Positions 1-64,000 of a stretch of 64,000 nt of DNA are shown one piece after another. A program made the translations under genes and the position numbers. This DNA comes from Actinobacteria bacterium IMCC26256. GTDB lineage: Bacteria > Actinomycetota > Acidimicrobiia > IMCC26256. The stretch spans positions 868,001-932,000 of the forward strand of contig CP011489.1 of the NCBI GenBank assembly GCA_001023575.1, in the 5' to 3' direction. Each line of letters opens with the position of its first letter. Position 1 is the stretch's first letter. The notes beneath the pieces were generated by a model that did not search any database, was not told where the DNA came from, and was given only the letters and a program-made list of their open reading frames with translations.

Positions 1-337
1 ATACCCCAATAATGATTGAGCAGCCAACCGCTACAAGTAGAGCGTTCGGCGCGAGAGCGGAGACCACGATGAGCCCAAGGATTGTTCCGGGGACCCTCCC
101 CGCGATGATCCAGCCGATGCCAGAGCGATCAATTGCATGCCTCTCGCGTATTGAGATTGTGAGTGAGAGGGGGATGCCTATGAGTAGAAATGATGCTGGT
201 ACGGCATCTGGGTTGATCATCGCAATAATGGGGACGCCAATGAGATTGAGCCCTAGCCCGACAACCCCTTGCGTCGTCGCTCCAAAGGTGACTACCGCAA
301 AACAGAGCCCCCACTCCAGCAGAGTTAGATGCGGCAA
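1..337 (-). CDS. TSUP (TauE/SafE) family permease, partial
   Basis: The reverse strand is open from a TTG at 337-335 to the window edge, so the C-terminus is missing. The visible ~112 residues are very hydrophobic and begin with a segment reading FGATTQGVVGLGLNLIGVP, which resembles the first-helix signature of sulfite-exporter TauE/SafE (TSUP) membrane permeases; a second strongly hydrophobic stretch follows. An in-frame TAA 18 nt upstream leaves this TTG as the only reasonable start, with a GAGAAG ribosome site just before it. The family exports small anions or sulfur compounds, but the substrate cannot be told here. It diverges from miaB, with about 100 bp between them. Confidence 0.72.
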   Translation of the reverse strand, partial: MPHLTLLEWGLCFAVVTFGATTQGVVGLGLNLIGVPIIAMINPDAVPASFLLIGIPLSLTISIRERHAIDRSGIGWIIAGRVPGTILGLIVVSALAPNALLVAVGCSIIIGV

Positions 338-438
338 TGGCTTCTCGGTTGATTAATGGGGCTAGTGCCCCTAGAGAGTTGGGGTTCTTTGTGCTCTCGC
401 ATGATGAGGGATCGTAGGGGAGTCCTAGACTGCCGCCT

Positions 439-1833
439 GTGACCGAGCCAAGGAGATTCCTCGTACGCACCTTTGGGTGTCAGATGAACGAGCATGACTC
501 CGAGCGCATCGCCGGGGTCCTAATTGCAGATGGTCTCGAACCTACTGATGACCTAGAGCTTGCAGATGTAGTGGTGCTCAATACCTGCTGCATTCGCGAG
601 AACGCCGATAACCGCCTCTACGGAACCCTCGGGCACCTTAAGTCGCTGAAGGATCGCCGCCCGGATATGCAGATTGCTGTTGGGGGCTGTCTCGCTCAGA
701 AGGACCGCGACATAGTGCAGCAGCGTGCTGGGCATGTTGATGTCGTCTTCGGTACCCATAATCTTGCGAGTGCTCCGGCGCTGCTTAAGCAGTCACGCCT
801 CACCGGAGAGTCAGTCATCGAGATTCTTGAGGAGCATGAGGCCTACCCATCTGCTCTCCCCGCTAGTCGCGAAGTAGATCACTCGGCATGGGTAACGATT
901 CAGATCGGATGCGATAATTCCTGCGCCTTCTGCATTGTTCCAAGTGTGCGCGGCAGCGAGGTAAGTCGTCGTATGGGTGACATCGTCTATGAGGTAGAGC
1001 AACTAAGCGCCGACGGCGTAAACGAGATAACGCTGCTCGGTCAGAATGTGAACTCCTATGGCCGTGACCTAGGGGCTGCGCAGTATGCACCCCAGTTCGC
1101 AGACCTACTGCGTGCAGTAGATGCTGTTGAGGGAATAAAGCGAATTCGATTTACCTCCCCGCACCCCAAGGATCTACGCCCTGAGACAATCGCTGCGATG
1201 TCGGAGTGCGAGGCGGTCTGTGAGCACCTGCACCTGCCTCTGCAGTCGGGATCGAATCGCACACTTGCGCGCATGCACCGCGGATATACCGCTGAGCGCT
1301 ATCTAGAGCGACTCGCTGCAGCACGTGCGGGTATCCCCGACCTTGCGGTCACGACGGACATTATTGTTGGATTCCCCGGGGAGACTGACGAAGACTTTGA
1401 GCGCACGATGGAGGTAGTCGCCGAGGCTCGATATGACTCTGCCTATACATTCGTATTCTCGCCTCGCCCGGGTACAGAGGCCGCGGAGATGGTCGATGAT
1501 TTTGTGGCGCCAGAGGTAGTAGCAGAGCGCATGACGCGCCTTACCGAACTCTGCGATGTCGATGCTCTCTTCCGCTATGAGGCGCGTGTTGGTCTCGTAG
1601 AGGAGGTCCTCATTGAGGGGCCATCGAAGAAGGACGCCGCTGTTATCGCAGCGCGAACTCGTCAATCTAAATTGGTCCACTTCAAGCCACCCGAGGGAGT
1701 GTTCTTAGCCCCAGGGTCGATGGCCGAGGCCCGAATTACAAGCGCTGCTCCGCATTGGCTTAGCGCTGAGTTTGTTCAAGCAACCGAGCCGGCTGCACGG
1801 AGGCGTGTTCGGATTCCGGTTACCTCAGGGTGA
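439..1833 (+). CDS. miaB: tRNA-2-methylthio-N6-dimethylallyladenosine synthase MiaB
   Basis: MiaB is a radical-SAM methylthiotransferase that converts i6A37 to ms2i6A37 in tRNAs reading UNN codons. The N-terminal UPF0004 domain carries cluster-ligand cysteines at about 14, 50 and 84. The radical-SAM motif CX3CX2C is C158-C162-C165, and a C-terminal TRAM-like segment (about 390-455) should bind tRNA. Length (464 aa) is normal. The GTG start has no ribosome site, but a TAGACT hexamer lies exactly 7 nt before it, so the message may be leaderless. It overlaps miaA by 4 nt (GTGA); MiaA makes the substrate of MiaB, so the two act in sequence. Confidence 0.95.
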   Translation: MTEPRRFLVRTFGCQMNEHDSERIAGVLIADGLEPTDDLELADVVVLNTCCIRENADNRLYGTLGHLKSLKDRRPDMQIAVGGCLAQKDRDIVQQRAGHVDVVFGTHNLASAPALLKQSRLTGESVIEILEEHEAYPSALPASREVDHSAWVTIQIGCDNSCAFCIVPSVRGSEVSRRMGDIVYEVEQLSADGVNEITLLGQNVNSYGRDLGAAQYAPQFADLLRAVDAVEGIKRIRFTSPHPKDLRPETIAAMSECEAVCEHLHLPLQSGSNRTLARMHRGYTAERYLERLAAARAGIPDLAVTTDIIVGFPGETDEDFERTMEVVAEARYDSAYTFVFSPRPGTEAAEMVDDFVAPEVVAERMTRLTELCDVDALFRYEARVGLVEEVLIEGPSKKDAAVIAARTRQSKLVHFKPPEGVFLAPGSMAEARITSAAPHWLSAEFVQATEPAARRRVRIPVTSG

Positions 1834-2873
1834 GTCAGGGTTCTTCAGGGAGCGTCCGCAATGTTGGAGAAGGCGACGCTCGCGAGGAGGCCGACACGCT
1901 AGGCCTCGGGAGTGTTGAGCACCTTGCGCTGGTTGCCCCGACTGCTTCAGGTAAATCTGAGATAGCGCTACTCGCTGCTGAGGCTCTCGGCGATGTTGAG
2001 ATTGTCTCCATTGACTCCATGCAGGTTTATAGAGGCATGGATATCGGTACCGCCAAGGTAGATGCCGAGGCACGCGAGCGAGTGCCCCACCACATGATTG
2101 ACGTGATAGATCCTTGGCAGGTGTGGTCAGTGCAGCAGTTTCAAATTGAGGCCAGAAAAGCAGTAGCGGATATCGAGTCACGAGGCAAGCGTGCTCTTTT
2201 GGTAGGGGGCACAGGCCTATACGTGCAGGCTGTAATAGATGACCTTCGTTTCCCCGGAGAAGATTTAGTGCTGCGCGCAGAGATTGAGGCGCGTACCGCC
2301 GAGCCTGGAGGAGTCGCCGCAGCCTATGAGCGGCTTCTCGCTGCTGATCCTCTCGCTGCGTCACGAATTGATCCACATAATGTTCGCCGCATCGTGCGCG
2401 CCCTAGAGGTAATTGAGAAGACAGGCGAGCCCTTCTCGTCGTTTGGACCAGGGCTTGATAGGTACGGACCGACTGCATTCCCAGTGCGCATAGCGGGTCT
2501 GTGGCTCTCGCGTGATGTAACCGCACTCAGGATTCATGAGCGGTTCGATGCGATGCGGGTTGGCGGACTTCTCGACGAAGTACGCGCACTGCGGGCCGAA
2601 CCGCGCGGATGGTCGAGAACAGCTCGTCAAGCCATCGGATATAAGGAGTTGGAGGAGGTCCTAGATATGGAGAGAGACCTAGAAAACTCACAAGAGGCGG
2701 AGCTAGATTTAGCCTTCGTGGATGCCTTCGAGACCGCAAAACGCCGCACGAGATCATTCTCAAGGCGCCAGCGAATGTGGTTTCGGCGCGACCCGCGGAT
2801 CACATGGTTTGCGGCAGTCGAGAAAATCGAGGACACGACCCCCGCATTGCTGGCATGGTGGGGGGCAGCATGA
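1830..2873 (+). CDS. miaA: tRNA dimethylallyltransferase MiaA
   Basis: MiaA transfers a dimethylallyl group from DMAPP to N6 of A37 in tRNA. The P-loop APTASGKS sits at residues 36-43, followed by the family motif DSMQVYRGMDIGTAK at 62-76 and PHHMIDVIDP. From the GTG at 1830 the protein has about 30 residues before the P-loop that are unusual for the family, so an internal start is possible; the GTGA overlap with miaB favours the long form. It ends in an ATGA overlap with dapF, making miaB-miaA-dapF a translationally coupled operon, an order also known from mycobacteria. Confidence 0.95.
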   Translation: MSQGSSGSVRNVGEGDAREEADTLGLGSVEHLALVAPTASGKSEIALLAAEALGDVEIVSIDSMQVYRGMDIGTAKVDAEARERVPHHMIDVIDPWQVWSVQQFQIEARKAVADIESRGKRALLVGGTGLYVQAVIDDLRFPGEDLVLRAEIEARTAEPGGVAAAYERLLAADPLAASRIDPHNVRRIVRALEVIEKTGEPFSSFGPGLDRYGPTAFPVRIAGLWLSRDVTALRIHERFDAMRVGGLLDEVRALRAEPRGWSRTARQAIGYKELEEVLDMERDLENSQEAELDLAFVDAFETAKRRTRSFSRRQRMWFRRDPRITWFAAVEKIEDTTPALLAWWGAA

Positions 2874-3793
2874 GCCTCATTACTCTCCAAAAAATCGAAG
2901 CGACGGGGAACGACTTCCTCGTTGTTGATGCGCGCCACTGGGATCCCGAGGTCTTGGTTGCTCAGGCTTCAGCATTATGCGATCGAAACAAGGGGTTTGG
3001 GGCCGACGGGTTATTACTACTCGGTCTGGCGTACGAACTCGCTGGCGGCGTTGATGGCCTCGAGCAAGCGCACTGCTCAATGCGCTTGATCAATGCTGAC
3101 GGTAGCGACGCCGAGATGAGTGGAAACGGAGTACGCGCCCTCGGATTGTTTGCAGTCTCAATCGGACTCGGTACCGATGGAGTATTGCGTGTGGATACAG
3201 CGGCAGGGCGCAGGGTGCTTGATCTAGAGATAGATAGCGAAGGGGTACTCGTATATGCAACCGTGGATATGGGTGCGGTTGCATTCGACTCCGAGAGTAT
3301 TCCGACCACAGCGCAAGACCCACGAGGGCTTTCAGCAGTTATCGATGGTGTGAGTTATTCCGGCGACGCCGCTGGTATGGGCAACCCGCATTGGGTGCTA
3401 CTCGTAGATGACCCAGCGGAGGCGCGAGTCGTTGAGCATGGTCCGATTCTCGAAATTGACACACGATTTCCGAATAGAACGAATGTTGAGTTCATCTCGG
3501 TTACTCCAGGCGAGAGCAATGCAATCACAATGAGGGTATGGGAGCGCGGTGTGGGGGAGACACTCTCCTGTGGAACGGGTGCATCCGCAGCCGCAGCGGT
3601 TGCGAATCGAATGGGGTTGGTAGGCGATTTAGTCACCGTGCATGTTCCGGGTGGAGATCTATTGGTCGAGATTAGGGACGGGGCAGATGCGCAGGGTAGG
3701 CAGGATGGCGCCAAGTTGATACGCCTTGGAGGCCCGGTCGCTCACGTCGCGGAGATCACTCTTGACTCAAAGGACTTCGCGTCATCGCTTTGA
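2870..3793 (+). CDS. dapF: diaminopimelate epimerase DapF (Ser in place of first catalytic Cys)
   Basis: DapF interconverts LL- and meso-diaminopimelate, the last step before lysine and the peptidoglycan cross-link residue. I chose the ATG at 2870 (ATGA overlap with miaA) because the family N-terminus (KIEATGNDFLVVD) starts right after it; an earlier in-frame start at 2777 would lie inside miaA. The protein is 307 aa. The second catalytic motif is intact (SCGTGAS, Cys234), but the first, normally MCGNG, reads MSGNGVRALG with Ser84 (codon AGT). The canonical two-base mechanism uses a pair of cysteines, so this is notable. dapC, dapD and dapE lie 3-6 kb downstream. Confidence 0.92.
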   Translation: MSLITLQKIEATGNDFLVVDARHWDPEVLVAQASALCDRNKGFGADGLLLLGLAYELAGGVDGLEQAHCSMRLINADGSDAEMSGNGVRALGLFAVSIGLGTDGVLRVDTAAGRRVLDLEIDSEGVLVYATVDMGAVAFDSESIPTTAQDPRGLSAVIDGVSYSGDAAGMGNPHWVLLVDDPAEARVVEHGPILEIDTRFPNRTNVEFISVTPGESNAITMRVWERGVGETLSCGTGASAAAAVANRMGLVGDLVTVHVPGGDLLVEIRDGADAQGRQDGAKLIRLGGPVAHVAEITLDSKDFASSL

Positions 3794-3899
3794 GAGTCGC
3801 AGATATCGCTGTCATCACAACCGGCCCAATCTCTGATCAAGCCGAGTCTCTTGGAGTCTCCAGAGGTCTCGCACCTATGCAACTACTAAGCGACCAACG

Positions 3900-5210
3900 T
3901 TGAGTAGCGGACAACAGGGGAGGGGGCGCCGCCGCCTTACCGCCACCGAGGTCGATCTCGAGGTAGTTCGCCAACGAGCACTCCTCGTCGGCACAGGAAT
4001 CGGTACAAGAAGCGTTGAGGTAGCCGAGGAGTCGCTCGCGGAACTCGCTCGCCTTACCGATACTGCAGGTGCCGATGCGGTAGAGATTGTTCTTCAGCGA
4101 AGAGATCATCCCGACTCGCGTACTTATATTGGTAAGGGCAAGGCTGAGGAACTTAGGGAATCGGTTAAGGCCTTAGATATAGATGTCGTGATCTTCGACG
4201 ACGAACTAAGCCCAGCCCAGCAGAGGAACCTTGAGAAGATTTTCGAGGTCGACGTGGTCGACCGCGTCGCTCTGATCCTTGATATTTTTGCCCAACACGC
4301 TGCGAGCCAAGAGGGAATGCTCCAAGTGGAGTTAGCGCAACTTCGCTATCAAATGCCGCGCCTTCGCGGCAGGGGTGGAGTCCTATCTCAGCAGGGTGGA
4401 GGGATCGGAACTCGCGGGCCGGGTGAGACTCAGCTCGAGGTCGATCGCCGGCGCATCCAACGACGTGTTGCGCGCTTGGAGCGCGATCTAAGCGAACTTG
4501 TTCGCAAGCGAGGAACTCAGCGCAAGGCACGTATGAAAATCCCGATGCCGAATGTTGCTCTTGTGGGGTACACAAATGCCGGAAAGTCAACGGTCTTAAA
4601 TCGAATTACCGAGGCAGATGTGCTCGTCGAGAACCGCCTCTTCTCAACCCTCGACCCAACTACGCGACGACTCCGACTCTCAGGTGGCGAGATTGTGCTC
4701 GTCTCTGACACGGTTGGTTTCGTGCGACGCCTGCCGCACCAATTGGTCGAGGCTTTTCGATCCACACTCGAAGAAGTTGCCGATGCCGATCTGCTTCTCC
4801 ACATCGTTGATGCTGGAGCCGCGGATATCATCGGTCAAGTCGCTGCAGTGAGGGCAGTGCTTACTGCAGTAGGGGCGAGTGACCTGCCTGAGTTCATGGT
4901 CATCAACAAGACCGACACCGTCGATGATGCGACCATTGCAGAGGTGCGTCGAATGCTCCCTGATGCAACCACTGTCTCTGCACTTACCGGTGAGGGGATA
5001 CCTGATCTCCTCGAACTCATAGCGACTCAACTTAGATCCGTCTCCAATGTCGTTGTCCTCGGAGTGCCCTACGCACGTGGAGATGTACTCGCATCGCTGC
5101 ATCGCGAGGGCGAGGTACTAGTGGAGGTACATGAAGCCGAGCAGGTACGCGTGCAGGTGAGAATCTCGGAGGCCGCCGCCGGGCGCTTCGCCGAGTTCCG
5201 CATCCCGTAA
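3900..5210 (+). CDS. hflX: ribosome-associated GTPase HflX
   Basis: HflX is a translational GTPase-like protein that binds the 50S subunit and splits stalled ribosomes under stress. The N-terminal HflX domain (about 20-215, with the glycine-rich GGVLSQQGGGIGTRGPGE segment) precedes the G domain: G1 GYTNAGKS at 223-230, G3 DTVG at 270-273, G4 NKTD at 336-339. Length 436 aa is usual. The predicted start is TTG at 3900; no better in-frame start was seen upstream. It lies 106 bp after dapF and converges on the HNH gene, with only 8 bp between stops. Confidence 0.94.
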   Translation: MSSGQQGRGRRRLTATEVDLEVVRQRALLVGTGIGTRSVEVAEESLAELARLTDTAGADAVEIVLQRRDHPDSRTYIGKGKAEELRESVKALDIDVVIFDDELSPAQQRNLEKIFEVDVVDRVALILDIFAQHAASQEGMLQVELAQLRYQMPRLRGRGGVLSQQGGGIGTRGPGETQLEVDRRRIQRRVARLERDLSELVRKRGTQRKARMKIPMPNVALVGYTNAGKSTVLNRITEADVLVENRLFSTLDPTTRRLRLSGGEIVLVSDTVGFVRRLPHQLVEAFRSTLEEVADADLLLHIVDAGAADIIGQVAAVRAVLTAVGASDLPEFMVINKTDTVDDATIAEVRRMLPDATTVSALTGEGIPDLLELIATQLRSVSNVVVLGVPYARGDVLASLHREGEVLVEVHEAEQVRVQVRISEAAAGRFAEFRIP

Positions 5211-5218
5211 ACGGCGCC

Positions 5219-6430
5219 TCAACTTGTATTAGGTGGTGGTCTCCATCTCCAGGGTGTGCCCGTAGAACCGGTAAGCGGCCCGCCCGCTAACTTCTCGAGG
5301 CGATAACCGTCATGTGTTTTCTGTAGATGATGTCGCTTGCAGAGCCGCACAAGGTTCTCAAGGCTTGCAGGGCCGCCCTCAGCGAATGGTTTGATGTGAT
5401 CTATCTCTAGTCCGACGCTCATGTCGCACGTCGGTACCTGGCAGACACGGTCCCGCTCCTCAACCGCTGTGCGCAATGGTGCAGGGATAGCGCGCCCCAT
5501 ATGCGCAACCGTCATGATATCTACTCCATCTATTACAAGAAGTTTTAAGAACGCCTCGCCCAAATACTCAGTGGCCGTTGCGACGGCGATGGGCCCGACG
5601 CCAGCGATCTCACATATCTCTCCATGCTCGGTATGTCCACGCTTGAGTGCTTCGAGATCGACACGAATATTCATCACAGCGTTAGGGCGAGTTGTCTTCG
5701 TCGGACTCGCCTCTTCACCTGAATCCGAGGCGCCCGCTTTTTCGCATAGTGCCATTAGAGCGTCGGCGGCGTAGGCCTCAGGTCTTTCATGGTTCCCACT
5801 CTTGCGTGCCTGTTTGAAAATCGCGTCCTCGAATGGTGCGAGAGCAGCCTTGAGTAGCGCTCCATTAGCAACTGTCATCCTCCCCTTAAGGTTGCACGCC
5901 CCATCCTCACCAACCCACCATTTTAAGGATCGACTCTTGTGGACCTGTCGGTGTCGCTCTGCCTCGTCTGTTGCGGCTGCAACGACACGAGATGTTGCAT
6001 CGCGAAGATCGCGCACTGTTGCATATGTTGCGAGGTTCAAGAGTTGTGTCTCAGTATTGGGGGCAACGATCGCACCGCGTGCTACCTCGACAGCTTGAGT
6101 GCCAGAGAGCGTCCCTGAGCGCAGTGCTGCCTGAGTCACAGGCAAGTGCTGGAGCTGACCAGCGAGGACAACTACAGATTGAGCTTCATAATGAGCACAA
6201 TCAGTCTCGATCGAAAGCCACTCTGAAATGCTCTTCGCACCTTGGCCTCTCCAGCCATTGGTGCGCTCTACCTGCCCCACGGCAACAGTACGAAGTGCAT
6301 CACCACTGCGGCGTACTTCATCGGCCAACCCCACAAGTTCGCGTGCCCCGGCAGCATCGACAACATCTACCTCTATGGCGGCCATGGCGGATTGGAGTTC
6401 TGTGTGGGCGTTTCGCAGTCTATCGAACAT
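5219..6430 (-). CDS. DUF222/13E12-type HNH endonuclease, SOS-controlled copy 1
   Basis: The 403-residue product has an N-terminal DUF222 (13E12 repeat) region and a C-terminal HNH nuclease motif: CQVPTCDMS, then LEIDHIKPFAEGG, then NLVRLCKRHH, giving the paired cysteines, the DH pair and the final HH. I start it at ATG 6430-6428 because homology with the second copy (42848-44068) begins there and because this ATG lies inside a perfect 16-bp palindrome holding a LexA box. A TATACT hexamer 7 nt before the ATG suggests a leaderless transcript. 13E12-family genes in mycobacteria are known to carry LexA sites. The biological role of the nuclease is not established. Confidence 0.85.
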   Translation of the reverse strand: MFDRLRNAHTELQSAMAAIEVDVVDAAGARELVGLADEVRRSGDALRTVAVGQVERTNGWRGQGAKSISEWLSIETDCAHYEAQSVVVLAGQLQHLPVTQAALRSGTLSGTQAVEVARGAIVAPNTETQLLNLATYATVRDLRDATSRVVAAATDEAERHRQVHKSRSLKWWVGEDGACNLKGRMTVANGALLKAALAPFEDAIFKQARKSGNHERPEAYAADALMALCEKAGASDSGEEASPTKTTRPNAVMNIRVDLEALKRGHTEHGEICEIAGVGPIAVATATEYLGEAFLKLLVIDGVDIMTVAHMGRAIPAPLRTAVEERDRVCQVPTCDMSVGLEIDHIKPFAEGGPASLENLVRLCKRHHLQKTHDGYRLEKLAGGPLTGSTGTPWRWRPPPNTS

Positions 6431-6437
6431 ATGTTCG
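6424..6437. promoter_or_regulatory. LexA (SOS) box over the start of the HNH gene
   Basis: CGAACATATGTTCG is a perfect palindrome fitting the actinobacterial/Bacillus-type LexA consensus GAAC-N4-GTTC; with flanks the dyad is 16 bp (6423-6438). The ATG of the HNH gene is the central ATG of the reverse strand, so bound LexA would cover the start codon and the likely transcription start. lexA itself is 3.4 kb away. Confidence 0.85.
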
Positions 6438-6528
6438 AGTATAAAACAGGGGTGTGACAGGCTCCCCGCATTGATTCGGAATGGAGTCAAATCTCCGCCC
6501 CTCTCCGCGCCGCCGGTAGTCTGCACCT

Positions 6529-7662
6529 GTGACTTCGCAAGGCTTTGTGCCCCCTCCGTATCCGCAGGACCGCCTCGATACGCTCAAGAAGGTCGCGGAT
6601 GCGCTCCCGGGTGGAATGGTTGATTGCTCTATAGGTAACCCAGTAGATCCGGTCCCCGAGGTGGCATTAGAGGCACTTGCGGCGGCTGCAGCTCTGGGGA
6701 ATACGTACCCACCAACGATCGGGACTCCTGACCTGCGTGAAGCTGCAGCGGGTTGGTTGCGGCGTAGAGCGGGGGTTGAGGTCGACCCGGTTAGCGAGAT
6801 CATCGCCTGTATTGGGACGAAAGAGTTGGTTGGATCACTACCGCATTACCTCTCGCTAAGAGATCCATCTCGCGACACCATTCTGTATCCGTCTGTTGCC
6901 TACCCGACATACGAAATGGGGGCAACGCTCGCTGGGCTACGCGCTCTCCCGGTCTCGCTTCATGCGAATTGGCATATCGATTTAGACTCAATTACTGCGC
7001 AGGACGCGAGCCGTGCACTTGTGCTCTGGCTTAACTACCCGGGCAATCCGACCTCAACGGTTGCTGGTGCCGCCGAGATGGCGCGCATCGTAGAGTGGGG
7101 ACGCGAAAACGGTGTTCTCATTGCATCCGACGAGTGTTACTACGAGTTCTCAGGTCAGGAGGCTGCCGCTACTGCCTTAGGTACTGGAAACGAAGGTGTA
7201 ATCGCTGTCCACTCTGTATCTAAGCGTTCAAATCTGGCTGGATTCCGTGCGGGTTTTATCTCTGGCGATAAAGAGATAGTTAAGTATTTAGGTGAGGTTC
7301 GTAAACACGCTGGCTTGATGGTCCCAGGACCGGTTCAGGCGGCCGCTGAAGCTGTTCTCGATGACGACGAGCATGTCGATATTCAGCGTGCTCGTTACTC
7401 GGAGCGGCGTGCACTCATGCTCGATGGCCTCGCTCGACACGGTTTGATCCACGAAGGGGGCTCTGCTCTCTTCTACCTATGGCTGCGAAGCATTGACGGA
7501 GTTGATGGTTGGACAGCGGCAGCGAGACTCGCCGAGTCAGGCCTGATCGTCGCACCTGGAGACCTCTACGGAGCGGCCGGGGTCGAGCATCTGCGTCTCG
7601 CTCTTACTCAGCCAAACGAGCGCCTCCAACTTGCTCTCGAACGCCTCGATGCTCGGCTGTAG
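6529..7662 (+). CDS. dapC: succinyldiaminopimelate aminotransferase DapC
   Basis: A fold-type I PLP aminotransferase of 377 aa. Visible family features are NYPGNPT (Asn near 173), the cofactor Asp in SDECYYEF (about 201), and the Schiff-base lysine K232 in SVSKRSNLAGFRAGF. It closely recalls the actinobacterial DapC family, which transfers an amino group from glutamate to N-succinyl-2-amino-6-ketopimelate. The downstream dapD and dapE neighbours support this specific role over a general aspartate aminotransferase. The GTG start follows TAGTCT by 6 nt, pointing to leaderless expression. The 98-bp region shared with the divergent HNH gene holds both promoters. Confidence 0.88.
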   Translation: MTSQGFVPPPYPQDRLDTLKKVADALPGGMVDCSIGNPVDPVPEVALEALAAAAALGNTYPPTIGTPDLREAAAGWLRRRAGVEVDPVSEIIACIGTKELVGSLPHYLSLRDPSRDTILYPSVAYPTYEMGATLAGLRALPVSLHANWHIDLDSITAQDASRALVLWLNYPGNPTSTVAGAAEMARIVEWGRENGVLIASDECYYEFSGQEAAATALGTGNEGVIAVHSVSKRSNLAGFRAGFISGDKEIVKYLGEVRKHAGLMVPGPVQAAAEAVLDDDEHVDIQRARYSERRALMLDGLARHGLIHEGGSALFYLWLRSIDGVDGWTAAARLAESGLIVAPGDLYGAAGVEHLRLALTQPNERLQLALERLDARL

Positions 7663-7763
7663 TTCTCCATCTACTCCCATTGAGCCGCTCCTTAAAATCT
7701 TCTGATTAAGGTCAACCCCTTTTGGAGCCGGTAGCAGAGGCATTCGCCACGTAGGGTTAGAGG

Positions 7764-8600
7764 GTGACTCTTCAACAGACCATCGAATCCCTCTGGAACT
7801 CCCGCGACGATCTCACTGCGGTGATGCCGATTACTGATGCACGCGCAGCAGTACATGAGGCGATATCCCTACTTGATAGCGGTGAGGTTCGCGTCGCCGA
7901 GATGAACGGCACAGGTGTCGAGGCCGAGGTCATCGTCCACCAGTGGTTGAAGCAAGCGATTCTGTTGCTCTTCCGCCTCTCCGATATGGAGACAAGTGAA
8001 CTCGGGCCATATGAGTACCGCGACAAGATTCCGTTGAAGCATGACTACGCCTCGGCTGGGGTACGCGTTGTGCCCGGCGCATCTGCACGTTGGGGTGCGC
8101 ACCTTGCCCCCGGTGTCGTGATGATGCCTTCGTACGTAAATATTGGGGCGCGCGTCGGCGCTGAGACAATGGTCGATACTTGGGCAACGGTTGGTTCGTG
8201 TGCACAGATTGGTGAGCGCGTGCACCTCTCTGGTGGTGTCGGAATCGGTGGAGTATTAGAGCCACCTCAGGCCTCGCCAGTGATGATCGGTGACGACACG
8301 ATGATCGGCTCACGATGCATTGTTGCTGATGGCGCACGCGTTGGTGCCGGTGTAGTTCTCGGTGCTGGCTGCATCCTTACCTCCTCCATCCCCGTTATTG
8401 ACGCTGAGACTGGTGACGAGATCTCGCGTGGAGTTGTACCCGACTGGTGTGTGGCGATCTCTGCTACTCGGCCTCGCAAGTTCGCAGGCGGAGAGTTCGG
8501 ACTTCCCTGCGTCCTTGTTATTAAGCGCCTAAACGAGGGCGAGCGCCATGACAAGAGCAAGTTGAATGACATTCTGCGCGAAGGCGGCGTCGCTACCTAA
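7764..8600 (+). CDS. dapD: tetrahydrodipicolinate N-succinyltransferase DapD (E. coli-like type)
   Basis: DapD transfers succinyl from succinyl-CoA to tetrahydrodipicolinate. The 278-aa protein has the left-handed beta-helix hexapeptide repeats (VMMPSYVNIGARVG, ETMVDTWATVGSCAQIG, VHLSGGVGIGGVLEP) in the order seen in the proteobacterial enzyme, and its N-terminal helical region (LLDSGEVRVAE, HQWLKQAILL) also matches that type and not the longer actinobacterial DapD. The GTG start lies 6 nt after TAGGGT. The gene overlaps dapE by one base. It follows dapC after about 100 bp, so it may have its own promoter. Confidence 0.93.
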   Translation: MTLQQTIESLWNSRDDLTAVMPITDARAAVHEAISLLDSGEVRVAEMNGTGVEAEVIVHQWLKQAILLLFRLSDMETSELGPYEYRDKIPLKHDYASAGVRVVPGASARWGAHLAPGVVMMPSYVNIGARVGAETMVDTWATVGSCAQIGERVHLSGGVGIGGVLEPPQASPVMIGDDTMIGSRCIVADGARVGAGVVLGAGCILTSSIPVIDAETGDEISRGVVPDWCVAISATRPRKFAGGEFGLPCVLVIKRLNEGERHDKSKLNDILREGGVAT

Positions 8601-9667
8601 TGCCTCCGGATCTTCTCGCCCTTACTGCGGATCTGATTGCCATTCCGTCGCTCAGTCTGAAAGAGACTGCGATTGCAGATTTTGTAGAGGCTCGACTCGC
8701 AGAGCGCGCTCCGTCGCTTGAGTGCATTCGAGTCGGCGACAATGTGATTGCAAGAACCAACTCTGGGCATGAACGCCGACTGCTCGTCGGTGGACACTTA
8801 GATACGGTCCCCGCTGATCAGAACGAGAATCCGCGTATCGAGGGCGATTCATTATTCGGGCTCGGGGCTGCGGATATGAAGGGTGGGCTTGCGGTGATGC
8901 TCACTCTCGCGGAGGCTGCACACGCGCTTAGTGCACGCCTGCGACTTGATCTCACCGTTGTTTTCTATGTCGCTGAGGAGATTACAGAGGAGCACAATGG
9001 ACTTCGCGTGCTGTTCGCAGAGCACCCCGATCTTGTCGCTGCAGATCTCGCAATTTTGATGGAGCCAACCGGCGCATGGGTCGAGGCGGGTTGCCAGGGA
9101 TCCCTCACAGTTGAGGCGACATTTACAGGGGTTCGGGCACACTCGGCTCGCCCCTGGATGGGTGATAACGCTATCCATTCAGCATCGAAGGCGTTAGCGA
9201 ATATCGCTGCACACAACTCCGACTCCGTCACCGTTGATGGCCTTGAGTATCGCGAGTCAATACAGGTTGTGCACTTTGAGGGCGGAGTCGCCAACAATGT
9301 CGTTCCTGATTCTGCGCGTATGCGGATTAACCGAAGGTTCGCCCCTGCGTATGACACCGAGACTGCACTGGCTCAGGTCTCCGCTCTTCTTGAGGGCGCC
9401 ACGAGTTTGGTAGTCATCAATGAATCACCAGCGGCGCCACCGAATCTTATGAACCCGCTAATCGCAGAGTTCATAGGTACCAATGATTTAGCTGTGCGCC
9501 CCAAGCTTGGCTGGACAGATGTTGCGCGCTTCACAAGCCACGGAATCCCCGCACTCAATTTTGGTCCAGGGAATCCAGAGATTGCCCACACTCGCGGGGA
9601 GTTCGTTGAGCGAGTGGAGCTAGATGCTTGCTACGCAGTGCTTGCGCGTTTTATAGGGGTTATTTAG
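8600..9667 (+). CDS. dapE: succinyl-diaminopimelate desuccinylase DapE
   Basis: A 355-aa M20-family zinc amidohydrolase that removes succinate from N-succinyl-LL-DAP to give LL-DAP. The first metal site HLDTVPAD (His66, Asp68) and the bridging Asp in GLGAADMKGG (about 92) are present, followed by the catalytic EE in VAEEITEEHNG and a central dimerisation lid domain. The ATG shares its A with the dapD stop (TAATG), so the two are coupled. A hairpin follows the stop. With dapC and dapD it completes the succinylase branch that feeds DapF. Confidence 0.92.
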   Translation: MPPDLLALTADLIAIPSLSLKETAIADFVEARLAERAPSLECIRVGDNVIARTNSGHERRLLVGGHLDTVPADQNENPRIEGDSLFGLGAADMKGGLAVMLTLAEAAHALSARLRLDLTVVFYVAEEITEEHNGLRVLFAEHPDLVAADLAILMEPTGAWVEAGCQGSLTVEATFTGVRAHSARPWMGDNAIHSASKALANIAAHNSDSVTVDGLEYRESIQVVHFEGGVANNVVPDSARMRINRRFAPAYDTETALAQVSALLEGATSLVVINESPAAPPNLMNPLIAEFIGTNDLAVRPKLGWTDVARFTSHGIPALNFGPGNPEIAHTRGEFVERVELDACYAVLARFIGVI

Positions 9668-9691
9668 AGGATAGAGCCCCTGTAGACGCGA

Positions 9692-9738
9692 AGAACCCGC
9701 GATCTCGAGAGCAGGGGAACTCTGCGATCGCGGGTTCT
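9692..9738. terminator. hairpin between convergent dapE and lexA
   Basis: Arms AGAACCCGCGATC (9692-9704) and GATCGCGGGTTCT (9726-9738) are perfectly complementary over 13 bp, with a smaller GCAG/CTGC pairing in the loop. There is no clear T-run. It lies between convergent genes and probably ends transcripts from both sides. Confidence 0.65.
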
Positions 9739-9778
9739 CGAAGAGCCCACCGATAATGGTGCCTGTATTACAGCTGTA

Positions 9779-10414
9779 TTACATACGACGCATAACTGTT
9801 ACTACCTTGCCGAAGATAGCAATCTCTCCTGGAGCGAAGACCATCTCCTCCATTGTGGAGTTCTCTGGGCGAAGAATGACTTTGCCTCTGCGAGTTAGAT
9901 ACGTCTTGACAGTTGCTTCATCGCCAGGAATTCCTGCCACAACCGTATCGCCGGGTTGTGCCGTTGCTTGCTGACGCACGACTACGTAGTCGCCATCAAG
10001 AATCCCAGCCTCGATCATCGACTCACCGCGTACCCGCAGCATGAAGAGTGTGCCCTTCCCGACAAAGTCTTCGGGTAACGGCATCGACTCCTCGAAGTGC
10101 TCAGCAGCGAGAACTCCCGTACCTGCAGCGACATCTCCGATGAGCGGGACGTGGCGAACAGGGCGACGATCTATCGTGTTTCCACTGGTCGGGTCGAAGG
10201 TGACCTCGATGGCCCGGGGCTTCGAGGGGTCACGTCGCAGGTAGCCCTTTTCTTGGAGCGCTGCAAGATGGGCATGGACAGTTGATGAGGATGAGAGCCC
10301 TACTGCCTCGCCAATCTCCCGGACACTGGGCGGATATCCGCGGTGGCGTACTACCTCGTCGATGTAGGTGAGTACCTGGCTCTGGCGGGCTGTGAGGGTT
10401 GCATGAGTTGTCAT
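9779..10414 (-). CDS. lexA: LexA repressor
   Basis: LexA represses SOS genes and self-cleaves when RecA filaments form. From ATG 10414 the protein is 211 aa. The winged-helix DNA-binding domain covers about 5-70 (LTARQSQVLTYIDE, PPSVREIGEAVGL). The cleavage site Ala97-Gly98 (GDVAAGTG), catalytic Ser132 (RGESMIEAG) and Lys170 (DEATVKTY) are all present. A much longer in-frame reading to 10657 is rejected because it runs through the control region. TAGGGT stands exactly 7 nt before the ATG, so the mRNA is probably leaderless. LexA boxes directly upstream indicate autoregulation. Confidence 0.95.
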   Translation of the reverse strand: MTTHATLTARQSQVLTYIDEVVRHRGYPPSVREIGEAVGLSSSSTVHAHLAALQEKGYLRRDPSKPRAIEVTFDPTSGNTIDRRPVRHVPLIGDVAAGTGVLAAEHFEESMPLPEDFVGKGTLFMLRVRGESMIEAGILDGDYVVVRQQATAQPGDTVVAGIPGDEATVKTYLTRRGKVILRPENSTMEEMVFAPGEIAIFGKVVTVMRRM

Positions 10415-10430
10415 GGGGGGTACCCTAACA

Positions 10431-10444
10431 CGATCATGTGTTCG
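10431..10444. promoter_or_regulatory. degenerate LexA box next to lexA start
   Basis: CGATCATGTGTTCG differs from GAAC-N4-GTTC by one base in the left half-site. It lies just upstream of the predicted lexA -10 hexamer (10422-10427, reverse strand), a suitable place for autorepression. A still weaker site (GAACATCTATTC) is at 10449-10460. Confidence 0.5.
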
Positions 10445-10477
10445 GGGGGAACATCTATTCGTAGAAATACTTGACTT

Positions 10478-10491
10478 CGAACGCTCGTTCG
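10478..10491. promoter_or_regulatory. LexA box in lexA / LysM divergent region
   Basis: CGAACGCTCGTTCG is an exact GAAC-N4-GTTC site. On the forward strand a TTGACT hexamer at 10471-10476 precedes it, followed after 17 nt by TTTGAT, so the box would sit in the spacer of a promoter reading toward the LysM gene. Confidence 0.8.
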
Positions 10492-10510
10492 TGTTTGATA
10501 TAGGGATAGC

Positions 10511-10524
10511 CGAACGGGTGTTCG
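10511..10524. promoter_or_regulatory. second exact LexA box in the divergent region
   Basis: CGAACGGGTGTTCG again keeps both GAAC and GTTC half-sites with 4 nt between. Its centre is 33 bp from that of the previous box, about three helical turns, so both could be bound on the same face of the DNA. Confidence 0.8.
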
Positions 10525-10671
10525 GCGAATAGAAGCGAAACAGACCGGTGAGTCTGAAGCAAATTCCCCCTAAATGGAGTTCCGCCGAGATCGAAGGCCA
10601 GCCAGCTGAGCAACTCGGATGGAGCACCTCGGATGGAGCAACTCGAATGATTGTCACAGGGGAGTGATTAA

Positions 10672-10734
10672 GTGAGAACCAACAGCAAAGCCGCTAACCA
10701 TCCAAGGGCAATCAAGAGCAATCAAGCGCAATAA
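10672..10734 (+). CDS. possible 20-residue leader ORF upstream of LysM gene
   Basis: GTG at 10672 follows AGGGGAG by about 8 nt, a good ribosome site, and the frame runs 20 codons to TAA at 10732. The peptide is small, basic and Asn/Lys/Ala-rich and matches nothing I know. It ends where an 11-bp purine-rich tandem repeat begins. It may be a real leader peptide or chance; only the site spacing supports it. Confidence 0.25.
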   Translation: MRTNSKAANHPRAIKSNQAQ

Positions 10735-10776
10735 AGAAGCGAAAAAGAAGCGAAAAAGAAGCCAAAAAGAAGCGAA
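10733..10776 (+). repeat. four tandem 11-bp purine-rich units
   Basis: The unit AAAGAAGCGAA occurs four times head to tail with one substitution in the third copy. The 11-bp period is close to a helical turn, and the array sits immediately before the AGGAG ribosome site of the LysM gene. Confidence 0.85.
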
Positions 10777-10790
10777 CAGGAGAAAATTAA

Positions 10791-11285
10791 ATGACAGCAA
10801 ACATGACAGCAAACATGACACGAACTCGAAATCGCCAAGATCACTTGAGCCGCCAGCCAAGATTCTCGGGGGCGAATGCACTTGCATATAACCCTCAGCA
10901 GGGTGAGCTCGATCACATCGCAGCGAGGCCAAACCGAGGAACCCCTCCTCGACTGCGCCTCGTAGCCACAACGCCCCGACCGGCGATTGTGGTGCGGCCA
11001 CGGCCCACGGCCGCCGTATATCGACGCCGGCGTCTCGCCGTCCTCGTAGCGGCAGTCGCGCTGGTGCTGGCCGCCGCGCAGGCAACGACGGTGCTTGGGG
11101 GCAACCCCCTCGCAGCCTCCGGGCACCGTCCTGCCGTCGTCACTGTTGCTCCAGGGGACACCCTGTGGAGTGTTGTCGAGACGCTCGCCCCAGGATCAGA
11201 TCCTCGGCCGATAGTTGATCGCCTTACTCAGGAGCGCGGTACCAATACGCTTCAAATTGGCGAGCGGATCACTCTTAAAGGTTGA
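10791..11285 (+). CDS. LysM membrane protein, probable SOS cell-division suppressor (ChiZ/DivS/YneA-like)
   Basis: The 164-aa protein has a long basic N-terminal cytoplasmic part, one transmembrane helix (about 82-98) and a C-terminal LysM domain (about 116-163: VTVAPGDTLWSVVE ... IGERITLKG) that should face peptidoglycan. The gene diverges from lexA and precedes nrdR, the same position as Rv2719c/ChiZ in M. tuberculosis and related SOS division blockers in corynebacteria and bacilli. Two exact LexA boxes lie upstream. AGGAG is 8 nt before the ATG; the first codons repeat a 12-nt unit (MTAN MTAN). Function is inferred from position and architecture. Confidence 0.78.
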   Translation: MTANMTANMTRTRNRQDHLSRQPRFSGANALAYNPQQGELDHIAARPNRGTPPRLRLVATTPRPAIVVRPRPTAAVYRRRRLAVLVAAVALVLAAAQATTVLGGNPLAASGHRPAVVTVAPGDTLWSVVETLAPGSDPRPIVDRLTQERGTNTLQIGERITLKG

Positions 11286-11355
11286 AGGGAATATTGGTCT
11301 GAGTCTTGGCAGCACTAGAAATTAAGCCTTTTAGTGGTTGGCGACGTGAATTGCC

Positions 11356-11883
11356 GTGAATGAGCAGAGTCCTTCCTCTTCGGGTACGGTGCTGCGCATG
11401 CGCTGTCCCTACTGCCGAACCGATGACGACAAGGTTGTTGACTCGCGTGCCTCCGATGAAGGTGCGGCGATTCGCAGGCGCCGGGAGTGTCTTGGTTGCG
11501 GTCGTCGCTATACAACATTCGAGCGTACTGAGCCTCTCCCGCTACTTGTTTTAAAGCGTTCTGGGAGTGTCGAGGTATTCGATCGGGACAAGCTCTCGCG
11601 TGGTATCGCTAGTGCGGTAGCCGGTCGCCCGATTGATGACGAGGCCGTTGAGACAATCGCTGTCGAGATTGAGGATTATTTGCGTGAGAGCGGCCCCGAG
11701 GTGACAACAGAGATGGTGGGGCTTGCAGTTCTTGAGCAACTAAAGGGTCTCGATGACGTTGCCTATCTGCGCTTCGCATCGGTCTACAAGGGCTTCACGG
11801 ATCTCGCTGATTTTGAGCGCGAGGTGGGCCTACTCCAGAAGACGACGGCCCCAAAACCGCGCAGAGCGCGAGATCAAGACTGA
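11356..11883 (+). CDS. nrdR: transcriptional repressor NrdR
   Basis: NrdR senses ATP/dATP and represses ribonucleotide reductase genes. The zinc ribbon cysteines are C17, C20, C45 and C48 (RMRCPYC ... ECLGCGRRYTTFE), followed by an ATP-cone (about 62-152). From the GTG at 11356 the protein has 14 residues before the usual family start; ATG 11398 (MRCPYC) is the alternative, and neither has a clear ribosome site. It lies between the LysM gene and nrdJ, which is its expected target; an NrdR-like box precedes nrdJ. Confidence 0.93.
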   Translation: MNEQSPSSSGTVLRMRCPYCRTDDDKVVDSRASDEGAAIRRRRECLGCGRRYTTFERTEPLPLLVLKRSGSVEVFDRDKLSRGIASAVAGRPIDDEAVETIAVEIEDYLRESGPEVTTEMVGLAVLEQLKGLDDVAYLRFASVYKGFTDLADFEREVGLLQKTTAPKPRRARDQD

Positions 11884-11961
11884 GTTATCGCAAGGCGCGC
11901 GCAGAGATCGTTAGCGAGGCCCCAAACTCGAAGTGCTCGCGAAATCTTGCGCGTTAAATGC

Positions 11962-11990
11962 TTGACCTAGGCGAATGACAGTGATGTAAT
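11962..11990 (+). promoter_or_regulatory. putative promoter of nrdJ
   Basis: TTGACC (11962-11967) and TGTAAT (11985-11990) are separated by 17 nt, close to the vegetative consensus. The predicted start would be near 11997, leaving a 160-nt leader to nrdJ that contains the NrdR-like box. No cobalamin riboswitch core could be recognised in this leader. Confidence 0.5.
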
Positions 11991-12022
11991 GCCACTCCAT
12001 CTCGCGGTGGGGGGGTAAGATG

Positions 12023-12040
12023 ACCACAAGATGTTGTGGT
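12023..12040. promoter_or_regulatory. NrdR-type box upstream of nrdJ
   Basis: ACCACAA-GATG-TTGTGGT has perfect 7-bp arms. Its core fits the NrdR consensus pattern CWAnATnTWG. NrdR boxes usually come in pairs; I saw no convincing second one nearby. Confidence 0.55.
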
Positions 12041-12156
12041 TCTAGCTAGTAATCCAGTTTTAGGCATATTTCAGGCTTTACTCAACAAATCACTATAAAA
12101 AGTACTTAAAAACATAAAACAATCTCGGCGAGTGTCGGGGAAAGTAGGCAAATAGC

Positions 12157-14967
12157 ATGGCAATAGCTCCAGAGCAGGTCGGGATCGGAATCCGCAGATT
12201 CTTCACAGAGCAGGGCAGCGATGCCTATGACTCGGTTACGTGGGAGAAGCGCGACTCTCGTATTCAGAACTGGAAGGACGGCACAGATGCCTTCTTCCAG
12301 CCAGGGGTTGAGTTCCCCTCTACCTGGTCGGTTAACGCCACCAACATCGTTGCCCAGAAGTACTTCCGTGGAACCCTCGGCGAGGATGGCCGCGAGTGGT
12401 CACTGCGCCAGGTTATTGATCGAGTCGCCGACACGATTACCAAGTGGGGAATCGCAGATGGTTACTTCACCGACGACGAAGAGGCAGAGGCCTTTCGCTC
12501 CGAGCTCAAGTACATCTTGGTGCAGCAGCGAGCAGCGTTTAACTCTCCTGTTTGGTTCAACATCGGTGTACCCGGAGTTCCCCAGCAGGCATCGGCATGC
12601 TTCATCCTCGCTACTGAAGACACAATGGATGGCATCCTCAACTGGTACCGCGAAGAGGGTGTGATCTTCAAGGGAGGATCCGGAGCAGGTATCAACCTCT
12701 CCAACATTCGTTCATCGGCCGAGGGGCTCAAGGGCGGCGGAACCGCTAGCGGCCCTGTCTCCTTCATGCGTGGCGCAGATGCCTCTGCAGGCACAATCAA
12801 ATCTGGCGGCAAGACGCGTCGTGCGGCCAAGATGGTCATTCTCAACGCAGATCACCCTGATGTTGAGGAGTTCATCTGGTGCAAGACGATTGAGGAGCGC
12901 AAGGCTCGAGCACTGCGTGACGCAGGCTTCGACATGGACCTTGATGGTAAGGACTCCTACTCAATCCAGTACCAGAACGCCAACAACTCAGTGCGTGTGA
13001 CCGATGAGTTCATGCAGGCTGTAATCGACGACAAAGAGTACGCGCAGCGCTCGGTAACAACCGGTGAGCCTGTGAAGATGATCCGAGCACGCGACCTAAT
13101 GCGTCAGATCTCGACAGCTACTTGGGAGTGCGCAGACCCAGGAATGCAGTTCGATACCACGATCAACAAGTGGCACACGGCCCCGAATACATCTCGTATC
13201 AACGGCTCAAACCCCTGCTCTGAGTACATGCATATCGACAACTCTGCATGCAACCTTGCAAGCATCAACCTCCTTAAGTACCTAGAGCCAGATGGTTCCT
13301 TCGACATCGAGGGGTACCGCCACACGATCGAGGTCATGTTCACCGCTCAGGAGATCCTCGTCGGTAACGCTGATTACCCAACAGAGGCGATTGGTGTGAA
13401 CAGCCACAAGTTCCGTCAACTCGGTCTTGGCTACGCAAACCTCGGCGCACTTCTAATGGCACAGGGCCTTGCATACGACTCCCCAGGTGGTCGTGCATGG
13501 GCAGGCGCTCTAACTGCTCTCATGACAGGCCACGCATACGCGACCTCGGCTCGCACCGCAGGGCGCATGGGTCCATTCGCTGGGTATGAAGAGAACAAAG
13601 AGCCGATGCTCAACGTTCTTCGCATGCACCGCGTAGAGACAGCAAACATCGATGAAGAACTCGTAGACCCAGATCTTTTGAGCGCAGCACAGCGTTCATG
13701 GGATGAGGCTGTTGAGTTGAGCGAGCTCTACGGAGTGCGAAACTCTCAGGCGACCGTGCTTGCTCCTACGGGAACAATCGGTTTGATGATGGACTGCGAC
13801 ACAACCGGAGTTGAGCCTGATCTTGCGCTTACAAAGGCAAAGAAGCTTGTCGGTGGTGGAACGATGTTCATCGTCAACCAGACAATTCCCCGTTCACTCA
13901 AGCGCCTTGGATACACCCCGGCACAGGTCGAGGCAATTGTTGAGTACATCGATGAGAACAAGACAATCCTTGGTGCGCCAGCCTTCAACGTTGATCACCT
14001 GCCGGTATTTGCTTGCTCAATGGGTGACAACACCATTAGTTACATGGGTCATGTAACGATGATGGGTGCTGTTCAGCCGTTTATCTCTGGTGCAATCTCT
14101 AAGACCGTCAACCTCCCTGAGGAGGCCACGATCGATGAGGTCGAGCAGCTCCACATTGAGGCATGGCGTCTTGGAATCAAGGCAGTTGCTGTCTACCGCG
14201 ATAACTGCAAGGTCGGTCAGCCACTCTCAACGCAGAAGAAGGCTGGATCAGAAGACTCGGCCACGAATGCAATCGCCGGACAGATTGAGCGCATCGTTGA
14301 GACAGTGATCGTTCAGAAGCCGATTCGTCAGAAGCTGCCGCGTAAGAGAATCTCTAAGACGTTCTCCTTCCGTGTAGCGGACTGCCACGGCTATGTAACT
14401 GTCGGCGAGTTTGAGGATGGCCGCCCCGGCGAGCTCTTCTTGAAGGTCGCAAAGCAGGGCTCAACCCTTGCTGGGATCATGGATGCGTTTGCAATCTCAG
14501 TAAGCCACGGACTTCAGTACGGAGTACCGCTTGAGGCTTTCTGTGAGATGTTCTCAAACATGCGCTTCGAGCCAGCCGGAATGACCGATGACCCGGACAT
14601 CCGTTTCGCAACAAGCCTTGTCGATTACATCTTCCGACGGATCGCTGTCGAGTACATCGACTACGAGCAGCGTGTAGCGATGGGGATTCTCTCGGTAAAC
14701 GAGAGGCTTCAGCCGACGCTCCCAGGAGTTGAGGAGGCAATTCAGGCGCAGGCCTCTGTGCAGGGATTCGATCTGCTCGGACCTGAGGACCGTGAGCCAT
14801 CGGCGCAGTTCGCCCCGGTTGCTGCTACTCCTCCCGTTGCCAAGGCACCGCAGCACACGCCACGCCAGCGTGAGACTGTGCTCTGTCATGTATGTGGAGA
14901 CATCATGCAGCGCGCAGGATCGTGCCACGCATGCCCATCATGCGGAGCAACTAGCGGCTGCTCATAA
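12157..14967 (+). CDS. nrdJ: vitamin B12-dependent class II ribonucleoside-diphosphate reductase
   Basis: This 936-aa enzyme reduces ribonucleotides to deoxyribonucleotides using adenosylcobalamin to make the thiyl radical, so it works with or without oxygen. Typical segments are the early QQASACFIL cysteine, KGGSGAGINLS, NPCSEYMHID and NSACNLASINL in the catalytic barrel, PTGTIGLMMDCDTTG, and a C-terminal TSCBP-like region. It ends in a cysteine-rich zinc ribbon (CHVCGD ... CHACPSCG) thought to relay electrons. Upstream nrdR, an NrdR-like box and the leader promoter indicate dNTP-responsive control. No class I nrdAB genes are in the window. Confidence 0.96.
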   Translation: MAIAPEQVGIGIRRFFTEQGSDAYDSVTWEKRDSRIQNWKDGTDAFFQPGVEFPSTWSVNATNIVAQKYFRGTLGEDGREWSLRQVIDRVADTITKWGIADGYFTDDEEAEAFRSELKYILVQQRAAFNSPVWFNIGVPGVPQQASACFILATEDTMDGILNWYREEGVIFKGGSGAGINLSNIRSSAEGLKGGGTASGPVSFMRGADASAGTIKSGGKTRRAAKMVILNADHPDVEEFIWCKTIEERKARALRDAGFDMDLDGKDSYSIQYQNANNSVRVTDEFMQAVIDDKEYAQRSVTTGEPVKMIRARDLMRQISTATWECADPGMQFDTTINKWHTAPNTSRINGSNPCSEYMHIDNSACNLASINLLKYLEPDGSFDIEGYRHTIEVMFTAQEILVGNADYPTEAIGVNSHKFRQLGLGYANLGALLMAQGLAYDSPGGRAWAGALTALMTGHAYATSARTAGRMGPFAGYEENKEPMLNVLRMHRVETANIDEELVDPDLLSAAQRSWDEAVELSELYGVRNSQATVLAPTGTIGLMMDCDTTGVEPDLALTKAKKLVGGGTMFIVNQTIPRSLKRLGYTPAQVEAIVEYIDENKTILGAPAFNVDHLPVFACSMGDNTISYMGHVTMMGAVQPFISGAISKTVNLPEEATIDEVEQLHIEAWRLGIKAVAVYRDNCKVGQPLSTQKKAGSEDSATNAIAGQIERIVETVIVQKPIRQKLPRKRISKTFSFRVADCHGYVTVGEFEDGRPGELFLKVAKQGSTLAGIMDAFAISVSHGLQYGVPLEAFCEMFSNMRFEPAGMTDDPDIRFATSLVDYIFRRIAVEYIDYEQRVAMGILSVNERLQPTLPGVEEAIQAQASVQGFDLLGPEDREPSAQFAPVAATPPVAKAPQHTPRQRETVLCHVCGDIMQRAGSCHACPSCGATSGCS

Positions 14968-15014
14968 GGCTGGTTGGCAGGGCCGCTCCCTAGGGGAGCG
15001 GGCATCGAGAAGTT

Positions 15015-15053
15015 AAGGAGGGTCCGGCTTAGGTCGGGCCCTCCTTCTTTTTC
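15015..15053 (+). terminator. rho-independent terminator of nrdJ
   Basis: AAGGAGGG (15015-15022) pairs with CCCTCCTT (15039-15046), extended inward by GC-rich pairs, and is followed by CTTTTTC. It stands 47 bp after the nrdJ stop. Confidence 0.85.
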
Positions 15054-15310
15054 GTGCCGAGTTCCGAGCGATTAGGGGAGCTCCGAAAAATTGGACTTTT
15101 TGTCCAATGGCTTCTGTGCTTGAGTCTCTTCTAGAGGTCGCGGCTTCTTCCCCAGCGTTGGGGTGAGTGCGTCGCGGCATCGGTTACCTACTGCGAATGT
15201 CTATAGCGAATACCCATAGCGAATACCAACACGATTGGATTTTTAGAGATGACAGACATGAATGGCGTTAGTGCTGGATCGAATATTGACGATAAGTCCA
15301 GCGGGAGTCG
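15029..15310 (+). repeat. upstream-plus-anchor module, diverged copy at 16648-16815
   Basis: Scattered matching blocks occur in the same order ahead of both the RCC1 and the NHL gene: CTTAGGTCGGGCCCT, then a GGTTACCT/CGTTTACCT block, then TACCAACACGATTGGATT just before the start codon, then the codons for the MTD(M/L)NGV start and the RMRRSIL membrane anchor. The promoter region and first ~45 codons were evidently duplicated. Confidence 0.75.
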
Positions 15311-16651
15311 TGCATCGCGAATGCGGCGTTCGATCCTCGTATCTGCTGCACTCGTGATTGTGCTCGGGGTCGCTGGCTTTGTTGCTGTCGACCGCTCTGG
15401 TGATACATCGCGGCAAGGCACGATAGCGACCGGGCACTATTGGATAGATGTGTCTGTTGGTCAAGACCACATGTTGGGGATCGACCAATCAGGGAACGCA
15501 TGGGCATGGGGTAAGAACGATCGTGGCCAACTTGGAGACGGAACGACTGCGGCGCACGCGGGCCCCGTGATGGTTAGCGGAGGGCACAAGTTCCAGATGA
15601 TTGAGGCTGGGGGCAAATTCTCGGTAGGACTCGATAAGTAAGGAAAAATCTGGAGCTGGGGTAAGAATTCACTTGGCCAACTCGGTGACGGCACGCAGAC
15701 CCAGAGGCTGATGCCAGTGCGAACGGGAGATAAGACATACAGCCTAATAAGCGCAGGCGTAGACCACGTTGTAGCAATACGAACGGCTTGCCCTGATGAA
15801 ATTTATTGTCAAGGGATAGGGGATGGGTGGGGGTCGAACACATCTGGGCAACTCGCTATTTATGATTCGGACCTGAACGGTGCACTAAAAGGCATTGGAT
15901 GTCCCGCTTCAACTGGACCATTGGCGTACGTGCTAACTCCGACGCAATTGGGCGTTGGAAGCGGTATTTTATACTACTTCGGAGTTTTGTCTGCAGGAGC
16001 AAATATAACTGTCGGGCTGGAAAAAAAGGACCATGACAGTTATGACGGAAGGCTGCTGGCTTGGGGCGATAACCAGCGACAGGCACTCGGTATGCCGTTC
16101 CGAAATAATCAAGAACACAGCCACTACACGTGCGACATGACTTATGTCCCGAACAGCACATTCCCTTTAGCTGGCACAAGTGCGTACCGAACGAATCAGC
16201 TCTTCACCAGCATCGCGGCTGGAGAGAATGGTTACATGTTGCGTCGGAAACACGATGAGCAATACTTCGTAGTTGGCCCTGAAGCTCCTGACGCAGCAGC
16301 CATCAACCTCCACTCTGGTGATTATGGATATCGAACTAAAGGACTTGGGTCCTACACGGCAGGTGCGATCACAGCCGGAGTTACTAAGGATCCGATCACA
16401 GCCGGAGTTTATGAGGGAGGGGGGGAGTAGAGGTTGACATGGGCTGGCACAGCATCGTTATGCCGCACACATTCTTTACAAAGGTCCGCACATTTCAAGC
16501 GTCATCTAATGCGGGTAGCAGCGCTGATACTGAGTTCCAGAGGTTTGCGGCGATAGACAGCTTGGGACAGATTTGGACCTTTGATGAATGGGTGAATGAC
16601 AACACTCGCGATTCCGAGGTAGTGCCTACCCTAGTTGCGGATCCCTCTTAG
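15249..16651 (+). pseudogene. RCC1-repeat beta-propeller membrane-anchored protein, interrupted
   Basis: The N-terminus has a basic segment and one anchor helix (about 28-48), then RCC1-type repeats such as WAWGKNDRGQLGDGT. The frame stops at TAA 15639-15641, but the same frame continues without a break into the next repeat (IWSWGKNSLGQLGDGT) and on to 16430. There a G7 run precedes TAG, and a one-base shift at that run would join a further in-phase stretch ending at 16651. So one ~465-residue gene carries a nonsense codon and a probable frameshift. It may be decaying, phase-variable at the G-run, or affected by sequencing error. Role unknown; such propellers often bind partners at the cell surface. 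Confidence 0.7.
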
Positions 16652-16754
16652 GTCGGGCCCTGTTAGTGCTCGTGGCTTGCCCTCCAACGCTAGGGGGAGG
16701 ACTTCGAGGCCTCGTTTACCTGTATCGCATACCAACACGATTGGATTCTTCAAG

Positions 16755-17531
16755 ATGACAGATTTGAATGGCGTAAGAACTAGATCAAACGGTGAGGAGA
16801 AGCCGAGAGGGCCTCATGCATCGCGAATGCGGCGTTCAATCTTGTTATCTGCTGCACTTGTGATTGTGCTCGGGGTCGTTGGCTTTGTTGCGATAAATAG
16901 CAACCAATCCAAGAAGAGCCTTAGCGGTGCAGTAGTCACCACGGTCTCGACATACACGACCGTTGTGACGGTAGCGGGCAGCAGCCAGGGCTCGGGCATG
17001 GACCAACTCGACTCCCCGTCCGGGGTGGCTATGGATAGTTTGGGGAATCTCTATGTCGCGGACAAAGAGAATCATCGGGTGCAGAAGTGCGCAGTGACCG
17101 ACGGTACCTGGGCCTGTTCAACGTTCGCGGGCAGCGGACAGGGCCCGGATGCGAACCAGTTCTCCTACCCGTCCGGTATAGCCGTGGATGCTTCGGGCAA
17201 CGTCTATGTCGCGGACGCCGGCAACATTCGTGTGCAGATATGGGTGTCGGGTGCGACTGAAGGTGTGACGATCACAGATGGGCTCAACGACCCCCGCGGG
17301 GTTGCGGTGGATGGTTCGGGCAACGTTTATGTCGCGGACACCTACAACAATCGGGTGCAGAAGTGTGTGCCGAGCGGCATAACTTGGACCTGTTCAACTG
17401 TCGCGGGCGGCAACGAAGCGGGGGCAAGTGCAAACCAACTCTTCTACCCGTTTGGTGTGGCTGTAGATGCTTCGGGCAAGGTCTATGTAGCGGACACCGG
17501 CAACAATCGTGTGCAGAAGTGGTCGCTGTGA
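16755..17531 (+). CDS. membrane-anchored NHL-repeat protein
   Basis: The 258-aa product starts at ATG 16755, where its N-terminus matches the neighbouring RCC1 gene (MTDLNGV, then RMRRSILLSAALVIVLGV as the anchor). Outside the membrane it has four NHL repeats of the form GVAVDxSGNVYVADxxNNRVQK, the last near the C-terminus. NHL propellers usually need five or six blades, so this one is short, perhaps shortened by recombination or completed by oligomerisation. The repeats are also close at the DNA level. Function unknown; NHL domains mostly mediate binding. An earlier in-frame start at 16635 is rejected because it lies in the duplicated control region. Confidence 0.75.
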   Translation: MTDLNGVRTRSNGEEKPRGPHASRMRRSILLSAALVIVLGVVGFVAINSNQSKKSLSGAVVTTVSTYTTVVTVAGSSQGSGMDQLDSPSGVAMDSLGNLYVADKENHRVQKCAVTDGTWACSTFAGSGQGPDANQFSYPSGIAVDASGNVYVADAGNIRVQIWVSGATEGVTITDGLNDPRGVAVDGSGNVYVADTYNNRVQKCVPSGITWTCSTVAGGNEAGASANQLFYPFGVAVDASGKVYVADTGNNRVQKWSL

Positions 17532-17539
17532 CCTGCCCG

Positions 17540-17600
17540 AACTTCGGGTAGTTATGGTCGCTATAGCGACATCAATCGCCCGAAGTTGGAGGGTTTCGGG
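17540..17600. repeat. 61-bp palindromic element, copy 1
   Basis: Identical over 61 bp to 21035-21095. It has a perfect central palindrome TCGCTATAGCGA and outer arms CTTCGGG/CCCGAAG, so it can fold into a long, imperfect hairpin. It starts 9 bp after the NHL gene's stop. The two copies frame the kinase and dehydrogenase genes. Confidence 0.9.
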
Positions 17601-17636
17601 CGGGATGAGGTCCGCTGTGTGGTATTTCATAGTCCT

Positions 17637-18554
17637 GTGACTTCGATTGGAGATGACATTGAGGCGAATCTGCGATTGGTCCCCGTCTGGGCCGAGGCGC
17701 ATATTGATCTCCGCTCCCTTGAAGGCGGTATCACGAATCGTAACTATGTAGCGACAATCGACGGATCCAAATTTGTTCTCCGCATTCCTGGAGAGCGCAC
17801 CGATCTTCTTGGGATAGATCGTCGCAGCGAAGCCGAGGTTTTGCTGCGGGCGGGCACGCTTGGCATCGGGCCTGAAGTAGTAGTCGAGTTGCCGGGGGTC
17901 GGCACACAGATTTTGAAGTTTGTGGAGGGGCGCCACCTCGTCGGCGATGAATTTGTCGATCGGCTACCCGAGGTAGTGGATGCAATCGCCTCCCTTCATC
18001 GCAGCGGAGATATCTCTGCCACCTTCGCGATCCATCGAGTCCTCGAGAGACACGCCGCTGATGCCGAAGCGCTCGGGGTCCCTCTCCCTTATGAGTACTC
18101 GAGTCTGCACCGTGAGAGTTTGAGAATCGAGGGAGTCTTCTCTCTCGGACCCGACCCCTTAGTGCTTTGTCATAACGACCTGCTGCCTGGGAATCTGCTC
18201 TTCAACAATGAAAGAGTCTGGCTTCTTGATTATGAGTATGCAGGAATGAATACCGCGTACTTTGACCTGGCAAACCTCAGCATTAACTTCGGGCTGAGTG
18301 CTCAAGCCGAGGAGCAACTCCTACAGCTCTACTTCGGCGAAGTGGCAAGCCGTGAGCGAGCACGACTCTCGTTGATGAAGGTAATGAGCGAGTTCCGTGA
18401 GGGGATGTGGGGAGTGGTGCAACAGGGGATAAGCAGCCTCGAAACTGATTTTGTTGAGTACACGCGCAACCGTCTCGACAGCGCGACTCGCCTCATTGAC
18501 TCTAACGAGTACGAGAGTTGGATAGTCGCGGCGAGCAGCAATCCTCGCGCCTAG
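17637..18554 (+). CDS. choline/ethanolamine kinase-like phosphotransferase
   Basis: A 305-aa protein of the APH/choline-kinase fold. It has an N-lobe motif GGITNRNY (about 30-37), the catalytic Brenner-type loop LCHNDLLPGNLLF (HND 179-181) and the metal-binding DYEYAGMN (198-205) followed by FDLANL, as in LicA-type choline kinases. I chose GTG 17637; an in-frame TTG at 17586 lies inside the repeat element. The next gene starts 11 bp later and encodes a methylglycine dehydrogenase-like enzyme, so the pair may handle choline-derived methylamines. Substrate unproven; a related sugar or aminoglycoside kinase is possible. Confidence 0.75.
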   Translation: MTSIGDDIEANLRLVPVWAEAHIDLRSLEGGITNRNYVATIDGSKFVLRIPGERTDLLGIDRRSEAEVLLRAGTLGIGPEVVVELPGVGTQILKFVEGRHLVGDEFVDRLPEVVDAIASLHRSGDISATFAIHRVLERHAADAEALGVPLPYEYSSLHRESLRIEGVFSLGPDPLVLCHNDLLPGNLLFNNERVWLLDYEYAGMNTAYFDLANLSINFGLSAQAEEQLLQLYFGEVASRERARLSLMKVMSEFREGMWGVVQQGISSLETDFVEYTRNRLDSATRLIDSNEYESWIVAASSNPRA

Positions 18555-18565
18555 ATTCTTGCCCT

Positions 18566-20992
18566 ATGCGCACGCAGGCACAGGCGGTAATTATTGGTGG
18601 GGGAGTTGGCGGCGCCAGCATTGCGTATCACCTGACCTTGCTCGGCTGGAGCGACATTGTTTTGGTCGAGCGTGACCAACTCACGAGCGGTTCAACTTTT
18701 CACTCGGCCGGATTAGTTGGGCAACTTCGTAGCAGCGTGACTCTCACCAAGATGATGATGTACGGGGCAGAGTTGTACAGACATCTTGCCGAGGAGACCG
18801 GCCAAGAAGTTGGGTGGCGTGAGGTAGGTTCGCTGCGCCTCGCATCTAGCCCGCAGCGTATGGAGGAACTGAGTCGCCAGGCAGGTTGGGCAAAAACTTT
18901 TGGGCTTGGTCTTGATTTGATTACGACAGAAGAAGCGCTCGAGCGTTTCCATGGACTCTTCGATCCAACTGATGTTCTCGGTGCGGTATGGCTTCCAACC
19001 GATGGATGGCTCAACCCAAGTGACTTAACACGCGCCCTCGCTGCGGGAGCGCGCAATAGGGGTGCCGAGATTGCAACTGATACTCGTGTGCTCTCAATTG
19101 GGGTAACAGAATCAGGTGGTCGTAAGCGCGTCACTCATGTAGAGACCGACAAAGGTCGCATTGACTGCAGTGTTGTTGTAAACGCTGGCGGAATGTACGC
19201 GAACGAAATTGGGCGCATGGCGGGCGTAAATGTGCCGATTGTTCCGATGGCCCATCAATATGCGATTACCCGACCGCGCATTCAGATTCCCTCCGATCTT
19301 CCAACAATGCGCGACCCCGACCGACTGGTTTATTTCCGTGAGGAGGTCGGTGGACTGATCATGGGCGGATATGAGCGCAATCCGGAGCCGTGGTGCCTAG
19401 ATGGCAACATTCCACCGACCTTTAACAACACACTCCTCGACCCAGAGTGGGATCGGTTCGCACCCCTCACCGTGGCTGCCTCAGGTTTGGTGCCTTGCAT
19501 GGAGGACGCCGAGGTGCACATGCTGATCAACGGTCCAGAGGCGTTTACTCCGGATGGCGAGTTCTTGCTTGGTGAGAGTGAGGTAGATGGGTTCTTTGTC
19601 GCTGCTGGATTCTGTGCACATGGGATAGCGGGCGCGGGCGGTAATGGAAAGGTAATGGCCGAGTGGATTGTCGGCGGCGAGGCTCCAATGGACCTTTGGA
19701 AGATGGATATTCGCCGGTTCGGGCCTCAGTATCGATCGCGTGATTACTGCCTCGCGCGAACTGACGAGGTCTACAGCACCTACTACGACATTGTGTACCC
19801 CAACTATGAACGTAAGGCGGGGCGCCCTCTGCGCACTCCTCCCGCGTATGCACGACACATTGCGCTTGACGCTGAGTTTGGCGAGAAGAGTGGGTGGGAG
19901 CGTGTCAATTGGTACAACTCAAATGAGGACCCACAGTATGAGCACCTACGACCGCGCGGCTGGGCCGGGCAGCATTGGTCAACCGCGATAGTTGCAGAGC
20001 ATCTCGCAACTCGCACTACTGCTGGAATATTCGATGAGTCGTCGTTCTCAAAGATCGAGGTATCCGGATCGGGAGCAGTTGCGTTCCTTCAGAGAATGTG
20101 CACGAACAATGTTGATAAGGCGCCAGGCTCAATTACCTACACGCAGATGCTGAACAGTCGCGGCGGAATTGAGTGTGATTTTACAGTTACTCGACTTGAG
20201 GAGCAGAGATTTCTGATTGTGACTGGGACGGCGTTTGGGCGCAGAGACTTGTCCTGGATATCTGCACATTCGCCGACGGACGGATCGGTGATAATTCGTG
20301 ACGTAACCGGTTCAATGGGATGTTTTGGAGTCTGGGGGCCAAATGCACGAGCCATTCTCGAATCCTTAAGCGATGACGATCTCTCTTTCGGATATCTACA
20401 GGCAAGGGCGATCACAGTCGGCCATGTTCCTTGCTGGGCGTTGAGAGTTACATATGTTGGCGAGACAGGTTGGGAGTTGTACCCGTCAACAGAGTTTGCC
20501 CTCGGCCTCTGGGACTCGCTTATTCGAGCGGGTTCAGAGTTCGGATTAGTCCCGTGCGGCTACCGAGCCATCGACTCGATGCGCCTCGAGAAGGGTTATC
20601 GGGCGTGGGGGAGTGACATTACAAGCGAGACGGATCCATACTCATCGGGTCTTGGATTCGCAGTTCGAAGCGATAAAGAGTTCCTGGGGCGAGATGCATT
20701 ACCCGAGCGCGCTGGCGGAGCGCTGCGCCTCAAATGCTTGGTACTAGAGGACGAATTATCGGTGGCGCTTGGCAACGAGCCAGTCTCGTTATTGAGTGGA
20801 GAGGTCATCGGTCGAGTAACTAGCGGCGGGCAGGGCTACTCGCTTGGTGCTTCGATTGCTTACGCCTGGATACCGGTAGAGCAGGCGAGTGCCGGAACCC
20901 GCCTCTCGGTTGAGGTATTCGGAGTGACGGTGGGCGCAGAGGTGAGGGACGATCCGCTATTTGACCCAACGGGAGCGAGACTCCGAGGTTAA
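18566..20992 (+). CDS. dimethylglycine/sarcosine dehydrogenase-like FAD protein with GcvT domain
   Basis: The 808-aa protein joins an N-terminal FAD-dependent DAO-type oxidase (dinucleotide motif GGGVGG at 11-16, AGLVGQLRSS, AAGFCAHGIAGAGGNGKVM) to a C-terminal aminomethyltransferase (GcvT) half (AGIFDESSFSKIEVSG, YVGETGWELYPS, GYRAIDSMRLEKGYRAWG). This is the architecture of dimethylglycine and sarcosine dehydrogenases, which demethylate N-methylglycines and pass formaldehyde to tetrahydrofolate. ATG 18566 is chosen because the FAD motif follows at once; an earlier frame start overlaps the kinase gene. It probably forms a two-gene operon with the kinase. Exact methylamine substrate cannot be told. 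Confidence 0.85.
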   Translation: MRTQAQAVIIGGGVGGASIAYHLTLLGWSDIVLVERDQLTSGSTFHSAGLVGQLRSSVTLTKMMMYGAELYRHLAEETGQEVGWREVGSLRLASSPQRMEELSRQAGWAKTFGLGLDLITTEEALERFHGLFDPTDVLGAVWLPTDGWLNPSDLTRALAAGARNRGAEIATDTRVLSIGVTESGGRKRVTHVETDKGRIDCSVVVNAGGMYANEIGRMAGVNVPIVPMAHQYAITRPRIQIPSDLPTMRDPDRLVYFREEVGGLIMGGYERNPEPWCLDGNIPPTFNNTLLDPEWDRFAPLTVAASGLVPCMEDAEVHMLINGPEAFTPDGEFLLGESEVDGFFVAAGFCAHGIAGAGGNGKVMAEWIVGGEAPMDLWKMDIRRFGPQYRSRDYCLARTDEVYSTYYDIVYPNYERKAGRPLRTPPAYARHIALDAEFGEKSGWERVNWYNSNEDPQYEHLRPRGWAGQHWSTAIVAEHLATRTTAGIFDESSFSKIEVSGSGAVAFLQRMCTNNVDKAPGSITYTQMLNSRGGIECDFTVTRLEEQRFLIVTGTAFGRRDLSWISAHSPTDGSVIIRDVTGSMGCFGVWGPNARAILESLSDDDLSFGYLQARAITVGHVPCWALRVTYVGETGWELYPSTEFALGLWDSLIRAGSEFGLVPCGYRAIDSMRLEKGYRAWGSDITSETDPYSSGLGFAVRSDKEFLGRDALPERAGGALRLKCLVLEDELSVALGNEPVSLLSGEVIGRVTSGGQGYSLGASIAYAWIPVEQASAGTRLSVEVFGVTVGAEVRDDPLFDPTGARLRG

Positions 20993-21381
20993 GCAGCACA
21001 AGCCGAATACACCTCAGCCCTCGGATTGTTCTCCAACTTCGGGTAGTTATGGTCGCTATAGCGACATCAATCGCCCGAAGTTGGAGGGTTTCGGGGAGAT
21101 TTGGCCCAGAATGTTGCCTGTGTTGTGAGAGTCGGCTATGTTACGCAGGCTGTTCAAACGAATAGCACGCTCAGGCGGGCAATCCCGCCACCTTGATCAC
21201 AGTCAGTAAGCGGACAATCCCAAGTCCATAAGTGTCTGACAGCGATAGACGAGTCGATCTGGTTCCCGCTCCATTGGGTATCTCGCGTCGACGAAGTCCG
21301 AAAGCCTCGCAGAAATATTGCGTGAGCACTTCGGAGACGAGCGCAGAGAATCAATACCCAACCCATAAGGAACCTGTTCCC
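20993..21381 (+). other. gene-free stretch and long leader of the DEAD-box gene
   Basis: This 389-bp gap holds the second 61-bp palindromic element (21035-21095) and a compact GGCGGG-CAAT-CCCGCC hairpin at 21174-21189 with no T-run. The remaining ~190 bp before the helicase contain no convincing ORF. Long structured leaders are common for cold-induced DEAD-box genes, so a regulatory 5' UTR is plausible but unproven. Confidence 0.4.
21035..21095. repeat. 61-bp palindromic element, copy 2
   Basis: Second identical copy, 43 bp after the dehydrogenase stop. Here the outer arms extend to 13 perfect bp: CTCCAACTTCGGG (21031-21043) and CCCGAAGTTGGAG (21074-21086). It could act as a terminator, a REP-like element or a recombination site. 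Confidence 0.9.
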
Positions 21382-23322
21382 ATGTCATTTGCAGATCTCG
21401 GCGTCAGCGCCGATGTAGTAGCCGCGCTTGAGTCGCGTGGAATTACTGAGCCTTTCCCGGTTCAGGCCGCAACAATCCCCGATGCCCTTGAGGGCCATGA
21501 CCTCTGTGCCAAGGCCCCAACCGGCTCTGGCAAGACCCTTGCTTTCGGTATCCCCGTCATTGAGAGGATTCATCGCGCTGGGCCCAAGCAGCCTCGTGCG
21601 CTAATCCTCGCTCCAACACGCGAGCTCGCAGCACAGATTGAGACAGACCTCACTCCGCTTGCACATGCACGCAGCCTTCGCGTCCTCTCCGTCTATGGAG
21701 GTGTCGGTTACGAGAAGCAGCGCAAGGCAATGCGTCGCGGTGTCGACATCCTCGTTGCATGCCCTGGTCGTCTCCGTGACCTTATTGATCAAAACGTGGT
21801 TCGCCTCGACAAGATCGATGTTGTGGTAATTGACGAGGCCGACCGTATGGCTGACATGGGCTTCATGCCAGAGGTCTGCAGACTTCTCGACATGATTCCT
21901 GAGACACGTCAAACACTTCTCTTCTCGGCGACCCTTGATGGAGACGTTGCAAAGCTCACACAGCGTTACCAGCACGACCCGAAGCGCCACGAGGTTGAGG
22001 GTGCAAGCCTTGACCCAGATGACCTCGAGCACCGCTTCATCGATGTTGGTCATGTCTCTGAGCGTGTCTCAATGGCAGCGGACGTAATCAAGGCTGAGGG
22101 CCAGACGATTGTCTTCTGTCGTACTCGCCACGGTGCCGACAAGGTTGCAAAACACCTATATTCACAGGGTGTAGATGCCGATTCGCTCCACGGTGGAATG
22201 TCACAGAATCAGCGTGATCGCGCTCTTGCATCCTTCAAGCAGGGTCGTCTTCAGGCATTGATCGCAACTGATGTAGCGGCACGTGGTATCCACGTCGACT
22301 CCGTTGCATGCGTTGTGCACCTTGACCCACCGGAGGACTTCAAGACCTACATCCACCGTTCTGGTCGTACCGCACGTGCAGGGGCAAAGGGAGTAGTCGT
22401 CTCCTTTATTCTTCCTGACCAGCGTCGTTCGTCACGAGCAATGCAGCGCGAGCTCGGACTCATCGAGGGCCCACCAACGGATGAGGATCGTGGATCTCGC
22501 CCAGGTGGAGGTCGCAGCGGTGGCCGTCCAGGTGGAGGCCGCAGTGGCGGTCGTCCTGGTGGCAGCCGTGGTGGATCGAGTTATGGATCCGGATCCGGCG
22601 GAGCGAGCAGAGGCCGTAGCGCCTCAGGCTCTCCGCGCAGCAGAAGCGAGAATGCGAGCGAGCCCAACTGGGCACGTGACGAACCTCGTGGAGCCGGCCG
22701 TCCAGACTTCCGTGGCGATTCCCGCTCAGATTCTCGCGGTGATTCTCGTGGTCCTCGTAGTGACTCACGCGGCGACTCACGTGGTGATTCTCGCGGTGAT
22801 TCCCGTGGTCCTCGTAGTGACTCACGATCAGATTCTCGCGGCGGGCCTCGCTCAGAGTCTCGTGGTGATTTCCGAGGTGATTTCCGAGGTGATTCTCGCG
22901 GCGATTCTCGCGGCGGGCCTCGCTCAGAGTCTCGTGGTGATTTCCGAGGTGATTCTCGCGGTGGGCCTCGCTCAGATTCTCGTGGCGACTCTCGCGGTCC
23001 TCGGAGTGATTCACGCTCAGATTCACGTGGTGACTCTCGCTCAGATTCCCGCGGCGATTCTCGTGGTGCTGCGCGCAGCGACTCACGTGCAGACTTCCGT
23101 GGCGATTCTCGCGGTGGTCCTCGCTCAGAGTCTCGCAGCGATTCTCGCTCAGATTCTCGCGGTGACTCGCGTTCTGAGACTCGTAGCGCACCTCGAAGTG
23201 CCAATCCACGCGGTGCAAGCCGTGGCGATAGCCGTGGAGCACCTTCACGTGGAGCCGGTGCAGGCGGTCGTGAGCGCAGTGGTGGGGCTGGCAGCTCTAA
23301 GCCCCGTTCGCCACGCGACTGA
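21382..23322 (+). CDS. DEAD-box RNA helicase with long R/G/S/D repeat tail
   Basis: A 646-aa ATP-dependent RNA helicase. Core motifs are in order: Q-motif region (MSFADLG ... FPVQ), AKAPTGSGKT (44-52), PTRELA (78-83), DEAD (151-154), SAT (182-184) and HRSGRTARAG (325-334). From about residue 371 to the end (276 aa) the protein is low-complexity: first GGGRSGGRP repeats, then many tetrapeptides of the type RGDS/RSDS with some RGDF. Such basic tails bind RNA and can drive condensate formation. ATG 21382 is preceded by AAGGAAC. Likely role: RNA remodelling in cold or ribosome assembly, inferred from the family. Confidence 0.92.
   Translation: MSFADLGVSADVVAALESRGITEPFPVQAATIPDALEGHDLCAKAPTGSGKTLAFGIPVIERIHRAGPKQPRALILAPTRELAAQIETDLTPLAHARSLRVLSVYGGVGYEKQRKAMRRGVDILVACPGRLRDLIDQNVVRLDKIDVVVIDEADRMADMGFMPEVCRLLDMIPETRQTLLFSATLDGDVAKLTQRYQHDPKRHEVEGASLDPDDLEHRFIDVGHVSERVSMAADVIKAEGQTIVFCRTRHGADKVAKHLYSQGVDADSLHGGMSQNQRDRALASFKQGRLQALIATDVAARGIHVDSVACVVHLDPPEDFKTYIHRSGRTARAGAKGVVVSFILPDQRRSSRAMQRELGLIEGPPTDEDRGSRPGGGRSGGRPGGGRSGGRPGGSRGGSSYGSGSGGASRGRSASGSPRSRSENASEPNWARDEPRGAGRPDFRGDSRSDSRGDSRGPRSDSRGDSRGDSRGDSRGPRSDSRSDSRGGPRSESRGDFRGDFRGDSRGDSRGGPRSESRGDFRGDSRGGPRSDSRGDSRGPRSDSRSDSRGDSRSDSRGDSRGAARSDSRADFRGDSRGGPRSESRSDSRSDSRGDSRSETRSAPRSANPRGASRGDSRGAPSRGAGAGGRERSGGAGSSKPRSPRD
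22706..23180 (+). repeat. 12-bp-period coding repeats in the helicase tail
   Basis: Units resembling GGTGATTCTCGC recur with silent and replacement changes, interrupted by GGTCCTCG and GATTTCCGA variants. Longer blocks are also duplicated (for example around 22840-22920 and 22915-22980), showing expansion by slippage or unequal recombination. Confidence 0.85.
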
Positions 23323-23348
23323 TCTGGGCGCCTAACAAATATGTTGAG

Positions 23349-23390
23349 AGTGATACCGCTGGCCTACTGGGTCAGCGGTATCACTATTTT
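23349..23390. terminator. terminator between helicase and cupin genes
   Basis: AGTGATACCGCTG (23349-23361) and CAGCGGTATCACT (23373-23385) are perfect 13-bp arms with an 11-nt loop, followed by ATTTTC. It lies between convergent genes and could serve both. Confidence 0.85.
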
Positions 23391-23421
23391 CAGGCTGTCT
23401 CTATTTTGGGGCTGTCTCTAT

Positions 23422-23820
23422 CTACGGGAATACGTACTCAACCTCTGCGAATTCATCGGTTGCGAATGCGTAGAGGAAGCACAGCGTCTCAGTGCCGGTA
23501 TTCCTCACGAAGTGCGGCATCGTTCCAGGGACGAAGACAATTGCTCCTGGCTCGACAGCCTCCTCTACTCCATCGAGGTAGACGGAGCCGTTCCCTGAAG
23601 TGAAGTAATAGAACTCGTGATGAGTGTGGTGGTGGAGTGCGCCCTCGACACTCGACCCTGCCTTTATCTCAGCGGTTCCAACTGTAAATCCGGCCGTCGG
23701 GGTTCTATCCGCGGAGAGCAGAGTTCTCCAGGAGACGATCCCGTCCCATCCCTCCACTTCACTATCGCGCTCGTGGGCAACATGAGCCTTTACTTCATCC
23801 ATTTGGGCCAATCCACCCAT
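23422..23820 (-). CDS. small single-domain cupin protein
   Basis: The 132-aa protein is a single cupin domain. Motif 1 includes a histidine-rich ALHHHTHHEFYYFTSG with the metal-binding His and Glu, followed by GSVYLDG and motif 2 PGAIVFVPGTMPHFVRNTG with its His. Such cupins bind a metal and act as isomerases, dioxygenases or sensors; nothing here selects one. ATG 23820 and ATG 23802 are both possible starts. The gene converges on the helicase and diverges from the LLM oxidoreductase. Confidence 0.8.
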   Translation of the reverse strand: MGGLAQMDEVKAHVAHERDSEVEGWDGIVSWRTLLSADRTPTAGFTVGTAEIKAGSSVEGALHHHTHHEFYYFTSGNGSVYLDGVEEAVEPGAIVFVPGTMPHFVRNTGTETLCFLYAFATDEFAEVEYVFP

Positions 23821-23949
23821 CTCTAAGCACCCTGAAGAGTGTCGCGATTATTTGCCCATAGCCTAAGGTCACAACCCGCTACGCGGATACCATCGGAGAA
23901 ATGTTTTCGCCTGTGGTGCGCAATTCGCCACCACCTCTTAGGGAGCGCA

Positions 23950-24837
23950 ATGACAGTAGATATCGGTCGCATAGGAGTCTGGAGTGGAGTATTCGATGCC
24001 CACCCAATGAGCGCGGTACAAGATGCCTGCGTAGAGATCGAGGCAATGGGCTACTCCACAGTCTGGCTACCCGAGGCAGTGGGGCGCGATCCGTTTGTAG
24101 CCGCAGGTGCCTGCCTCGCAGCGACGACTTCACTGCGCCTCGCCACCGGTATCGCGAATATTTATGCGCGTGACCCAATGACGACGGTTGCATGTCAGCG
24201 CACGCTCGCTGAGGCATACCCGGGCCGGTTCATGCTCGGGCTTGGGGTTAGTCATCATCACCTTGTTGAGCGCCTGCGCAAGCACGACTACTCAAAGCCG
24301 CTTGCCTATATGCAGGAGTACCTAAAGGCTATGGACGAAGCAATGTTCGTAGCAGTTGGCCCCGAGGAAGATCCCGGGCGCGTTATTGCAGCGCTTGGCC
24401 CCAAGATGCTCGAGACTGCAGCGACGCAGGCCACCGGTGCACACCCATACCTGACAACTCCCGAGCACACACTGCGCGCTAGGGAAGTAATGGGGGATGG
24501 GGCATTGCTCGCTCCTGAGCAGATGGTCGTGGTTGAGACCGACCCCGAAAAGGCAAGATCAGTAGGGCGTAAGAGTCTTGCTATCTACCTGCGAGCACCT
24601 AACTACCAGCGCAATCTCTTGACCCTTGGGTTTGAGGAGTCAGATTGGGCGGACCCCAATAACGCAAGCGACCGCCTCGTGGACGGACTCATTGCATGGG
24701 GCACCCCAGAGCAGATCAAAGTTCGAGTCGATGCTCATCTGGCTGCTGGGGCAGATCACGTCTGCATCCAAACCCTCCGCGCCGATACGACGATGCCGCT
24801 AGACGACTGGCGCGCTATGGCAGAGGTTTTGAATTAG
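23950..24837 (+). CDS. LLM-class oxidoreductase, probably F420-dependent
   Basis: A 295-aa luciferase-like monooxygenase-fold protein. Features include the barrel start (IGRIGVWSGVFD), EIEAMGYSTVWLPEAVGRDPF, LRLATGIANIYARDP, and GRFMLGLGVSHHHLVE, all typical of the actinobacterial F420-linked LLM subfamily. ATG 23950 is preceded by GGGAG; an in-frame upstream start at 23839 lacks family similarity. Substrate unknown. The stop codon lies within the first unit of a 15-bp tandem repeat that runs to the neighbouring uspA-like gene. Confidence 0.85.
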   Translation: MTVDIGRIGVWSGVFDAHPMSAVQDACVEIEAMGYSTVWLPEAVGRDPFVAAGACLAATTSLRLATGIANIYARDPMTTVACQRTLAEAYPGRFMLGLGVSHHHLVERLRKHDYSKPLAYMQEYLKAMDEAMFVAVGPEEDPGRVIAALGPKMLETAATQATGAHPYLTTPEHTLRAREVMGDGALLAPEQMVVVETDPEKARSVGRKSLAIYLRAPNYQRNLLTLGFEESDWADPNNASDRLVDGLIAWGTPEQIKVRVDAHLAAGADHVCIQTLRADTTMPLDDWRAMAEVLN

Positions 24838-24906
24838 CTGGTTCTTAATTAGCTGGTCTTAAATTAGCTGGTTCTTAATTAGATGGTTCTTAATTAGTTG
24901 GTTCAT
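24832..24906 (+). repeat. five tandem 15-bp units at the 3' end of the LLM gene
   Basis: The unit AATTAGCTGGTTCTT is repeated five times with one to three changes per unit and exactly fills the gap between the LLM stop (inside unit 1) and the stop of the convergent UspA-like gene. It is AT-rich compared with the surroundings. Confidence 0.9.
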
Positions 24907-25376
24907 TACCCGTGGGTCTCGACATCAACTACGAGCACAGAACATGCTGCGTGATGCACAACTCTGTTCGCGACACTTCCCTGAAAGAACCTCTTCTTGG
25001 TGTGCATGCCGTGATTGCCTACGACGATTAGATCAGCGCTTAAATCCCTTGCGAGTTCCATAAGAACATCTGCTGGCTCGCCACCGAGAGAGTGCTCTGT
25101 TACCGGTACCCCAGCCTCCGAGGCGATAGCGCGAGCCGATGCGATTGCTGTCTCGTTCTCGGCTTCAATGGCCTCGTCGAGCGCCTCGAAATCGATAGAT
25201 GCAGCACCTGGGGCGCTGTCAGCGATACCGGCAGCTATCGAGGTTACGGGCTTGAATCCATGAGCGATGTGGAGTGTCGCTCCGGAGATCTTTGCTAGTT
25301 CTGCGGCGTGGCCAACGACTGCAAGATCCTTATCTGTGCCATTGGTTCCTACAACGATCGACTTATACATTGGCAT
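24906..25376 (-). CDS. universal stress protein (UspA family)
   Basis: A 156-aa single Usp domain. It starts with the usual YKSIVVGTNGT strand-loop, and the C-terminal ATP-binding motif is present: VVGNHGMHTKKRFFQGSVANR, which fits the G-2X-G-9X-G-S/T pattern. It is therefore likely an ATP-binding Usp. GGAGG lies a few bases before the ATG at 25376. Role in stress resistance is inferred from the family; no partner gene is adjacent. Confidence 0.88.
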   Translation of the reverse strand: MPMYKSIVVGTNGTDKDLAVVGHAAELAKISGATLHIAHGFKPVTSIAAGIADSAPGAASIDFEALDEAIEAENETAIASARAIASEAGVPVTEHSLGGEPADVLMELARDLSADLIVVGNHGMHTKKRFFQGSVANRVVHHAACSVLVVDVETHG

Positions 25377-25434
25377 GCCTCCGGGCTCACAAGTTTGGCT
25401 GGCCCGAGTGGTTAGGGCAGGTGGTCAGAGCGAA

Positions 25435-25473
25435 GGGTAGCGAACTTTCGGCCTCTAGCCGTGCTCGCTACCC
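25435..25473. terminator. hairpin after the beta-helix gene
   Basis: GGGTAGCGA (25435-25443) pairs with TCGCTACCC (25465-25473), with an inner CGGC/GCCG stem. It lies between the stop of the secreted beta-helix gene and the start of the UspA-like gene on the same strand. No T-run is seen on the reverse strand. Confidence 0.5.
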
Positions 25474-25507
25474 CTCAATTCTCTTTAGAACCCTCTGGGC
25501 CTCGGCG

Positions 25508-26863
25508 TTAGCGCCCGCTCCAGTTGTTGACCCCGACTGTTGCGTTGGACCGGTCTGTATCCAACGCGAACGGCTGAGAGTTAGCGACGACTCGATCTGA
25601 GTTGCCTGAGATATTTACCGACGACCATCTCGAGATCGTGATGAGCGATCGGTGGAGATTGTTGCGTCGAAACTCAGTGGGGTCGAGGCTGCGGTTCCCG
25701 GTGATAGTTGCCCCGGTCCTCAGTGCATCCGACCCGTTGCCGATCTCCATCTCGAGGTGCCCAGCCTTGATTGTGTTATTCGTGATCGAGAGCCCAGAGG
25801 CCTCGCTCGTCTTGTTCCCGGTGAACTGGAAGTACCCGAGGTTGCCTGATGCCCCAGTGTTGGCTGTGATCTTGACATCCTTCCAGCCGTGGACTGTTGC
25901 TGGCTCGGAGTCAAATAGGTATCGCTTCACATTGGTAAAGTCGTTGCGCTGAATGAGAAGGTTGTTGCCTCCGTGGATGACGATCCCCTGGCGTCCAGCA
26001 TTAGCCATGGTGTTGTCTTCAATGGTTACGTCCTTGAGGAGTTTTCCTCGTGATGTTTGGCTAGCGAGATAGATGAAGTCTCCCCAGACATTGCGGATGC
26101 CGAGGTGATCAACCTTCATATTCTGCCCAATATCATCGTCGTTGTCTCCGCCAATGAGAATCCCCATCCAGTCTTCGCGGTTGGGGTCGTAGCGTCCGCC
26201 CGTCGCAGAGCCAACAAGAAATCCATTAGTTATGCGCACGTTGGTTGCCCCGGAGGTGAAGATCATTGGGTTTCCCCAGCGCTTACGGGCATCGAGTACT
26301 TCTCCGCTTCCCCAGCGCCACGGTTGAACTGTGCGCTGAACAATGGTTGAACCGTTTAGGTCGAGCGTGACGTTAGATGCATCGAATGACGGGAGGCTTC
26401 GCCACATATTGCCGACGATCCCACCGGTCACGTTCCCGGGGCGCTTTCGAAGCAGGAGGGTGTAATCGGACCAGTAGGTTCCAGCCTTGGCGAATCGAAT
26501 CGTCATTGGTTTTGCCGCGCTAGCTGCTGGGATCGAGGCAACCCATTCCTGGAGGGCAGTTGAGACCTCAGTGGCGCCGGTCGAGTCGATGCTGCTCGGA
26601 ACCGTAAAGACTCCATTTACACCAACTGCCGGTGGGAGCGTTGGGAGTGGCCTAGTGGTTGTGGTCGTGGCAGAGATACCTGCGCCGCCGCATATGGTCG
26701 ATGGGATTCGTGCCCTCGCGCTCCATGCCGGTGCAGTCTCGGTGGTGCAGATGGTTGCGGCACTTGCCTGCATAATCGGTCCGATTCCGATTGACGCTGT
26801 TGTAATAGCGGCTGCCCCCGCAATGAGGGCGAGTCGCCGGGATCCATGTACGGCAAATCGCAT
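25508..26863 (-). CDS. secreted right-handed beta-helix protein
   Basis: The 451-aa product has a clear signal peptide (basic start MRFAVHGSRR, hydrophobic core, likely cut after ASA near 35) and a Thr/Pro linker at about 64-78. The body has repeated short strands with Asn turns (NVTLDLNGSTIV, NVRITNGFLVG, DVTIEDNTM, NLLIQRNDFTNV, GLSITNNTIKAG, GATITGNRSL), the pattern of pectate-lyase-like parallel beta-helices. No specific catalytic motif could be assigned; it may be a polysaccharide lyase, a glycosidase or a binding protein. GGAGG lies 6 nt before the ATG. Confidence 0.8.
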   Translation of the reverse strand: MRFAVHGSRRLALIAGAAAITTASIGIGPIMQASAATICTTETAPAWSARARIPSTICGGAGISATTTTTRPLPTLPPAVGVNGVFTVPSSIDSTGATEVSTALQEWVASIPAASAAKPMTIRFAKAGTYWSDYTLLLRKRPGNVTGGIVGNMWRSLPSFDASNVTLDLNGSTIVQRTVQPWRWGSGEVLDARKRWGNPMIFTSGATNVRITNGFLVGSATGGRYDPNREDWMGILIGGDNDDDIGQNMKVDHLGIRNVWGDFIYLASQTSRGKLLKDVTIEDNTMANAGRQGIVIHGGNNLLIQRNDFTNVKRYLFDSEPATVHGWKDVKITANTGASGNLGYFQFTGNKTSEASGLSITNNTIKAGHLEMEIGNGSDALRTGATITGNRSLDPTEFRRNNLHRSLITISRWSSVNISGNSDRVVANSQPFALDTDRSNATVGVNNWSGR

Positions 26864-27097
26864 TTCCGACCTCCAAGTTGATGCAGCAATTCGTTGAACT
26901 GCTCGCTGATCTGTCTCTAATTACTCAACCCATCGTCTTCGGGGGCCTCGTGCCTTGAGGCGCTCCAGGGGAATGACGCGTAAGCCCTATGTTTTGATCG
27001 CTGCGCTAGAAAAAAGAGGGTAAAAGTGCCTAGACTAAGAAGCGTTCAAGAATTAAAAAGCAACTATCTGCCTACTAGTTAAAACTCCGGAGCTGCA

Positions 27098-27586
27098 ATG
27101 ACAATCGCCGAGATCGACCTTTTACTAATCGATGGAACCCAAGGTGCACTAGCCCTGACGGATTCAAAAGTCACCCTCGTGGTCAATGTGGCGTCGCAGT
27201 GCGGCCTCACCCCTCAATATGAGGGCTTGGTTCGCCTCCATGACACCTATCTCGAGAAGGGGCTAGTTGTGCTTGGGGTTCCCTGCAACCAGTTCATGGC
27301 ACAAGAGCCTGGTAGCCATGAGGAGATAGCGACTTTCTGCTCTAACAATTACGGAGTTGATTTCCCTATGACCGAGAAGATTGAGGTCAATGGCGAAGGT
27401 AGGCATGCTCTCTATGAGGCGCTTACCCCGGTAGCCGACTCTGAGGGGCACTCTGGAGATATCCGCTGGAACTTTGAGAAGTTCCTAATCGGGCGTGATG
27501 GGGCTGTGATTGGTCGTTTTTCGCCGACTGTTGAGCCAGGGGATGAGGCAATTATCTCAGCAATTGAGGCTGCGCTAATAGCCTGA
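27098..27586 (+). CDS. glutathione peroxidase-family thiol peroxidase
   Basis: A 162-aa GPx-fold protein that reduces peroxides. The peroxidatic Cys35 lies in NVASQCGLTPQYEGL, followed by LGVPCNQFMAQEPG (with a possible second Cys) and WNFEKFLIGRDG, giving the Cys-Gln-Trp-Asn set. In bacteria without glutathione these enzymes usually use thioredoxin. ATG 27098 follows CCGGAG. The 234 bp upstream hold no ORF; a TAGACT hexamer near 27033 could be a -10 element. typA follows 72 bp after the stop. Confidence 0.9.
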   Translation: MTIAEIDLLLIDGTQGALALTDSKVTLVVNVASQCGLTPQYEGLVRLHDTYLEKGLVVLGVPCNQFMAQEPGSHEEIATFCSNNYGVDFPMTEKIEVNGEGRHALYEALTPVADSEGHSGDIRWNFEKFLIGRDGAVIGRFSPTVEPGDEAIISAIEAALIA

Positions 27587-27658
27587 ACGCCTTAAGCGGG
27601 TAATCTCTCCCGATGCCTCCGCCGCCCCTGGCGTGTTGGCCACCCCCGGAAGGACACA

Positions 27659-29494
27659 ATGCCCGCGCGCGAAAACCTGCGTAACGTCGCGATTATCGCG
27701 CACGTCGATCATGGCAAGACCACACTCGTAGATGCACTGCTCTGGCAGTCTGGCGCGTTTCGGGCCAACCAAGACGTCAACGAGCGAGTCATGGACTCCA
27801 ACGATCTAGAGCGCGAGAAGGGAATTACGATTCTCGCAAAGAACACCGCCATCAACTTCGGCGATGTGATCATCAATGTTATCGACACCCCCGGCCACGC
27901 TGACTTCGGTGGCGAGGTTGAGCGCGGGCTTGCAATGGTTGATGGAGTGCTCCTACTCGTCGATGCAAGTGAGGGGCCACTTCCCCAGACGCGCTTCGTG
28001 CTTCGTAAGACACTTGAGCTACATCTTCCTGTGATCTTGGTCATTAACAAGGTCGACCGACCAGACGCTCGAATCAAAGAGGTCATCGACGAGGTCTATG
28101 AGTTGTTCCTCGATCTTGATGCCTCCGGCGACCAGATTGAGTTTCCAATTATCTATACCAACGCTAAGGCAGGTTGGGCAGCGCTCGAGGAGGGCGTCGA
28201 GGGAACCGATCTTGCGCCGCTTCGCGAGATGATCATGAGCCGCATCCCTGCTCCGAGCTACGAGGAGGGCCACCCCTTCCAAGCGCTCGTAACCAACCTC
28301 GCCGCATCCCCATATGTTGGGCGTCTTGCTATTTGCCGTGTTCGTAATGGCACTGTAAATAAAGGCCAGCAGATCGCATGGTGTCGTTCGGATGGATCCA
28401 TTGAGCGTGTAAAGATCTCCGAGCTCTACATGACAGAGGCACTAGAGCGTGTCGAGGTCGCATCTGCAGGCCCCGGGGACATCATCGCTGTTGCTGGTAT
28501 CTCGGAGGTCACGATCGGAGAGACGCTTGCCGATCTAGACGACCCGCGACCCCTTCCTCTCCTTGAGATTGACGAGCCAAGCCTCTCAATGACGGTCGGT
28601 ATCAATACCTCGCCGCTCGCTGGAAAAGACGGCGACAAGCTCACGGCGCGTTACCTCGAGCAGCGACTCCAGCAGGAACTAATCGGTAACGTCTCGCTGC
28701 AGGTCTTTGATACCGAGCGCCCAGATACATGGGAGGTGCGCGGTCGAGGAGAGTTGCAGCTCGCTGTACTCATCGAGACAATGCGACGCGAGGGTTTCGA
28801 GCTCACAGTCGGGAAGCCTCAGGTTGTTACCAAAGAGATAAACGGCAAAATTAATGAGCCTGTTGAGCGCATCACCATCGATGTCCCAGAGGACTTCCTC
28901 GGCGTGGTTTCGCAGTTGCTAGCGCTTCGTAAGGGGCGCCTAGAGCAGATGGTTAACCATGGCACAGGCTGGGTCCGTATGGACTTCCGTGTGCCAGCGC
29001 GTGGCCTAATTGGTTTCCGTACTGAGTTCCTGACCGAGACACGCGGAACCGGAATGCTCCACCACGTATTTGATGGGTGGATGCCCTGGGTAGGGGAGCT
29101 ACGTACACGCCCCAATGGCAGCATGGTCGCCGATCGCACCGGTGTTACGAGTACCTACTCGCTCATGACTCTTCAGGAGCGCGGCGCTCTACTAGTTGGA
29201 CCTTCAGTCGATGTCTATGAAGGAATGATCGTGGGCGAGAACTCTCGTACCGATGAGATGGATGTGAATCCAACCAAAGAGAAGAAGCTCACGAACATGC
29301 GCGCCGCTGGATCTGATGATCTGGTGCGGCTTGTTCCGCCTCGCAACCTCTCACTTGAGCAGGCTCTTGAGTTCATCGCCGACGATGAGTGCGTTGAGGT
29401 AACCCCTCACAACGTGCGCCTTCGAAAGACTGTGCTCTCAGCCTCAGATCGCGGACGTCAGCGCAACTCAAAACGACCGCCGCGCACTAGCTAA
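27659..29494 (+). CDS. typA: ribosome-associated translational GTPase TypA/BipA
   Basis: A 611-aa translational GTPase related to EF-G, involved in 50S assembly and stress adaptation. G1 is [10 protein letters not shown]2/switch I carries [11 protein letters not shown]3 is [11 protein letters not shown] and G4 is NKVDRPDAR. The C-terminal half keeps the BipA-specific [18 protein letters not shown] and the final basic region. GGAAGGA is 5 nt before the ATG. It appears to be its own unit; the convergent SurE-like gene ends 30 bp downstream. Confidence 0.96.
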
Positions 29495-29524
29495 ACCCTA
29501 TTAATAGGCCTAAACGCCTCTAGT

Positions 29525-30379
29525 TCAAGTTGGCCAAGAGGTCGTGCTTGTAACTGTTTGTGTCGCTTCAGTAAGTGTCGTGATAGTCGCGAACCCGACC
29601 AAGAATGCCGATGAGTCATCAGCGCCGGCAGGCTCGGTACTAGTGCAGTCAACATCCCCTATGCCATTACCAGTCGTTGAGAGCGGAACTGCCACGATCC
29701 CGCGCACTGTGCCGGTGATGCATGAGGGGGAGTTGATGCTTACAACGACACTCTGGGATGGTCGGGGAGTCGGGGTCGAGAGCGCCACCTGGTTGCGCTC
29801 GATCCACTCAACCGCATACTTCACGCCAGATGAGTAGTCGTAGGTAGCACTAAATCCTTGGCTAACAGCTAGTGCAGGGATTCCTCGCCTCGCTGCAGTT
29901 CTCCCTGCGCCTACCGTTCCAGATATAGGGGCGACTACACCAATGTTCTGGCCTGCGTTACTCCCAGAGACGACCAACTGAGGCGAGAGCTTGAGCGTGT
30001 CGAGTGCATAGTTGACGGAGTCTGCTGGGTACCCCGCTACGGCGGTCGCTGGGAATCCGCTCGTGGTCTTGACCTCCGTTGCGGTCAGCGCGCCGGCGGT
30101 TGTCTTGTCAGAAGTGCCAGATTGATTCGTAAGAGGAGCAACCACCGTTACTTTTACACCTGGAATATTGCGCACGCCCTCGACGAGAGCATCAATGCCT
30201 GCTGCGGAGTAACCGTCGTCATTCGTGATCAGCACATTGAGGGTGCGCAGTTTCGCTGTGGGTTGAGTCACCTCACCGTTCGCTCCGTCGCTTGACCCAG
30301 AGCCGCATGCTGCTACCGAGGCCGCACCGAGCAACAAGGCGGTTGCTGTAGCAATTGACGAGTGGAGTGTGAGTTTCAT
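29525..30379 (-). CDS. SurE-like phosphatase predicted to be a lipoprotein
   Basis: SurE enzymes are metal-dependent 5'/3'-nucleotidases. This 284-aa protein has NVLITNDDGYSAAGIDAL (metal-binding Asp pair at 54-55), NQSGTSDKT in place of the usual RSGAS loop, the SGSNAGQNIG motif and ARRGIPALAVS. Unlike usual SurE, it begins with a signal peptide and lipobox (SVAAC, Cys25), so it should be anchored outside the membrane, followed by a Gly/Ser linker. AAGGAG precedes the ATG. An extracytoplasmic nucleotide or phosphate-scavenging role is an inference. Confidence 0.85.
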   Translation of the reverse strand: MKLTLHSSIATATALLLGAASVAACGSGSSDGANGEVTQPTAKLRTLNVLITNDDGYSAAGIDALVEGVRNIPGVKVTVVAPLTNQSGTSDKTTAGALTATEVKTTSGFPATAVAGYPADSVNYALDTLKLSPQLVVSGSNAGQNIGVVAPISGTVGAGRTAARRGIPALAVSQGFSATYDYSSGVKYAVEWIERNQVALSTPTPRPSQSVVVSINSPSCITGTVRGIVAVPLSTTGNGIGDVDCTSTEPAGADDSSAFLVGFATITTLTEATQTVTSTTSWPT

Positions 30380-30439
30380 GGATAACTCCTTTGCGCGCTT
30401 GGATGTAAGTCGTTTATTGAACGTTAGAGGTTTTTGAGT

Positions 30440-31333
30440 TTATGCAACGGTCACAAAATCAATAAGTGTCTCGACCGCTAGAACTAAAGGCTGCTCGAGG
30501 TCGCTCCATCCCTTTACGGAACCCAATATACGTCGCCACATCTCCCGAGGGTCAGGCTCCCCGAGAGCAGAGCAGATGCCTTCCTTCCACGAGACTCCTT
30601 TAGGGATTTGAGGCCACGCCGCGATTCCGATCGAGGATGGGCGCACGGCCTCCCATACATCTACGTATGGGGTACCTGTGATCAGAACATGGGGATTCAT
30701 GATCTCGGCAGCGATGCGGGATTCTTTACTGCCCGGAACAAGGTGGTCAACGAGAATCCCCAGACGACGAGTCTTGCTAGGTGAGAAATCGCTCACCACC
30801 GCAGCGAGGTCATCGATTCCGTCAAGCCGCTCAACAACAATTCCCTCTAGGCGTAGGTCATCTCCCCAGACTCTCTCGATCAACTCGGCATCATGAATCC
30901 CCTCAACGAGTATTCGTGATGCCCGTGCCGTGCGCGCCTTCGCCCCTGCGACACTTCGGCTGCCAGAAGCGGTAGTGGCGTTCTCGATACGCCCACCTCG
31001 CAGATCTGGAGAATCGGTATAAATACCTGAATTGGGCCCTGAATCGGGCCCTGAAACGCTGGCTATATCGACTACTGGCGAGAGCCGAACGGCGTTGCCC
31101 TCATGTGAAAATGCCCCTGGAATATTCTTAAATCGTCGCTCTGCTCCGGTTGGGGTGCGAAGGATTACCTCTTTTGGGTCGAGCCTTAAGAGGGTCCCGA
31201 TGAAGCCTGAGGATCGGTGTAGGAGCTTGATTCCAGGGGTTGCATCAATGGCTGGGTAGGCAGCTGCCATACGAGCGGCGCCATCAACTGGCCCTGCGAG
31301 AATGCCACTTTTTGTAGGTTCCGAATGCTTCAT
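30440..31333 (-). CDS. DUF3097 family protein
   Basis: An actinobacterial protein of unknown function. The family core is easily recognised: SRILVEGIHDAELIERVWGD, RRLGILVDHLVPGSKES, TGTPYVDVWEAVRP, WKEGICSALG and a C-terminal WRRILGSVKGWSDLEQP with LIDFVT at the end. The VEGxHDAEL strand-turn and the ILVDH pair recall Toprim folds, which is only a suggestion. I prefer the ATG at 31333 because TACCGT lies exactly 7 nt before it; an ATG at 31396 in the same frame would add 21 residues. Confidence 0.82.
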   Translation of the reverse strand: MKHSEPTKSGILAGPVDGAARMAAAYPAIDATPGIKLLHRSSGFIGTLLRLDPKEVILRTPTGAERRFKNIPGAFSHEGNAVRLSPVVDIASVSGPDSGPNSGIYTDSPDLRGGRIENATTASGSRSVAGAKARTARASRILVEGIHDAELIERVWGDDLRLEGIVVERLDGIDDLAAVVSDFSPSKTRRLGILVDHLVPGSKESRIAAEIMNPHVLITGTPYVDVWEAVRPSSIGIAAWPQIPKGVSWKEGICSALGEPDPREMWRRILGSVKGWSDLEQPLVLAVETLIDFVTVA

Positions 31334-31597
31334 TGCAGGAACGGTACCGTCGGAATGGGTGCCCTCGGCGCCAATTAGAGGAGGTTTTTGCAGCATTTTT
31401 CGCTACATGAAGATGGGGGACGACTCCCCATCGGATCGCCCCATGACATGAATTTCTAGTCCCTCAAAATTGTTATGAGAAATGTCTCGAAAATTGAGCC
31501 TGAAAAAAACTTGCAAAAAACATGCGTAAATCCACGCGCGCGGCACTTTGTAGTGTCATGCTGCCAACTTACCGACCCCATTATTAGAGGAGTGTAA

Positions 31598-32059
31598 GTG
31601 AATAGAAGAGACCTAGTACTTGATGTTGCTGAGAGAACTGGCAGCGACCGTAAGACTGCAGATGCAGCGGTTTCAGCCGTTGTCGACTCAATTACAGCGG
31701 CAGTCGCCAAGGGCGACTCCGTATCAATCAGCGGCTTTGCAAAGTTCTACCGCCGCATGAAGCCAGCCACAAAGTCCCGCAAGGGAACGAACCCATTCAC
31801 GGGTGAGCCAATGACATTCCAGGCCAAGCCGGCCACGAAGACAGTCAAAGTCACACCGCTGAAGGCGTTCAAAGATGTAGTTGCTTCAGGGCGCGTTCCT
31901 GCAGCGAAGAAGGCAGCAGTCAAGAAGACAGCAGCCAAGAAGACAGCAGCGAAGAAGGCTCCTGCTCGTAAGACAGCGGCCAAGAAGGTTGTAAAGAAGG
32001 CTCCTGCTCGTAAGACAGCAGCGAAGAAGGTAGTGAAGAAAGCCGCAAAGCGTCGCTAG
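31598..32059 (+). CDS. HU-type nucleoid protein with lysine/alanine-rich tail
   Basis: The first ~90 residues form an HU/IHF domain (MNRRDLVLDVAERTG, GDSVSISGFAKFYRRMKPA, RKGTNPFTGEPMTF). The C-terminal ~60 residues are almost only Lys, Ala, Thr and Arg, in repeated units such as KKTAAKKAPARKTAAKK, like mycobacterial HupB and histone H1 tails; the DNA encoding it contains a direct repeat of about 40 bp. The protein should bind and compact DNA. GTG 31598 is preceded by GAGGAG. Two hairpins follow the stop. Confidence 0.93.
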   Translation: MNRRDLVLDVAERTGSDRKTADAAVSAVVDSITAAVAKGDSVSISGFAKFYRRMKPATKSRKGTNPFTGEPMTFQAKPATKTVKVTPLKAFKDVVASGRVPAAKKAAVKKTAAKKTAAKKAPARKTAAKKVVKKAPARKTAAKKVVKKAAKRR

Positions 32060-32066
32060 TAAGTAC

Positions 32067-32084
32067 CTAGGCGTTAGCGCCTAG
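32067..32084. terminator. small hairpin after the HU gene
   Basis: CTAGGCG-TTAG-CGCCTAG, 7-bp perfect arms, 7 bp after the HU stop. No T-run follows, so its role is uncertain. Confidence 0.5.
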
Positions 32085-32133
32085 ATGCTCCACGAAGCGC
32101 AGTTCTCTGCGAATTAAATGTAGATGTAGCGAG

Positions 32134-32151
32134 GGGAGGCTTCGGCCTCCC
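32134..32151 (+). terminator. second hairpin after the HU gene
   Basis: GGGAGGC-TTCG-GCCTCCC is a stable stem with a UUCG tetraloop, followed by TTCGTC. Together with the hairpin at 32067 it probably ends the abundant HU transcript. Confidence 0.7.
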
Positions 32152-32197
32152 TTCGTCGCGTCCGCATAATTCTTGACTCTTGCGCGATGATGCGGAG

Positions 32198-32986
32198 ATG
32201 GGACTTCTTGATGGAGAGTTGGCGATTGTTACTGGTGGCGGCGCTGGAATCGGCCGAGCAACATGCGAGCGCTTCGCCCAAGAGGGAGCACGCGTCGCTG
32301 TATTAGATATTGACCCCGAGTCAGCTGCGCAGGTTGCAGCAGACGTCGGCGGGGTAGCGGTCGTTGCCGATGTTGCCGACCCTGAGCAGTGTGCGCGTGG
32401 TATCGCAGAGGCGCATGAAGCTTTAGGTGGCCTGACAATCCTTGTTAACAACGCAGGTGTCGGTGCAGCCATGCCGCTTCACTCTTACTCTGATGATGAT
32501 TGGGGGCGTATTATCGGCGTAAATCTCTCGGGTACTTTCTACGCGATGCGAGCGGCGATACCGCTCATGCGCAAGAGCGGGGGCTGCATTGTTAATAACG
32601 CATCCCTCACCGGCGTGCGCCCCACGCGCTACGAGGCGCCTTACTCCGCAGCAAAGGCTGGAGTCATTTCCTTAACTATGGCGGCTGCTCTCGAGTATGC
32701 GCCGAGTATCAGGGTCAACTGTGTATCGCCTGGATTTATAGATACTGCACTCACCGAGATTGTTCTGGTAGATGACGAACGACGCGCGATTGTTGAGAAG
32801 GCCACACCGCTGCAGCGAGTCGGTACGCCAGAGGATTGCGCGAATGTAATTCTCTTTCTTGCTTCTCCTCTAGCTGGTTATGTGACTGGGCAGAATATTC
32901 TGATTGACGGGGGTTCGTTCTTGCCTAATACGCAGGCCGATGCAGTCCTGCAATCTTTCGTTGCTCGTAATACTAAAGACTCTTAA
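32198..32986 (+). CDS. short-chain dehydrogenase/reductase
   Basis: A 262-aa classical SDR. The cofactor motif is TGGGAGIGRA near the N-terminus, followed by NNAG, the catalytic Ser in NNASLTG, YxxxK in PYSAAKAG, and the C-terminal family signature YVTGQNILIDGGSF. The acidic residue after strand 2 (LDID) favours NAD over NADP. I start it at ATG 32198, where the family begins; TTG 32180 is also in frame. Substrate unknown. The next gene, another Rossmann-fold enzyme, starts 75 bp later. Confidence 0.85.
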   Translation: MGLLDGELAIVTGGGAGIGRATCERFAQEGARVAVLDIDPESAAQVAADVGGVAVVADVADPEQCARGIAEAHEALGGLTILVNNAGVGAAMPLHSYSDDDWGRIIGVNLSGTFYAMRAAIPLMRKSGGCIVNNASLTGVRPTRYEAPYSAAKAGVISLTMAAALEYAPSIRVNCVSPGFIDTALTEIVLVDDERRAIVEKATPLQRVGTPEDCANVILFLASPLAGYVTGQNILIDGGSFLPNTQADAVLQSFVARNTKDS

Positions 32987-33061
32987 GCGACATTTTTAGA
33001 GCTCGTTTTTAGAGTTCATTCTTCATTCTTCATACTGATTCTGAATAAGGGAGTCTCCTAA

Positions 33062-33952
33062 GTGGATAGCGGATCAAAGGTACTCATCACTGGAGCCACG
33101 GGTCAGGTCGCTTTTCCCGTAGCGATTGCTCTCGCCGTCGAGCATCAGGTGACGGCGATTGCACGCTTTCGTGATACCGCTAAGCGAGAAGCATTAGAGG
33201 CGAGAGGCGTCGAGTGTGTTGAGGTCGATCTTGCGAAGGCTGATTTTGCGAAGGTATCCACAGACTTCGATTATGTCGCCAACTTCGCTGTTCTAAAGAG
33301 CGGTAAGTGGGATCTAGACGTGAATCTCTATGCAGAGTCGATATCGCTATTGATGGAGCACACGCGCTCAGCGAAGGCTTTTCTGCACTGCTCCTCGACA
33401 GGCGTGTATCAACCTGCTGGCGCACACGAACTCAAAGAGAGTGACCCGCTCGGGGATAACCATCGAGCCATGATGCCCACGTACTCAATCTCAAAGATTG
33501 CAGCCGAGGTAATGGTGCGTTACAGCGCTCGCAGGTTTTCGATCCCAACAACGATCGCTCGACTAAATGTTCCCTATGGCGATGAGGGCGGATGGCCTGC
33601 GTTTCACCTTGCGATGATGCGTGCAGGGCAGCCAATTCCCGTCCACGCTGATCGCCCAAATCTCTTCAACCCGATCCACCATGACGACATTGCGCGGATG
33701 GTTCCAGCACTTCTCGATTCAGCGAGTTTGCCGACAACGATTGTTAATTGGGGAGGGGATGAGACGGTCTCACTCGAGGAATGGTGCGAGTTACTCGCAA
33801 GCGAGGCTGGTTGCGTACCCACTTTTATAGAGACGGACTCAACTATTGGTGGAGTGCGCGTAGATCTGACCCGTATGCACGAACTCGTAGGGCATACGAA
33901 GATTGACTGGCGCGAGGGAATGCGTCGCCTCGTGGCCTCGCACCCTGCTTAG
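33062..33952 (+). CDS. NAD-dependent epimerase/dehydratase family protein (extended SDR)
   Basis: A 296-aa extended SDR. The N-terminal TGATGQVAFPVA is the glycine motif, followed by HCSSTGVYQPAG with the catalytic Ser/Thr region and the YSISK active site (Tyr and Lys). RLNVPYGDEGG and the later HHDDIARMVPALL match sugar-nucleotide or steroid/lactone-type members. Substrate not assignable. GTG 33062 lies 8 nt after GGGAG. It converges on the NUDIX gene across a shared hairpin. Confidence 0.82.
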   Translation: MDSGSKVLITGATGQVAFPVAIALAVEHQVTAIARFRDTAKREALEARGVECVEVDLAKADFAKVSTDFDYVANFAVLKSGKWDLDVNLYAESISLLMEHTRSAKAFLHCSSTGVYQPAGAHELKESDPLGDNHRAMMPTYSISKIAAEVMVRYSARRFSIPTTIARLNVPYGDEGGWPAFHLAMMRAGQPIPVHADRPNLFNPIHHDDIARMVPALLDSASLPTTIVNWGGDETVSLEEWCELLASEAGCVPTFIETDSTIGGVRVDLTRMHELVGHTKIDWREGMRRLVASHPA

Positions 33953-33953
33953 G

Positions 33954-33991
33954 GTAGCGATCAACGCTCCAACTGAAGAGGGTTTCGCTAC
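33954..33991. terminator. shared hairpin between convergent genes
   Basis: GTAGCGA (33954-33960) pairs with TCGCTAC (33985-33991), spanning the 35-bp gap and the stop codon of the NUDIX gene. The same arm sequence is used in the hairpin at 25435-25473. Confidence 0.45.
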
Positions 33992-34746
33992 TTGAGCCTG
34001 TCTCTGTCAATCTCAATAATGGGTGCGTTACGTTCGTAGTCCCATCGGGTCTCGTACATGGAGAGGCGATGACGCAGCCCAGGGGCCGAGGTGTCGCCAG
34101 ATTCGTAGCCGGCATCTCCATGCCACATCGCAATCACTCCACCATCTTCGGTGATGCTGGCGTGTGTGCAGAAATGCTCGATCGTGGCATCTGAGGCTGC
34201 CTGTAGAGCGTCTGAGACAGTCTCAGAGGCTGCAAGTGTTCGTAGGGTTACCCAAGTTGGAGGGGCTAGCTCAAGTTCGCCTAGGTCTCGACGCTCAAGA
34301 GTGCGAGCCGGTTGAGCCCATTCATGCTCCGTAATCTCTCCGCCGTCAACCGTGACTAAACCCTCTGGTGCGCGTGCAACGAAGAACCACGTTGAGAAAC
34401 GCTTTGGGGTCTGCGGTGGCGGCTCCCAGTAAGCAAGGGGGACAAGGCCCTCGAGCTCGACAATTAGGTCCGCTTCCTCCTGTGCTTCGCGTACCGCAGC
34501 GCGCGCTGCTGCGAGTTGGTGATCCTCCGGGTTCGAAGGATCAAGATCGAGGGGATCAACGCGTCCTCCGGGGAATACCCAGAGGCCACCGGCGAAAGCA
34601 AGCTTTGAGGCTCGCTTCAGCATCAGCGTCTCAAGCCCATCCTCAGCGTCGCGAAGCAAGATAACGGTGGCTGCGGGGATCCTTGGCTGTGTCTCTCCGC
34701 GTGGTCCAGGTTGTGCCGCCCAGTGCTCAAATCGCGGCTCTGTCAT
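33988..34746 (-). CDS. NUDIX hydrolase
   Basis: A 252-aa NUDIX protein that should cleave a nucleoside diphosphate linked to another group. The box begins at GGLWVFPGGRVDP and ends in REAQEEADL, with an insertion between the glycine and REXXEE that is typical of NUDT19/CoA-hydrolase-like members. The C-terminal part (about 150-252) is outside the NUDIX fold and contains THEXW-like and MWHGDAGYE segments seen in the same subfamily. Substrate, possibly an acyl-CoA, is inferred only. The 5' end is near the SnoaL-like gene on the same strand. Confidence 0.85.
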   Translation of the reverse strand: MTEPRFEHWAAQPGPRGETQPRIPAATVILLRDAEDGLETLMLKRASKLAFAGGLWVFPGGRVDPLDLDPSNPEDHQLAAARAAVREAQEEADLIVELEGLVPLAYWEPPPQTPKRFSTWFFVARAPEGLVTVDGGEITEHEWAQPARTLERRDLGELELAPPTWVTLRTLAASETVSDALQAASDATIEHFCTHASITEDGGVIAMWHGDAGYESGDTSAPGLRHRLSMYETRWDYERNAPIIEIDRDRLK

Positions 34747-34768
34747 CTCAAAACTCGGATCGCGTTGA

Positions 34769-35242
34769 TTAGTTGATCCCCGCTGCTTTGCGGGCTTTCA
34801 AGTAAGCGCCGACCATTACCCCAAACTCATTGGGGTTGTAGATGTCTTCCTCATATGAGAAGAGTCCGTTACCTGCGTAATGCAGCATGGTCCAGTTGAT
34901 CTCCTGGTAGACCTCTCCGTCGCCGATTGATTTGAACCGGTTCCAGATAGCGCAGAGAAGCCACCCGCGTTGCTCATCAATCATGACCCACTCCGCAGGG
35001 AACTCAGTCATCTCGTTGTTGGGGAACTGCGCCATTGTCTCGGTAATCCAAGCCAGAATCGCTGCTCGACCAGAGAACTTGCCGTAGTGGTGTTCGTAGT
35101 ACTCGGCGTCCTCTGTGAAGCACTCCGACCACGGCACCCAGTCTCCGGTTGCTCCGCCATGCTCAGCAGTCTTGGCGAACCTATCGAATGATTCCTGAAT
35201 CTCTTCTCGCGTCCAGGCCATATTCTCCCCTAATCCACTCAT
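34769..35242 (-). CDS. SnoaL-like (NTF2-fold) protein
   Basis: A 157-aa protein whose pattern (FDRFAKTAEHGGATGDW, CFTEDAEYYEHHYGKFSG, AILAWITETM, INWTMLHYAGNGLFSYEED) is that of SnoaL-like polyketide-cyclase or hydroxysteroid-isomerase relatives. These folds host varied isomerases and binding proteins, so no reaction is claimed. Two starts are possible: ATG 35242 (AGGA before it) and ATG 35221 (AGGGGAG before it); family similarity begins after the second. It stands 22 bp upstream of the NUDIX gene and may be co-transcribed. Confidence 0.78.
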   Translation of the reverse strand: MSGLGENMAWTREEIQESFDRFAKTAEHGGATGDWVPWSECFTEDAEYYEHHYGKFSGRAAILAWITETMAQFPNNEMTEFPAEWVMIDEQRGWLLCAIWNRFKSIGDGEVYQEINWTMLHYAGNGLFSYEEDIYNPNEFGVMVGAYLKARKAAGIN

Positions 35243-35331
35243 AGTTCCTACTTAGAAGCGGTCACCCTAGAGCAAACACGCTTTGGGGTCGTGTTACGTC
35301 TTGTCGGGCCTGGTACTAGGTCTTGCTCGTT

Positions 35332-36039
35332 TTAGGTCTTGTCAGGTGGGGTTCCAACGAACCTGTAACCGACGCCTCTCACAGTAGTGATGAAGCGAGG
35401 GGTGCCAGAGACGTCACCGATCTTGCGCCGAAGAGATGACATGTGGACGTCTAGTACGTGGTCGTCACCGAACCAGTCTTGCCCCCATATCCTCTGCACC
35501 AGCGCAGTACGGGTTATTACGCTGCGCGGATCCGATGCAAGACTGTCAAGGATCTCGTACTCAGTGCGGGTTATAGCAACGAGAGCATTATCGACCCAGA
35601 CTTCCCGGGTTCCGGTATCGATATTCATCCCGCTAAATATGCGAAGCGATGACTCTGGGCCGGTTCTGCGTGGTCGTCGCAGCATCGCGTGGGCACGCGC
35701 TACTAACTCTCTAGGAGAGAAAGGCTTGACCATGTAATCATCGGCTCCAATGGAGAGCCCAACGAGTTTGTCGACCTCGTCGGCCCTTGCTGTGAGCATC
35801 ACGATATAGGCATCAGTAAATTCGCGCAGCAGCCTGCATGTCTCAATGCCATCTGTTCCTGGCATCATTACGTCGAGAACGATTAGGTCTGGAGAGTCTC
35901 TGTGAGCTAGGGCGATTGCGTCGTCTCCGCTTGATGCCTGAGAGACCACGAATCCATCTCTCTGGAGTGCGCTCGATACAAGGTTGAGGATATCGGGGGA
36001 GTCGTCAACGACGAGAGCCTTAGGTGGGGTTCCTGACAT
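35332..36039 (-). CDS. OmpR-family response regulator without a kinase partner
   Basis: A 235-aa two-component regulator. Receiver domain: acidic pair Asp12-Asp13, phospho-acceptor Asp56 (VLDVMMPG), Thr83 and Lys105 (VKPFSPRE). The C-terminal winged helix (about 140-232) has TRTEYEILDSLA, HVLDVHMSSLRRKI and TTVRGVGYRF. No histidine kinase is adjacent, so the partner is elsewhere. TAACAT lies 6 nt before the ATG, suggesting leaderless expression. Targets are unknown. Confidence 0.92.
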   Translation of the reverse strand: MSGTPPKALVVDDSPDILNLVSSALQRDGFVVSQASSGDDAIALAHRDSPDLIVLDVMMPGTDGIETCRLLREFTDAYIVMLTARADEVDKLVGLSIGADDYMVKPFSPRELVARAHAMLRRPRRTGPESSLRIFSGMNIDTGTREVWVDNALVAITRTEYEILDSLASDPRSVITRTALVQRIWGQDWFGDDHVLDVHMSSLRRKIGDVSGTPRFITTVRGVGYRFVGTPPDKT

Positions 36040-36244
36040 TTCATAATGTTAGGCAATGTCATGGCGATTATGGAGACTTTGTTGAGCCTTTAGTTACAAA
36101 TATTTGAGGTTGAAGCTTGGCTAGTCCTTGTGGCGTTTCGCTCCTGCAGTCTGGAATGCTCCGCCTAAACGTCAGTCTCTTCGCGTGTCTTTTAGCCGGT
36201 CCCCCCGCCGGTCTTTTGGCTGAGAGCCTCCTAGTATTGGAGCC

Positions 36245-37306
36245 ATGTCGAAGTTCAGAGCACTGCGTCTCCATCGATTAGGGGAGCCAGAGGAGGTACT
36301 GGGCCTTGAGTCGCTAGATCCACTTCTCCTTGGTGACGGTGGAGTCTCAATTGATGTAATGGCTGGGGCGCTTAATTTCTCTGATGTCTTGATGTGTCGT
36401 GGTGGGTATCAAGTGAAGCCCGCCCTTCCGTTTACTCCAGGGGTAGAGGTCTCAGGTGTTGTGACTCGGGTCGGTGAAGGAGTCTCTTCTGAGTTAGTAG
36501 GCGAGCGTGTTTTAGCTGTTCCGGACTCTGGTCTTGGGGGATTTGCTGAGGAGACAGTTGCACGCGTTTCACAGGTGTTCAGGATTCCTCCGGCGATGCC
36601 ATTTGAGGACGCCGCTGCACTACACGTCACATATCAAACTAGCCATCTAGCACTTCACCGCCGCGCCGCTATTCAGCCGGGAGAGACTCTGCTCGTGCAT
36701 GCAGGCGCAGGAGGTGTCGGCACCGCTGCGATTCAACTTGGAATTGCAGCGGGGGCGCGAGTATTTGCGACGGCAGGTGGCAAAGAGAAGGTTGACCTAT
36801 GTCGATCGCTTGGAGCCGAGTTAGTCATTGATTATTTAAGCGATGATTTTGTTGAGGTTGTAAAGGAAGCCACTGGCGGGCGGGGCGCAGATGTGATCTT
36901 CGATCCTGTCGGTGGAGATACGTTTGACCGGTCTAGAAAATGTATTGCGTTCGAGGGTCGCCTCTTGGTAATCGGATTCACGAGCGGACGAATCCCGGAG
37001 GCTCCCGCTAACCATGCTCTTGTTAAGAATTACTCGATTCTGGGTGTTCATTGGGGGCTCTACAACACAAAGAACCCAGCGCTGGTTCACGAAATTCATA
37101 GAAGCCTGATAGGCCTTTATGAGGCTGGCGCAATTAGGCCCCTGATCTCAGAGGTCGTGGAGTTGAGTGAGGTGCCGGCCGCTTTGGGGCGTCTTGCTGA
37201 TCGCAGAACCACCGGAAAAATCGTCTGGTCAAGGGCCCCTGCCCCCGATAACGGCCGCGTTCGGGAACCGGTTCGCCAAGAGACCCCTCCATCGGGCACC
37301 ATTTGA
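36245..37306 (+). CDS. NADPH:quinone oxidoreductase-like (zinc-free MDR family)
   Basis: A 353-aa medium-chain reductase. The N-terminal catalytic domain (GALNFSDVLMCRGGY, PFTPGVEVSG) lacks the structural zinc cysteines, and the Rossmann domain has the NADPH motif HAGAGGVGTAAIQLG followed by VFATAGGKEK. This is the quinone-reductase or enoyl-reductase-like branch. TAGTAT lies exactly 7 nt before the ATG, consistent with a leaderless mRNA. The end of the protein is followed closely by the TnpB-like fragment gene on the same strand. Confidence 0.88.
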   Translation: MSKFRALRLHRLGEPEEVLGLESLDPLLLGDGGVSIDVMAGALNFSDVLMCRGGYQVKPALPFTPGVEVSGVVTRVGEGVSSELVGERVLAVPDSGLGGFAEETVARVSQVFRIPPAMPFEDAAALHVTYQTSHLALHRRAAIQPGETLLVHAGAGGVGTAAIQLGIAAGARVFATAGGKEKVDLCRSLGAELVIDYLSDDFVEVVKEATGGRGADVIFDPVGGDTFDRSRKCIAFEGRLLVIGFTSGRIPEAPANHALVKNYSILGVHWGLYNTKNPALVHEIHRSLIGLYEAGAIRPLISEVVELSEVPAALGRLADRRTTGKIVWSRAPAPDNGRVREPVRQETPPSGTI

Positions 37307-37313
37307 CGCTCCT

Positions 37314-37775
37314 ATGACAGACACGACTGCACAACTCATCCCCGACTCCGACCAGCACGATCTCCTAATGGCGACATTGGAGCGCGTGAATAAGGCCTGT
37401 AATGCTGCGCGGGTTCGTGCTCTTGATGACTCTGTTAAATCTGGGCCGGCACTCCGATCGATAGTTCTAGAGGAGCTCGAGCGATTTCGACTCCCCGCTA
37501 CATTCAATGTTCCTTCAACGGTTCGTGTCACGCAGTCGTTGACTCGTCAGAAGTTCGGCAATTATCAGTCAATAACATTCTCTGCTGCCGCCCTCAAGTG
37601 GTCTGGAACCGATCGGGTCAGTATTCCTACCTCTGCTGGTCGAAGAACTATTCGCGTCTATGTAGATCGCGCGCATGGGTCTCTGAAGCATCCTCTCGAG
37701 GGCAAGTCGGCATCCTTAGTTCTGCGTAGTGACGAGTTCGTACTTGTTGACGCGACAATCACAGACGAGGACTGA
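37314..37775 (+). CDS. TnpB/OrfB N-terminal-half-like protein without RuvC domain
   Basis: The 153-aa product resembles only the N-terminal half of one IS605-type TnpB family. I match QLIPDSDQHDLLMATLERVN to its opening helix, the ERFRLPATF region to its glycine-Leu helical (REC-like) part, and SAAALKWSG, RVSIPTSAGRR and the closing SASLVLRSDEFVLV to its beta-barrel (WED). The reading frame is intact, has a normal stop, and nothing downstream looks like the RuvC nuclease half or the zinc ribbon. So it is either a clean truncation or a domesticated RNA/DNA-binding domain. The similarity is from memory and needs a profile search. A histidine phosphatase starts 7 nt later. Confidence 0.5.
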   Translation: MTDTTAQLIPDSDQHDLLMATLERVNKACNAARVRALDDSVKSGPALRSIVLEELERFRLPATFNVPSTVRVTQSLTRQKFGNYQSITFSAAALKWSGTDRVSIPTSAGRRTIRVYVDRAHGSLKHPLEGKSASLVLRSDEFVLVDATITDED

Positions 37776-37782
37776 ATCGCCC

Positions 37783-38379
37783 GTGGGTTCGTTGCTAGTA
37801 GCCCGACACGGGCAATCGACCTGGAACGCTCAGGGGAGATGGCAGGGGAAGGCTGACCCAGAGCTAACCGAACTCGGCGAGCAGCAGGCTCAAGATGCAG
37901 CACTGCACATAGGCGACATCTCAAGTGTCTGGGCATCGAATCTCCAGCGCGCAAGAGTGACGGCATCCATTATCGCCAAGGCGAAGGGTCTCGAGGTAAA
38001 TATCGATGAACGCCTCTCCGAGCGTGATGCCGGCGAGTGGGAGGGGATGACTCGTCTTGAGATTGAAGACGGGTGGCCTGGCTATCTCGCGGGGCATAAA
38101 CGCCCAAATGGTTTCGAGCCAGATGAATCGGTAGCGCAACGCGGAATTGAGGCGCTGACTGAGATTCTCGCTAATGGTGGCGATGGTCGCATTCTCGTGG
38201 TCAGTCATAGCGGGGTAGTTCGTGCGATTGAGCGCCATCTCGGCGTGGCGGCCGGTCAACTATCGAATCTTGGGGGTGTGGAGTTTCACCTCGATGCACT
38301 CGGGGAACTCACGATTGGGGAGAGGTTCATGCTCCTCGATGCTGCGAAAGTAGAGATAACCACCCCAAAGCAGATCTGA
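37783..38379 (+). CDS. histidine phosphatase (phosphoglycerate mutase-like)
   Basis: A 198-aa member of the histidine phosphatase superfamily. The catalytic RHGQSTWN motif (His9) is near the N-terminus, and the partner acid (ERDAGEWEGM) and the second histidine (VSHSGVVRAIE) are present. In size it fits the cobC/GpmB-like phosphatases and not the cofactor-dependent mutases. The GTG start 7 nt after the stop of the TnpB-like gene suggests coupled translation. Substrate unknown; a broad-specificity phosphatase is the safest reading. Confidence 0.85.
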   Translation: MGSLLVARHGQSTWNAQGRWQGKADPELTELGEQQAQDAALHIGDISSVWASNLQRARVTASIIAKAKGLEVNIDERLSERDAGEWEGMTRLEIEDGWPGYLAGHKRPNGFEPDESVAQRGIEALTEILANGGDGRILVVSHSGVVRAIERHLGVAAGQLSNLGGVEFHLDALGELTIGERFMLLDAAKVEITTPKQI

Positions 38380-38545
38380 CCCGACCTAATCGGATCTACA
38401 CGGTATGCAGAGCGGATACTCCAGATTGGGCTGCGCAAGAGGTGATAATCCTCCCGCTTTTGGGAATGTGCCACTCAAGCCCTAGAATCAAGTGCCCCCC
38501 TTTTGGGAATCACCTTCTTTAAGGGAACCGACCGAGAGTGAGCAC

Positions 38546-40921
38546 GTGACCGAAGACCCACGCCTTGCGGATCCTGAGTTTGCAGCAGAGCAGGAATTCC
38601 TTGATCGCGTCTACTCGCGCCTTGACGGTATGCGCAGGTCTGCGAGTCGAGTCGCTGAGGCCTACGACGAAGTAGGTCGCGGCGGTACACACCAAGCAAG
38701 GCTTGAGCGAGATATCGCTCTCGAGAATACGCATCGCAGGCTCGCGGTTCTTGATGTTGGGCAAGCCCCGCTTGCGTTCGGCCGAATAGATCGTGAGATA
38801 GGTGGGCGGCCACTTTATGTGGGGCGCCTCGCTGTTGATGACGACGAGGGCGATCCACTCGTGATCGACTGGCGTGCCCCGGTCGCAGAGCCCTTCTACA
38901 GGGCAACGCCGATAGACCCCATGGGGATTCTGCGCAGGAGACACCTTCTAACTAAGAACGGCCGCGAACTTGTTGGGCTCGATGACGAGGTATTCGATGC
39001 AACGCGTGCCGATGAGCTTGGGTTAATCGTCAAGGGAGAGGGCGCGCTCATGCGTGCTCTCGACCGCGAACGCACCGGGCGTATGGATGACATCGTCGCG
39101 ACTATCCAGGGAGAGCAGGATGCTGCTGTCCGAGCCGCGTTGGCTGGAGTTCTCGTCGTATCGGGTGGACCTGGCACTGGTAAGACTGCGGTGGCTCTTC
39201 ACCGCGCCGCTTACTTGCTATATACCTATCGCCACAGGCTTGCTTCGCAGGGAGTTCTTGTCGTTGGCCCGAGCTCAGTCTTCCTTCGCTATATAGAGCA
39301 GGTGCTGCCATCGCTTGGGGAGCACGAGGTGCAGCTCGCCACAATCGGCGGATTGAAGCCGAGCCTTCGCCTTGAGCAAGAGGAGTCCTACGAGGCATCG
39401 GCGCTCAAGGGTGATCAGCGAATGGCTCAGGTGCTCGCACGCGCTCTACGCGATCGTGAGCGTGCTCCAAGGAGCGACACGCTTATGACCATCGATGGTC
39501 TGCGCCTTGTTATCAGGCGCGGCAAAGTTGCGGCAATCCTCGATCGCATTCGGAGAAGGCGCGGAGCGCATAATGCAAAACGTCTAGCGGTGGAGCGTTC
39601 AATTATGGACAACCTCTACGCTCGTTACCGCACAGCCTTGATAGCGGCCCACGATGGTGTAATGAGCCATGACGACTCGGATCTTGATGACGACTCTGGG
39701 CATGATGCTGCGATCGCTGCGGCGCTAGCGCGCGGCGAGGCTGCTCCTAGAGAGTGGGAGAGCAATATACGGCGCCGCATTCGACGCCTTCCAGAGGTAC
39801 GAATGCTTCTGGACCGCATCTGGCCCGTGATTACTGGCGCAGAGTTGGTTCACGATCTCTTTTCATTTGAGCCCTTGGTGCGCTCGGCTGGAGATGGAGT
39901 ACTGACCGAGCACGAGCAGTCACTCCTTCTGCGGGATCGCTCTATCAATCTGCGTGCAGTGCTCTGGAGTGAAGCCGATGTTGCACTAGTCGATGAGGCC
40001 GATTCTTTGGTCGGCCCAGTTGAGTTGGCATTTCCTCGCATCTCGCGGAGGCGAGGCGCAGAGGATCGCGAGATGCTCGAGGCCGCTACAACCGTGATCT
40101 CAGAGCACGGATTGGACAACTACACGAACGCGGCAGACGTCGTAGCGCGATATCGAGGTGACGGAGACTCCGGGGGAGTGATCGAGGTGCCAGAGTTGAG
40201 GACCTTTGGGCATGTAATTGTCGATGAGGCTCAAGATCTCACACCAATGCAGTGGCGCATGCTCGCTCGTCGCGCTCCAAATGGATCGATGACGCTGGTC
40301 GGAGATTTTGGGCAGGCAAGCCGCGCGGGTGCTGCAAGTGGATGGGAAGCGGTATTGAAGTTGCTAGTGCAGCGCGAGGAGTCGCGCCTTGTAACGCTCT
40401 CTGTTAATTACCGAACCCCGGCTGAGATTATGGAGCTAGCGAATCGCTTGCTTGCAGTAGTTGCACCAGACGTTAAGCCAACTAGAGCAGTGCGCTCGAG
40501 CGGAGAGAATCCGCGAATTATTAGCACCCAAGATGTCTTTGCTGATGCCGTTGCAGAGACTCGCGTCGCTGCGGCACGCGGCGGGAGTGTTGCGGTGATT
40601 GCGCCGCGGGCGATGCGTGCAGATCTTGCAGATGCTTTGAGCGACCTTGGTGCCGTTGCAGATGTTCCTGAGGTACTCGATGCGCCAATCGCAATCGTGA
40701 GCCCAACCGCCGCCAAGGGTCTTGAGTTCGATCATGTTGTAGTCGTTGAGCCCGCAGATCTGGTGGGGGCGGATCTCTCAGGGCTGCGCCTTCTCTATGT
40801 GACTCTGAGTCGTGCCACTCGTTCACTTACTGTGCTCCACGCCAAGGCACTCCCAGATGCGCTCGCCGTATCAGCTGGTCCTAGTCCGTCATCCGTAGCA
40901 TCATCACTATCTAATTCGTAG
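38546..40921 (+). CDS. HelD-like UvrD/Rep-family ATPase (RNA polymerase-associated type)
   Basis: A 791-aa superfamily 1 ATPase. The N-terminal portion is HelD-like (DRVYSRLD, then VIDWRAPVAEPFYRAT), followed by Walker A VSGGPGTGKTAVALHRAAYLLY split by a large insertion, Walker B VDEAQDLTPMQWRML, NYRTPAEI, SPTAAKGLEFDHVVVV and LYVTLSRATRSLTVL. HelD proteins displace stalled RNA polymerase; the actinobacterial HelR branch protects against rifampicin. A TAGAAT at 38483-38488 places the transcript start near 38495, so I use GTG 38546 and not an earlier in-frame GTG at 38492. A direct repeat CTTTTGGGAAT at 38456 and 38500 brackets the promoter. Confidence 0.85.
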   Translation: MTEDPRLADPEFAAEQEFLDRVYSRLDGMRRSASRVAEAYDEVGRGGTHQARLERDIALENTHRRLAVLDVGQAPLAFGRIDREIGGRPLYVGRLAVDDDEGDPLVIDWRAPVAEPFYRATPIDPMGILRRRHLLTKNGRELVGLDDEVFDATRADELGLIVKGEGALMRALDRERTGRMDDIVATIQGEQDAAVRAALAGVLVVSGGPGTGKTAVALHRAAYLLYTYRHRLASQGVLVVGPSSVFLRYIEQVLPSLGEHEVQLATIGGLKPSLRLEQEESYEASALKGDQRMAQVLARALRDRERAPRSDTLMTIDGLRLVIRRGKVAAILDRIRRRRGAHNAKRLAVERSIMDNLYARYRTALIAAHDGVMSHDDSDLDDDSGHDAAIAAALARGEAAPREWESNIRRRIRRLPEVRMLLDRIWPVITGAELVHDLFSFEPLVRSAGDGVLTEHEQSLLLRDRSINLRAVLWSEADVALVDEADSLVGPVELAFPRISRRRGAEDREMLEAATTVISEHGLDNYTNAADVVARYRGDGDSGGVIEVPELRTFGHVIVDEAQDLTPMQWRMLARRAPNGSMTLVGDFGQASRAGAASGWEAVLKLLVQREESRLVTLSVNYRTPAEIMELANRLLAVVAPDVKPTRAVRSSGENPRIISTQDVFADAVAETRVAAARGGSVAVIAPRAMRADLADALSDLGAVADVPEVLDAPIAIVSPTAAKGLEFDHVVVVEPADLVGADLSGLRLLYVTLSRATRSLTVLHAKALPDALAVSAGPSPSSVASSLSNS

Positions 40922-40960
40922 TCACTCAAATCCGGGCAACAAAGACGCTAGAGAAGGGTT

Positions 40961-42778
40961 ATGCCAATGGCAACCAATGAGAGCGACCTCGCAACTGCGG
41001 ACCTCCTTGCATCGGATGTTGCATGGGATCTCGAGCCCCTTCTTGGCGGGCGCGGAGAGGGAGGTGTGGATGCGCTTCTAGATGAAGCGGCTGTGATCAT
41101 CGCTGGCATCGTCTCGAAGCGCGGGAGCATCGCCTCGCTCGATGTTGAGGGCCTAGCCTCGCTTATGCGTGAATTCGCGGCGGTTAACGACTGCATTGGG
41201 CGCGCTGGATCCTACGCAGGGCTGCGCTTCACGGTAGATACCGCTGATGAGCAGAGGGGGGCACTAATGCAGCGCATTGAGTCACGCGCTGGGATCCTCG
41301 CATCGGATCTTGTCTTCCTTGAACTTGAGTGGATTGCAGTTGATGACGATCTCGCGGAGGCTCTGCTAGCTGATGAGAGGCTCGCGTTCTGCGCACATTG
41401 GCTTCGCACACTTAGGAGCACGCGTCCGCACCGCCTCGGAGAAGAGGCCGAGCAGGTCGATATCCAGCGCTCGCTAACCGGAGTAAGCGCGTGGGGTCGC
41501 CTCTTCGATGAGTTGACATCCTCAGCAGAGGTTGTAATCGATGGAGAGCCAGCCCCTCTTGAGTTGGCGCTCTCGCTTCTAAGTACGCCCGATCGCGCAG
41601 TGCGCGCCGCTGCAGCCGCTGCAGTTACAGAGGGACTTGCTCCCGGGCTGCGGACACGGGCATTCGTATTCAACACCGTCATCGCTGATAACGCTATTGG
41701 TGATCGCCTCCGCTCATTCCCTTCGTGGATCTCATCGCGCAACCTCTCTAATGAGGCATCTGATGCGAGTGTCGAGGCGTTGGTGGAGGCTGTAGTTGCT
41801 CGCTATGACATTCCTCAGCGTTGGTATGCCCTTAAGGCGCGCCTTCTCAGGATTGAGCGACTCGCTGACTATGACCGCTCCGCCTCTGTAGCCGACTCAG
41901 AGACAAAATTTGGGTGGGCCGAGTCGCGCGATCTAGTGCTCGATGCGTACTCGTCTTACTCGCCGGAGTTGGCCAATATTGCTCGCCGCTTCTTCGATGA
42001 GGGCTGGATCGATGCCCCTATGCGCCCAAGTAAGCGCCCGGGCGCTTTCTGCTCCTACACGGTGCCGGATGTGCACCCATACTTGCTCCTTAACTGGACC
42101 TCCACTCGCCGCGATGTGCTGACTCTCGCTCACGAGTTAGGGCACGGCCTTCACGCCTTCTTAGCGCGTGAACAAGGCATCTTCCACCAGTCAACACCGC
42201 TGACTCTCGCTGAGACTGCCTCGGTATTCGGTGAGACCGTTACCTTTGGGAGAATTCTCGACGGCACTACGGACCCGGCCGATCGGCTTGCACTCCTAGC
42301 GGAGAATCTTGATGGACAAATTGCAACAGTCTTTCGCCAGGTTGCGATGAACCGTTTTGAGAATGCAGTTCATACACACCACCGTGATAGCGGAGAACTC
42401 TCTGTTGAGGAGTTTGGTGATCATTGGTTCGCAACTCAGAGTGCGATGCTCGGAGACTCTGTCGAACTAACTGAGGGCTATCGCACCTGGTGGTCTTATA
42501 TTCCCCATTTCATACATACTCCTGGCTACGTCTACGCATATGCCTACGGACAATTGCTAGCGCTCAGCGTTTATCGGCGTTATCAGGAGCGCGGGGATGC
42601 ATTCGTGCCTGCGTATCTAGACCTACTCAAGGCCGGAGGATCCAAGTCTCCAGAGGAGCTGGGGCGCATGGTCGATTGCGATCTTGCAGACCCAGGCTTC
42701 TGGGACGGTGGGCTCACAATCATCGGCAAGACGCTAGATAAAGCCGAGGCAGCAGCGCGCGAGGCCGGGCGTATATAG
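40961..42778 (+). CDS. M3-family oligoendopeptidase F-like zinc peptidase
   Basis: A 605-aa metallopeptidase. The zinc motif HELGH is at 391-395 (LAHELGHGLHAF), and the third ligand region LAETASVFGET lies 28 residues later. The fold start and the C-terminal GYVYAYAYGQLLALS are typical of M3B oligoendopeptidases that trim short peptides in the cytosol. The window also encodes an oligopeptide ABC importer, so the two could act on imported peptides, but they are 7 kb apart. Start ATG 40961 or 40967. Confidence 0.93.
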   Translation: MPMATNESDLATADLLASDVAWDLEPLLGGRGEGGVDALLDEAAVIIAGIVSKRGSIASLDVEGLASLMREFAAVNDCIGRAGSYAGLRFTVDTADEQRGALMQRIESRAGILASDLVFLELEWIAVDDDLAEALLADERLAFCAHWLRTLRSTRPHRLGEEAEQVDIQRSLTGVSAWGRLFDELTSSAEVVIDGEPAPLELALSLLSTPDRAVRAAAAAAVTEGLAPGLRTRAFVFNTVIADNAIGDRLRSFPSWISSRNLSNEASDASVEALVEAVVARYDIPQRWYALKARLLRIERLADYDRSASVADSETKFGWAESRDLVLDAYSSYSPELANIARRFFDEGWIDAPMRPSKRPGAFCSYTVPDVHPYLLLNWTSTRRDVLTLAHELGHGLHAFLAREQGIFHQSTPLTLAETASVFGETVTFGRILDGTTDPADRLALLAENLDGQIATVFRQVAMNRFENAVHTHHRDSGELSVEEFGDHWFATQSAMLGDSVELTEGYRTWWSYIPHFIHTPGYVYAYAYGQLLALSVYRRYQERGDAFVPAYLDLLKAGGSKSPEELGRMVDCDLADPGFWDGGLTIIGKTLDKAEAAAREAGRI

Positions 42779-42847
42779 GCGGGGGAGTCTAAATTCGTTG
42801 AGTTAGCGAGTCGCTGGTGGAGCGATGACTACCTCGAGAAGGGTGCG

Positions 42848-44068
42848 TTAACCCGTGTCGCTTAGGCCCGGTGGGTCGCGGTATTGAGGTGTTCGCCAAG
42901 CCCAGGTGCTCCCGCCGGACCCTGCTATGTCGATCTTTACAAGGCGGTATCCATCGTGAGTTTTTTGAAGATGATGTCGTTTGCAGAGTCGCACGAGGTT
43001 CTCAAAACTTGCAGCGCCTCCCTCAGAGAATGGTTTGATGTGGTCTATCTCTAGGCCAAGGCTCATATCGCAGGTTGGTACTTGGCAGACCCGATCTCGC
43101 TCCTCAACACCGGTGCGCACCTTCGCCGGGATTGCTCGCCCCATGTGAGCGATGGTCCTGATATCTGTGCCGTCAAGCACGAGTAATTTCAAGAATGCTT
43201 CACCCAAGTATTCGGTAGCAGTTGCGACCGGTATGGGGCCAACCCCAGCGATCTCACAGACCTCGCCATGCTCAGTATGCCCACGCTTAAGTGCATCGAT
43301 GTCGACTCGAATATTGATCACAGCGTTAGGGCGAGTTGTTTTTGTGCCGCTTGTACTTATCTGCTTTGTGGTCGCCTTCTCGCAGAGTGCCATTAGTGCG
43401 TCAGCTGCGTATGCCTCAGGCCTCTCGTGATCTCCACTAGTTCGTGCTGCCCTGAAGATCTCATCCTGTATTGGCTTGAGTGCTGCCATTACTAGCGCAC
43501 CATTAGCAACTGTCATGCGCCCTTTGATGATGAACGCACCATCAGGGTCTCGCCACGACTTGAAGAACCGCGATTTATGCACCTGCCTGTGTCGTTCTGC
43601 CTCGTCGGTGGCTGCTGCAACTACCCGAGAGGTTGCATCGCGTAGATCGCGCACGGTTGCGTGCTTTGAGAGGTTCAAGAGTTGTGTCTCGGTATTCGGC
43701 GCAACGATCGCACCGCGGGCTACCTCTACAGCCTGTGTGCCCGACAGATCCCCTGAGAGCAAAGCTGCAGTCGTCACAGGCAGGTGCTGTAGTTGATTAG
43801 CGAGCACCACCACAGACTGGGCTTCGTAGTGCGCACAGTCGGTCTCGTTCGAGAGCCACTCCGAAATACTCTTGGCGCCTTCACCCTTCCAAGCGTTAGT
43901 GCGCTCTACTTGGCCGACTGCCACAGTGCGCAGAGAATCGCCAGCCCTGCGAACTCGCTCGGCGATCTCCACCAATCGGCGAGCGCCGGCAGCATCAACG
44001 CAATCAACCTCGAGGGAGGAGATGAAGGTCTGGAGTTCTGTGGTGAGTTGATCCAATTGGTCGAACAT
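42848..44068 (-). CDS. DUF222/13E12-type HNH endonuclease, SOS-controlled copy 2
   Basis: A 406-aa paralogue of the 5219-6430 gene, highly similar over almost its whole length (for example AHYEAQSVVVLA, GTQAVEVARGAIVAPNTETQ, and the HNH part CQVPTCDMSLGLEIDHIKPF ... RLCKRHHLQK). The region between DUF222 and HNH (about residues 230-260) differs more. ATG 44068-44066 lies inside the same 16-bp LexA-box palindrome, and TACTCT stands 7 nt before it. Both copies are on the same strand, so recombination between them would delete the DNA between. A toxin-antitoxin pair lies upstream. Confidence 0.85.
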   Translation of the reverse strand: MFDQLDQLTTELQTFISSLEVDCVDAAGARRLVEIAERVRRAGDSLRTVAVGQVERTNAWKGEGAKSISEWLSNETDCAHYEAQSVVVLANQLQHLPVTTAALLSGDLSGTQAVEVARGAIVAPNTETQLLNLSKHATVRDLRDATSRVVAAATDEAERHRQVHKSRFFKSWRDPDGAFIIKGRMTVANGALVMAALKPIQDEIFRAARTSGDHERPEAYAADALMALCEKATTKQISTSGTKTTRPNAVINIRVDIDALKRGHTEHGEVCEIAGVGPIPVATATEYLGEAFLKLLVLDGTDIRTIAHMGRAIPAKVRTGVEERDRVCQVPTCDMSLGLEIDHIKPFSEGGAASFENLVRLCKRHHLQKTHDGYRLVKIDIAGSGGSTWAWRTPQYRDPPGLSDTG

Positions 44069-44075
44069 ATGTTCG
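44062..44075. promoter_or_regulatory. LexA (SOS) box over the start of the second HNH gene
   Basis: CGAACATATGTTCG, identical to the site at 6424-6437, inside the same 16-bp palindrome (44061-44076) and again including the start codon. The bases just upstream (TGTCACACCCC, ACTCGAAC-like) are also conserved between the two copies. Confidence 0.85.
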
Positions 44076-44234
44076 AGAGTAACAGGGGGGTGTGACAGTG
44101 AAGCGGGTCTATAGGTTATTTCGGCGTTATTTCGAGATTTATTTTCAATGGCGGTTTCAAGTCGTGAGCTCAACGATTGCGGCGATTACGGTCAGTTCGC
44201 TTCCTGGGCGGCAACTCGTTCTACCATTAAATTC

Positions 44235-44255
44235 TGCTATCAATGAGTGATAGCA
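44235..44255. promoter_or_regulatory. operator palindrome of the toxin-antitoxin operon
   Basis: TGCTATCA-ATGAG-TGATAGCA has perfect 8-bp arms and lies 34 bp before the antitoxin start; a further half-site TTGATAG follows at 44274. Type II antitoxins usually repress their own operon from such a site. Confidence 0.65.
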
Positions 44256-44288
44256 ATCCCTGACAGCAGTTATTGATAGTATGGAATT

Positions 44289-44498
44289 ATGGCTTCGAAT
44301 AGAACGACATTCACGCTGGATGAGAAGTTGGCTGCGAGCGCCCAAGAGCTCGGCGTAAATATCTCGGCCGCTGCGCGCCAAGGTGTCTCCGACGCCGTTC
44401 GCGCTGCGATGGCAGCAGCAGACCGCGATGCCTACCGCCAGCATCCGGAGAGTGCAGATACGTTCTGGACCGAGGCTGAAGCGTGGGTCCAGTCGTGA
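44289..44498 (+). CDS. MazE-like antitoxin
   Basis: The 69-aa protein begins with a short strand and helix (RTTFTLDEKLAASAQELGVNISAAARQGV) of the ribbon-helix-helix type, and its C-terminal half (DADRDAYRQHPESADTFWTEAEAW-like) is acidic and aromatic, as in antitoxin tails that wrap a MazF toxin. It overlaps the toxin gene by GTGA. TAGTAT lies 6 nt before the ATG, and the palindromic operator is just upstream, so the pair is probably autoregulated and leaderless. Confidence 0.78.
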   Translation: MASNRTTFTLDEKLAASAQELGVNISAAARQGVSDAVRAAMAAADRDAYRQHPESADTFWTEAEAWVQS

Positions 44499-44803
44499 AC
44501 CGAGGCGAAATATGGTTAGCCCACGTTGGTAAAAAGCGTCGACCAATAATAATACTTACGCGATCCGAGGTACTTGAAGTACGCGATCTAGTTACGGTGG
44601 CCGAAGTCACTACCTCGATTAGGGGTCTCAACGTGGAAGTAAAGATTGATCACGTCGTTGTCGGCCTAGATAGCCCCTCTGTTATTAACTGCGATGGACT
44701 ACACACAGTTACTCAAGCTTCGCTGACTGGCCCCATTGGGCGTGTCAGCGAAGATGTGATGCGAAAAGTTTGCTCGGCCATAACCTACGCAGTTGGCTGC
44801 TAA
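44495..44803 (+). CDS. MazF/PemK-like endoribonuclease toxin
   Basis: A 102-aa toxin with the family start NRGEIWLAHVGKKRRPIIILTR, then VTVAEVTTSIRGLNVEV, and SPSVINCDGLHTV with the DxL pair and IGRVSEDVMRKV. MazF cuts single-stranded RNA at short sites and stops growth when the antitoxin is lost. The GTG at 44495 overlaps the antitoxin stop; GTG 44483 is also in frame. The cleavage motif cannot be predicted. Confidence 0.85.
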   Translation: MNRGEIWLAHVGKKRRPIIILTRSEVLEVRDLVTVAEVTTSIRGLNVEVKIDHVVVGLDSPSVINCDGLHTVTQASLTGPIGRVSEDVMRKVCSAITYAVGC

Positions 44804-44990
44804 GAGACGTAAATGTTCTGCCTGCTGTGGGCGAGCGCATCGCCAGCGAGGGAGCCCCATTCGTTAGGAGGCCCTGAGAGCGCGCATCACAGTCAAAATC
44901 CCGAAGATGTCCTTGGCCCACCTTCATGGCCAGATTGGGAGGCCAGCCAGTGGTGTCTGGGGTTATTACGAGATTTCTTATGAGATATTT

Positions 44991-46745
44991 TTACTGGGTG
45001 GGTCGAAACTCTGCGAGCTCTTGTTTAAGGAGGTCGAGACCCAGCGGCCCGAGGTCAAGTGCGAATGCATGCCATGCCTTTAAATCAAACTCAGCGCCGA
45101 GCTGTTTCTTCGAGGCCTCCCTAGCTTCGAGCCAGACCCTCTCACCGATCTTGTATGAGATGGCTTGGCCTGGGAGACCGAGATACCTGTCAATCTCGAA
45201 GGACATCATCTCGCTTGGGAAACGACTCCGTTTGATGGCGAATGCAAGACCAATCTGGGGAGTCCATACCTCGCCGCCAAACTCGTTCTCTGTCGATGGA
45301 ATTCTCAACCCAAGATGCATTCCAATGTCGACGATTACTCGCACTGCGCGCAGTGCATGAGCGCGCAGCATTCCGAACTCGTAATCGGGTACGTCTAGGT
45401 ATCCAAGTTCGCCCATAAGCCTCTCGGCGTATAGGGCCCATCCTTCGCCGTGCCCGGAGTTCCAACCAAGCGTGCGCTGGAAACGGGTCAGCCTCTCGCC
45501 AAGGTGCACAACCTGGGCAATCTGAAGGTGATGACCCGGAACACCTTCGTGGTAGCAAGTTGAGACCTCACCCCAGAGAGGGAAGAGCGTATGACCCTGA
45601 GTTGGGTACCAAGTACGCCCCGGGCGAGAGAAATCTTCAGATGGCCCCGTGTAATACATCGCTGCTCCGCCACCGGGAGGCGCGATCATGGCCTCTACTC
45701 GCTGAACCCGCTCGGGGATATCAAAGTGAGTCTCGTTTAGATCTGAGATTGTCTTGTCTAGGAGTTCTTGCAGCCATCCCCTAAATGCATCTGGGCCTTC
45801 AATGGAGCGGCTCGGGTCGGTCTCTAATAAATCGACAACCTCGCTGAGCCCAGCGCCGGGGAGGATGCGCTCTGCGAGAATCGCCATCTGCTCTTCAATT
45901 CTCTCTAACTCTGCCCATCCCCATGCGTAGGCTTCATCGAGATCAAGCTCCGCTCCGTTGTAGAGGCGTGAAAAGGCTGCGTATCGCTCGCGCCCTACTC
46001 CGTCTACTGGCGCAGATGCAGGGAGATATTTCTCCGAGAGAAACGCTGCGATCTCTGCATACGCTTGAGTGGCGCTCTCTGCATTCTTCTTTAAGGAACT
46101 GCTGAGAGATTTCGATTCGATGTTGCTGCTATCAAATTCGGATGCAACTGAGATGAAGAATGGTTGGAGTCCGGTATTCCCTGACCATGCGGCGCACTGT
46201 CGTGCAACGCCCTCGACTTGACGCGAGGGAGCAAGTAGACCTCTTTGAACCCCGCTCTCAAGGCTCTTGCGCACCGAAGCTAATGATGCTGCTACCCCAG
46301 ACATTCGAACTGATATCTGGTCCCAGTCGTCTTCATTCTCGCGAGGCATTAGGTCGAATACCTCGCGCGTCGCCTGTATCGGCCCTCCAAGCACGTTGAG
46401 TTCTCGATACTGCTCCCCAAGACTCTCTAGAGAGAGCCCTACGCCGAGACGCTCCTGCATATATGCGCTAGCGATACGGTCTCGGGTCTCCGCGGTCTCG
46501 ATCCGTTGTAATGCCACAAGTGCCGACGTAGCGAGATTTGCGCGCTCCTCGAGCGCCTCTGGGGAGTAGTCGGTCAGCGCGGTTGGGTGGTCGTCTATCC
46601 CCACAGCGGTCGCACCTGTCGGGTCTAGTGCTGCGTACTCGGAGACGTAGGCATCGCTTAGGGCGTAGACGTCGCTATTCGCGACTCCGGCGTTAGTGCT
46701 GTCCGTGGCGCCATGGTCGCTTACTGCGTCGCCACTATGCGCCAT
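44991..46745 (-). CDS. DUF885 metallopeptidase-like protein
   Basis: A 584-aa member of the DUF885 family, related to thermostable carboxypeptidase-like zinc peptidases. The metal motif is TCYHEGVPGHHLQ at about residue 390 (HEGxPGHH), followed by SGHGEGWALYAERLMGELGY, which would hold another metal ligand. No signal peptide is seen, so it is probably cytosolic. Substrate unknown; a peptidase role fits the M3 enzyme nearby. The 187 bp between it and the toxin gene hold nothing recognisable. Confidence 0.88.
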   Translation of the reverse strand: MAHSGDAVSDHGATDSTNAGVANSDVYALSDAYVSEYAALDPTGATAVGIDDHPTALTDYSPEALEERANLATSALVALQRIETAETRDRIASAYMQERLGVGLSLESLGEQYRELNVLGGPIQATREVFDLMPRENEDDWDQISVRMSGVAASLASVRKSLESGVQRGLLAPSRQVEGVARQCAAWSGNTGLQPFFISVASEFDSSNIESKSLSSSLKKNAESATQAYAEIAAFLSEKYLPASAPVDGVGRERYAAFSRLYNGAELDLDEAYAWGWAELERIEEQMAILAERILPGAGLSEVVDLLETDPSRSIEGPDAFRGWLQELLDKTISDLNETHFDIPERVQRVEAMIAPPGGGAAMYYTGPSEDFSRPGRTWYPTQGHTLFPLWGEVSTCYHEGVPGHHLQIAQVVHLGERLTRFQRTLGWNSGHGEGWALYAERLMGELGYLDVPDYEFGMLRAHALRAVRVIVDIGMHLGLRIPSTENEFGGEVWTPQIGLAFAIKRSRFPSEMMSFEIDRYLGLPGQAISYKIGERVWLEAREASKKQLGAEFDLKAWHAFALDLGPLGLDLLKQELAEFRPTQ

Positions 46746-47040
46746 CTCTGCCTCTCAGACTTGTTCTCTGCAGCCCGCCTCTGGAGTAGGCCGCTATTAG
46801 TGACTGAGAATCTAATTCGCCACGAGTTAGTCCTCGGCGATTGATCCACTTGATCTTGCCGCGATTTTGCGGCGATCGTGGCGTGATCTTGCTTCACAGA
46901 GCGCCTCGGTGGGCACGCCGTAGGGGAGTCTTGCTACCGTCGCAGGGTTCGGAGAATCAGGGACTATCAGAATCAGGGGCGCTGGGCCCACTGATCAGAG
47001 AGAGCATGCGCCTACCTCGGTAGAGCATGTGAGGAGCACA

Positions 47041-48459
47041 ATGGCAGCCGACTCAACCAAGCAAGGCGCAGCTACGACCCGCACTGAGAGCGACTCGATG
47101 GGTCCAATCGAGGTCGCAAGTGATCGCTACTGGGGTGCCCAGACCGAGCGTTCGCTGCACCATTTCTCTGTAGCGGAGGACCGTATGCCGACCGCAGTAA
47201 TTCGCGCTATGGGGCTTCTCAAGGGAGCAGCGGCGACGGTGAACAAAGACCTCGGGAAACTTAGTGACGAGAAGGCTGCTCTGATCAATGCTGCGGCGGA
47301 TGAGGTAGTAGCAGGGATACTTAGCGACCATTTTCCACTCTACGTATGGCAGACCGGTTCTGGTACCCAGACCAACATGAATGTCAATGAAGTCATCTCA
47401 AACCGCGCGATTCAGATGGCGGGTGGCGAGATGGGCTCCAAGTCACCGGTTCACCCCAACGATGACGTAAACATGTCGCAGTCATCGAATGACACGTTCC
47501 CGACGGCGATGAATATCGCTGCCTATCAAGAGGTTACGGCCCGCCTCGTTCCCTCGGTCACTGCTCTGCGCAATGCTCTCGATGTGAAGTCAAAAGAGTT
47601 TGCAGACATTGTCAAGATCGGGCGCACGCACCTTCAGGACGCAGTTCCTCTTACTCTCGGTCAAGAGTTCAGTGGCTACGTTGCTCAATTGGACGCAGAT
47701 TTAAAGCGTATTGATCAAGCAATGCCGGCTTTGCTACTTCTTGCTCTCGGAGGCACGGCAGTAGGTACCGGAATCAATACTCACCCGGAGTTCGCTGATC
47801 GATCCGCTGCTGAGATTGCCCGCCTAACTGGCCTCCCCTTTGCTTCGGCGCCTAACAAGTTCGCGGCGCTTGCAGCACATGACGACATTGTCTTCGCTAG
47901 TGGAGCGATCCGCACACTCGCGGTTTCGCTGATGAAGATTGCGAATGATGTGCGTTGGCTTGGCTCGGGGCCGCGTGCCGGAATCGGCGAGTTGCAGCTC
48001 CCGGAGAACGAGCCCGGATCCTCGATCATGCCTGGGAAGGTAAACCCAACTCAGTCCGAGGCTCTCACAATGGTCTGCGTTCAAGTAATAGGTAACGACA
48101 CCGCTATTGGAGTTGCAGGATCCATGGGCAACTTCGAACTCAATGTCTTTAAGCCTGTGATGATCTTCAACTTCCTACACTCTGTCGACCTCCTCACCGA
48201 TGCATGCAGAAACTTCATGGAGTTCTGCGTTGTTGGTATTGAGCCGAACCGCGAGCAGATCGCAAAGCACGTGCGCGACTCGCTGATGCTTGTGACAGCG
48301 CTAAACCCAGTCATTGGGTATGACAAGTCGGCACTCATCGCAAAGAAGGCACATAAGGAAGGTACGAACCTTCGAGAGGCAGCCGTATCGTTAGGTTTCC
48401 TCACAGGCGAAGAGTTCGATGCCGCACTTAAGCCCGAGGAGATGATCGGTCCCAAGTGA
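47041..48459 (+). CDS. fumC: class II fumarate hydratase
   Basis: A 472-aa homotetrameric lyase that interconverts fumarate and malate in the TCA cycle. The signature [15 protein letters not shown] is present, together with [25 protein letters not shown] and [17 protein letters not shown], which together form the class II active site. I start at ATG 47041 with GAGGAG before it; a GTG at 47029 is in frame but upstream of the ribosome site. It overlaps the SDR gene by GTGA. Confidence 0.96.
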
Positions 48460-49256
48460 GCCGCTCTAGGTTCGCTTTTCCTGGATCACACGCGATAATT
48501 ACCGGAGGATCATCCGGGATTGGGCTAGAGGTTGCGAAGCAACTTCGAGCGCGAGGATGCACCGTATCGGTAATTGCTCGAGATCCAGAGAAGCTTGCTC
48601 AGCTTGAGGCTCAGATTGACGGAGTGCGAACCGCCTCTGCAGATGTCACTGATGTAGCGGCGCTTAAAGCAGCGGTTGATCTGATCGTCGAGGAATCTGG
48701 CCCATGTGACCTCCTAATTACCTGCGCCGGTGCGGCGCACCCTGGCTACTTCCTTGAATTGGATGATCAGGTATTTCGAGATCAAATGGAGCTTGATTAC
48801 TTCGGAACATTGAATGCGATAAGAGCAGTGCTTCCTTCGATGGTCGAGAGGGGATCCGGAACCATCGTCGGGGTCTCGTCAGTAGCCGGATTGATTGGCG
48901 TATTTGGGTACTCCGCTTACGGCGCCTCAAAGTTTGCAGTCCGCGGATTGCTTGAGTCACTGCGTGCTGAGATGCGTAGCTATGGCGTGAAGGTTCTATG
49001 CGCTTATCCACCAGATACGGATACGCCGGGATTCGAGGCTGAGAACCTTCTGAAGCCTCGAGAGACGGCTGCGATATCGGCTGGGATCAAGTTACGAACA
49101 GTTGATGATGTTGCAACCTCTATCGTCAAGGGGATTGAGAAGGATCGAGTCGCAATTACTCTTGATCTTCAATCGGCGCTATTGGTGCGCATCGCTGGAC
49201 TGCTCAGGCCGATGCTTGACGCTGCGATGGCTCGCTCAGCGCGTAAAGCGAAATAG
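48456..49256 (+). CDS. SDR resembling 3-ketodihydrosphingosine reductase
   Basis: A 266-aa SDR with [10 protein letters not shown] at the N-terminus, the catalytic [10 protein letters not shown] and YGASK, and the motif [14 protein letters not shown] followed by KPRETAAIS, which is characteristic of the KDSR/FVT1 branch. [10 protein letters not shown] is also typical. In eukaryotes this enzyme reduces 3-ketosphinganine in sphingolipid synthesis; in bacteria the branch may act on other keto-lipids. Coupling to fumC by a GTGA overlap is probably for expression and not pathway reasons. No serine palmitoyltransferase is in the window. Confidence 0.78.
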
Positions 49257-49262
49257 AGCGAC

Positions 49263-50294
49263 TTAAGCGATATTTGCCTCAAGGGCAGGTAGTTCTTGAC
49301 CCTCGGCGAGAGGGAAGTGGCACGCCACGAAGTGATTCGGTCGAATCTCTTGGATCTGTGGCTCCTCTTCTGCGCACTTCTCCGTTGCCAATGGGCAACG
49401 CGTTCGGAATCTGCAGCCAGATGGAGGGGCAAGAGGGGAGGGGATCTCTCCTCCGACGCCGCCGCGAAGCGTTGGGTTTACCTCAGGGTCCGCAACCGGA
49501 ATCGCGCTGAGAAGCGCAGCGGTATACGGATGAGCAGGTGATGCGTAGAGGTCATCGGGTGTAGCGATTTCGCAGAGTTTTCCGAGGTACATAACTGCAA
49601 CACGGTCGCTGATGTTCTTAACGACCGCAAGATCGTGAGCGATGAATACAAGAGTTAATCCGTAGCGAGCCTTCATGTCCTCAAGGAGGTTGAGAATCTG
49701 TGCCTGTACGGAGACGTCGAGTGCGGAGACAGGCTCATCGCAGATGATCACGCGTGGCTCGGTGGCAACAGCGCGAGCAATTGAGATGCGCTGGCACTGA
49801 CCGCCAGAGAACTCATGTGGCCTGCGACCAATCGCTGCCTCTGCATCGATGCCTACAACCTCTAAGACCTCAAGCACCTTGGCTTGGCGGCTCGCCTCAT
49901 CGCCGATCTTCCAGATATCGAGACCCTCGCGCACGATCTTTCCGACTCGCCTACGTGGATTGAGCGATGAGATGGGGTCTTGGAAAATCATCTGAAGTCG
50001 AGGCCGCGTCTGGCGCAGTTCCTCGCCCTGGAGTGTCATTAGGTCTATATCTCCGAACATGACATGACCAGAGTTGGCTCTAACGATCTGCATGATCGCC
50101 TTGCCGAGTGTTGATTTTCCACAGCCGGACTCTCCGACGAGTCCAAGTGTCTCGCCCTCGCGAACATCAATACTGATTCCCGCAACGGCACTTACCTTGA
50201 GCCCTGAGCGCCCTACAGGGAACTCAACAAATAGGTCTTCAATGCGCAGGACGGTCTCGCCCTGTGAGAGATGTGCTTTCCCTGTACCAGCCAT
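49263..50294 (-). CDS. oppF: oligopeptide ABC transporter ATPase, OppF/DppF type
   Basis: A 343-aa ATPase, one of the two that power the importer. Walker A GESGCGKST, Q-loop FQDPISSLNPRRRV, signature EFSGGQCQRISIARA and Walker B VIICDEP are present, and the C-terminal Cys-rich CRFRTRCPLATEKC (usual for Opp/Dpp ATPases) may bind an Fe-S cluster. It ends the operon and starts one base after the oppD stop. It converges on the KDSR-like gene. Confidence 0.92.
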   Translation of the reverse strand: MAGTGKAHLSQGETVLRIEDLFVEFPVGRSGLKVSAVAGISIDVREGETLGLVGESGCGKSTLGKAIMQIVRANSGHVMFGDIDLMTLQGEELRQTRPRLQMIFQDPISSLNPRRRVGKIVREGLDIWKIGDEASRQAKVLEVLEVVGIDAEAAIGRRPHEFSGGQCQRISIARAVATEPRVIICDEPVSALDVSVQAQILNLLEDMKARYGLTLVFIAHDLAVVKNISDRVAVMYLGKLCEIATPDDLYASPAHPYTAALLSAIPVADPEVNPTLRGGVGGEIPSPLAPPSGCRFRTRCPLATEKCAEEEPQIQEIRPNHFVACHFPLAEGQELPALEANIA

Positions 50295-50295
50295 A

Positions 50296-51345
50296 TCAGC
50301 GCACCCCTGAAGTCTGTTTGGCGCTTAGCTCCACAGGGAACCAGCAACTGAATTGGTGGCCGTCGGAGTCTGGAGCGGAGAGGGGTGGTTCTTCAGTGCG
50401 GCATTTATCAGTGGCATATGCGCAACGTGGACTGAACTTGCAGCCGGTCGGAGGATTGATGAGGTTTGGTGGTCGCCCGCCGATGGTCTTCAAGCGGGTG
50501 TGGCTCGGGTCGCTGATCTTGGGGATTGACGACAAGAGTGCCTCGGTATAGGGATGGCGCAGATTAGAGAAGAGAACCTTTGTGGGGGCCTTTTCTACGA
50601 TCTTGCCGGCATACATAACAGCAATCTCGTCGGTGCGCCCGGCAACCACACCGAGGTCGTGTGTTACGAGAATCATCGCCATGTAGCGGTCACGTTGCTG
50701 AGTCTGAAGGAGGTCAAGGATCTGGGCCTGTACCGTCACATCAAGGGCAGTTGTTGGCTCATCCGCGAAGAGAAGCTTTGGCCCACAAGCAATTGCGATA
50801 GCGATCATTACGCGTTGGCGCATTCCGCCAGACATCTCGTGGGGATACTGGCGAAGACGTCGCTCAGGCTCAGGTATTCCCACTGATGAAAGAAGTGCGA
50901 GAGCAGTCTGGTTTGCGTGGTCCTTCGAGATGTCCAAGTGCTGTCGCAGACCTTCAGTGATCTGCTTTCCGACTCTCATCACAGGGTTGAGCGAGGTCAT
51001 CGGGTCTTGGAAAACCATCGCCATCTGATCGCCCCAGTATTGGGCCATAAGTGAGTTATCCGCACCGACTAACTCGACGCCTTCAAACTTTACCGATCCA
51101 CTGCGCTCAACATCGCGTTTTGGTAGAAGCCCCATGATGGAGCGAGCCAAGACGGTCTTGCCTGATCCTGACTCGCCGACTACCCCTAGGGTGCGACCGC
51201 GCTCGAGCGTGAAAGAGACTCCATCAACAGCGCGAACGAGTCCTCGGTCTGTCTTGAAATAGGTCTTGAGGTTATTTACTACCAACAAAGGAGCATCGCT
51301 CGATGGGGTAGTAGCAGAAGACTCTGCAAAACTCTCAGCGCTCAT
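50296..51345 (-). CDS. oppD: oligopeptide ABC transporter ATPase, OppD/DppD type
   Basis: A 349-aa ATPase pairing with OppF. It has Walker [24 protein letters not shown], signature [15 protein letters not shown], Walker [13 protein letters not shown] and the C-terminal [14 protein letters not shown] cysteine motif. It overlaps oppC by ATGA and is translationally coupled to it. Confidence 0.92.
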
Positions 51346-52295
51346 AGTGCACTCTCTCTAACGTCGAAGGTGGCGCGTAAAACATCACCCAGATAGTTGA
51401 GTGCGTAGACGGTGAAGAAGATCACCATCGAAGGGAATAAGACCATGCTTGGCGCTTCCCTCAAATAGGCCTGACCAGAGAAGATGACATTGCCCCAGGT
51501 GGTGACATCAGGCTTAACCCCTGCGCCCACCAAGGAGAGACTCGCTTCAGCCACAATGGCAACTGCAATACCAAGAAGGGCAATAGAGAGCATCGCGGGC
51601 AGAACATTAGGGAGTATCTCTCGCAGCATTGTCCGAATATGGCCAGCGCCTTGTGCGCGCGCTGCCGTTACAAAATCACGCTCAGACCATGAAAGAGTCG
51701 ATGCCCTTGTAATCCGAGCAAGAATTGGAATAGAGACAATCGCTAATGCCATCGTCACGTTAAACACGGTTCGCCCCAAGAATGAGACCACTGCAAGAGC
51801 GAGTACCAATTGTGGGAACGCCAAAAGTATGTCGGTTAATGCACCGAGTACTCCTCCGACGCGTCCCTTGAAATACCCCGATATGAGCCCTAAGGCTCCG
51901 CCTATTATGAAACCAGTGATGACGGCGGCGAAGGCAATAAATAGGCTATTTCGAGCACCCCAGATGATTCTAGAAAAGACATCACGACCGTTCCCATCAA
52001 GGCCAAAAATATGATTAAGAGTTGGTCCCTGTGCTGCCTTGAGTGGATTGGCGTCGTTAATTGGATCAGGTATTGGTAACACCGGAGCAAGAATCGCTGC
52101 GAGGATGAGCAGTGTCATCCAACCTACGGCTATCCACGCCCCAATTGTGAGGCCTTTTTTCTTGGCCTTGACAGTTCCCGCTGAGACCGCTGCAAAGTGC
52201 TGTGTAACGGAGTCAGCTGGGACGTCGCTTCGAGCCTCACTGTCGTGCATTAAGTGGATGAGTTCTTCGCCGTGATCAGGCAACGGATCGCGCAT
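51342..52295 (-). CDS. oppC: oligopeptide ABC transporter permease, OppC/DppC type
   Basis: A 317-aa inner-membrane permease with about six helices and the cytoplasmic EAA loop (ARAQGAGHIRTMLREILPN) that docks on the ATPases. The N-terminal 60 residues are hydrophilic, longer than usual. The start overlaps the end of oppB by 20 bp; a downstream Met (MHDSEARSD, near 52250) is an alternative start that would remove most of this overlap. Confidence 0.9.
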   Translation of the reverse strand: MRDPLPDHGEELIHLMHDSEARSDVPADSVTQHFAAVSAGTVKAKKKGLTIGAWIAVGWMTLLILAAILAPVLPIPDPINDANPLKAAQGPTLNHIFGLDGNGRDVFSRIIWGARNSLFIAFAAVITGFIIGGALGLISGYFKGRVGGVLGALTDILLAFPQLVLALAVVSFLGRTVFNVTMALAIVSIPILARITRASTLSWSERDFVTAARAQGAGHIRTMLREILPNVLPAMLSIALLGIAVAIVAEASLSLVGAGVKPDVTTWGNVIFSGQAYLREAPSMVLFPSMVIFFTVYALNYLGDVLRATFDVRESAL

Positions 52296-53232
52296 TTCGA
52301 ATTCGTGGGTCCAGGACCGAGTAGAGGATATCGATAGCGAAGTTTACGGTCACGTAGAGAATCGCAATGATCGCGACGTATGACTGCAGTGCCGGATACT
52401 GCTTCGCCAGAATTGCTTCAGTGATTCTCTTGCCAAGGCCAGGAACCCCAAAGACGTTCTCTACAACGATTGCCCCACCAATAAGCGCGCCGACGTTGAG
52501 GCCAGCGACGGTTAGGAGCGTAAGGCTTGACGGGCGAAGGGCGTGGCGCCAAAGAATACGGCGCGTGGGGATGCCCTTGGCTTTTGCGGTCGTGATGAAG
52601 TCTTCTTGAAGGGTTGCGATCATGTCCGAGCGAAGTAAGCGCATGTAGACAGCGATCTGTCCGAGGGTCAATGCCACAACTGGCATGAGCATGTAGGTCC
52701 AGTTGTCCAACGGGTTAAGAGGGAATGGAATTACATTCGACTGAGTTGGGAGCAGTTGCCACTTAGCGCCTACATAGATGGCGAGAAGGAGAGCGACGAC
52801 GAAGTTAGGGAGAGCGAGGAGAGCGAACATTGTCGCGTTAGCGCCACGATCGTATTTGCTTCCAGCCCGATATGCGGTGGTAACGCCAAGGGGGATCGCT
52901 ATGAGCAGCGCAAAGAACTGCGCGTAGAGCATTAGCTCGAGGGAGACCGGCAGAGAGGTCTTGATAACTGTGTTCACTGACTGTTTGGAGTCGTAGTACT
53001 TCCCGAAGTCGCCCTGGAGAAAATTACCAAGCCATTTTCCGTACTGCTGATAGACCGGCTCATTGAGGCCGAGGTCTTGGGTAAGCGCGGCCTTCTGCTG
53101 TGCCGTCCCGAATGGAATGATCTTCGAGACCGGGTCGCCAGGCTGGAGCTTGGTTAGCCCAAAGGTAATGAAGGTTACGACGAGGACCACCAGAACGAGC
53201 CGGAGGAATTTTAGAGTGAAAGTGCGAAGCAC
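52276..53232 (-). CDS. oppB: oligopeptide ABC transporter permease, OppB/DppB type
   Basis: A 318-aa permease. The OppB-type N-terminus (FTLKFLRLVLVVLVVTFITFGLT with LQPGDP) and the EAA loop (TTAKAKGIPTRRILWRHALR) are clear, and the last helix ends in FAIDILYSVLDPRIR. It forms the translocation pore with OppC. It is 71 bp downstream of the oppA stop. Confidence 0.92.
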   Translation of the reverse strand: MLRTFTLKFLRLVLVVLVVTFITFGLTKLQPGDPVSKIIPFGTAQQKAALTQDLGLNEPVYQQYGKWLGNFLQGDFGKYYDSKQSVNTVIKTSLPVSLELMLYAQFFALLIAIPLGVTTAYRAGSKYDRGANATMFALLALPNFVVALLLAIYVGAKWQLLPTQSNVIPFPLNPLDNWTYMLMPVVALTLGQIAVYMRLLRSDMIATLQEDFITTAKAKGIPTRRILWRHALRPSSLTLLTVAGLNVGALIGGAIVVENVFGVPGLGKRITEAILAKQYPALQSYVAIIAILYVTVNFAIDILYSVLDPRIRNARSVA

Positions 53233-53303
53233 GCAGTCTCCTCCGTTCGCTTCCGGCTCGTCCTATAGGTGGTTTTCGTCATTTGTTACGTAACTACTTT
53301 TAG

Positions 53304-54941
53304 TTACTTGGTCTTTGAGATGCCAAGTAACTGGTGGTATCCAGCGAAGACAGCCGCTGGCTTGTCTTTTCCTGGCTTGCCAGACTCATCGGGCAGGTTC
53401 GGTCCAAGAATTCCAGTGACCTTGTCATTGGAGCCAATGAACCAATCTGTGTACCAACCCCAGAGTGTGGTTATCTCTGAGGACATCTGGCCTACAAACG
53501 TCTCATAGTCGACCTTACGCTTTGCAGGGTCGAGCTCTGAGCGCCCATCGTCAAGAGCCTTGTCGATGATTGGGTCATTAATCTTCCCAAAGTTGACCGG
53601 TGATCCAGAGTGGAACCAAACGTAGAGCGTGTCTGGGTCCGCACCTGGGTAGTTGCGCCATGCAAATGCATCTACAGCGCCACCGAGGGCTTGGTTGATG
53701 ATCTGTGCTTGGTCAACTGGGGCAGGAAGATTGACCGTAATACCCACAATTGCGGCCTCACGCTTAATCTCTGCCGCTAGTGCCTGGGTAGTCGGGTCGA
53801 ATGTCGATTGCAGGTTCAGTTCGAACTTGCCGCCGTTCGCTGCTTTGTACGCGGCAACAAGTTTCTTGGCCTTAGGAATGTCCTGGCCCTTCGGGTATCC
53901 AGCCGGGTCTTTGATGTGGCCGAGGACCTTTGAGTCCACAACTTGGTATGCCTTGGTGGTGCCTGGTCCTGCACCAATAGCCGCTAGTGCATCGCGATCC
54001 TGAGAGAGCGCAAGTGCGAGGCGGGCATTGGCGTCATTGAATGGAGGTCGAGTCAAGTTGATTAGAACCTGGCTGATCTCACGGTTACCAGCGGGCTCAG
54101 AGGTGATGTTGGCGCCGAAGCCCTCAACAGTCTTGCGGTCTTTTCCGCCAGAGGTGTGGATGACATCGAACTGTCCGCCCTGGAGTCCGTTGATGCGCTG
54201 AATTGAGTTGCCCTGAACTTTCCAGTTGATTCCATCAAGGAGTGGGTAACCCTTGCGCCAGTAATTAGCGTTCTTGACTACCGCTACGTCGCCTGATGCT
54301 GGGTCAAAGCTCTTGAGCTTAAATGGCCCGGATCCGATGAGTTTCGTGTCGCAGTCTGGAGAATCGAGCTGCGCTGGTGCAGCGATTCCGGTACGCCCTG
54401 TGGTCCAGAGGTACCAAGGGAATGCAACCCACGGCTTCTTCATCGCGACCGTAACTGTCAAAGGATCTGTGACAGTCACCGTAGCGATGTTGGAGAATAC
54501 GAACTGTAGAAGTAGGCCCTTTGTCCATGCGGTGATGTTCTGCGCAACGGCTGCTGCGTCAACAGGGGTTCCATCGTGGAAGGTGACCCCTTCACGCAGT
54601 CCGATTGTCCAGACACTGGAGTCATCGTTGGGTGTGATGGTCTTAGCGAGGTAAGGAACCGCGCGTCCATCGTTTGTGGGCTCAGCGAGCGTGTCATACA
54701 TCGACTGCATGATCATGATGCCCGAGATGGCGGCCTGCGTCTTAGGCGGGCAGAACTGTGTGGTCTTGCCCTCGACGCCGTAGGTGATTACTCCACCGGT
54801 TACGGGAGTGCCGCCACCGTTTGAGCTGCCGCCGTTGTCCTTGTCGCCGCCGCCGCATGCTGTTGCAAACATCGCGACGATTGCCAATGAAGCAGCAATT
54901 TTAATGCCGCGTTTCCTGTTGTTGTGCTGGACTTTCCGCAC
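53304..54941 (-). CDS. oppA: oligopeptide-binding lipoprotein (SBP family 5)
   Basis: A 545-aa substrate-binding lipoprotein. It starts with a basic segment and a hydrophobic stretch ending in the lipobox FATAC, then GGGDKDNGGSSNGGG as a flexible linker. Family 5 features include TITPNDDSSVWTIGLREGVTFHDGTPV and a long C-terminal lobe. It probably recruits peptides or similar compounds outside the membrane. The GTG start is preceded by GGGGGG. The ~70 bp upstream are AT-rich and hold the likely operon promoter. Confidence 0.9.
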   Translation of the reverse strand: MRKVQHNNRKRGIKIAASLAIVAMFATACGGGDKDNGGSSNGGGTPVTGGVITYGVEGKTTQFCPPKTQAAISGIMIMQSMYDTLAEPTNDGRAVPYLAKTITPNDDSSVWTIGLREGVTFHDGTPVDAAAVAQNITAWTKGLLLQFVFSNIATVTVTDPLTVTVAMKKPWVAFPWYLWTTGRTGIAAPAQLDSPDCDTKLIGSGPFKLKSFDPASGDVAVVKNANYWRKGYPLLDGINWKVQGNSIQRINGLQGGQFDVIHTSGGKDRKTVEGFGANITSEPAGNREISQVLINLTRPPFNDANARLALALSQDRDALAAIGAGPGTTKAYQVVDSKVLGHIKDPAGYPKGQDIPKAKKLVAAYKAANGGKFELNLQSTFDPTTQALAAEIKREAAIVGITVNLPAPVDQAQIINQALGGAVDAFAWRNYPGADPDTLYVWFHSGSPVNFGKINDPIIDKALDDGRSELDPAKRKVDYETFVGQMSSEITTLWGWYTDWFIGSNDKVTGILGPNLPDESGKPGKDKPAAVFAGYHQLLGISKTK

Positions 54942-55227
54942 GTTTCCCCCCGTGAAGTAGTCGATGGGCTGAGCCCCGATGAATTGAAATTTGGTCGTAA
55001 ATGGTTTCGTATTGCTATTTATTTAGTGCTTTAACGAGAACGAACTAATTACGTACTTGAGATTCAATACCCTTGCTTGGTATCCGAGGATGCCCCGCTG
55101 AGGTGTGACCGTAAGCAGTAACGGCGTCATTGTCAAACCGCACCTTACGCGCGAACGGCTCAATTCTGTCGCTACCCTTGACCGGGGATGTCCGCGTGAA
55201 GGTCTTGCTGACGGTTACGGTCAAGGA

Positions 55228-55650
55228 ATGAATGGTGACGACGCTCGACTTCGGGTCAGCCCAACCCTTGTAATCGTTCCCAGTGACCTGATTTGGAGGG
55301 TAACGACCTCTGGGGGGCCTGGTGGGCAGCATGCAAATGTGACCCGCTCCCGCGTTGAGCTCTCATTTGACGTTGAATCCTCCATCTCTCTAGGCCCAAG
55401 GCAGCGTGCAAGGCTTATTGAGAAGCTTGGGGCGGTTGTGAGGGTAAGCGCTGGGGATACCCGCTCGCAGGCTCGAAATAGAGAGATTGCGCTAACCAGG
55501 ATGGGGGAGCGCCTCGCTGAGGCCCTGCGTCAGGACGCCCCGAGGCGTGCAACGAAGCCCGGGGTTGGAGCCAAGCGAGCAAGGGTCGACGATAAGCGCA
55601 GGCGTGGAGATGTAAAGCGGGGTCGAGGGCGCCCAAGCGAGGGGGATTAG
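55228..55650 (+). CDS. ArfB/ICT1-like peptidyl-tRNA hydrolase
   Basis: A 140-aa ribosome rescue factor with the catalytic GGQ at 32-34 (TTSGGPGGQHANVTRSRVEL), as in release factor domain 3, and a very basic C-terminal tail (KRARVDDKRRRGDVKRGRGRP) that should enter the empty mRNA channel of stalled ribosomes. I start it at ATG 55228, where family similarity begins; an in-frame start at 55105 would add a non-homologous stretch. It is not near tmRNA or smpB in this window. Confidence 0.85.
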   Translation: MNGDDARLRVSPTLVIVPSDLIWRVTTSGGPGGQHANVTRSRVELSFDVESSISLGPRQRARLIEKLGAVVRVSAGDTRSQARNREIALTRMGERLAEALRQDAPRRATKPGVGAKRARVDDKRRRGDVKRGRGRPSEGD

Positions 55651-55719
55651 AAGTCACAAATAGTCGCCAATCGAGATCGGGGAGGCGCTGTTCGCTGTTT
55701 GACAGGTACTCTTAGCAAC

Positions 55720-57225
55720 ATGGAGCGACTCAGTGGTCTAGACGCAGCATTTCTCTCGCTTGAGAGCCCGGTTGATCACATGCACGTAATGGCGGTCGCC
55801 ATACTCGACCCCAGCGATGTACCTGGCGGATTCAATGCCCCCACAATGCGTCGCCTCGTGGGGGAGCGCCTCTCGCGTATCCCTCCATTTAGGCGCCGCT
55901 TAGTTGAGGTTCCATTCAATCTTCACCATCCGCTTTGGGTGGAGGACCCGGATTTTGACCTTGAGTACCACGTTCGTCAGGTTGCAGTCATTGCCCCCGG
56001 TGGTGAGCGCGAACTCGCATCACTCGTCGGTGAGATTTCGTCACGTCAACTAGACCGCACTCGTCCGCTTTGGCAATTCTGGATCGTAGAGGGCTTGGCT
56101 GACGGGAATGTTGCGTTAGTCGCAAAGATGCATCACTCTGCGATTGATGGAGCATCAGGGGTAGATGTTCTTGCCCAACTAGTTGACCTCGAGCCGACAC
56201 CTCTTGCAGCCGAGGAAGAACTTGCTCCGTGGCGCCCGGATCGCGTACCAACCGATGTTGAGATGATTCTTGGGTCGGTTGTCTCGATTGCTCGCCGCCC
56301 CGAGCAAATTGCCCGAGCAGGAGTAAACCTCGGGAAGGGTTTGCTGCGCTTGGGGCAGAGCGCATTGGATGGGGCGATGAGCGGAGCGGCGGCCCCCTTT
56401 ACAGCGCCACGACTCCCTTGGAACACCTCGATTACTCCGCACCGGAAGGTTGCATTCAGCACCATAAGTCTCTCTGATGTGAAGCTCGTTAAAGATGCCT
56501 TTGGGCTTACGGTAAATGACGTGGTGCTTGCCGTCGTCGCTGGCGCGCTGCGGATATACCTCGCCGATATTGATGCGCTCCCCGACAAGCCACTCGTCGC
56601 CGTGGTGCCAACAAATGTTCGGACTCCAAATACTAAAGGGGTCATGGGGAACGTTGTCTCGGCAATGTTTGCCTCTTTGCCAGCCGAACAGGCTGACCCT
56701 GTAAAGCGTCTCGCTCTCGTAGCAGAGTCAATGGGTCAGGCAAAGCAGACCCAGAGCGATTTAGGTGGCACGATCCTCGGCGAGTGGGCAGAGGTTGCGA
56801 CTGCCCCGATCCTCTCTAGCGGGATACGCCTCTATCGACGATTCTCCGAGCGTATGAGACCGATCTACAACCTCGTCGTCTCTAATGTCCCTGGTCCGCC
56901 GGTACCGGTCTACATGGCGGGAGCGCGTGTTGTGAGTCTCGTCCCGATGGGGCCAGTCTTTGATGGAGCAGGCCTCAACATCACGGTGCTCTCGTATATG
57001 GATCGTGTAGACGTTGGCTTCATGGCGTGTAGAGAGACTGTGCCATCACTATGGAGCCTTGCAGAGGCAGTCCCAGCAGCAATGGAGGAGTTGCTTGAGG
57101 CAGCGCGCGGTTCCTCCGGAGTTGCAGCATCCTCAACGGCAGAGGTCGACCTAACAGGTCTAGAAGAGGTGGGAACTAATGATGAAGAGTCCTCTCTAAC
57201 ACCCCTTCCTTCGCTACCTACCTAA
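55720..57225 (+). CDS. wax ester synthase / diacylglycerol acyltransferase (WS/DGAT)
   Basis: A 501-aa acyltransferase that makes wax esters or triacylglycerol storage lipid. The active-site motif HHSAIDG is at 138-144 (HHxxxDG). The N-terminal MERLSGLDAAFL and the C-terminal part with NVPGPPVPVYMAG and LNITVLSYMDRVDVGF are typical of the actinobacterial family. ATG 55720 follows TACTCT by 7 nt (leaderless pattern); a TTG at 55699 in the same frame is rejected. Its last 8 bp overlap the convergent hydrolase gene. Confidence 0.93.
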   Translation: MERLSGLDAAFLSLESPVDHMHVMAVAILDPSDVPGGFNAPTMRRLVGERLSRIPPFRRRLVEVPFNLHHPLWVEDPDFDLEYHVRQVAVIAPGGERELASLVGEISSRQLDRTRPLWQFWIVEGLADGNVALVAKMHHSAIDGASGVDVLAQLVDLEPTPLAAEEELAPWRPDRVPTDVEMILGSVVSIARRPEQIARAGVNLGKGLLRLGQSALDGAMSGAAAPFTAPRLPWNTSITPHRKVAFSTISLSDVKLVKDAFGLTVNDVVLAVVAGALRIYLADIDALPDKPLVAVVPTNVRTPNTKGVMGNVVSAMFASLPAEQADPVKRLALVAESMGQAKQTQSDLGGTILGEWAEVATAPILSSGIRLYRRFSERMRPIYNLVVSNVPGPPVPVYMAGARVVSLVPMGPVFDGAGLNITVLSYMDRVDVGFMACRETVPSLWSLAEAVPAAMEELLEAARGSSGVAASSTAEVDLTGLEEVGTNDEESSLTPLPSLPT

Positions 57226-57244
57226 GCGTCTGAGTGTAGGTAGC
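57213..57244. terminator. hairpin over the overlapping convergent gene ends
   Basis: GCTACCTAC (57213-57221) pairs with GTAGGTAGC (57236-57244). It straddles the two stop codons, so a terminator for both strands is likely, though no T-run is present. Confidence 0.55.
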
Positions 57245-58402
57245 AGTTACTTTCGGTGCGAAGGCCTCTGCAGCCTTAACGTTCAAGCCAATCGGCTTCT
57301 TATTGATCTTGAAGGCGTAGAGGAAGAGGGCGGTGGTGAAGTGGCGAGTAACTGGCCATGTGGTTGAGGCCTTGAGAGCAGGTGGCTTGCATCCGTCTTC
57401 ACCGAGGCGTGCAAGGTTCTCGGGTACAGGCAGCCCTGCTTGGCGAGCGATGGCAACAATTCCTCCGCCACCTTTTCCGATCTCGCAGATGTCGCTAAAC
57501 GCGGTTAGGTGACCTGATCCCTCTACCCAGACGCCTCGCTTAGGTGCAACGACGTCGTCAAAGTAGGTCTGTATCCCTGCAATCGGGATAACACCGTCTT
57601 GATTGCCAGCAATGAAAATATTTGGCTTCGACGGAGGAAGGATGGCGGGAATTGTGACGGTTCCGCGTGTTCCGCCAGACCCTGCTCCAGCAAGTGGCGC
57701 ATAAGCGATTACGTCATCCCTAGAGGCGGCGATCTCGATTGATCCTCGCGCCCCAGCAGAGTGCCCGAGCACACCTATCTTCTTGGTCTTGATATGCCCA
57801 CGTAGGAGCCCCTTGGGTGCAGCATTTACCTCGCGGATCTTGGCAACTGTCTCGTCGTAGACATCGAGATTTGCCTTGGGTGTAGTTGGTGCTCCACCGA
57901 GTTGCGATGCGATGCCGCGCTCTAGAAAATCAGGTGAGGCAACTACGAATCCCCATGTTGCTAGGTGTGTAGTGAGGAATGTGCTCTGGTCGCGGTATCC
58001 GCCTGCGCCATGGCTAAACACGAGTAAAGGAAAGGCTCCCTTGGCAACGGGGAGTGCCCTGTAGGCGTCAGTCTTGAATGGGGGATTGACGCCCTTCGCA
58101 TCTAGGAGGTCTTTAATGCCTTGAGGAAGCCAGTCGCGAAGGTAATAACTGTCTTTCTTCTTACCCTTAGCGCTGGACTTATTAGCGGGGTACCAAACCT
58201 CAACAGAGCGATCATCGAGCTTGATCGTGGTTACGCCGGCTACGTATGGCCCAGGCTTTGCGAAGGGAGCGTTTTGGGCAACCTTGGTAACGCTGACCAT
58301 TGTTCCAGAGCCTGCATACGCTGAGGGTGAGAGTAGTGCTGGGGTCGCGAATGACGCGACGGTGGCTAGAACGGCTGCTCTGAGTAGATATGACCTGCGC
58401 AT
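57218..58402 (-). CDS. secreted alpha/beta hydrolase
   Basis: A 394-aa exported hydrolase. The signal peptide ends near AYAGS (about residue 31). The fold features are LLVFSHGAGGYRDQS (oxyanion loop), the nucleophile elbow GHSAGARGS, and GNQDGVIP and GSGHLTAF with the possible Asp and His. This arrangement resembles PAF-acetylhydrolase and PET-hydrolase-like esterases. The substrate is unknown. It converges on the WS/DGAT gene, so a lipid-related ester is a loose possibility. Confidence 0.85.
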   Translation of the reverse strand: MRRSYLLRAAVLATVASFATPALLSPSAYAGSGTMVSVTKVAQNAPFAKPGPYVAGVTTIKLDDRSVEVWYPANKSSAKGKKKDSYYLRDWLPQGIKDLLDAKGVNPPFKTDAYRALPVAKGAFPLLVFSHGAGGYRDQSTFLTTHLATWGFVVASPDFLERGIASQLGGAPTTPKANLDVYDETVAKIREVNAAPKGLLRGHIKTKKIGVLGHSAGARGSIEIAASRDDVIAYAPLAGAGSGGTRGTVTIPAILPPSKPNIFIAGNQDGVIPIAGIQTYFDDVVAPKRGVWVEGSGHLTAFSDICEIGKGGGGIVAIARQAGLPVPENLARLGEDGCKPPALKASTTWPVTRHFTTALFLYAFKINKKPIGLNVKAAEAFAPKVTATYTQTLR

Positions 58403-58468
58403 TGTTCTCCAGTTCGAGCTATTGAGAGCTATTGAGTTCGTTTAATCGTGATATCGGAAGAGGCTGTT

Positions 58469-58507
58469 GAGAATTGGTGTCGAGAATTGGTCTCGAGAAT
58501 TGGTGTA
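58469..58507. repeat. three tandem 13-bp units
   Basis: GAGAATTGGTGTC is repeated three times with one or two changes (58469-58481, 58482-58494, 58495-58507), upstream of the secreted hydrolase and downstream of the PIG-L gene. The function is unknown. Confidence 0.85.
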
Positions 58508-58574
58508 GCGAGTTTTGTGAGATTAGCAATAAATACGCAGGCCATTTGGGCTTTGAGATTTACGAGCGCTTCCC

Positions 58575-59360
58575 TTATAGAGGTAGGGAGTTCTCCGCGG
58601 TTCCTACGGGTGCTCCGCGCCTTGTGAACCACTCAGTCCCAAAGGCGAGAGCGTAAATCTCCTCCGGCATGTTCAGGAAGAAGGAGTCCTCAGGGATTTG
58701 GCTTGCGTGCGCAGCCATTGCTGCGCGCTTTCGACCGACAACGCTAATTACGTCGATGCGAGTAGTGATGAGGTGGCTTGCGACCCCAAGGTTGAGATCC
58801 TCTGGGCTCTCGGGCAGAGGAGAGTCCTCAATTAGATCGTCGGGGCGCGCTTTCATGAGGGCTATCAAGTGATCGCGATCGATGGTTGCTTCATAGACGT
58901 GCTGAGTACCGGCAATCTCTGCAGCGCGAATCCCTACGTGGTGCACCTGAATGTGGTCGGGGTGCCCGTAACCGCCGTGCTCGTCGTAGACGGTAAGCAC
59001 ATCAGCGGACTCCTCGATCAAAATATCTGCGAGGCGTCGCGCCGCGTACTCAACATCTTGCTGGGCAAAACACTCTGGATTTAGGTTTGACTCCTCACCC
59101 GCCATTCCAGAGTCGCGAAAATCAAGGTACGCAACCCTGTGAATACCAAGGGCTAATGCTGCAGCCTCAAGCTCGGCACTGCGATGCTCGCCGAGCCCAA
59201 CGCCCTCGGCTACGACTCCATCAGCGACCTCGCCCTCTTCGCCGCGGGTCGCAACCACAAGAACTACGCGATGCCCTGCGTCGCTGGCAAGGGCAATGGT
59301 TCCACCGGTGGTCATCGCCTCATCATCCGGGTGGGCGTGGAAGCAAACAAGTGTCGACAT
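58575..59360 (-). CDS. PIG-L family deacetylase (MshB/Mca-like)
   Basis: A 261-aa zinc deacetylase. The metal motif AHPDDE (His10 to Glu14) is at the N-terminus and the third ligand region DEHGGYGHPDH follows. PIG-L enzymes in actinobacteria include MshB, which deacetylates GlcNAc-inositol in mycothiol synthesis, and Mca, which cleaves mycothiol conjugates; sequence alone does not separate them here. ATG 59360. Confidence 0.88.
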   Translation of the reverse strand: MSTLVCFHAHPDDEAMTTGGTIALASDAGHRVVLVVATRGEEGEVADGVVAEGVGLGEHRSAELEAAALALGIHRVAYLDFRDSGMAGEESNLNPECFAQQDVEYAARRLADILIEESADVLTVYDEHGGYGHPDHIQVHHVGIRAAEIAGTQHVYEATIDRDHLIALMKARPDDLIEDSPLPESPEDLNLGVASHLITTRIDVISVVGRKRAAMAAHASQIPEDSFFLNMPEEIYALAFGTEWFTRRGAPVGTAENSLPL

Positions 59361-59503
59361 GTGTTGATGCTGTCACGCTGGAAGGCGCTTTGTCGCAGTT
59401 GGGGGCTTTCTTTCCCCCTCGGAGCGGCTAAGGCTAAAAGGACGCGGGTACGCTGCTGCCCGTTCGCCGGTTCAGATAACGGCAGAGGCGATGGCTAATA
59501 AAA

Positions 59504-59959
59504 GTGGAGGATTTGGAACAGGTGAGTACCTCAATAGGAGTTTCATTCAGTGATCTCGCGGTTGGGGACTCATCGGCTCCCTTAGTCATTGAGGGGATTG
59601 GTCGTACCCACTTTGTGCGCTATGCGGGAGCCTCTGGCGACTTCAACCCGATGCATCACGACGACGCCATGGCCCAGCAGTATGGGAACCCGTCAGTATT
59701 TGGTCACGGAATGCTGACCGCGGGTATCGCCGCTAGGTCAGTAAAAGACTGGTTTGGCCCCACAGCACTGCGCCAGCTCGATGTTCGCTTCGCAAAGCAG
59801 GTCTGGCCAGGAGAGACCCTTACCTCAACGGCGACTGTTTCTTCTCTTAGTACTGATGAGGTTTCAGGCGAGGGCCGCGTTGATCTAACGCTGAGTGTTG
59901 TGAATGCAGACGGCGAAGAGAAATTGAGCGGCACTGCGACCGTCGCTGTAGATAAGTAA
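59504..59959 (+). CDS. MaoC-like (R)-specific hydratase
   Basis: A 151-aa hot-dog-fold enzyme with the catalytic hydratase motif YAGASGDFNPMHHDD (Asp46, His51) and VFGHGMLT. It hydrates trans-2-enoyl thioesters or dehydrates (3R)-hydroxyacyl thioesters. GTG 59504 is used; GTG 59522 in the same frame is also possible. An SDR of the HSD17B4 type follows 78 bp later, so the pair would carry out hydration and (3R)-hydroxyacyl oxidation in sequence. Confidence 0.88.
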   Translation: MEDLEQVSTSIGVSFSDLAVGDSSAPLVIEGIGRTHFVRYAGASGDFNPMHHDDAMAQQYGNPSVFGHGMLTAGIAARSVKDWFGPTALRQLDVRFAKQVWPGETLTSTATVSSLSTDEVSGEGRVDLTLSVVNADGEEKLSGTATVAVDK

Positions 59960-60037
59960 CAGGTACTCAGTTTCTTAGAGCCAAGAAGACTTTCAATTAA
60001 CTAACTAAAATACTCAACGGAGAAAAGGGAGCAATCA

Positions 60038-60934
60038 ATGGGTTTACTTGATGGAAGAGTCGCGGTAATCACGGGTTCAGGTAGAGGTATTGGTCGAGAG
60101 TTTGCGCTCTCAATGGCGAGTCAGGGTGCGAGCGTCGTGATCAACGATGTTGGGGTAAGCCTCGATGGCCAGGGGAGCGAAGAGGATCCAGCAGCGCAGA
60201 CCTGCCGCGATATCGAGGCACTCGGCGGCAAGGCAGTTCCGTCGTATGACTCGGTGGCTGATTTCGATGGTGCTGGGCGCATCATCCAGACCGCTGTTGA
60301 GAACTTTGGAAAGATCGACATTCTCGTTAACAACGCCGGCATCGTTCGCGACCGATCACTTCTCAAGATGACCCCTGAGGACTTCGATGCAGTCGTCAAG
60401 GTGCACATGTACGGAACCTTCAATACTGCGCGCCACGCTGCCGAGCTGATGAAGGAGCAGGGTTACGGACGTATCATCAACATCACCTCGCAGGCCGGGC
60501 TACGCGGAAACTTTGGGCAGACAAACTATGGAGCCGCTAAGGCAGCGATCATGGGGATGACATTCGTATGGTCTATTGAGCTCGGTAAGTACGGCATCAC
60601 AGTGAACGCAATGTCGCCTGCGGGCGCCACGCGGATGACCGAGGCACTATTCGCACGCACAGGCGAGGCACCTCCACCCGAGGCAAACCCAGCCCTCAAC
60701 GCGCCGATGGTTACCTGGCTCGCATCAGAGGAGGCTGCTCACGTCAATGGACAGATTCTTGGGCGTACAGACTTTGCATACACGATCTACCGTCACCCAA
60801 TGCAGATTGGTTACATGTACCGCGAGGGTGGATGGGATGTCGAGGGTGTCTCTGAGAACTTCAACAAGATATTCGCTCAGCAACTACAGCATGTTGGCCT
60901 AGCAATGCCGGGTGGTATGGAGTTTCCAAAGTAG
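60038..60934 (+). CDS. HSD17B4-like (3R)-hydroxyacyl-CoA dehydrogenase (SDR)
   Basis: A 298-aa SDR with TGSGRGIGRE, NNAGIVRDRSLLKM, NITSQAGLRGNFGQTNY and YGAAKA, and the C-terminal segment WLASEEAAHVNGQILGR. These match the dehydrogenase part of multifunctional enzyme 2 (HSD17B4), where a MaoC hydratase is fused to the C-terminus; here that part is the separate gene before it. Its probable job is fatty-acid or sterol side-chain oxidation. GGAGAAAAGGGAGC precedes the ATG. Confidence 0.88.
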   Translation: MGLLDGRVAVITGSGRGIGREFALSMASQGASVVINDVGVSLDGQGSEEDPAAQTCRDIEALGGKAVPSYDSVADFDGAGRIIQTAVENFGKIDILVNNAGIVRDRSLLKMTPEDFDAVVKVHMYGTFNTARHAAELMKEQGYGRIINITSQAGLRGNFGQTNYGAAKAAIMGMTFVWSIELGKYGITVNAMSPAGATRMTEALFARTGEAPPPEANPALNAPMVTWLASEEAAHVNGQILGRTDFAYTIYRHPMQIGYMYREGGWDVEGVSENFNKIFAQQLQHVGLAMPGGMEFPK

Positions 60935-60973
60935 GGATCTCAAAGTGGGTACTCGACGACGGGGTTGATTTGA

Positions 60974-62359
60974 ATGGTGAGTGAATCGCGTGACGGAGTA
61001 CTCGCCCCGCATCGCAGAGCAACGACCATTGGCTTGCTCTTAGTCATCACGCTTGTTGGGTTTGAGGCGCTCGCTATTGCAACAGTGATGCCCAAGGTGA
61101 GTCGCGATCTAAATGGAATCTCACTCTACGGATGGGTCTTCAGCGCGTTCTTACTTGCGCAACTAGTTGGGATTGTCGTTGCCGGTTCATCGGCTGACCG
61201 CTATGGACCAGAGCGCCCTTTCTTAATTGGGTTGGTGCTTCTGGCGCTAGGGCTCATCATCGGTGCTTTGGCCCCGAGCATGGAGGTACTTGTTGGTGCA
61301 CGAGCGATTCAAGGCCTCGGCGCAGGCGTAATCCCAGCTGTTGCATACGTAGTTATTGGGCGCGCATATCCAACGCAGATGCAGCCACGGATGTTTGCGA
61401 TGCTCTCAACAGCTTGGGTAGTCCCGAGCCTCATGGGGCCTGCAATTGCAGCAGTAGTAGCATCGGCTTTCGGGTGGCGCTGGGTATTCGCAGGGATTAT
61501 TCCGATCGTTGCCATTGCAGCGCTTCTTGCAGCGCCTCCGATGCGAAAGCTCCCGCCAACGGTTAGGTCACCGGATGCAGAGCCGCCCGCATCACTTGCA
61601 GGTGCGATTCAGGTGGCCCTAGGGAGTGGGCTATTCCTCGCTGGGCTCCTCGCTCATAATCTGTTCGCACTTTTAGCGCTCTGTGCGATCGGTGGAGCAA
61701 TAGCGCTCAACGCTTTGAGAAAGCTTGTTCCTACGGGAACGCTGCGGGCTCGGCCCGGTATTCCCGCAGCGGTGCTCTCTCGCGGGCTGCTCACGTTCGC
61801 ATTCTTCGGGGTAGATGCATTTATAACGCTTGCGGTAGAGGAGGTTCGAGGGGGATCTGTAGCGATGGGGGGCTTTGCTCTTACCGTCGGCGCTCTCTGC
61901 TGGACGACTGGCTCGTGGATACAGTCGCATTACGTGCAGCGCCTGCATCCGCCGCTCTTAGTGCGCGCTGGTTTCGCAATCATCGGAGTCGCCATTCTGC
62001 TTTTCTGTATTGCAGTATCGACATCGGTATCGGTCTTCATGTTTGCAGTTGCCTGGGGTGTTGGTGGATTCGGGATGGGGTTCGCATACGCTCCAATTAG
62101 CCTTGTTGTTCTTGGGGGCGCAGAGAAGGGGAGCGAGGGTAGGTCTTCGTCTGCGCTTCAACTAGCTGACGTACTTGGCTGCGCAATTGGGATTGGTATC
62201 GGCGGGGCGCTCGTCGCATTCGGTGAGAGATCGGGCTGGAGTCCATCGAGCGGTCTAGTGATTAATGCGTGTATCGATCTACTCGCTGTGTTCGCAGGAG
62301 TCCTGATTGCCTCGCGTTTAAGGGTTCAACCTCTCGGTGCGCAGATTAAGGCGCCATGA
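60974..62359 (+). CDS. MFS transporter
   Basis: A 461-aa membrane protein with about 14 hydrophobic segments. Motif A-like ADRYGPERPFLIG follows the second helix and VPSLMGPAIAAV the fifth, which fits a drug:H+ antiporter-like MFS exporter. Substrate unknown. It ends in an ATGA overlap with the CGNR-VOC gene, which may sense the same compound. Confidence 0.85.
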   Translation: MVSESRDGVLAPHRRATTIGLLLVITLVGFEALAIATVMPKVSRDLNGISLYGWVFSAFLLAQLVGIVVAGSSADRYGPERPFLIGLVLLALGLIIGALAPSMEVLVGARAIQGLGAGVIPAVAYVVIGRAYPTQMQPRMFAMLSTAWVVPSLMGPAIAAVVASAFGWRWVFAGIIPIVAIAALLAAPPMRKLPPTVRSPDAEPPASLAGAIQVALGSGLFLAGLLAHNLFALLALCAIGGAIALNALRKLVPTGTLRARPGIPAAVLSRGLLTFAFFGVDAFITLAVEEVRGGSVAMGGFALTVGALCWTTGSWIQSHYVQRLHPPLLVRAGFAIIGVAILLFCIAVSTSVSVFMFAVAWGVGGFGMGFAYAPISLVVLGGAEKGSEGRSSSALQLADVLGCAIGIGIGGALVAFGERSGWSPSSGLVINACIDLLAVFAGVLIASRLRVQPLGAQIKAP

Positions 62360-63315
62360 TTACACGTACCTCCGAAGCAGCCTCTCGGATCGTTACTCTG
62401 CTCAACTCGGAGTCTGCGGTTGGCGGAGACGCTCTGCGCGACCCCGATCGATTCAAAGATTTCTGTACATCCTTAGAGATTGATCAGGCTGAGTTAAAGG
62501 TCGACGAAACACTCTTGGCAATTATGCGTGATCTGCGCGCTGCAGTCGCTAACTGTATTGAGGAGCCTTCATCGAAGAGTTCGCGAGCGCTTGAGCACGT
62601 AAGCGCTAAGGCCCAACTAGTAATGCGCGTAGACGATAAAGGTATGCCAATGCTCTCTAGCGCGGCTGCTGGTTCGGCGAGTATTCCTGCTCTCTTCGTT
62701 CTCGCTATCGCTGCCCTATCTGAAGATGGAGCATGGAGTCGGATTCGTCTCTGCGATGCGCCAGAGTGCAGCACGGCGTTCTTTGACTCAACGCGTAGCC
62801 GCACCCGGCGCTGGTGCAGTATGGCAACGTGTGGGAATAGAGCAAAAGTCTCCGAACACCGCCAGAAGAAAGTCCAGAGGATGACCAGAGGAAGGTTAAG
62901 TAAAAGCGCCATGAGAGCACGTTCGTTCGATCACCTGGTACTAAACGTATCTGATGTTGAGGCATCTTTAGTTTGGTACATGCTCCACCTAGGGCTTGAG
63001 CCGGTTCGCGTAGATGAATGGCGACGAGGCGAGGCTCCGTTTCCGTCTCTGAGGATCAACGACTCTGCAATTATTGACTTCTTGAGCAGCGAACGCTCTG
63101 GCGAGAACCTCAACCATTTCTGTCTTGTCGTAGATGATGCCGACCTCCATGCATTGCACGCGAGCGGAGTGATCGAGACAGAGGGGGAGCCAAGGCGGCT
63201 ATACGGTGCGCGCGGTATTGGCTGGGCTCTCTATGTTCTCGATCCAGATGGCAACCGCGTAGAACTGCGCCACTACGGCGAGGAGCCGAGCGCTCCTCAT
63301 TCCGCGTCTAAATAG
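62356..63315 (+). CDS. ABATE/CGNR zinc-finger protein fused to a VOC (glyoxalase-fold) domain
   Basis: The first ~175 residues are an ABATE-like region and CGNR zinc finger: Cys133 and Cys138 (LCDAPECSTAFFD), Cys154 and CGNR at 159-162 (RWCSMATCGNR), then basic KVSEHRQKKVQ. This module is thought to bind DNA. From about 189 there is a VOC domain with the metal ligands His193 (FDHLVLNV), His254 (LNHFCLVV) and Glu304 (RVELRHY), and a normal length. The two parts are in one frame with no stop. A Met at 186 (ATG 62911) could start the VOC domain alone. The gene is coupled to the MFS exporter. Confidence 0.8.
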   Translation: MITRTSEAASRIVTLLNSESAVGGDALRDPDRFKDFCTSLEIDQAELKVDETLLAIMRDLRAAVANCIEEPSSKSSRALEHVSAKAQLVMRVDDKGMPMLSSAAAGSASIPALFVLAIAALSEDGAWSRIRLCDAPECSTAFFDSTRSRTRRWCSMATCGNRAKVSEHRQKKVQRMTRGRLSKSAMRARSFDHLVLNVSDVEASLVWYMLHLGLEPVRVDEWRRGEAPFPSLRINDSAIIDFLSSERSGENLNHFCLVVDDADLHALHASGVIETEGEPRRLYGARGIGWALYVLDPDGNRVELRHYGEEPSAPHSASK

Positions 63316-63329
63316 GGCTTAAATAGCCG

Positions 63330-64000
63330 TTAAATAAAACGTCGGAGGATTTTCTTCTTGCGCTCTGTATAGGGCGGGTAGGCAATAGGTGGATCTAGGC
63401 GGGTTGTCTTCTTAAGGACGCTCTTGTGATGACTAAAAGTCTCGAAGGTTGACCTGCCGTGGTAGGCGCCTTGCCCAGATTCTCCAACTCCACCAAATGG
63501 GAGATTGGGGGGTACTAGCTGAAAGAGCGTGCCGTTTATGCATGCCCCGCCAGAGGAGGTGCCGTCAAGCACGCGGTCAGTTACTCGTTTGTCTTCGGCG
63601 AAGACGTAGAGAGCAAGTGGCTTGTCGCGATTGTTGATGAAATCTATTGCCTCTTCGACTCCATCGACCGCAAGCACGGGGAGCAGTGGGCCGAAAATCT
63701 CGTCCTGCATTACTTTTGATTCTGGGTCGGTCCCTACAAGGACTGTTGGGGCGATGAAGCAGTCGCTTGCATCACGCTCGCCTCCAAAATAGGGGGTCCC
63801 AGCGCCTTCGCCATCTAGCAGTGCAGAGACTCGGACGAAGTGACGCGAATCGACGATGCGTGCGAAATCTGGGGTCTCCTGAGTATTTACTCCGTACATC
63901 TGTGTCACAGCCTCTTGAAGTTTCTTCAGGAGTTCTGCCTCTACGCTGCGGTGAACCAATACATAATCGGGGGCAACGCAGGTCTGCCCGGCGTTCAAGA
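63330..64000 (-). CDS. aldehyde dehydrogenase, partial
   Basis: About 223 C-terminal residues; the N-terminus lies beyond the window. NAGQTCVAPDYVLV contains the catalytic Cys, and EIFGPLLPVL and SGGACINGTLFQLVPPNLPFGGVGESG, with the C-terminal basic end, are typical of class 3 (fatty-aldehyde) dehydrogenases, which oxidise long-chain aldehydes. The region FSHHKSVLKK fits the membrane-associated group. With WS/DGAT and the HSD17B4-type enzyme nearby, a lipid role is plausible. Confidence 0.88.
   Translation of the reverse strand, partial: LNAGQTCVAPDYVLVHRSVEAELLKKLQEAVTQMYGVNTQETPDFARIVDSRHFVRVSALLDGEGAGTPYFGGERDASDCFIAPTVLVGTDPESKVMQDEIFGPLLPVLAVDGVEEAIDFINNRDKPLALYVFAEDKRVTDRVLDGTSSGGACINGTLFQLVPPNLPFGGVGESGQGAYHGRSTFETFSHHKSVLKKTTRLDPPIAYPPYTERKKKILRRFI

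What the first reader, a model, noticed from the sequence alone, without database searches (positions are those of the whole stretch)
37314..38379. Standalone TnpB N-terminal-half gene coupled to a histidine phosphatase
The 153-aa ORF matches, as I remember that family, only the WED/REC-like half of an IS605-type TnpB. It is intact, ends cleanly and has no RuvC half after it. TnpB is RNA-guided, and nuclease-dead relatives have been recruited as regulators, so a standalone RNA/TAM-binding half in a host operon would be new. The other possibility is a relic of an insertion.
Basis: partly seen in the sequence, partly recalled or inferred. Interest (0 to 1): 0.72.

Follow-up and report, generated by a model that had tools for sequence, protein, structure and literature searches.

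The report
Domesticated stand-alone half of TnpB
A group of freshwater bacteria (Acidimicrobiia) has kept only the front half of TnpB, the RNA-guided DNA cutter that gave rise to CRISPR-Cas12, as an ordinary single-copy host gene without its cutting half or any visible guide RNA, so a piece of a genome-cutting machine appears to have been put to a new use that nobody has studied.

Summary
The 153-aa ORF at 37314-37775 is a stand-alone WED+REC half (REC lobe) of TnpB. Its AlphaFold2 model (pLDDT 86) matches only TnpB, Cas12k, Fanzor and TranC among the top PDB hits. A profile built only from stand-alone members finds full-length TnpBs (best E 5e-11). The protein stops where RuvC begins.

It is not a relic. 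One copy occurs in 29 of 58 genomes of the order, across 8 families. Length is about 147-173 aa, dN/dS is 0.02-0.21, the tree follows the host families, and most members have a promoter-like element of their own. No RuvC remnants lie nearby, and no genome that carries it encodes any TnpB C-terminal (TNB) domain (0/29, against 9/29 without it).

Two parts of the interpretation weaken. The histidine-phosphatase link holds in 5 of 8 families, and each gene also occurs without the other. No omega-RNA-like element is seen, and positions that read the TAM in TnpB are not conserved.

Best reading: an ancient, vertically inherited, RuvC-less TnpB domestication, most likely a nucleic-acid-binding protein that no longer uses a guide RNA. 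Its function is untested. I found no description of such a family in the papers searched.

The parts
37314..37775 (+). Stand-alone TnpB WED+REC half (153 aa), the founding member here of the RuvC-less family
37326..37340 (+). codons for predicted WED strand beta-1 (residues 5-9)
   Evidence: DSSP on the AF2 model
37347..37544 (+). codons for the REC insertion: helices 12-38, 45-57 and 62-77 (T21, R24, N26 invariant in 26 members)
37554..37751 (+). codons for the rest of the WED barrel (residues 81-146), with invariant F81, Q85, W96, T106, G109, R111, G122, P127, G130, L144 and the 'LRPPLEGRPxxLVxRNGEF' motif that matches the TnpB 'hRPLxGkxkxvTVrr' motif
37297..37302 (+). CACCAT, promoter -10-like hexamer 17 nt before the start codon; equivalents (mostly TAC[GC]AT or CACNAT) sit at about -12 to -18 in most members, without a Shine-Dalgarno sequence
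   Evidence: function inferred
37783..38379 (+). Histidine phosphatase, branch 1 (198 aa), 7 nt downstream; neighbour in 5 of 8 families, so not part of an obligate system

Best explanation
The gene encodes the REC lobe of TnpB (OB-fold WED domain with an inserted REC helical bundle) as a complete, free-standing protein. Shown by computation: descent from TnpB, complete absence of RuvC/TNB, retention across one order of Acidimicrobiia with vertical inheritance, and strong purifying selection. Inferred: an IS605/IS607-type tnpB lost its nuclease half early in this order, and the remaining nucleic-acid-binding lobe was taken over by the host. It is expressed from its own, probably leaderless, promoter and most likely works as a small nucleic-acid-binding (RNA or duplex DNA) accessory or regulatory protein that no longer depends on a dedicated omega-RNA. 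The conserved working surface would be the WED 'LRPPLEGRP' sheet plus the T21/R24/N26 face of REC helix 1, not the former TAM-reading helix.
For: Homology: Foldseek 8h1j E 1.8e-3 at probability 1.00, then 8ex9, 8exa, 8bf8, Cas12k 7pla, Fanzor2 9b0l, TranC 9jfo. The A2 profile hits full-length TnpBs L062, L063 and L064, which carry PF07282 and PF01385 (the latter just under its cut-off in L064) and exceed the NF040570 TnpB cut-off (profile hits). hhalign 95.5%. Member L015 against TnpB L062 by BLASTP E 9e-7. The window protein's only plasmid matches are two records annotated as TnpB. Domestication: 29/58 genomes of the order, one copy each; tree clades follow host families, dN/dS 0.02-0.21; absent from 50,697 phage records and from viral contigs; no RuvC remnants. 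No guide: downstream 50 nt falls to 10-28% identity between close f17 genomes whose CDS is mostly 86-98% identical, no Rfam match, 7-nt gaps on both sides in the window. The WED motif is the most conserved segment (0.76) and the helix matching the TnpB TAM-facing helix the least conserved helix (0.54). The protein is still basic (median pI 9.7).
Against: No experiment. Nucleic-acid binding is inferred from ancestry and basic pI. Net charge is much lower than in most TnpB N-halves (median +4, window +1, against +10 to +23 in five of six TnpBs compared and +3 in the sixth), so the protein may have turned to protein-protein binding. In TnpB most omega-RNA contacts are shared with RuvC (PMC10097598), which is missing here. 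No recurrent functional partner gene was found across all families.
Confidence: 0.5

Rival explanations
1. It is a transposon restriction factor: a truncated TnpB that protects the genome by binding omega-RNA, TAM sites or TnpB itself as a dominant negative, as truncated transposases do in other elements.
For: None of the 29 genomes carrying it has a TNB/RuvC TnpB, against 9 of 29 without it (Fisher p 0.002 by genome, 0.045 by family). In family f6 the genome with it (G011) has none and the genome without it (G012) has two.
Against: TnpB is rare in the class anyway (12 of 149 genomes). Genomes are not independent and the by-family test is marginal. Residues matching the TAM readers are not conserved, whereas a TAM competitor should keep them.
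Confidence: 0.15
2. It is still RNA-guided: a TldR-like regulator that works with a guide RNA encoded elsewhere (in trans).
For: WED and REC hold the TAM duplex and part of the omega-RNA pseudoknot in TnpB (PMC10097598), and the WED motif near that surface is the best-conserved part. TldRs show that nuclease loss can leave guided regulators (PMC13418256).
Against: The RuvC fold, which makes much of the omega-RNA contact, is gone. No cis RNA. TAM-reading positions are not conserved.
Confidence: 0.1
3. It has become a protein-binding or regulatory subunit, for example of the adjacent histidine phosphatase or of the transcription apparatus (HelD/HelR-like neighbour).
For: TnpB-half, phosphatase and HelD order in f1, f8, f9, f12 and f13; low net charge of the window protein.
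Against: The pair is not obligate in either direction. The phosphatase-HelD unit exists without it, and it exists beside SDR genes, or between HU and an acyl-CoA dehydrogenase.
Confidence: 0.15
4. It is a decaying remnant of an IS605/IS607 insertion.
For: Descent from TnpB; no curated family.
Against: Conserved length, dN/dS 0.02-0.21, vertical inheritance across 8 families, no RuvC remnants. A genuinely broken piece elsewhere (L066) has stops inside.
Confidence: 0.01

Closest known systems
TnpB (IS200/IS605 and IS607 RNA-guided endonuclease; ISDra2 TnpB 8H1J/8EXA), especially the L062/L063/L064 type
   Same: WED strand 1 - REC helices - WED barrel in the same order over the whole 150 aa; shared T21, N26, F81, V102, T106, G109, G130 with all or most of that type
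   Different: no RuvC, no TNB zinc finger, no CTD; no omega-RNA-like element seen; TAM-reading positions not kept; not in a transposon
TldR, TnpB-like nuclease-dead repressors (PMC13418256 and references there)
   Same: TnpB-derived, nuclease activity lost, host or non-transposon genes as neighbours
   Different: TldRs have an inactivated RuvC domain and use a guide RNA; here the RuvC half is absent and no guide RNA was found
Cas12 effectors with inactive RuvC (e.g. Cas12m, Cas12k)
   Same: same WED/REC ancestry; Cas12k 7pla is a Foldseek hit
   Different: those keep a RuvC fold and CRISPR RNA
Truncated transposases that act as repressors of their own elements (from general knowledge)
   Same: a fragment of a mobile-element protein kept by the host; anticorrelation with intact TnpB
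   Different: no evidence of repression here

Membership tests
TnpB RNA-guided endonuclease | WED + REC N-terminal lobe | tested here: met
TnpB RNA-guided endonuclease | RuvC domain with D-E-D triad and TNB zinc finger | tested here: not met
   protein ends before RuvC-I; no RuvC half in 22 loci, no PF01385 or PF07282 in the own genome
TnpB RNA-guided endonuclease | omega-RNA overlapping or downstream of the gene 3' end | tested here: not met
   7-nt gap to the next CDS, no Rfam match, downstream DNA not conserved; a trans RNA is not excluded
TnpB RNA-guided endonuclease | TAM-reading residues (ISDra2 Y52, S56, K76, F77, Q80, T123, N124; PMC10097598) | tested here: inconclusive
   the equivalent REC helix 62-77 and the beta-2 start are poorly conserved, but the alignment to ISDra2 is only about 15% identical
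TldR (nuclease-dead TnpB repressor) | RuvC fold kept but catalytic residues mutated, with guide RNA | tested here: not met
   RuvC fold absent, no cis guide
TldR (nuclease-dead TnpB repressor) | guided repression of a target gene | not testable with these tools
   needs RIP-seq/ChIP-seq
Domesticated host gene | purifying selection, vertical inheritance, single copy, no mobile-element context | tested here: met
   dN/dS 0.02-0.21 and host-following tree; one copy per genome; no phage or viral match
Obligate two-gene system with histidine phosphatase | pair conserved wherever the gene occurs | tested here: not met
   absent in f17, f4, f6; phosphatase-HelD without the gene in f5, f16
IS605 relic | disrupted frame or RuvC/IS-end remnants nearby | tested here: not met
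   frame intact and no RuvC remnants; IS ends were not searched for specifically
Known anti-phage defence protein | match to a PADLOC model | tested here: not met

The most novel reading that the evidence does not exclude
A free-standing TnpB REC lobe, with no RuvC fold at all, is still an RNA-binding or RNA-directed regulator working with an RNA made in trans, or is a host-encoded antagonist of TnpB/IS605 elements. Either would be a class of TnpB derivative without precedent known to me.
Probability: 0.25. Interest if true: 0.9.

Novelty: new variant of a known kind. Interest (0 to 1): 0.75.

Why it matters
Known TnpB derivatives (Cas12, Fanzor, TldR, inactive Cas12m/k) keep the RuvC fold, and classification work leans on RuvC profiles and RuvC trees (PMC12669027). 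RuvC-less descendants would be easy to overlook, and I found none described. This family shows that the REC lobe alone can become a stably inherited host protein. That makes two questions directly testable: what the WED/REC lobe does without RuvC, and whether hosts make anti-TnpB factors out of TnpB. At about 150 aa it is also a very small natural WED/REC module.

Tried and rejected
Single-sequence scans of the window protein against Pfam, NCBIfam and PDB gave nothing, and PHROGs gave only a weak unnamed family for the close-relative set, so a profile from relatives was needed. The profile of eight close members also failed against PDB sequences, as did the 26-member profile (chance myoglobin matches); the link came from whole-genome search, structure and hhalign. 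Phosphatase-coupled operon: rejected as a general rule. Split TnpB with RuvC encoded in trans: rejected, no PF01385 or PF07282 in the own genome. Cis omega-RNA: rejected. Defence system: no PADLOC match. Recent phage or plasmid cargo: no phage, viral or close plasmid match. My first neighbourhood clusters merged unrelated overlapping frames in GC-rich DNA; conclusions use only neighbours read by sequence or found with the phosphatase/HelD proteins. The two key papers on TldR and TnpB diversity are not held in the library, so novelty in the literature is not fully checked.

Full report
What is there. Window 37314-37775 holds an intact 153-codon frame. Upstream is a zinc-type alcohol dehydrogenase gene ending at 37306; downstream are a branch-1 histidine phosphatase from GTG 37783, a HelD/HelR-like RNA polymerase recycling ATPase and an oligopeptidase F. 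The window protein alone matches no Pfam, NCBIfam or PDB entry.

What it descends from. Eight close relatives gave alignment A1 and an AF2 model with mean pLDDT 86: a strand, three helices, then a beta barrel. Foldseek against PDB returned, in order, ISDra2 TnpB (8h1j, 8ex9, 8exa, 8bf8, probability 1.00), Cas12k, mimivirus Fanzor2 and TranC, with ISFba1 TnpB and Cas12m further down and nothing else of weight. Best E is only 1.8e-3, so sequence evidence was sought. A 26-member profile of stand-alone proteins only (A2), searched over 396 genomes of the phylum, hit long frames with E 5e-11, 7e-11 and 2e-7. These are full TnpBs of 373-388 aa with RuvC (PF01385) and TNB zinc finger (PF07282), and all three exceed NCBI's TnpB cut-off. 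Profile-profile comparison with TnpB N-halves gave 95.5%, E 1.5e-8; pairwise BLASTP of L015 with TnpB L062 gave 9e-7. The window protein itself finds only two plasmid records, both annotated TnpB (E 4e-5 over 90% of the query for the better one). In alignment A3 the stand-alone proteins end just before the RuvC-I motif GVDLGI of TnpB. ISDra2 WED is residues 1-12 and 117-176, REC 13-116, RuvC from 185 (PMC10097598), so this is the REC lobe.

It is a maintained gene. In the order, 29 of 58 genomes hold one copy, in 8 of 18 families; of 394 genomes of the class only members of the same order match. Lengths are 147-173 aa. The tree places members of f1, f4, f9, f12 and f17 in clades that follow the host family, with TnpB outside; the f6 branch is long and its place unsure. 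dN/dS is 0.02-0.21 in the pairs that could be computed. There is no match in viral contigs or phages. No RuvC-half match occurs in 22 loci of up to 20 kb. Most members carry a [TC]AnnnT hexamer at about -12 to -18 and lack a Shine-Dalgarno sequence, which suggests a leaderless mRNA from an own promoter (inference).

Surroundings. TnpB-half, phosphatase and HelD lie together in f1, f8, f9, f12 and f13. In f17 the next genes are short-chain dehydrogenases or others; in f4 the gene sits between HU and an acyl-CoA dehydrogenase. Phosphatase-HelD occurs without the gene in f5 and f16. The neighbourhood is therefore inherited position, not an obligate system.

Guide RNA. In the window 7 nt separate the gene from the next CDS on each side. 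No Rfam family matches at E 1. Between close f17 genomes (CDS mostly 86-98% identical per 50-nt window) the 50 nt after the stop fall to 10-28%. A cis omega-RNA in the usual place is very unlikely; a trans RNA is not excluded.

Residues. TnpB reads its TAM with Y52, S56, K76, F77, Q80, T123 and N124 (PMC10097598). The matching helix (62-77) is the least conserved helix (0.54), whereas the WED segment 125-146 (LRPPLEGRPxxLVxRNGEF) is the most conserved (0.76). Q85, W96, R24, P127 and G122 are invariant in the family but mostly differ in the three TnpBs. Alignment to ISDra2 is about 15% identical, so residue mapping is approximate. Net charge is lower than in most TnpB halves (median +4 against +10 to +23 in five of six).

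Relation to intact TnpB. TNB domains occur in 0 of 29 genomes with the gene and 9 of 29 without (Fisher p 0.002 by genome, 0.045 by family). One of the nine (G025) is a weak match; without it p is 0.004. This fits a protective role but also fits rarity plus shared descent.

Verdict. Descent, architecture, vertical inheritance and selection are shown by computation (about 0.95). A nucleic-acid-binding function without a guide RNA is inferred (about 0.5). No paper found in the library describes a RuvC-less stand-alone TnpB half, but the two most relevant papers were not held.

Noticed in passing
window 38492-40921: HelD/HelR-like RNA polymerase recycling ATPase (NF041258 E 1e-131, below the curated cut-off), next to the histidine phosphatase; the phosphatase-HelD pair is conserved even where the TnpB half is missing (f5, f16).
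   Followed up: partly
window about 31598-32060 (5.7 kb upstream); L113: An HU-type nucleoid protein gene lies 4-6 kb upstream of the TnpB half in f1, f8, f9 and f13 and directly upstream of it in f4.
   Followed up: partly
window 37291-37302; upstream of the gene in L001-L038: Conserved 'ATCGGGCACCAT' / 'GTCGGTACGATG' stretch just before the start codon; probably a -10 element of a leaderless promoter, but it could also be an operator.
   Followed up: partly
genomes of the order: The TnpB half and intact TnpB (TNB domain) never occur in the same genome (0 of 29 against 9 of 29).
   Followed up: partly
L007 (CAMBEL010000011.1) and L012 (CAMDSG010000197.1): MAG records titled 'Bifidobacterium breve' carry loci nearly identical to Acidimicrobiia loci (L008 and the window); the titles look wrong.
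   Followed up: no
L066 (G564:C1:2384833-2385045): A broken TnpB-like piece with three stops, showing what plain decay looks like.
   Followed up: no
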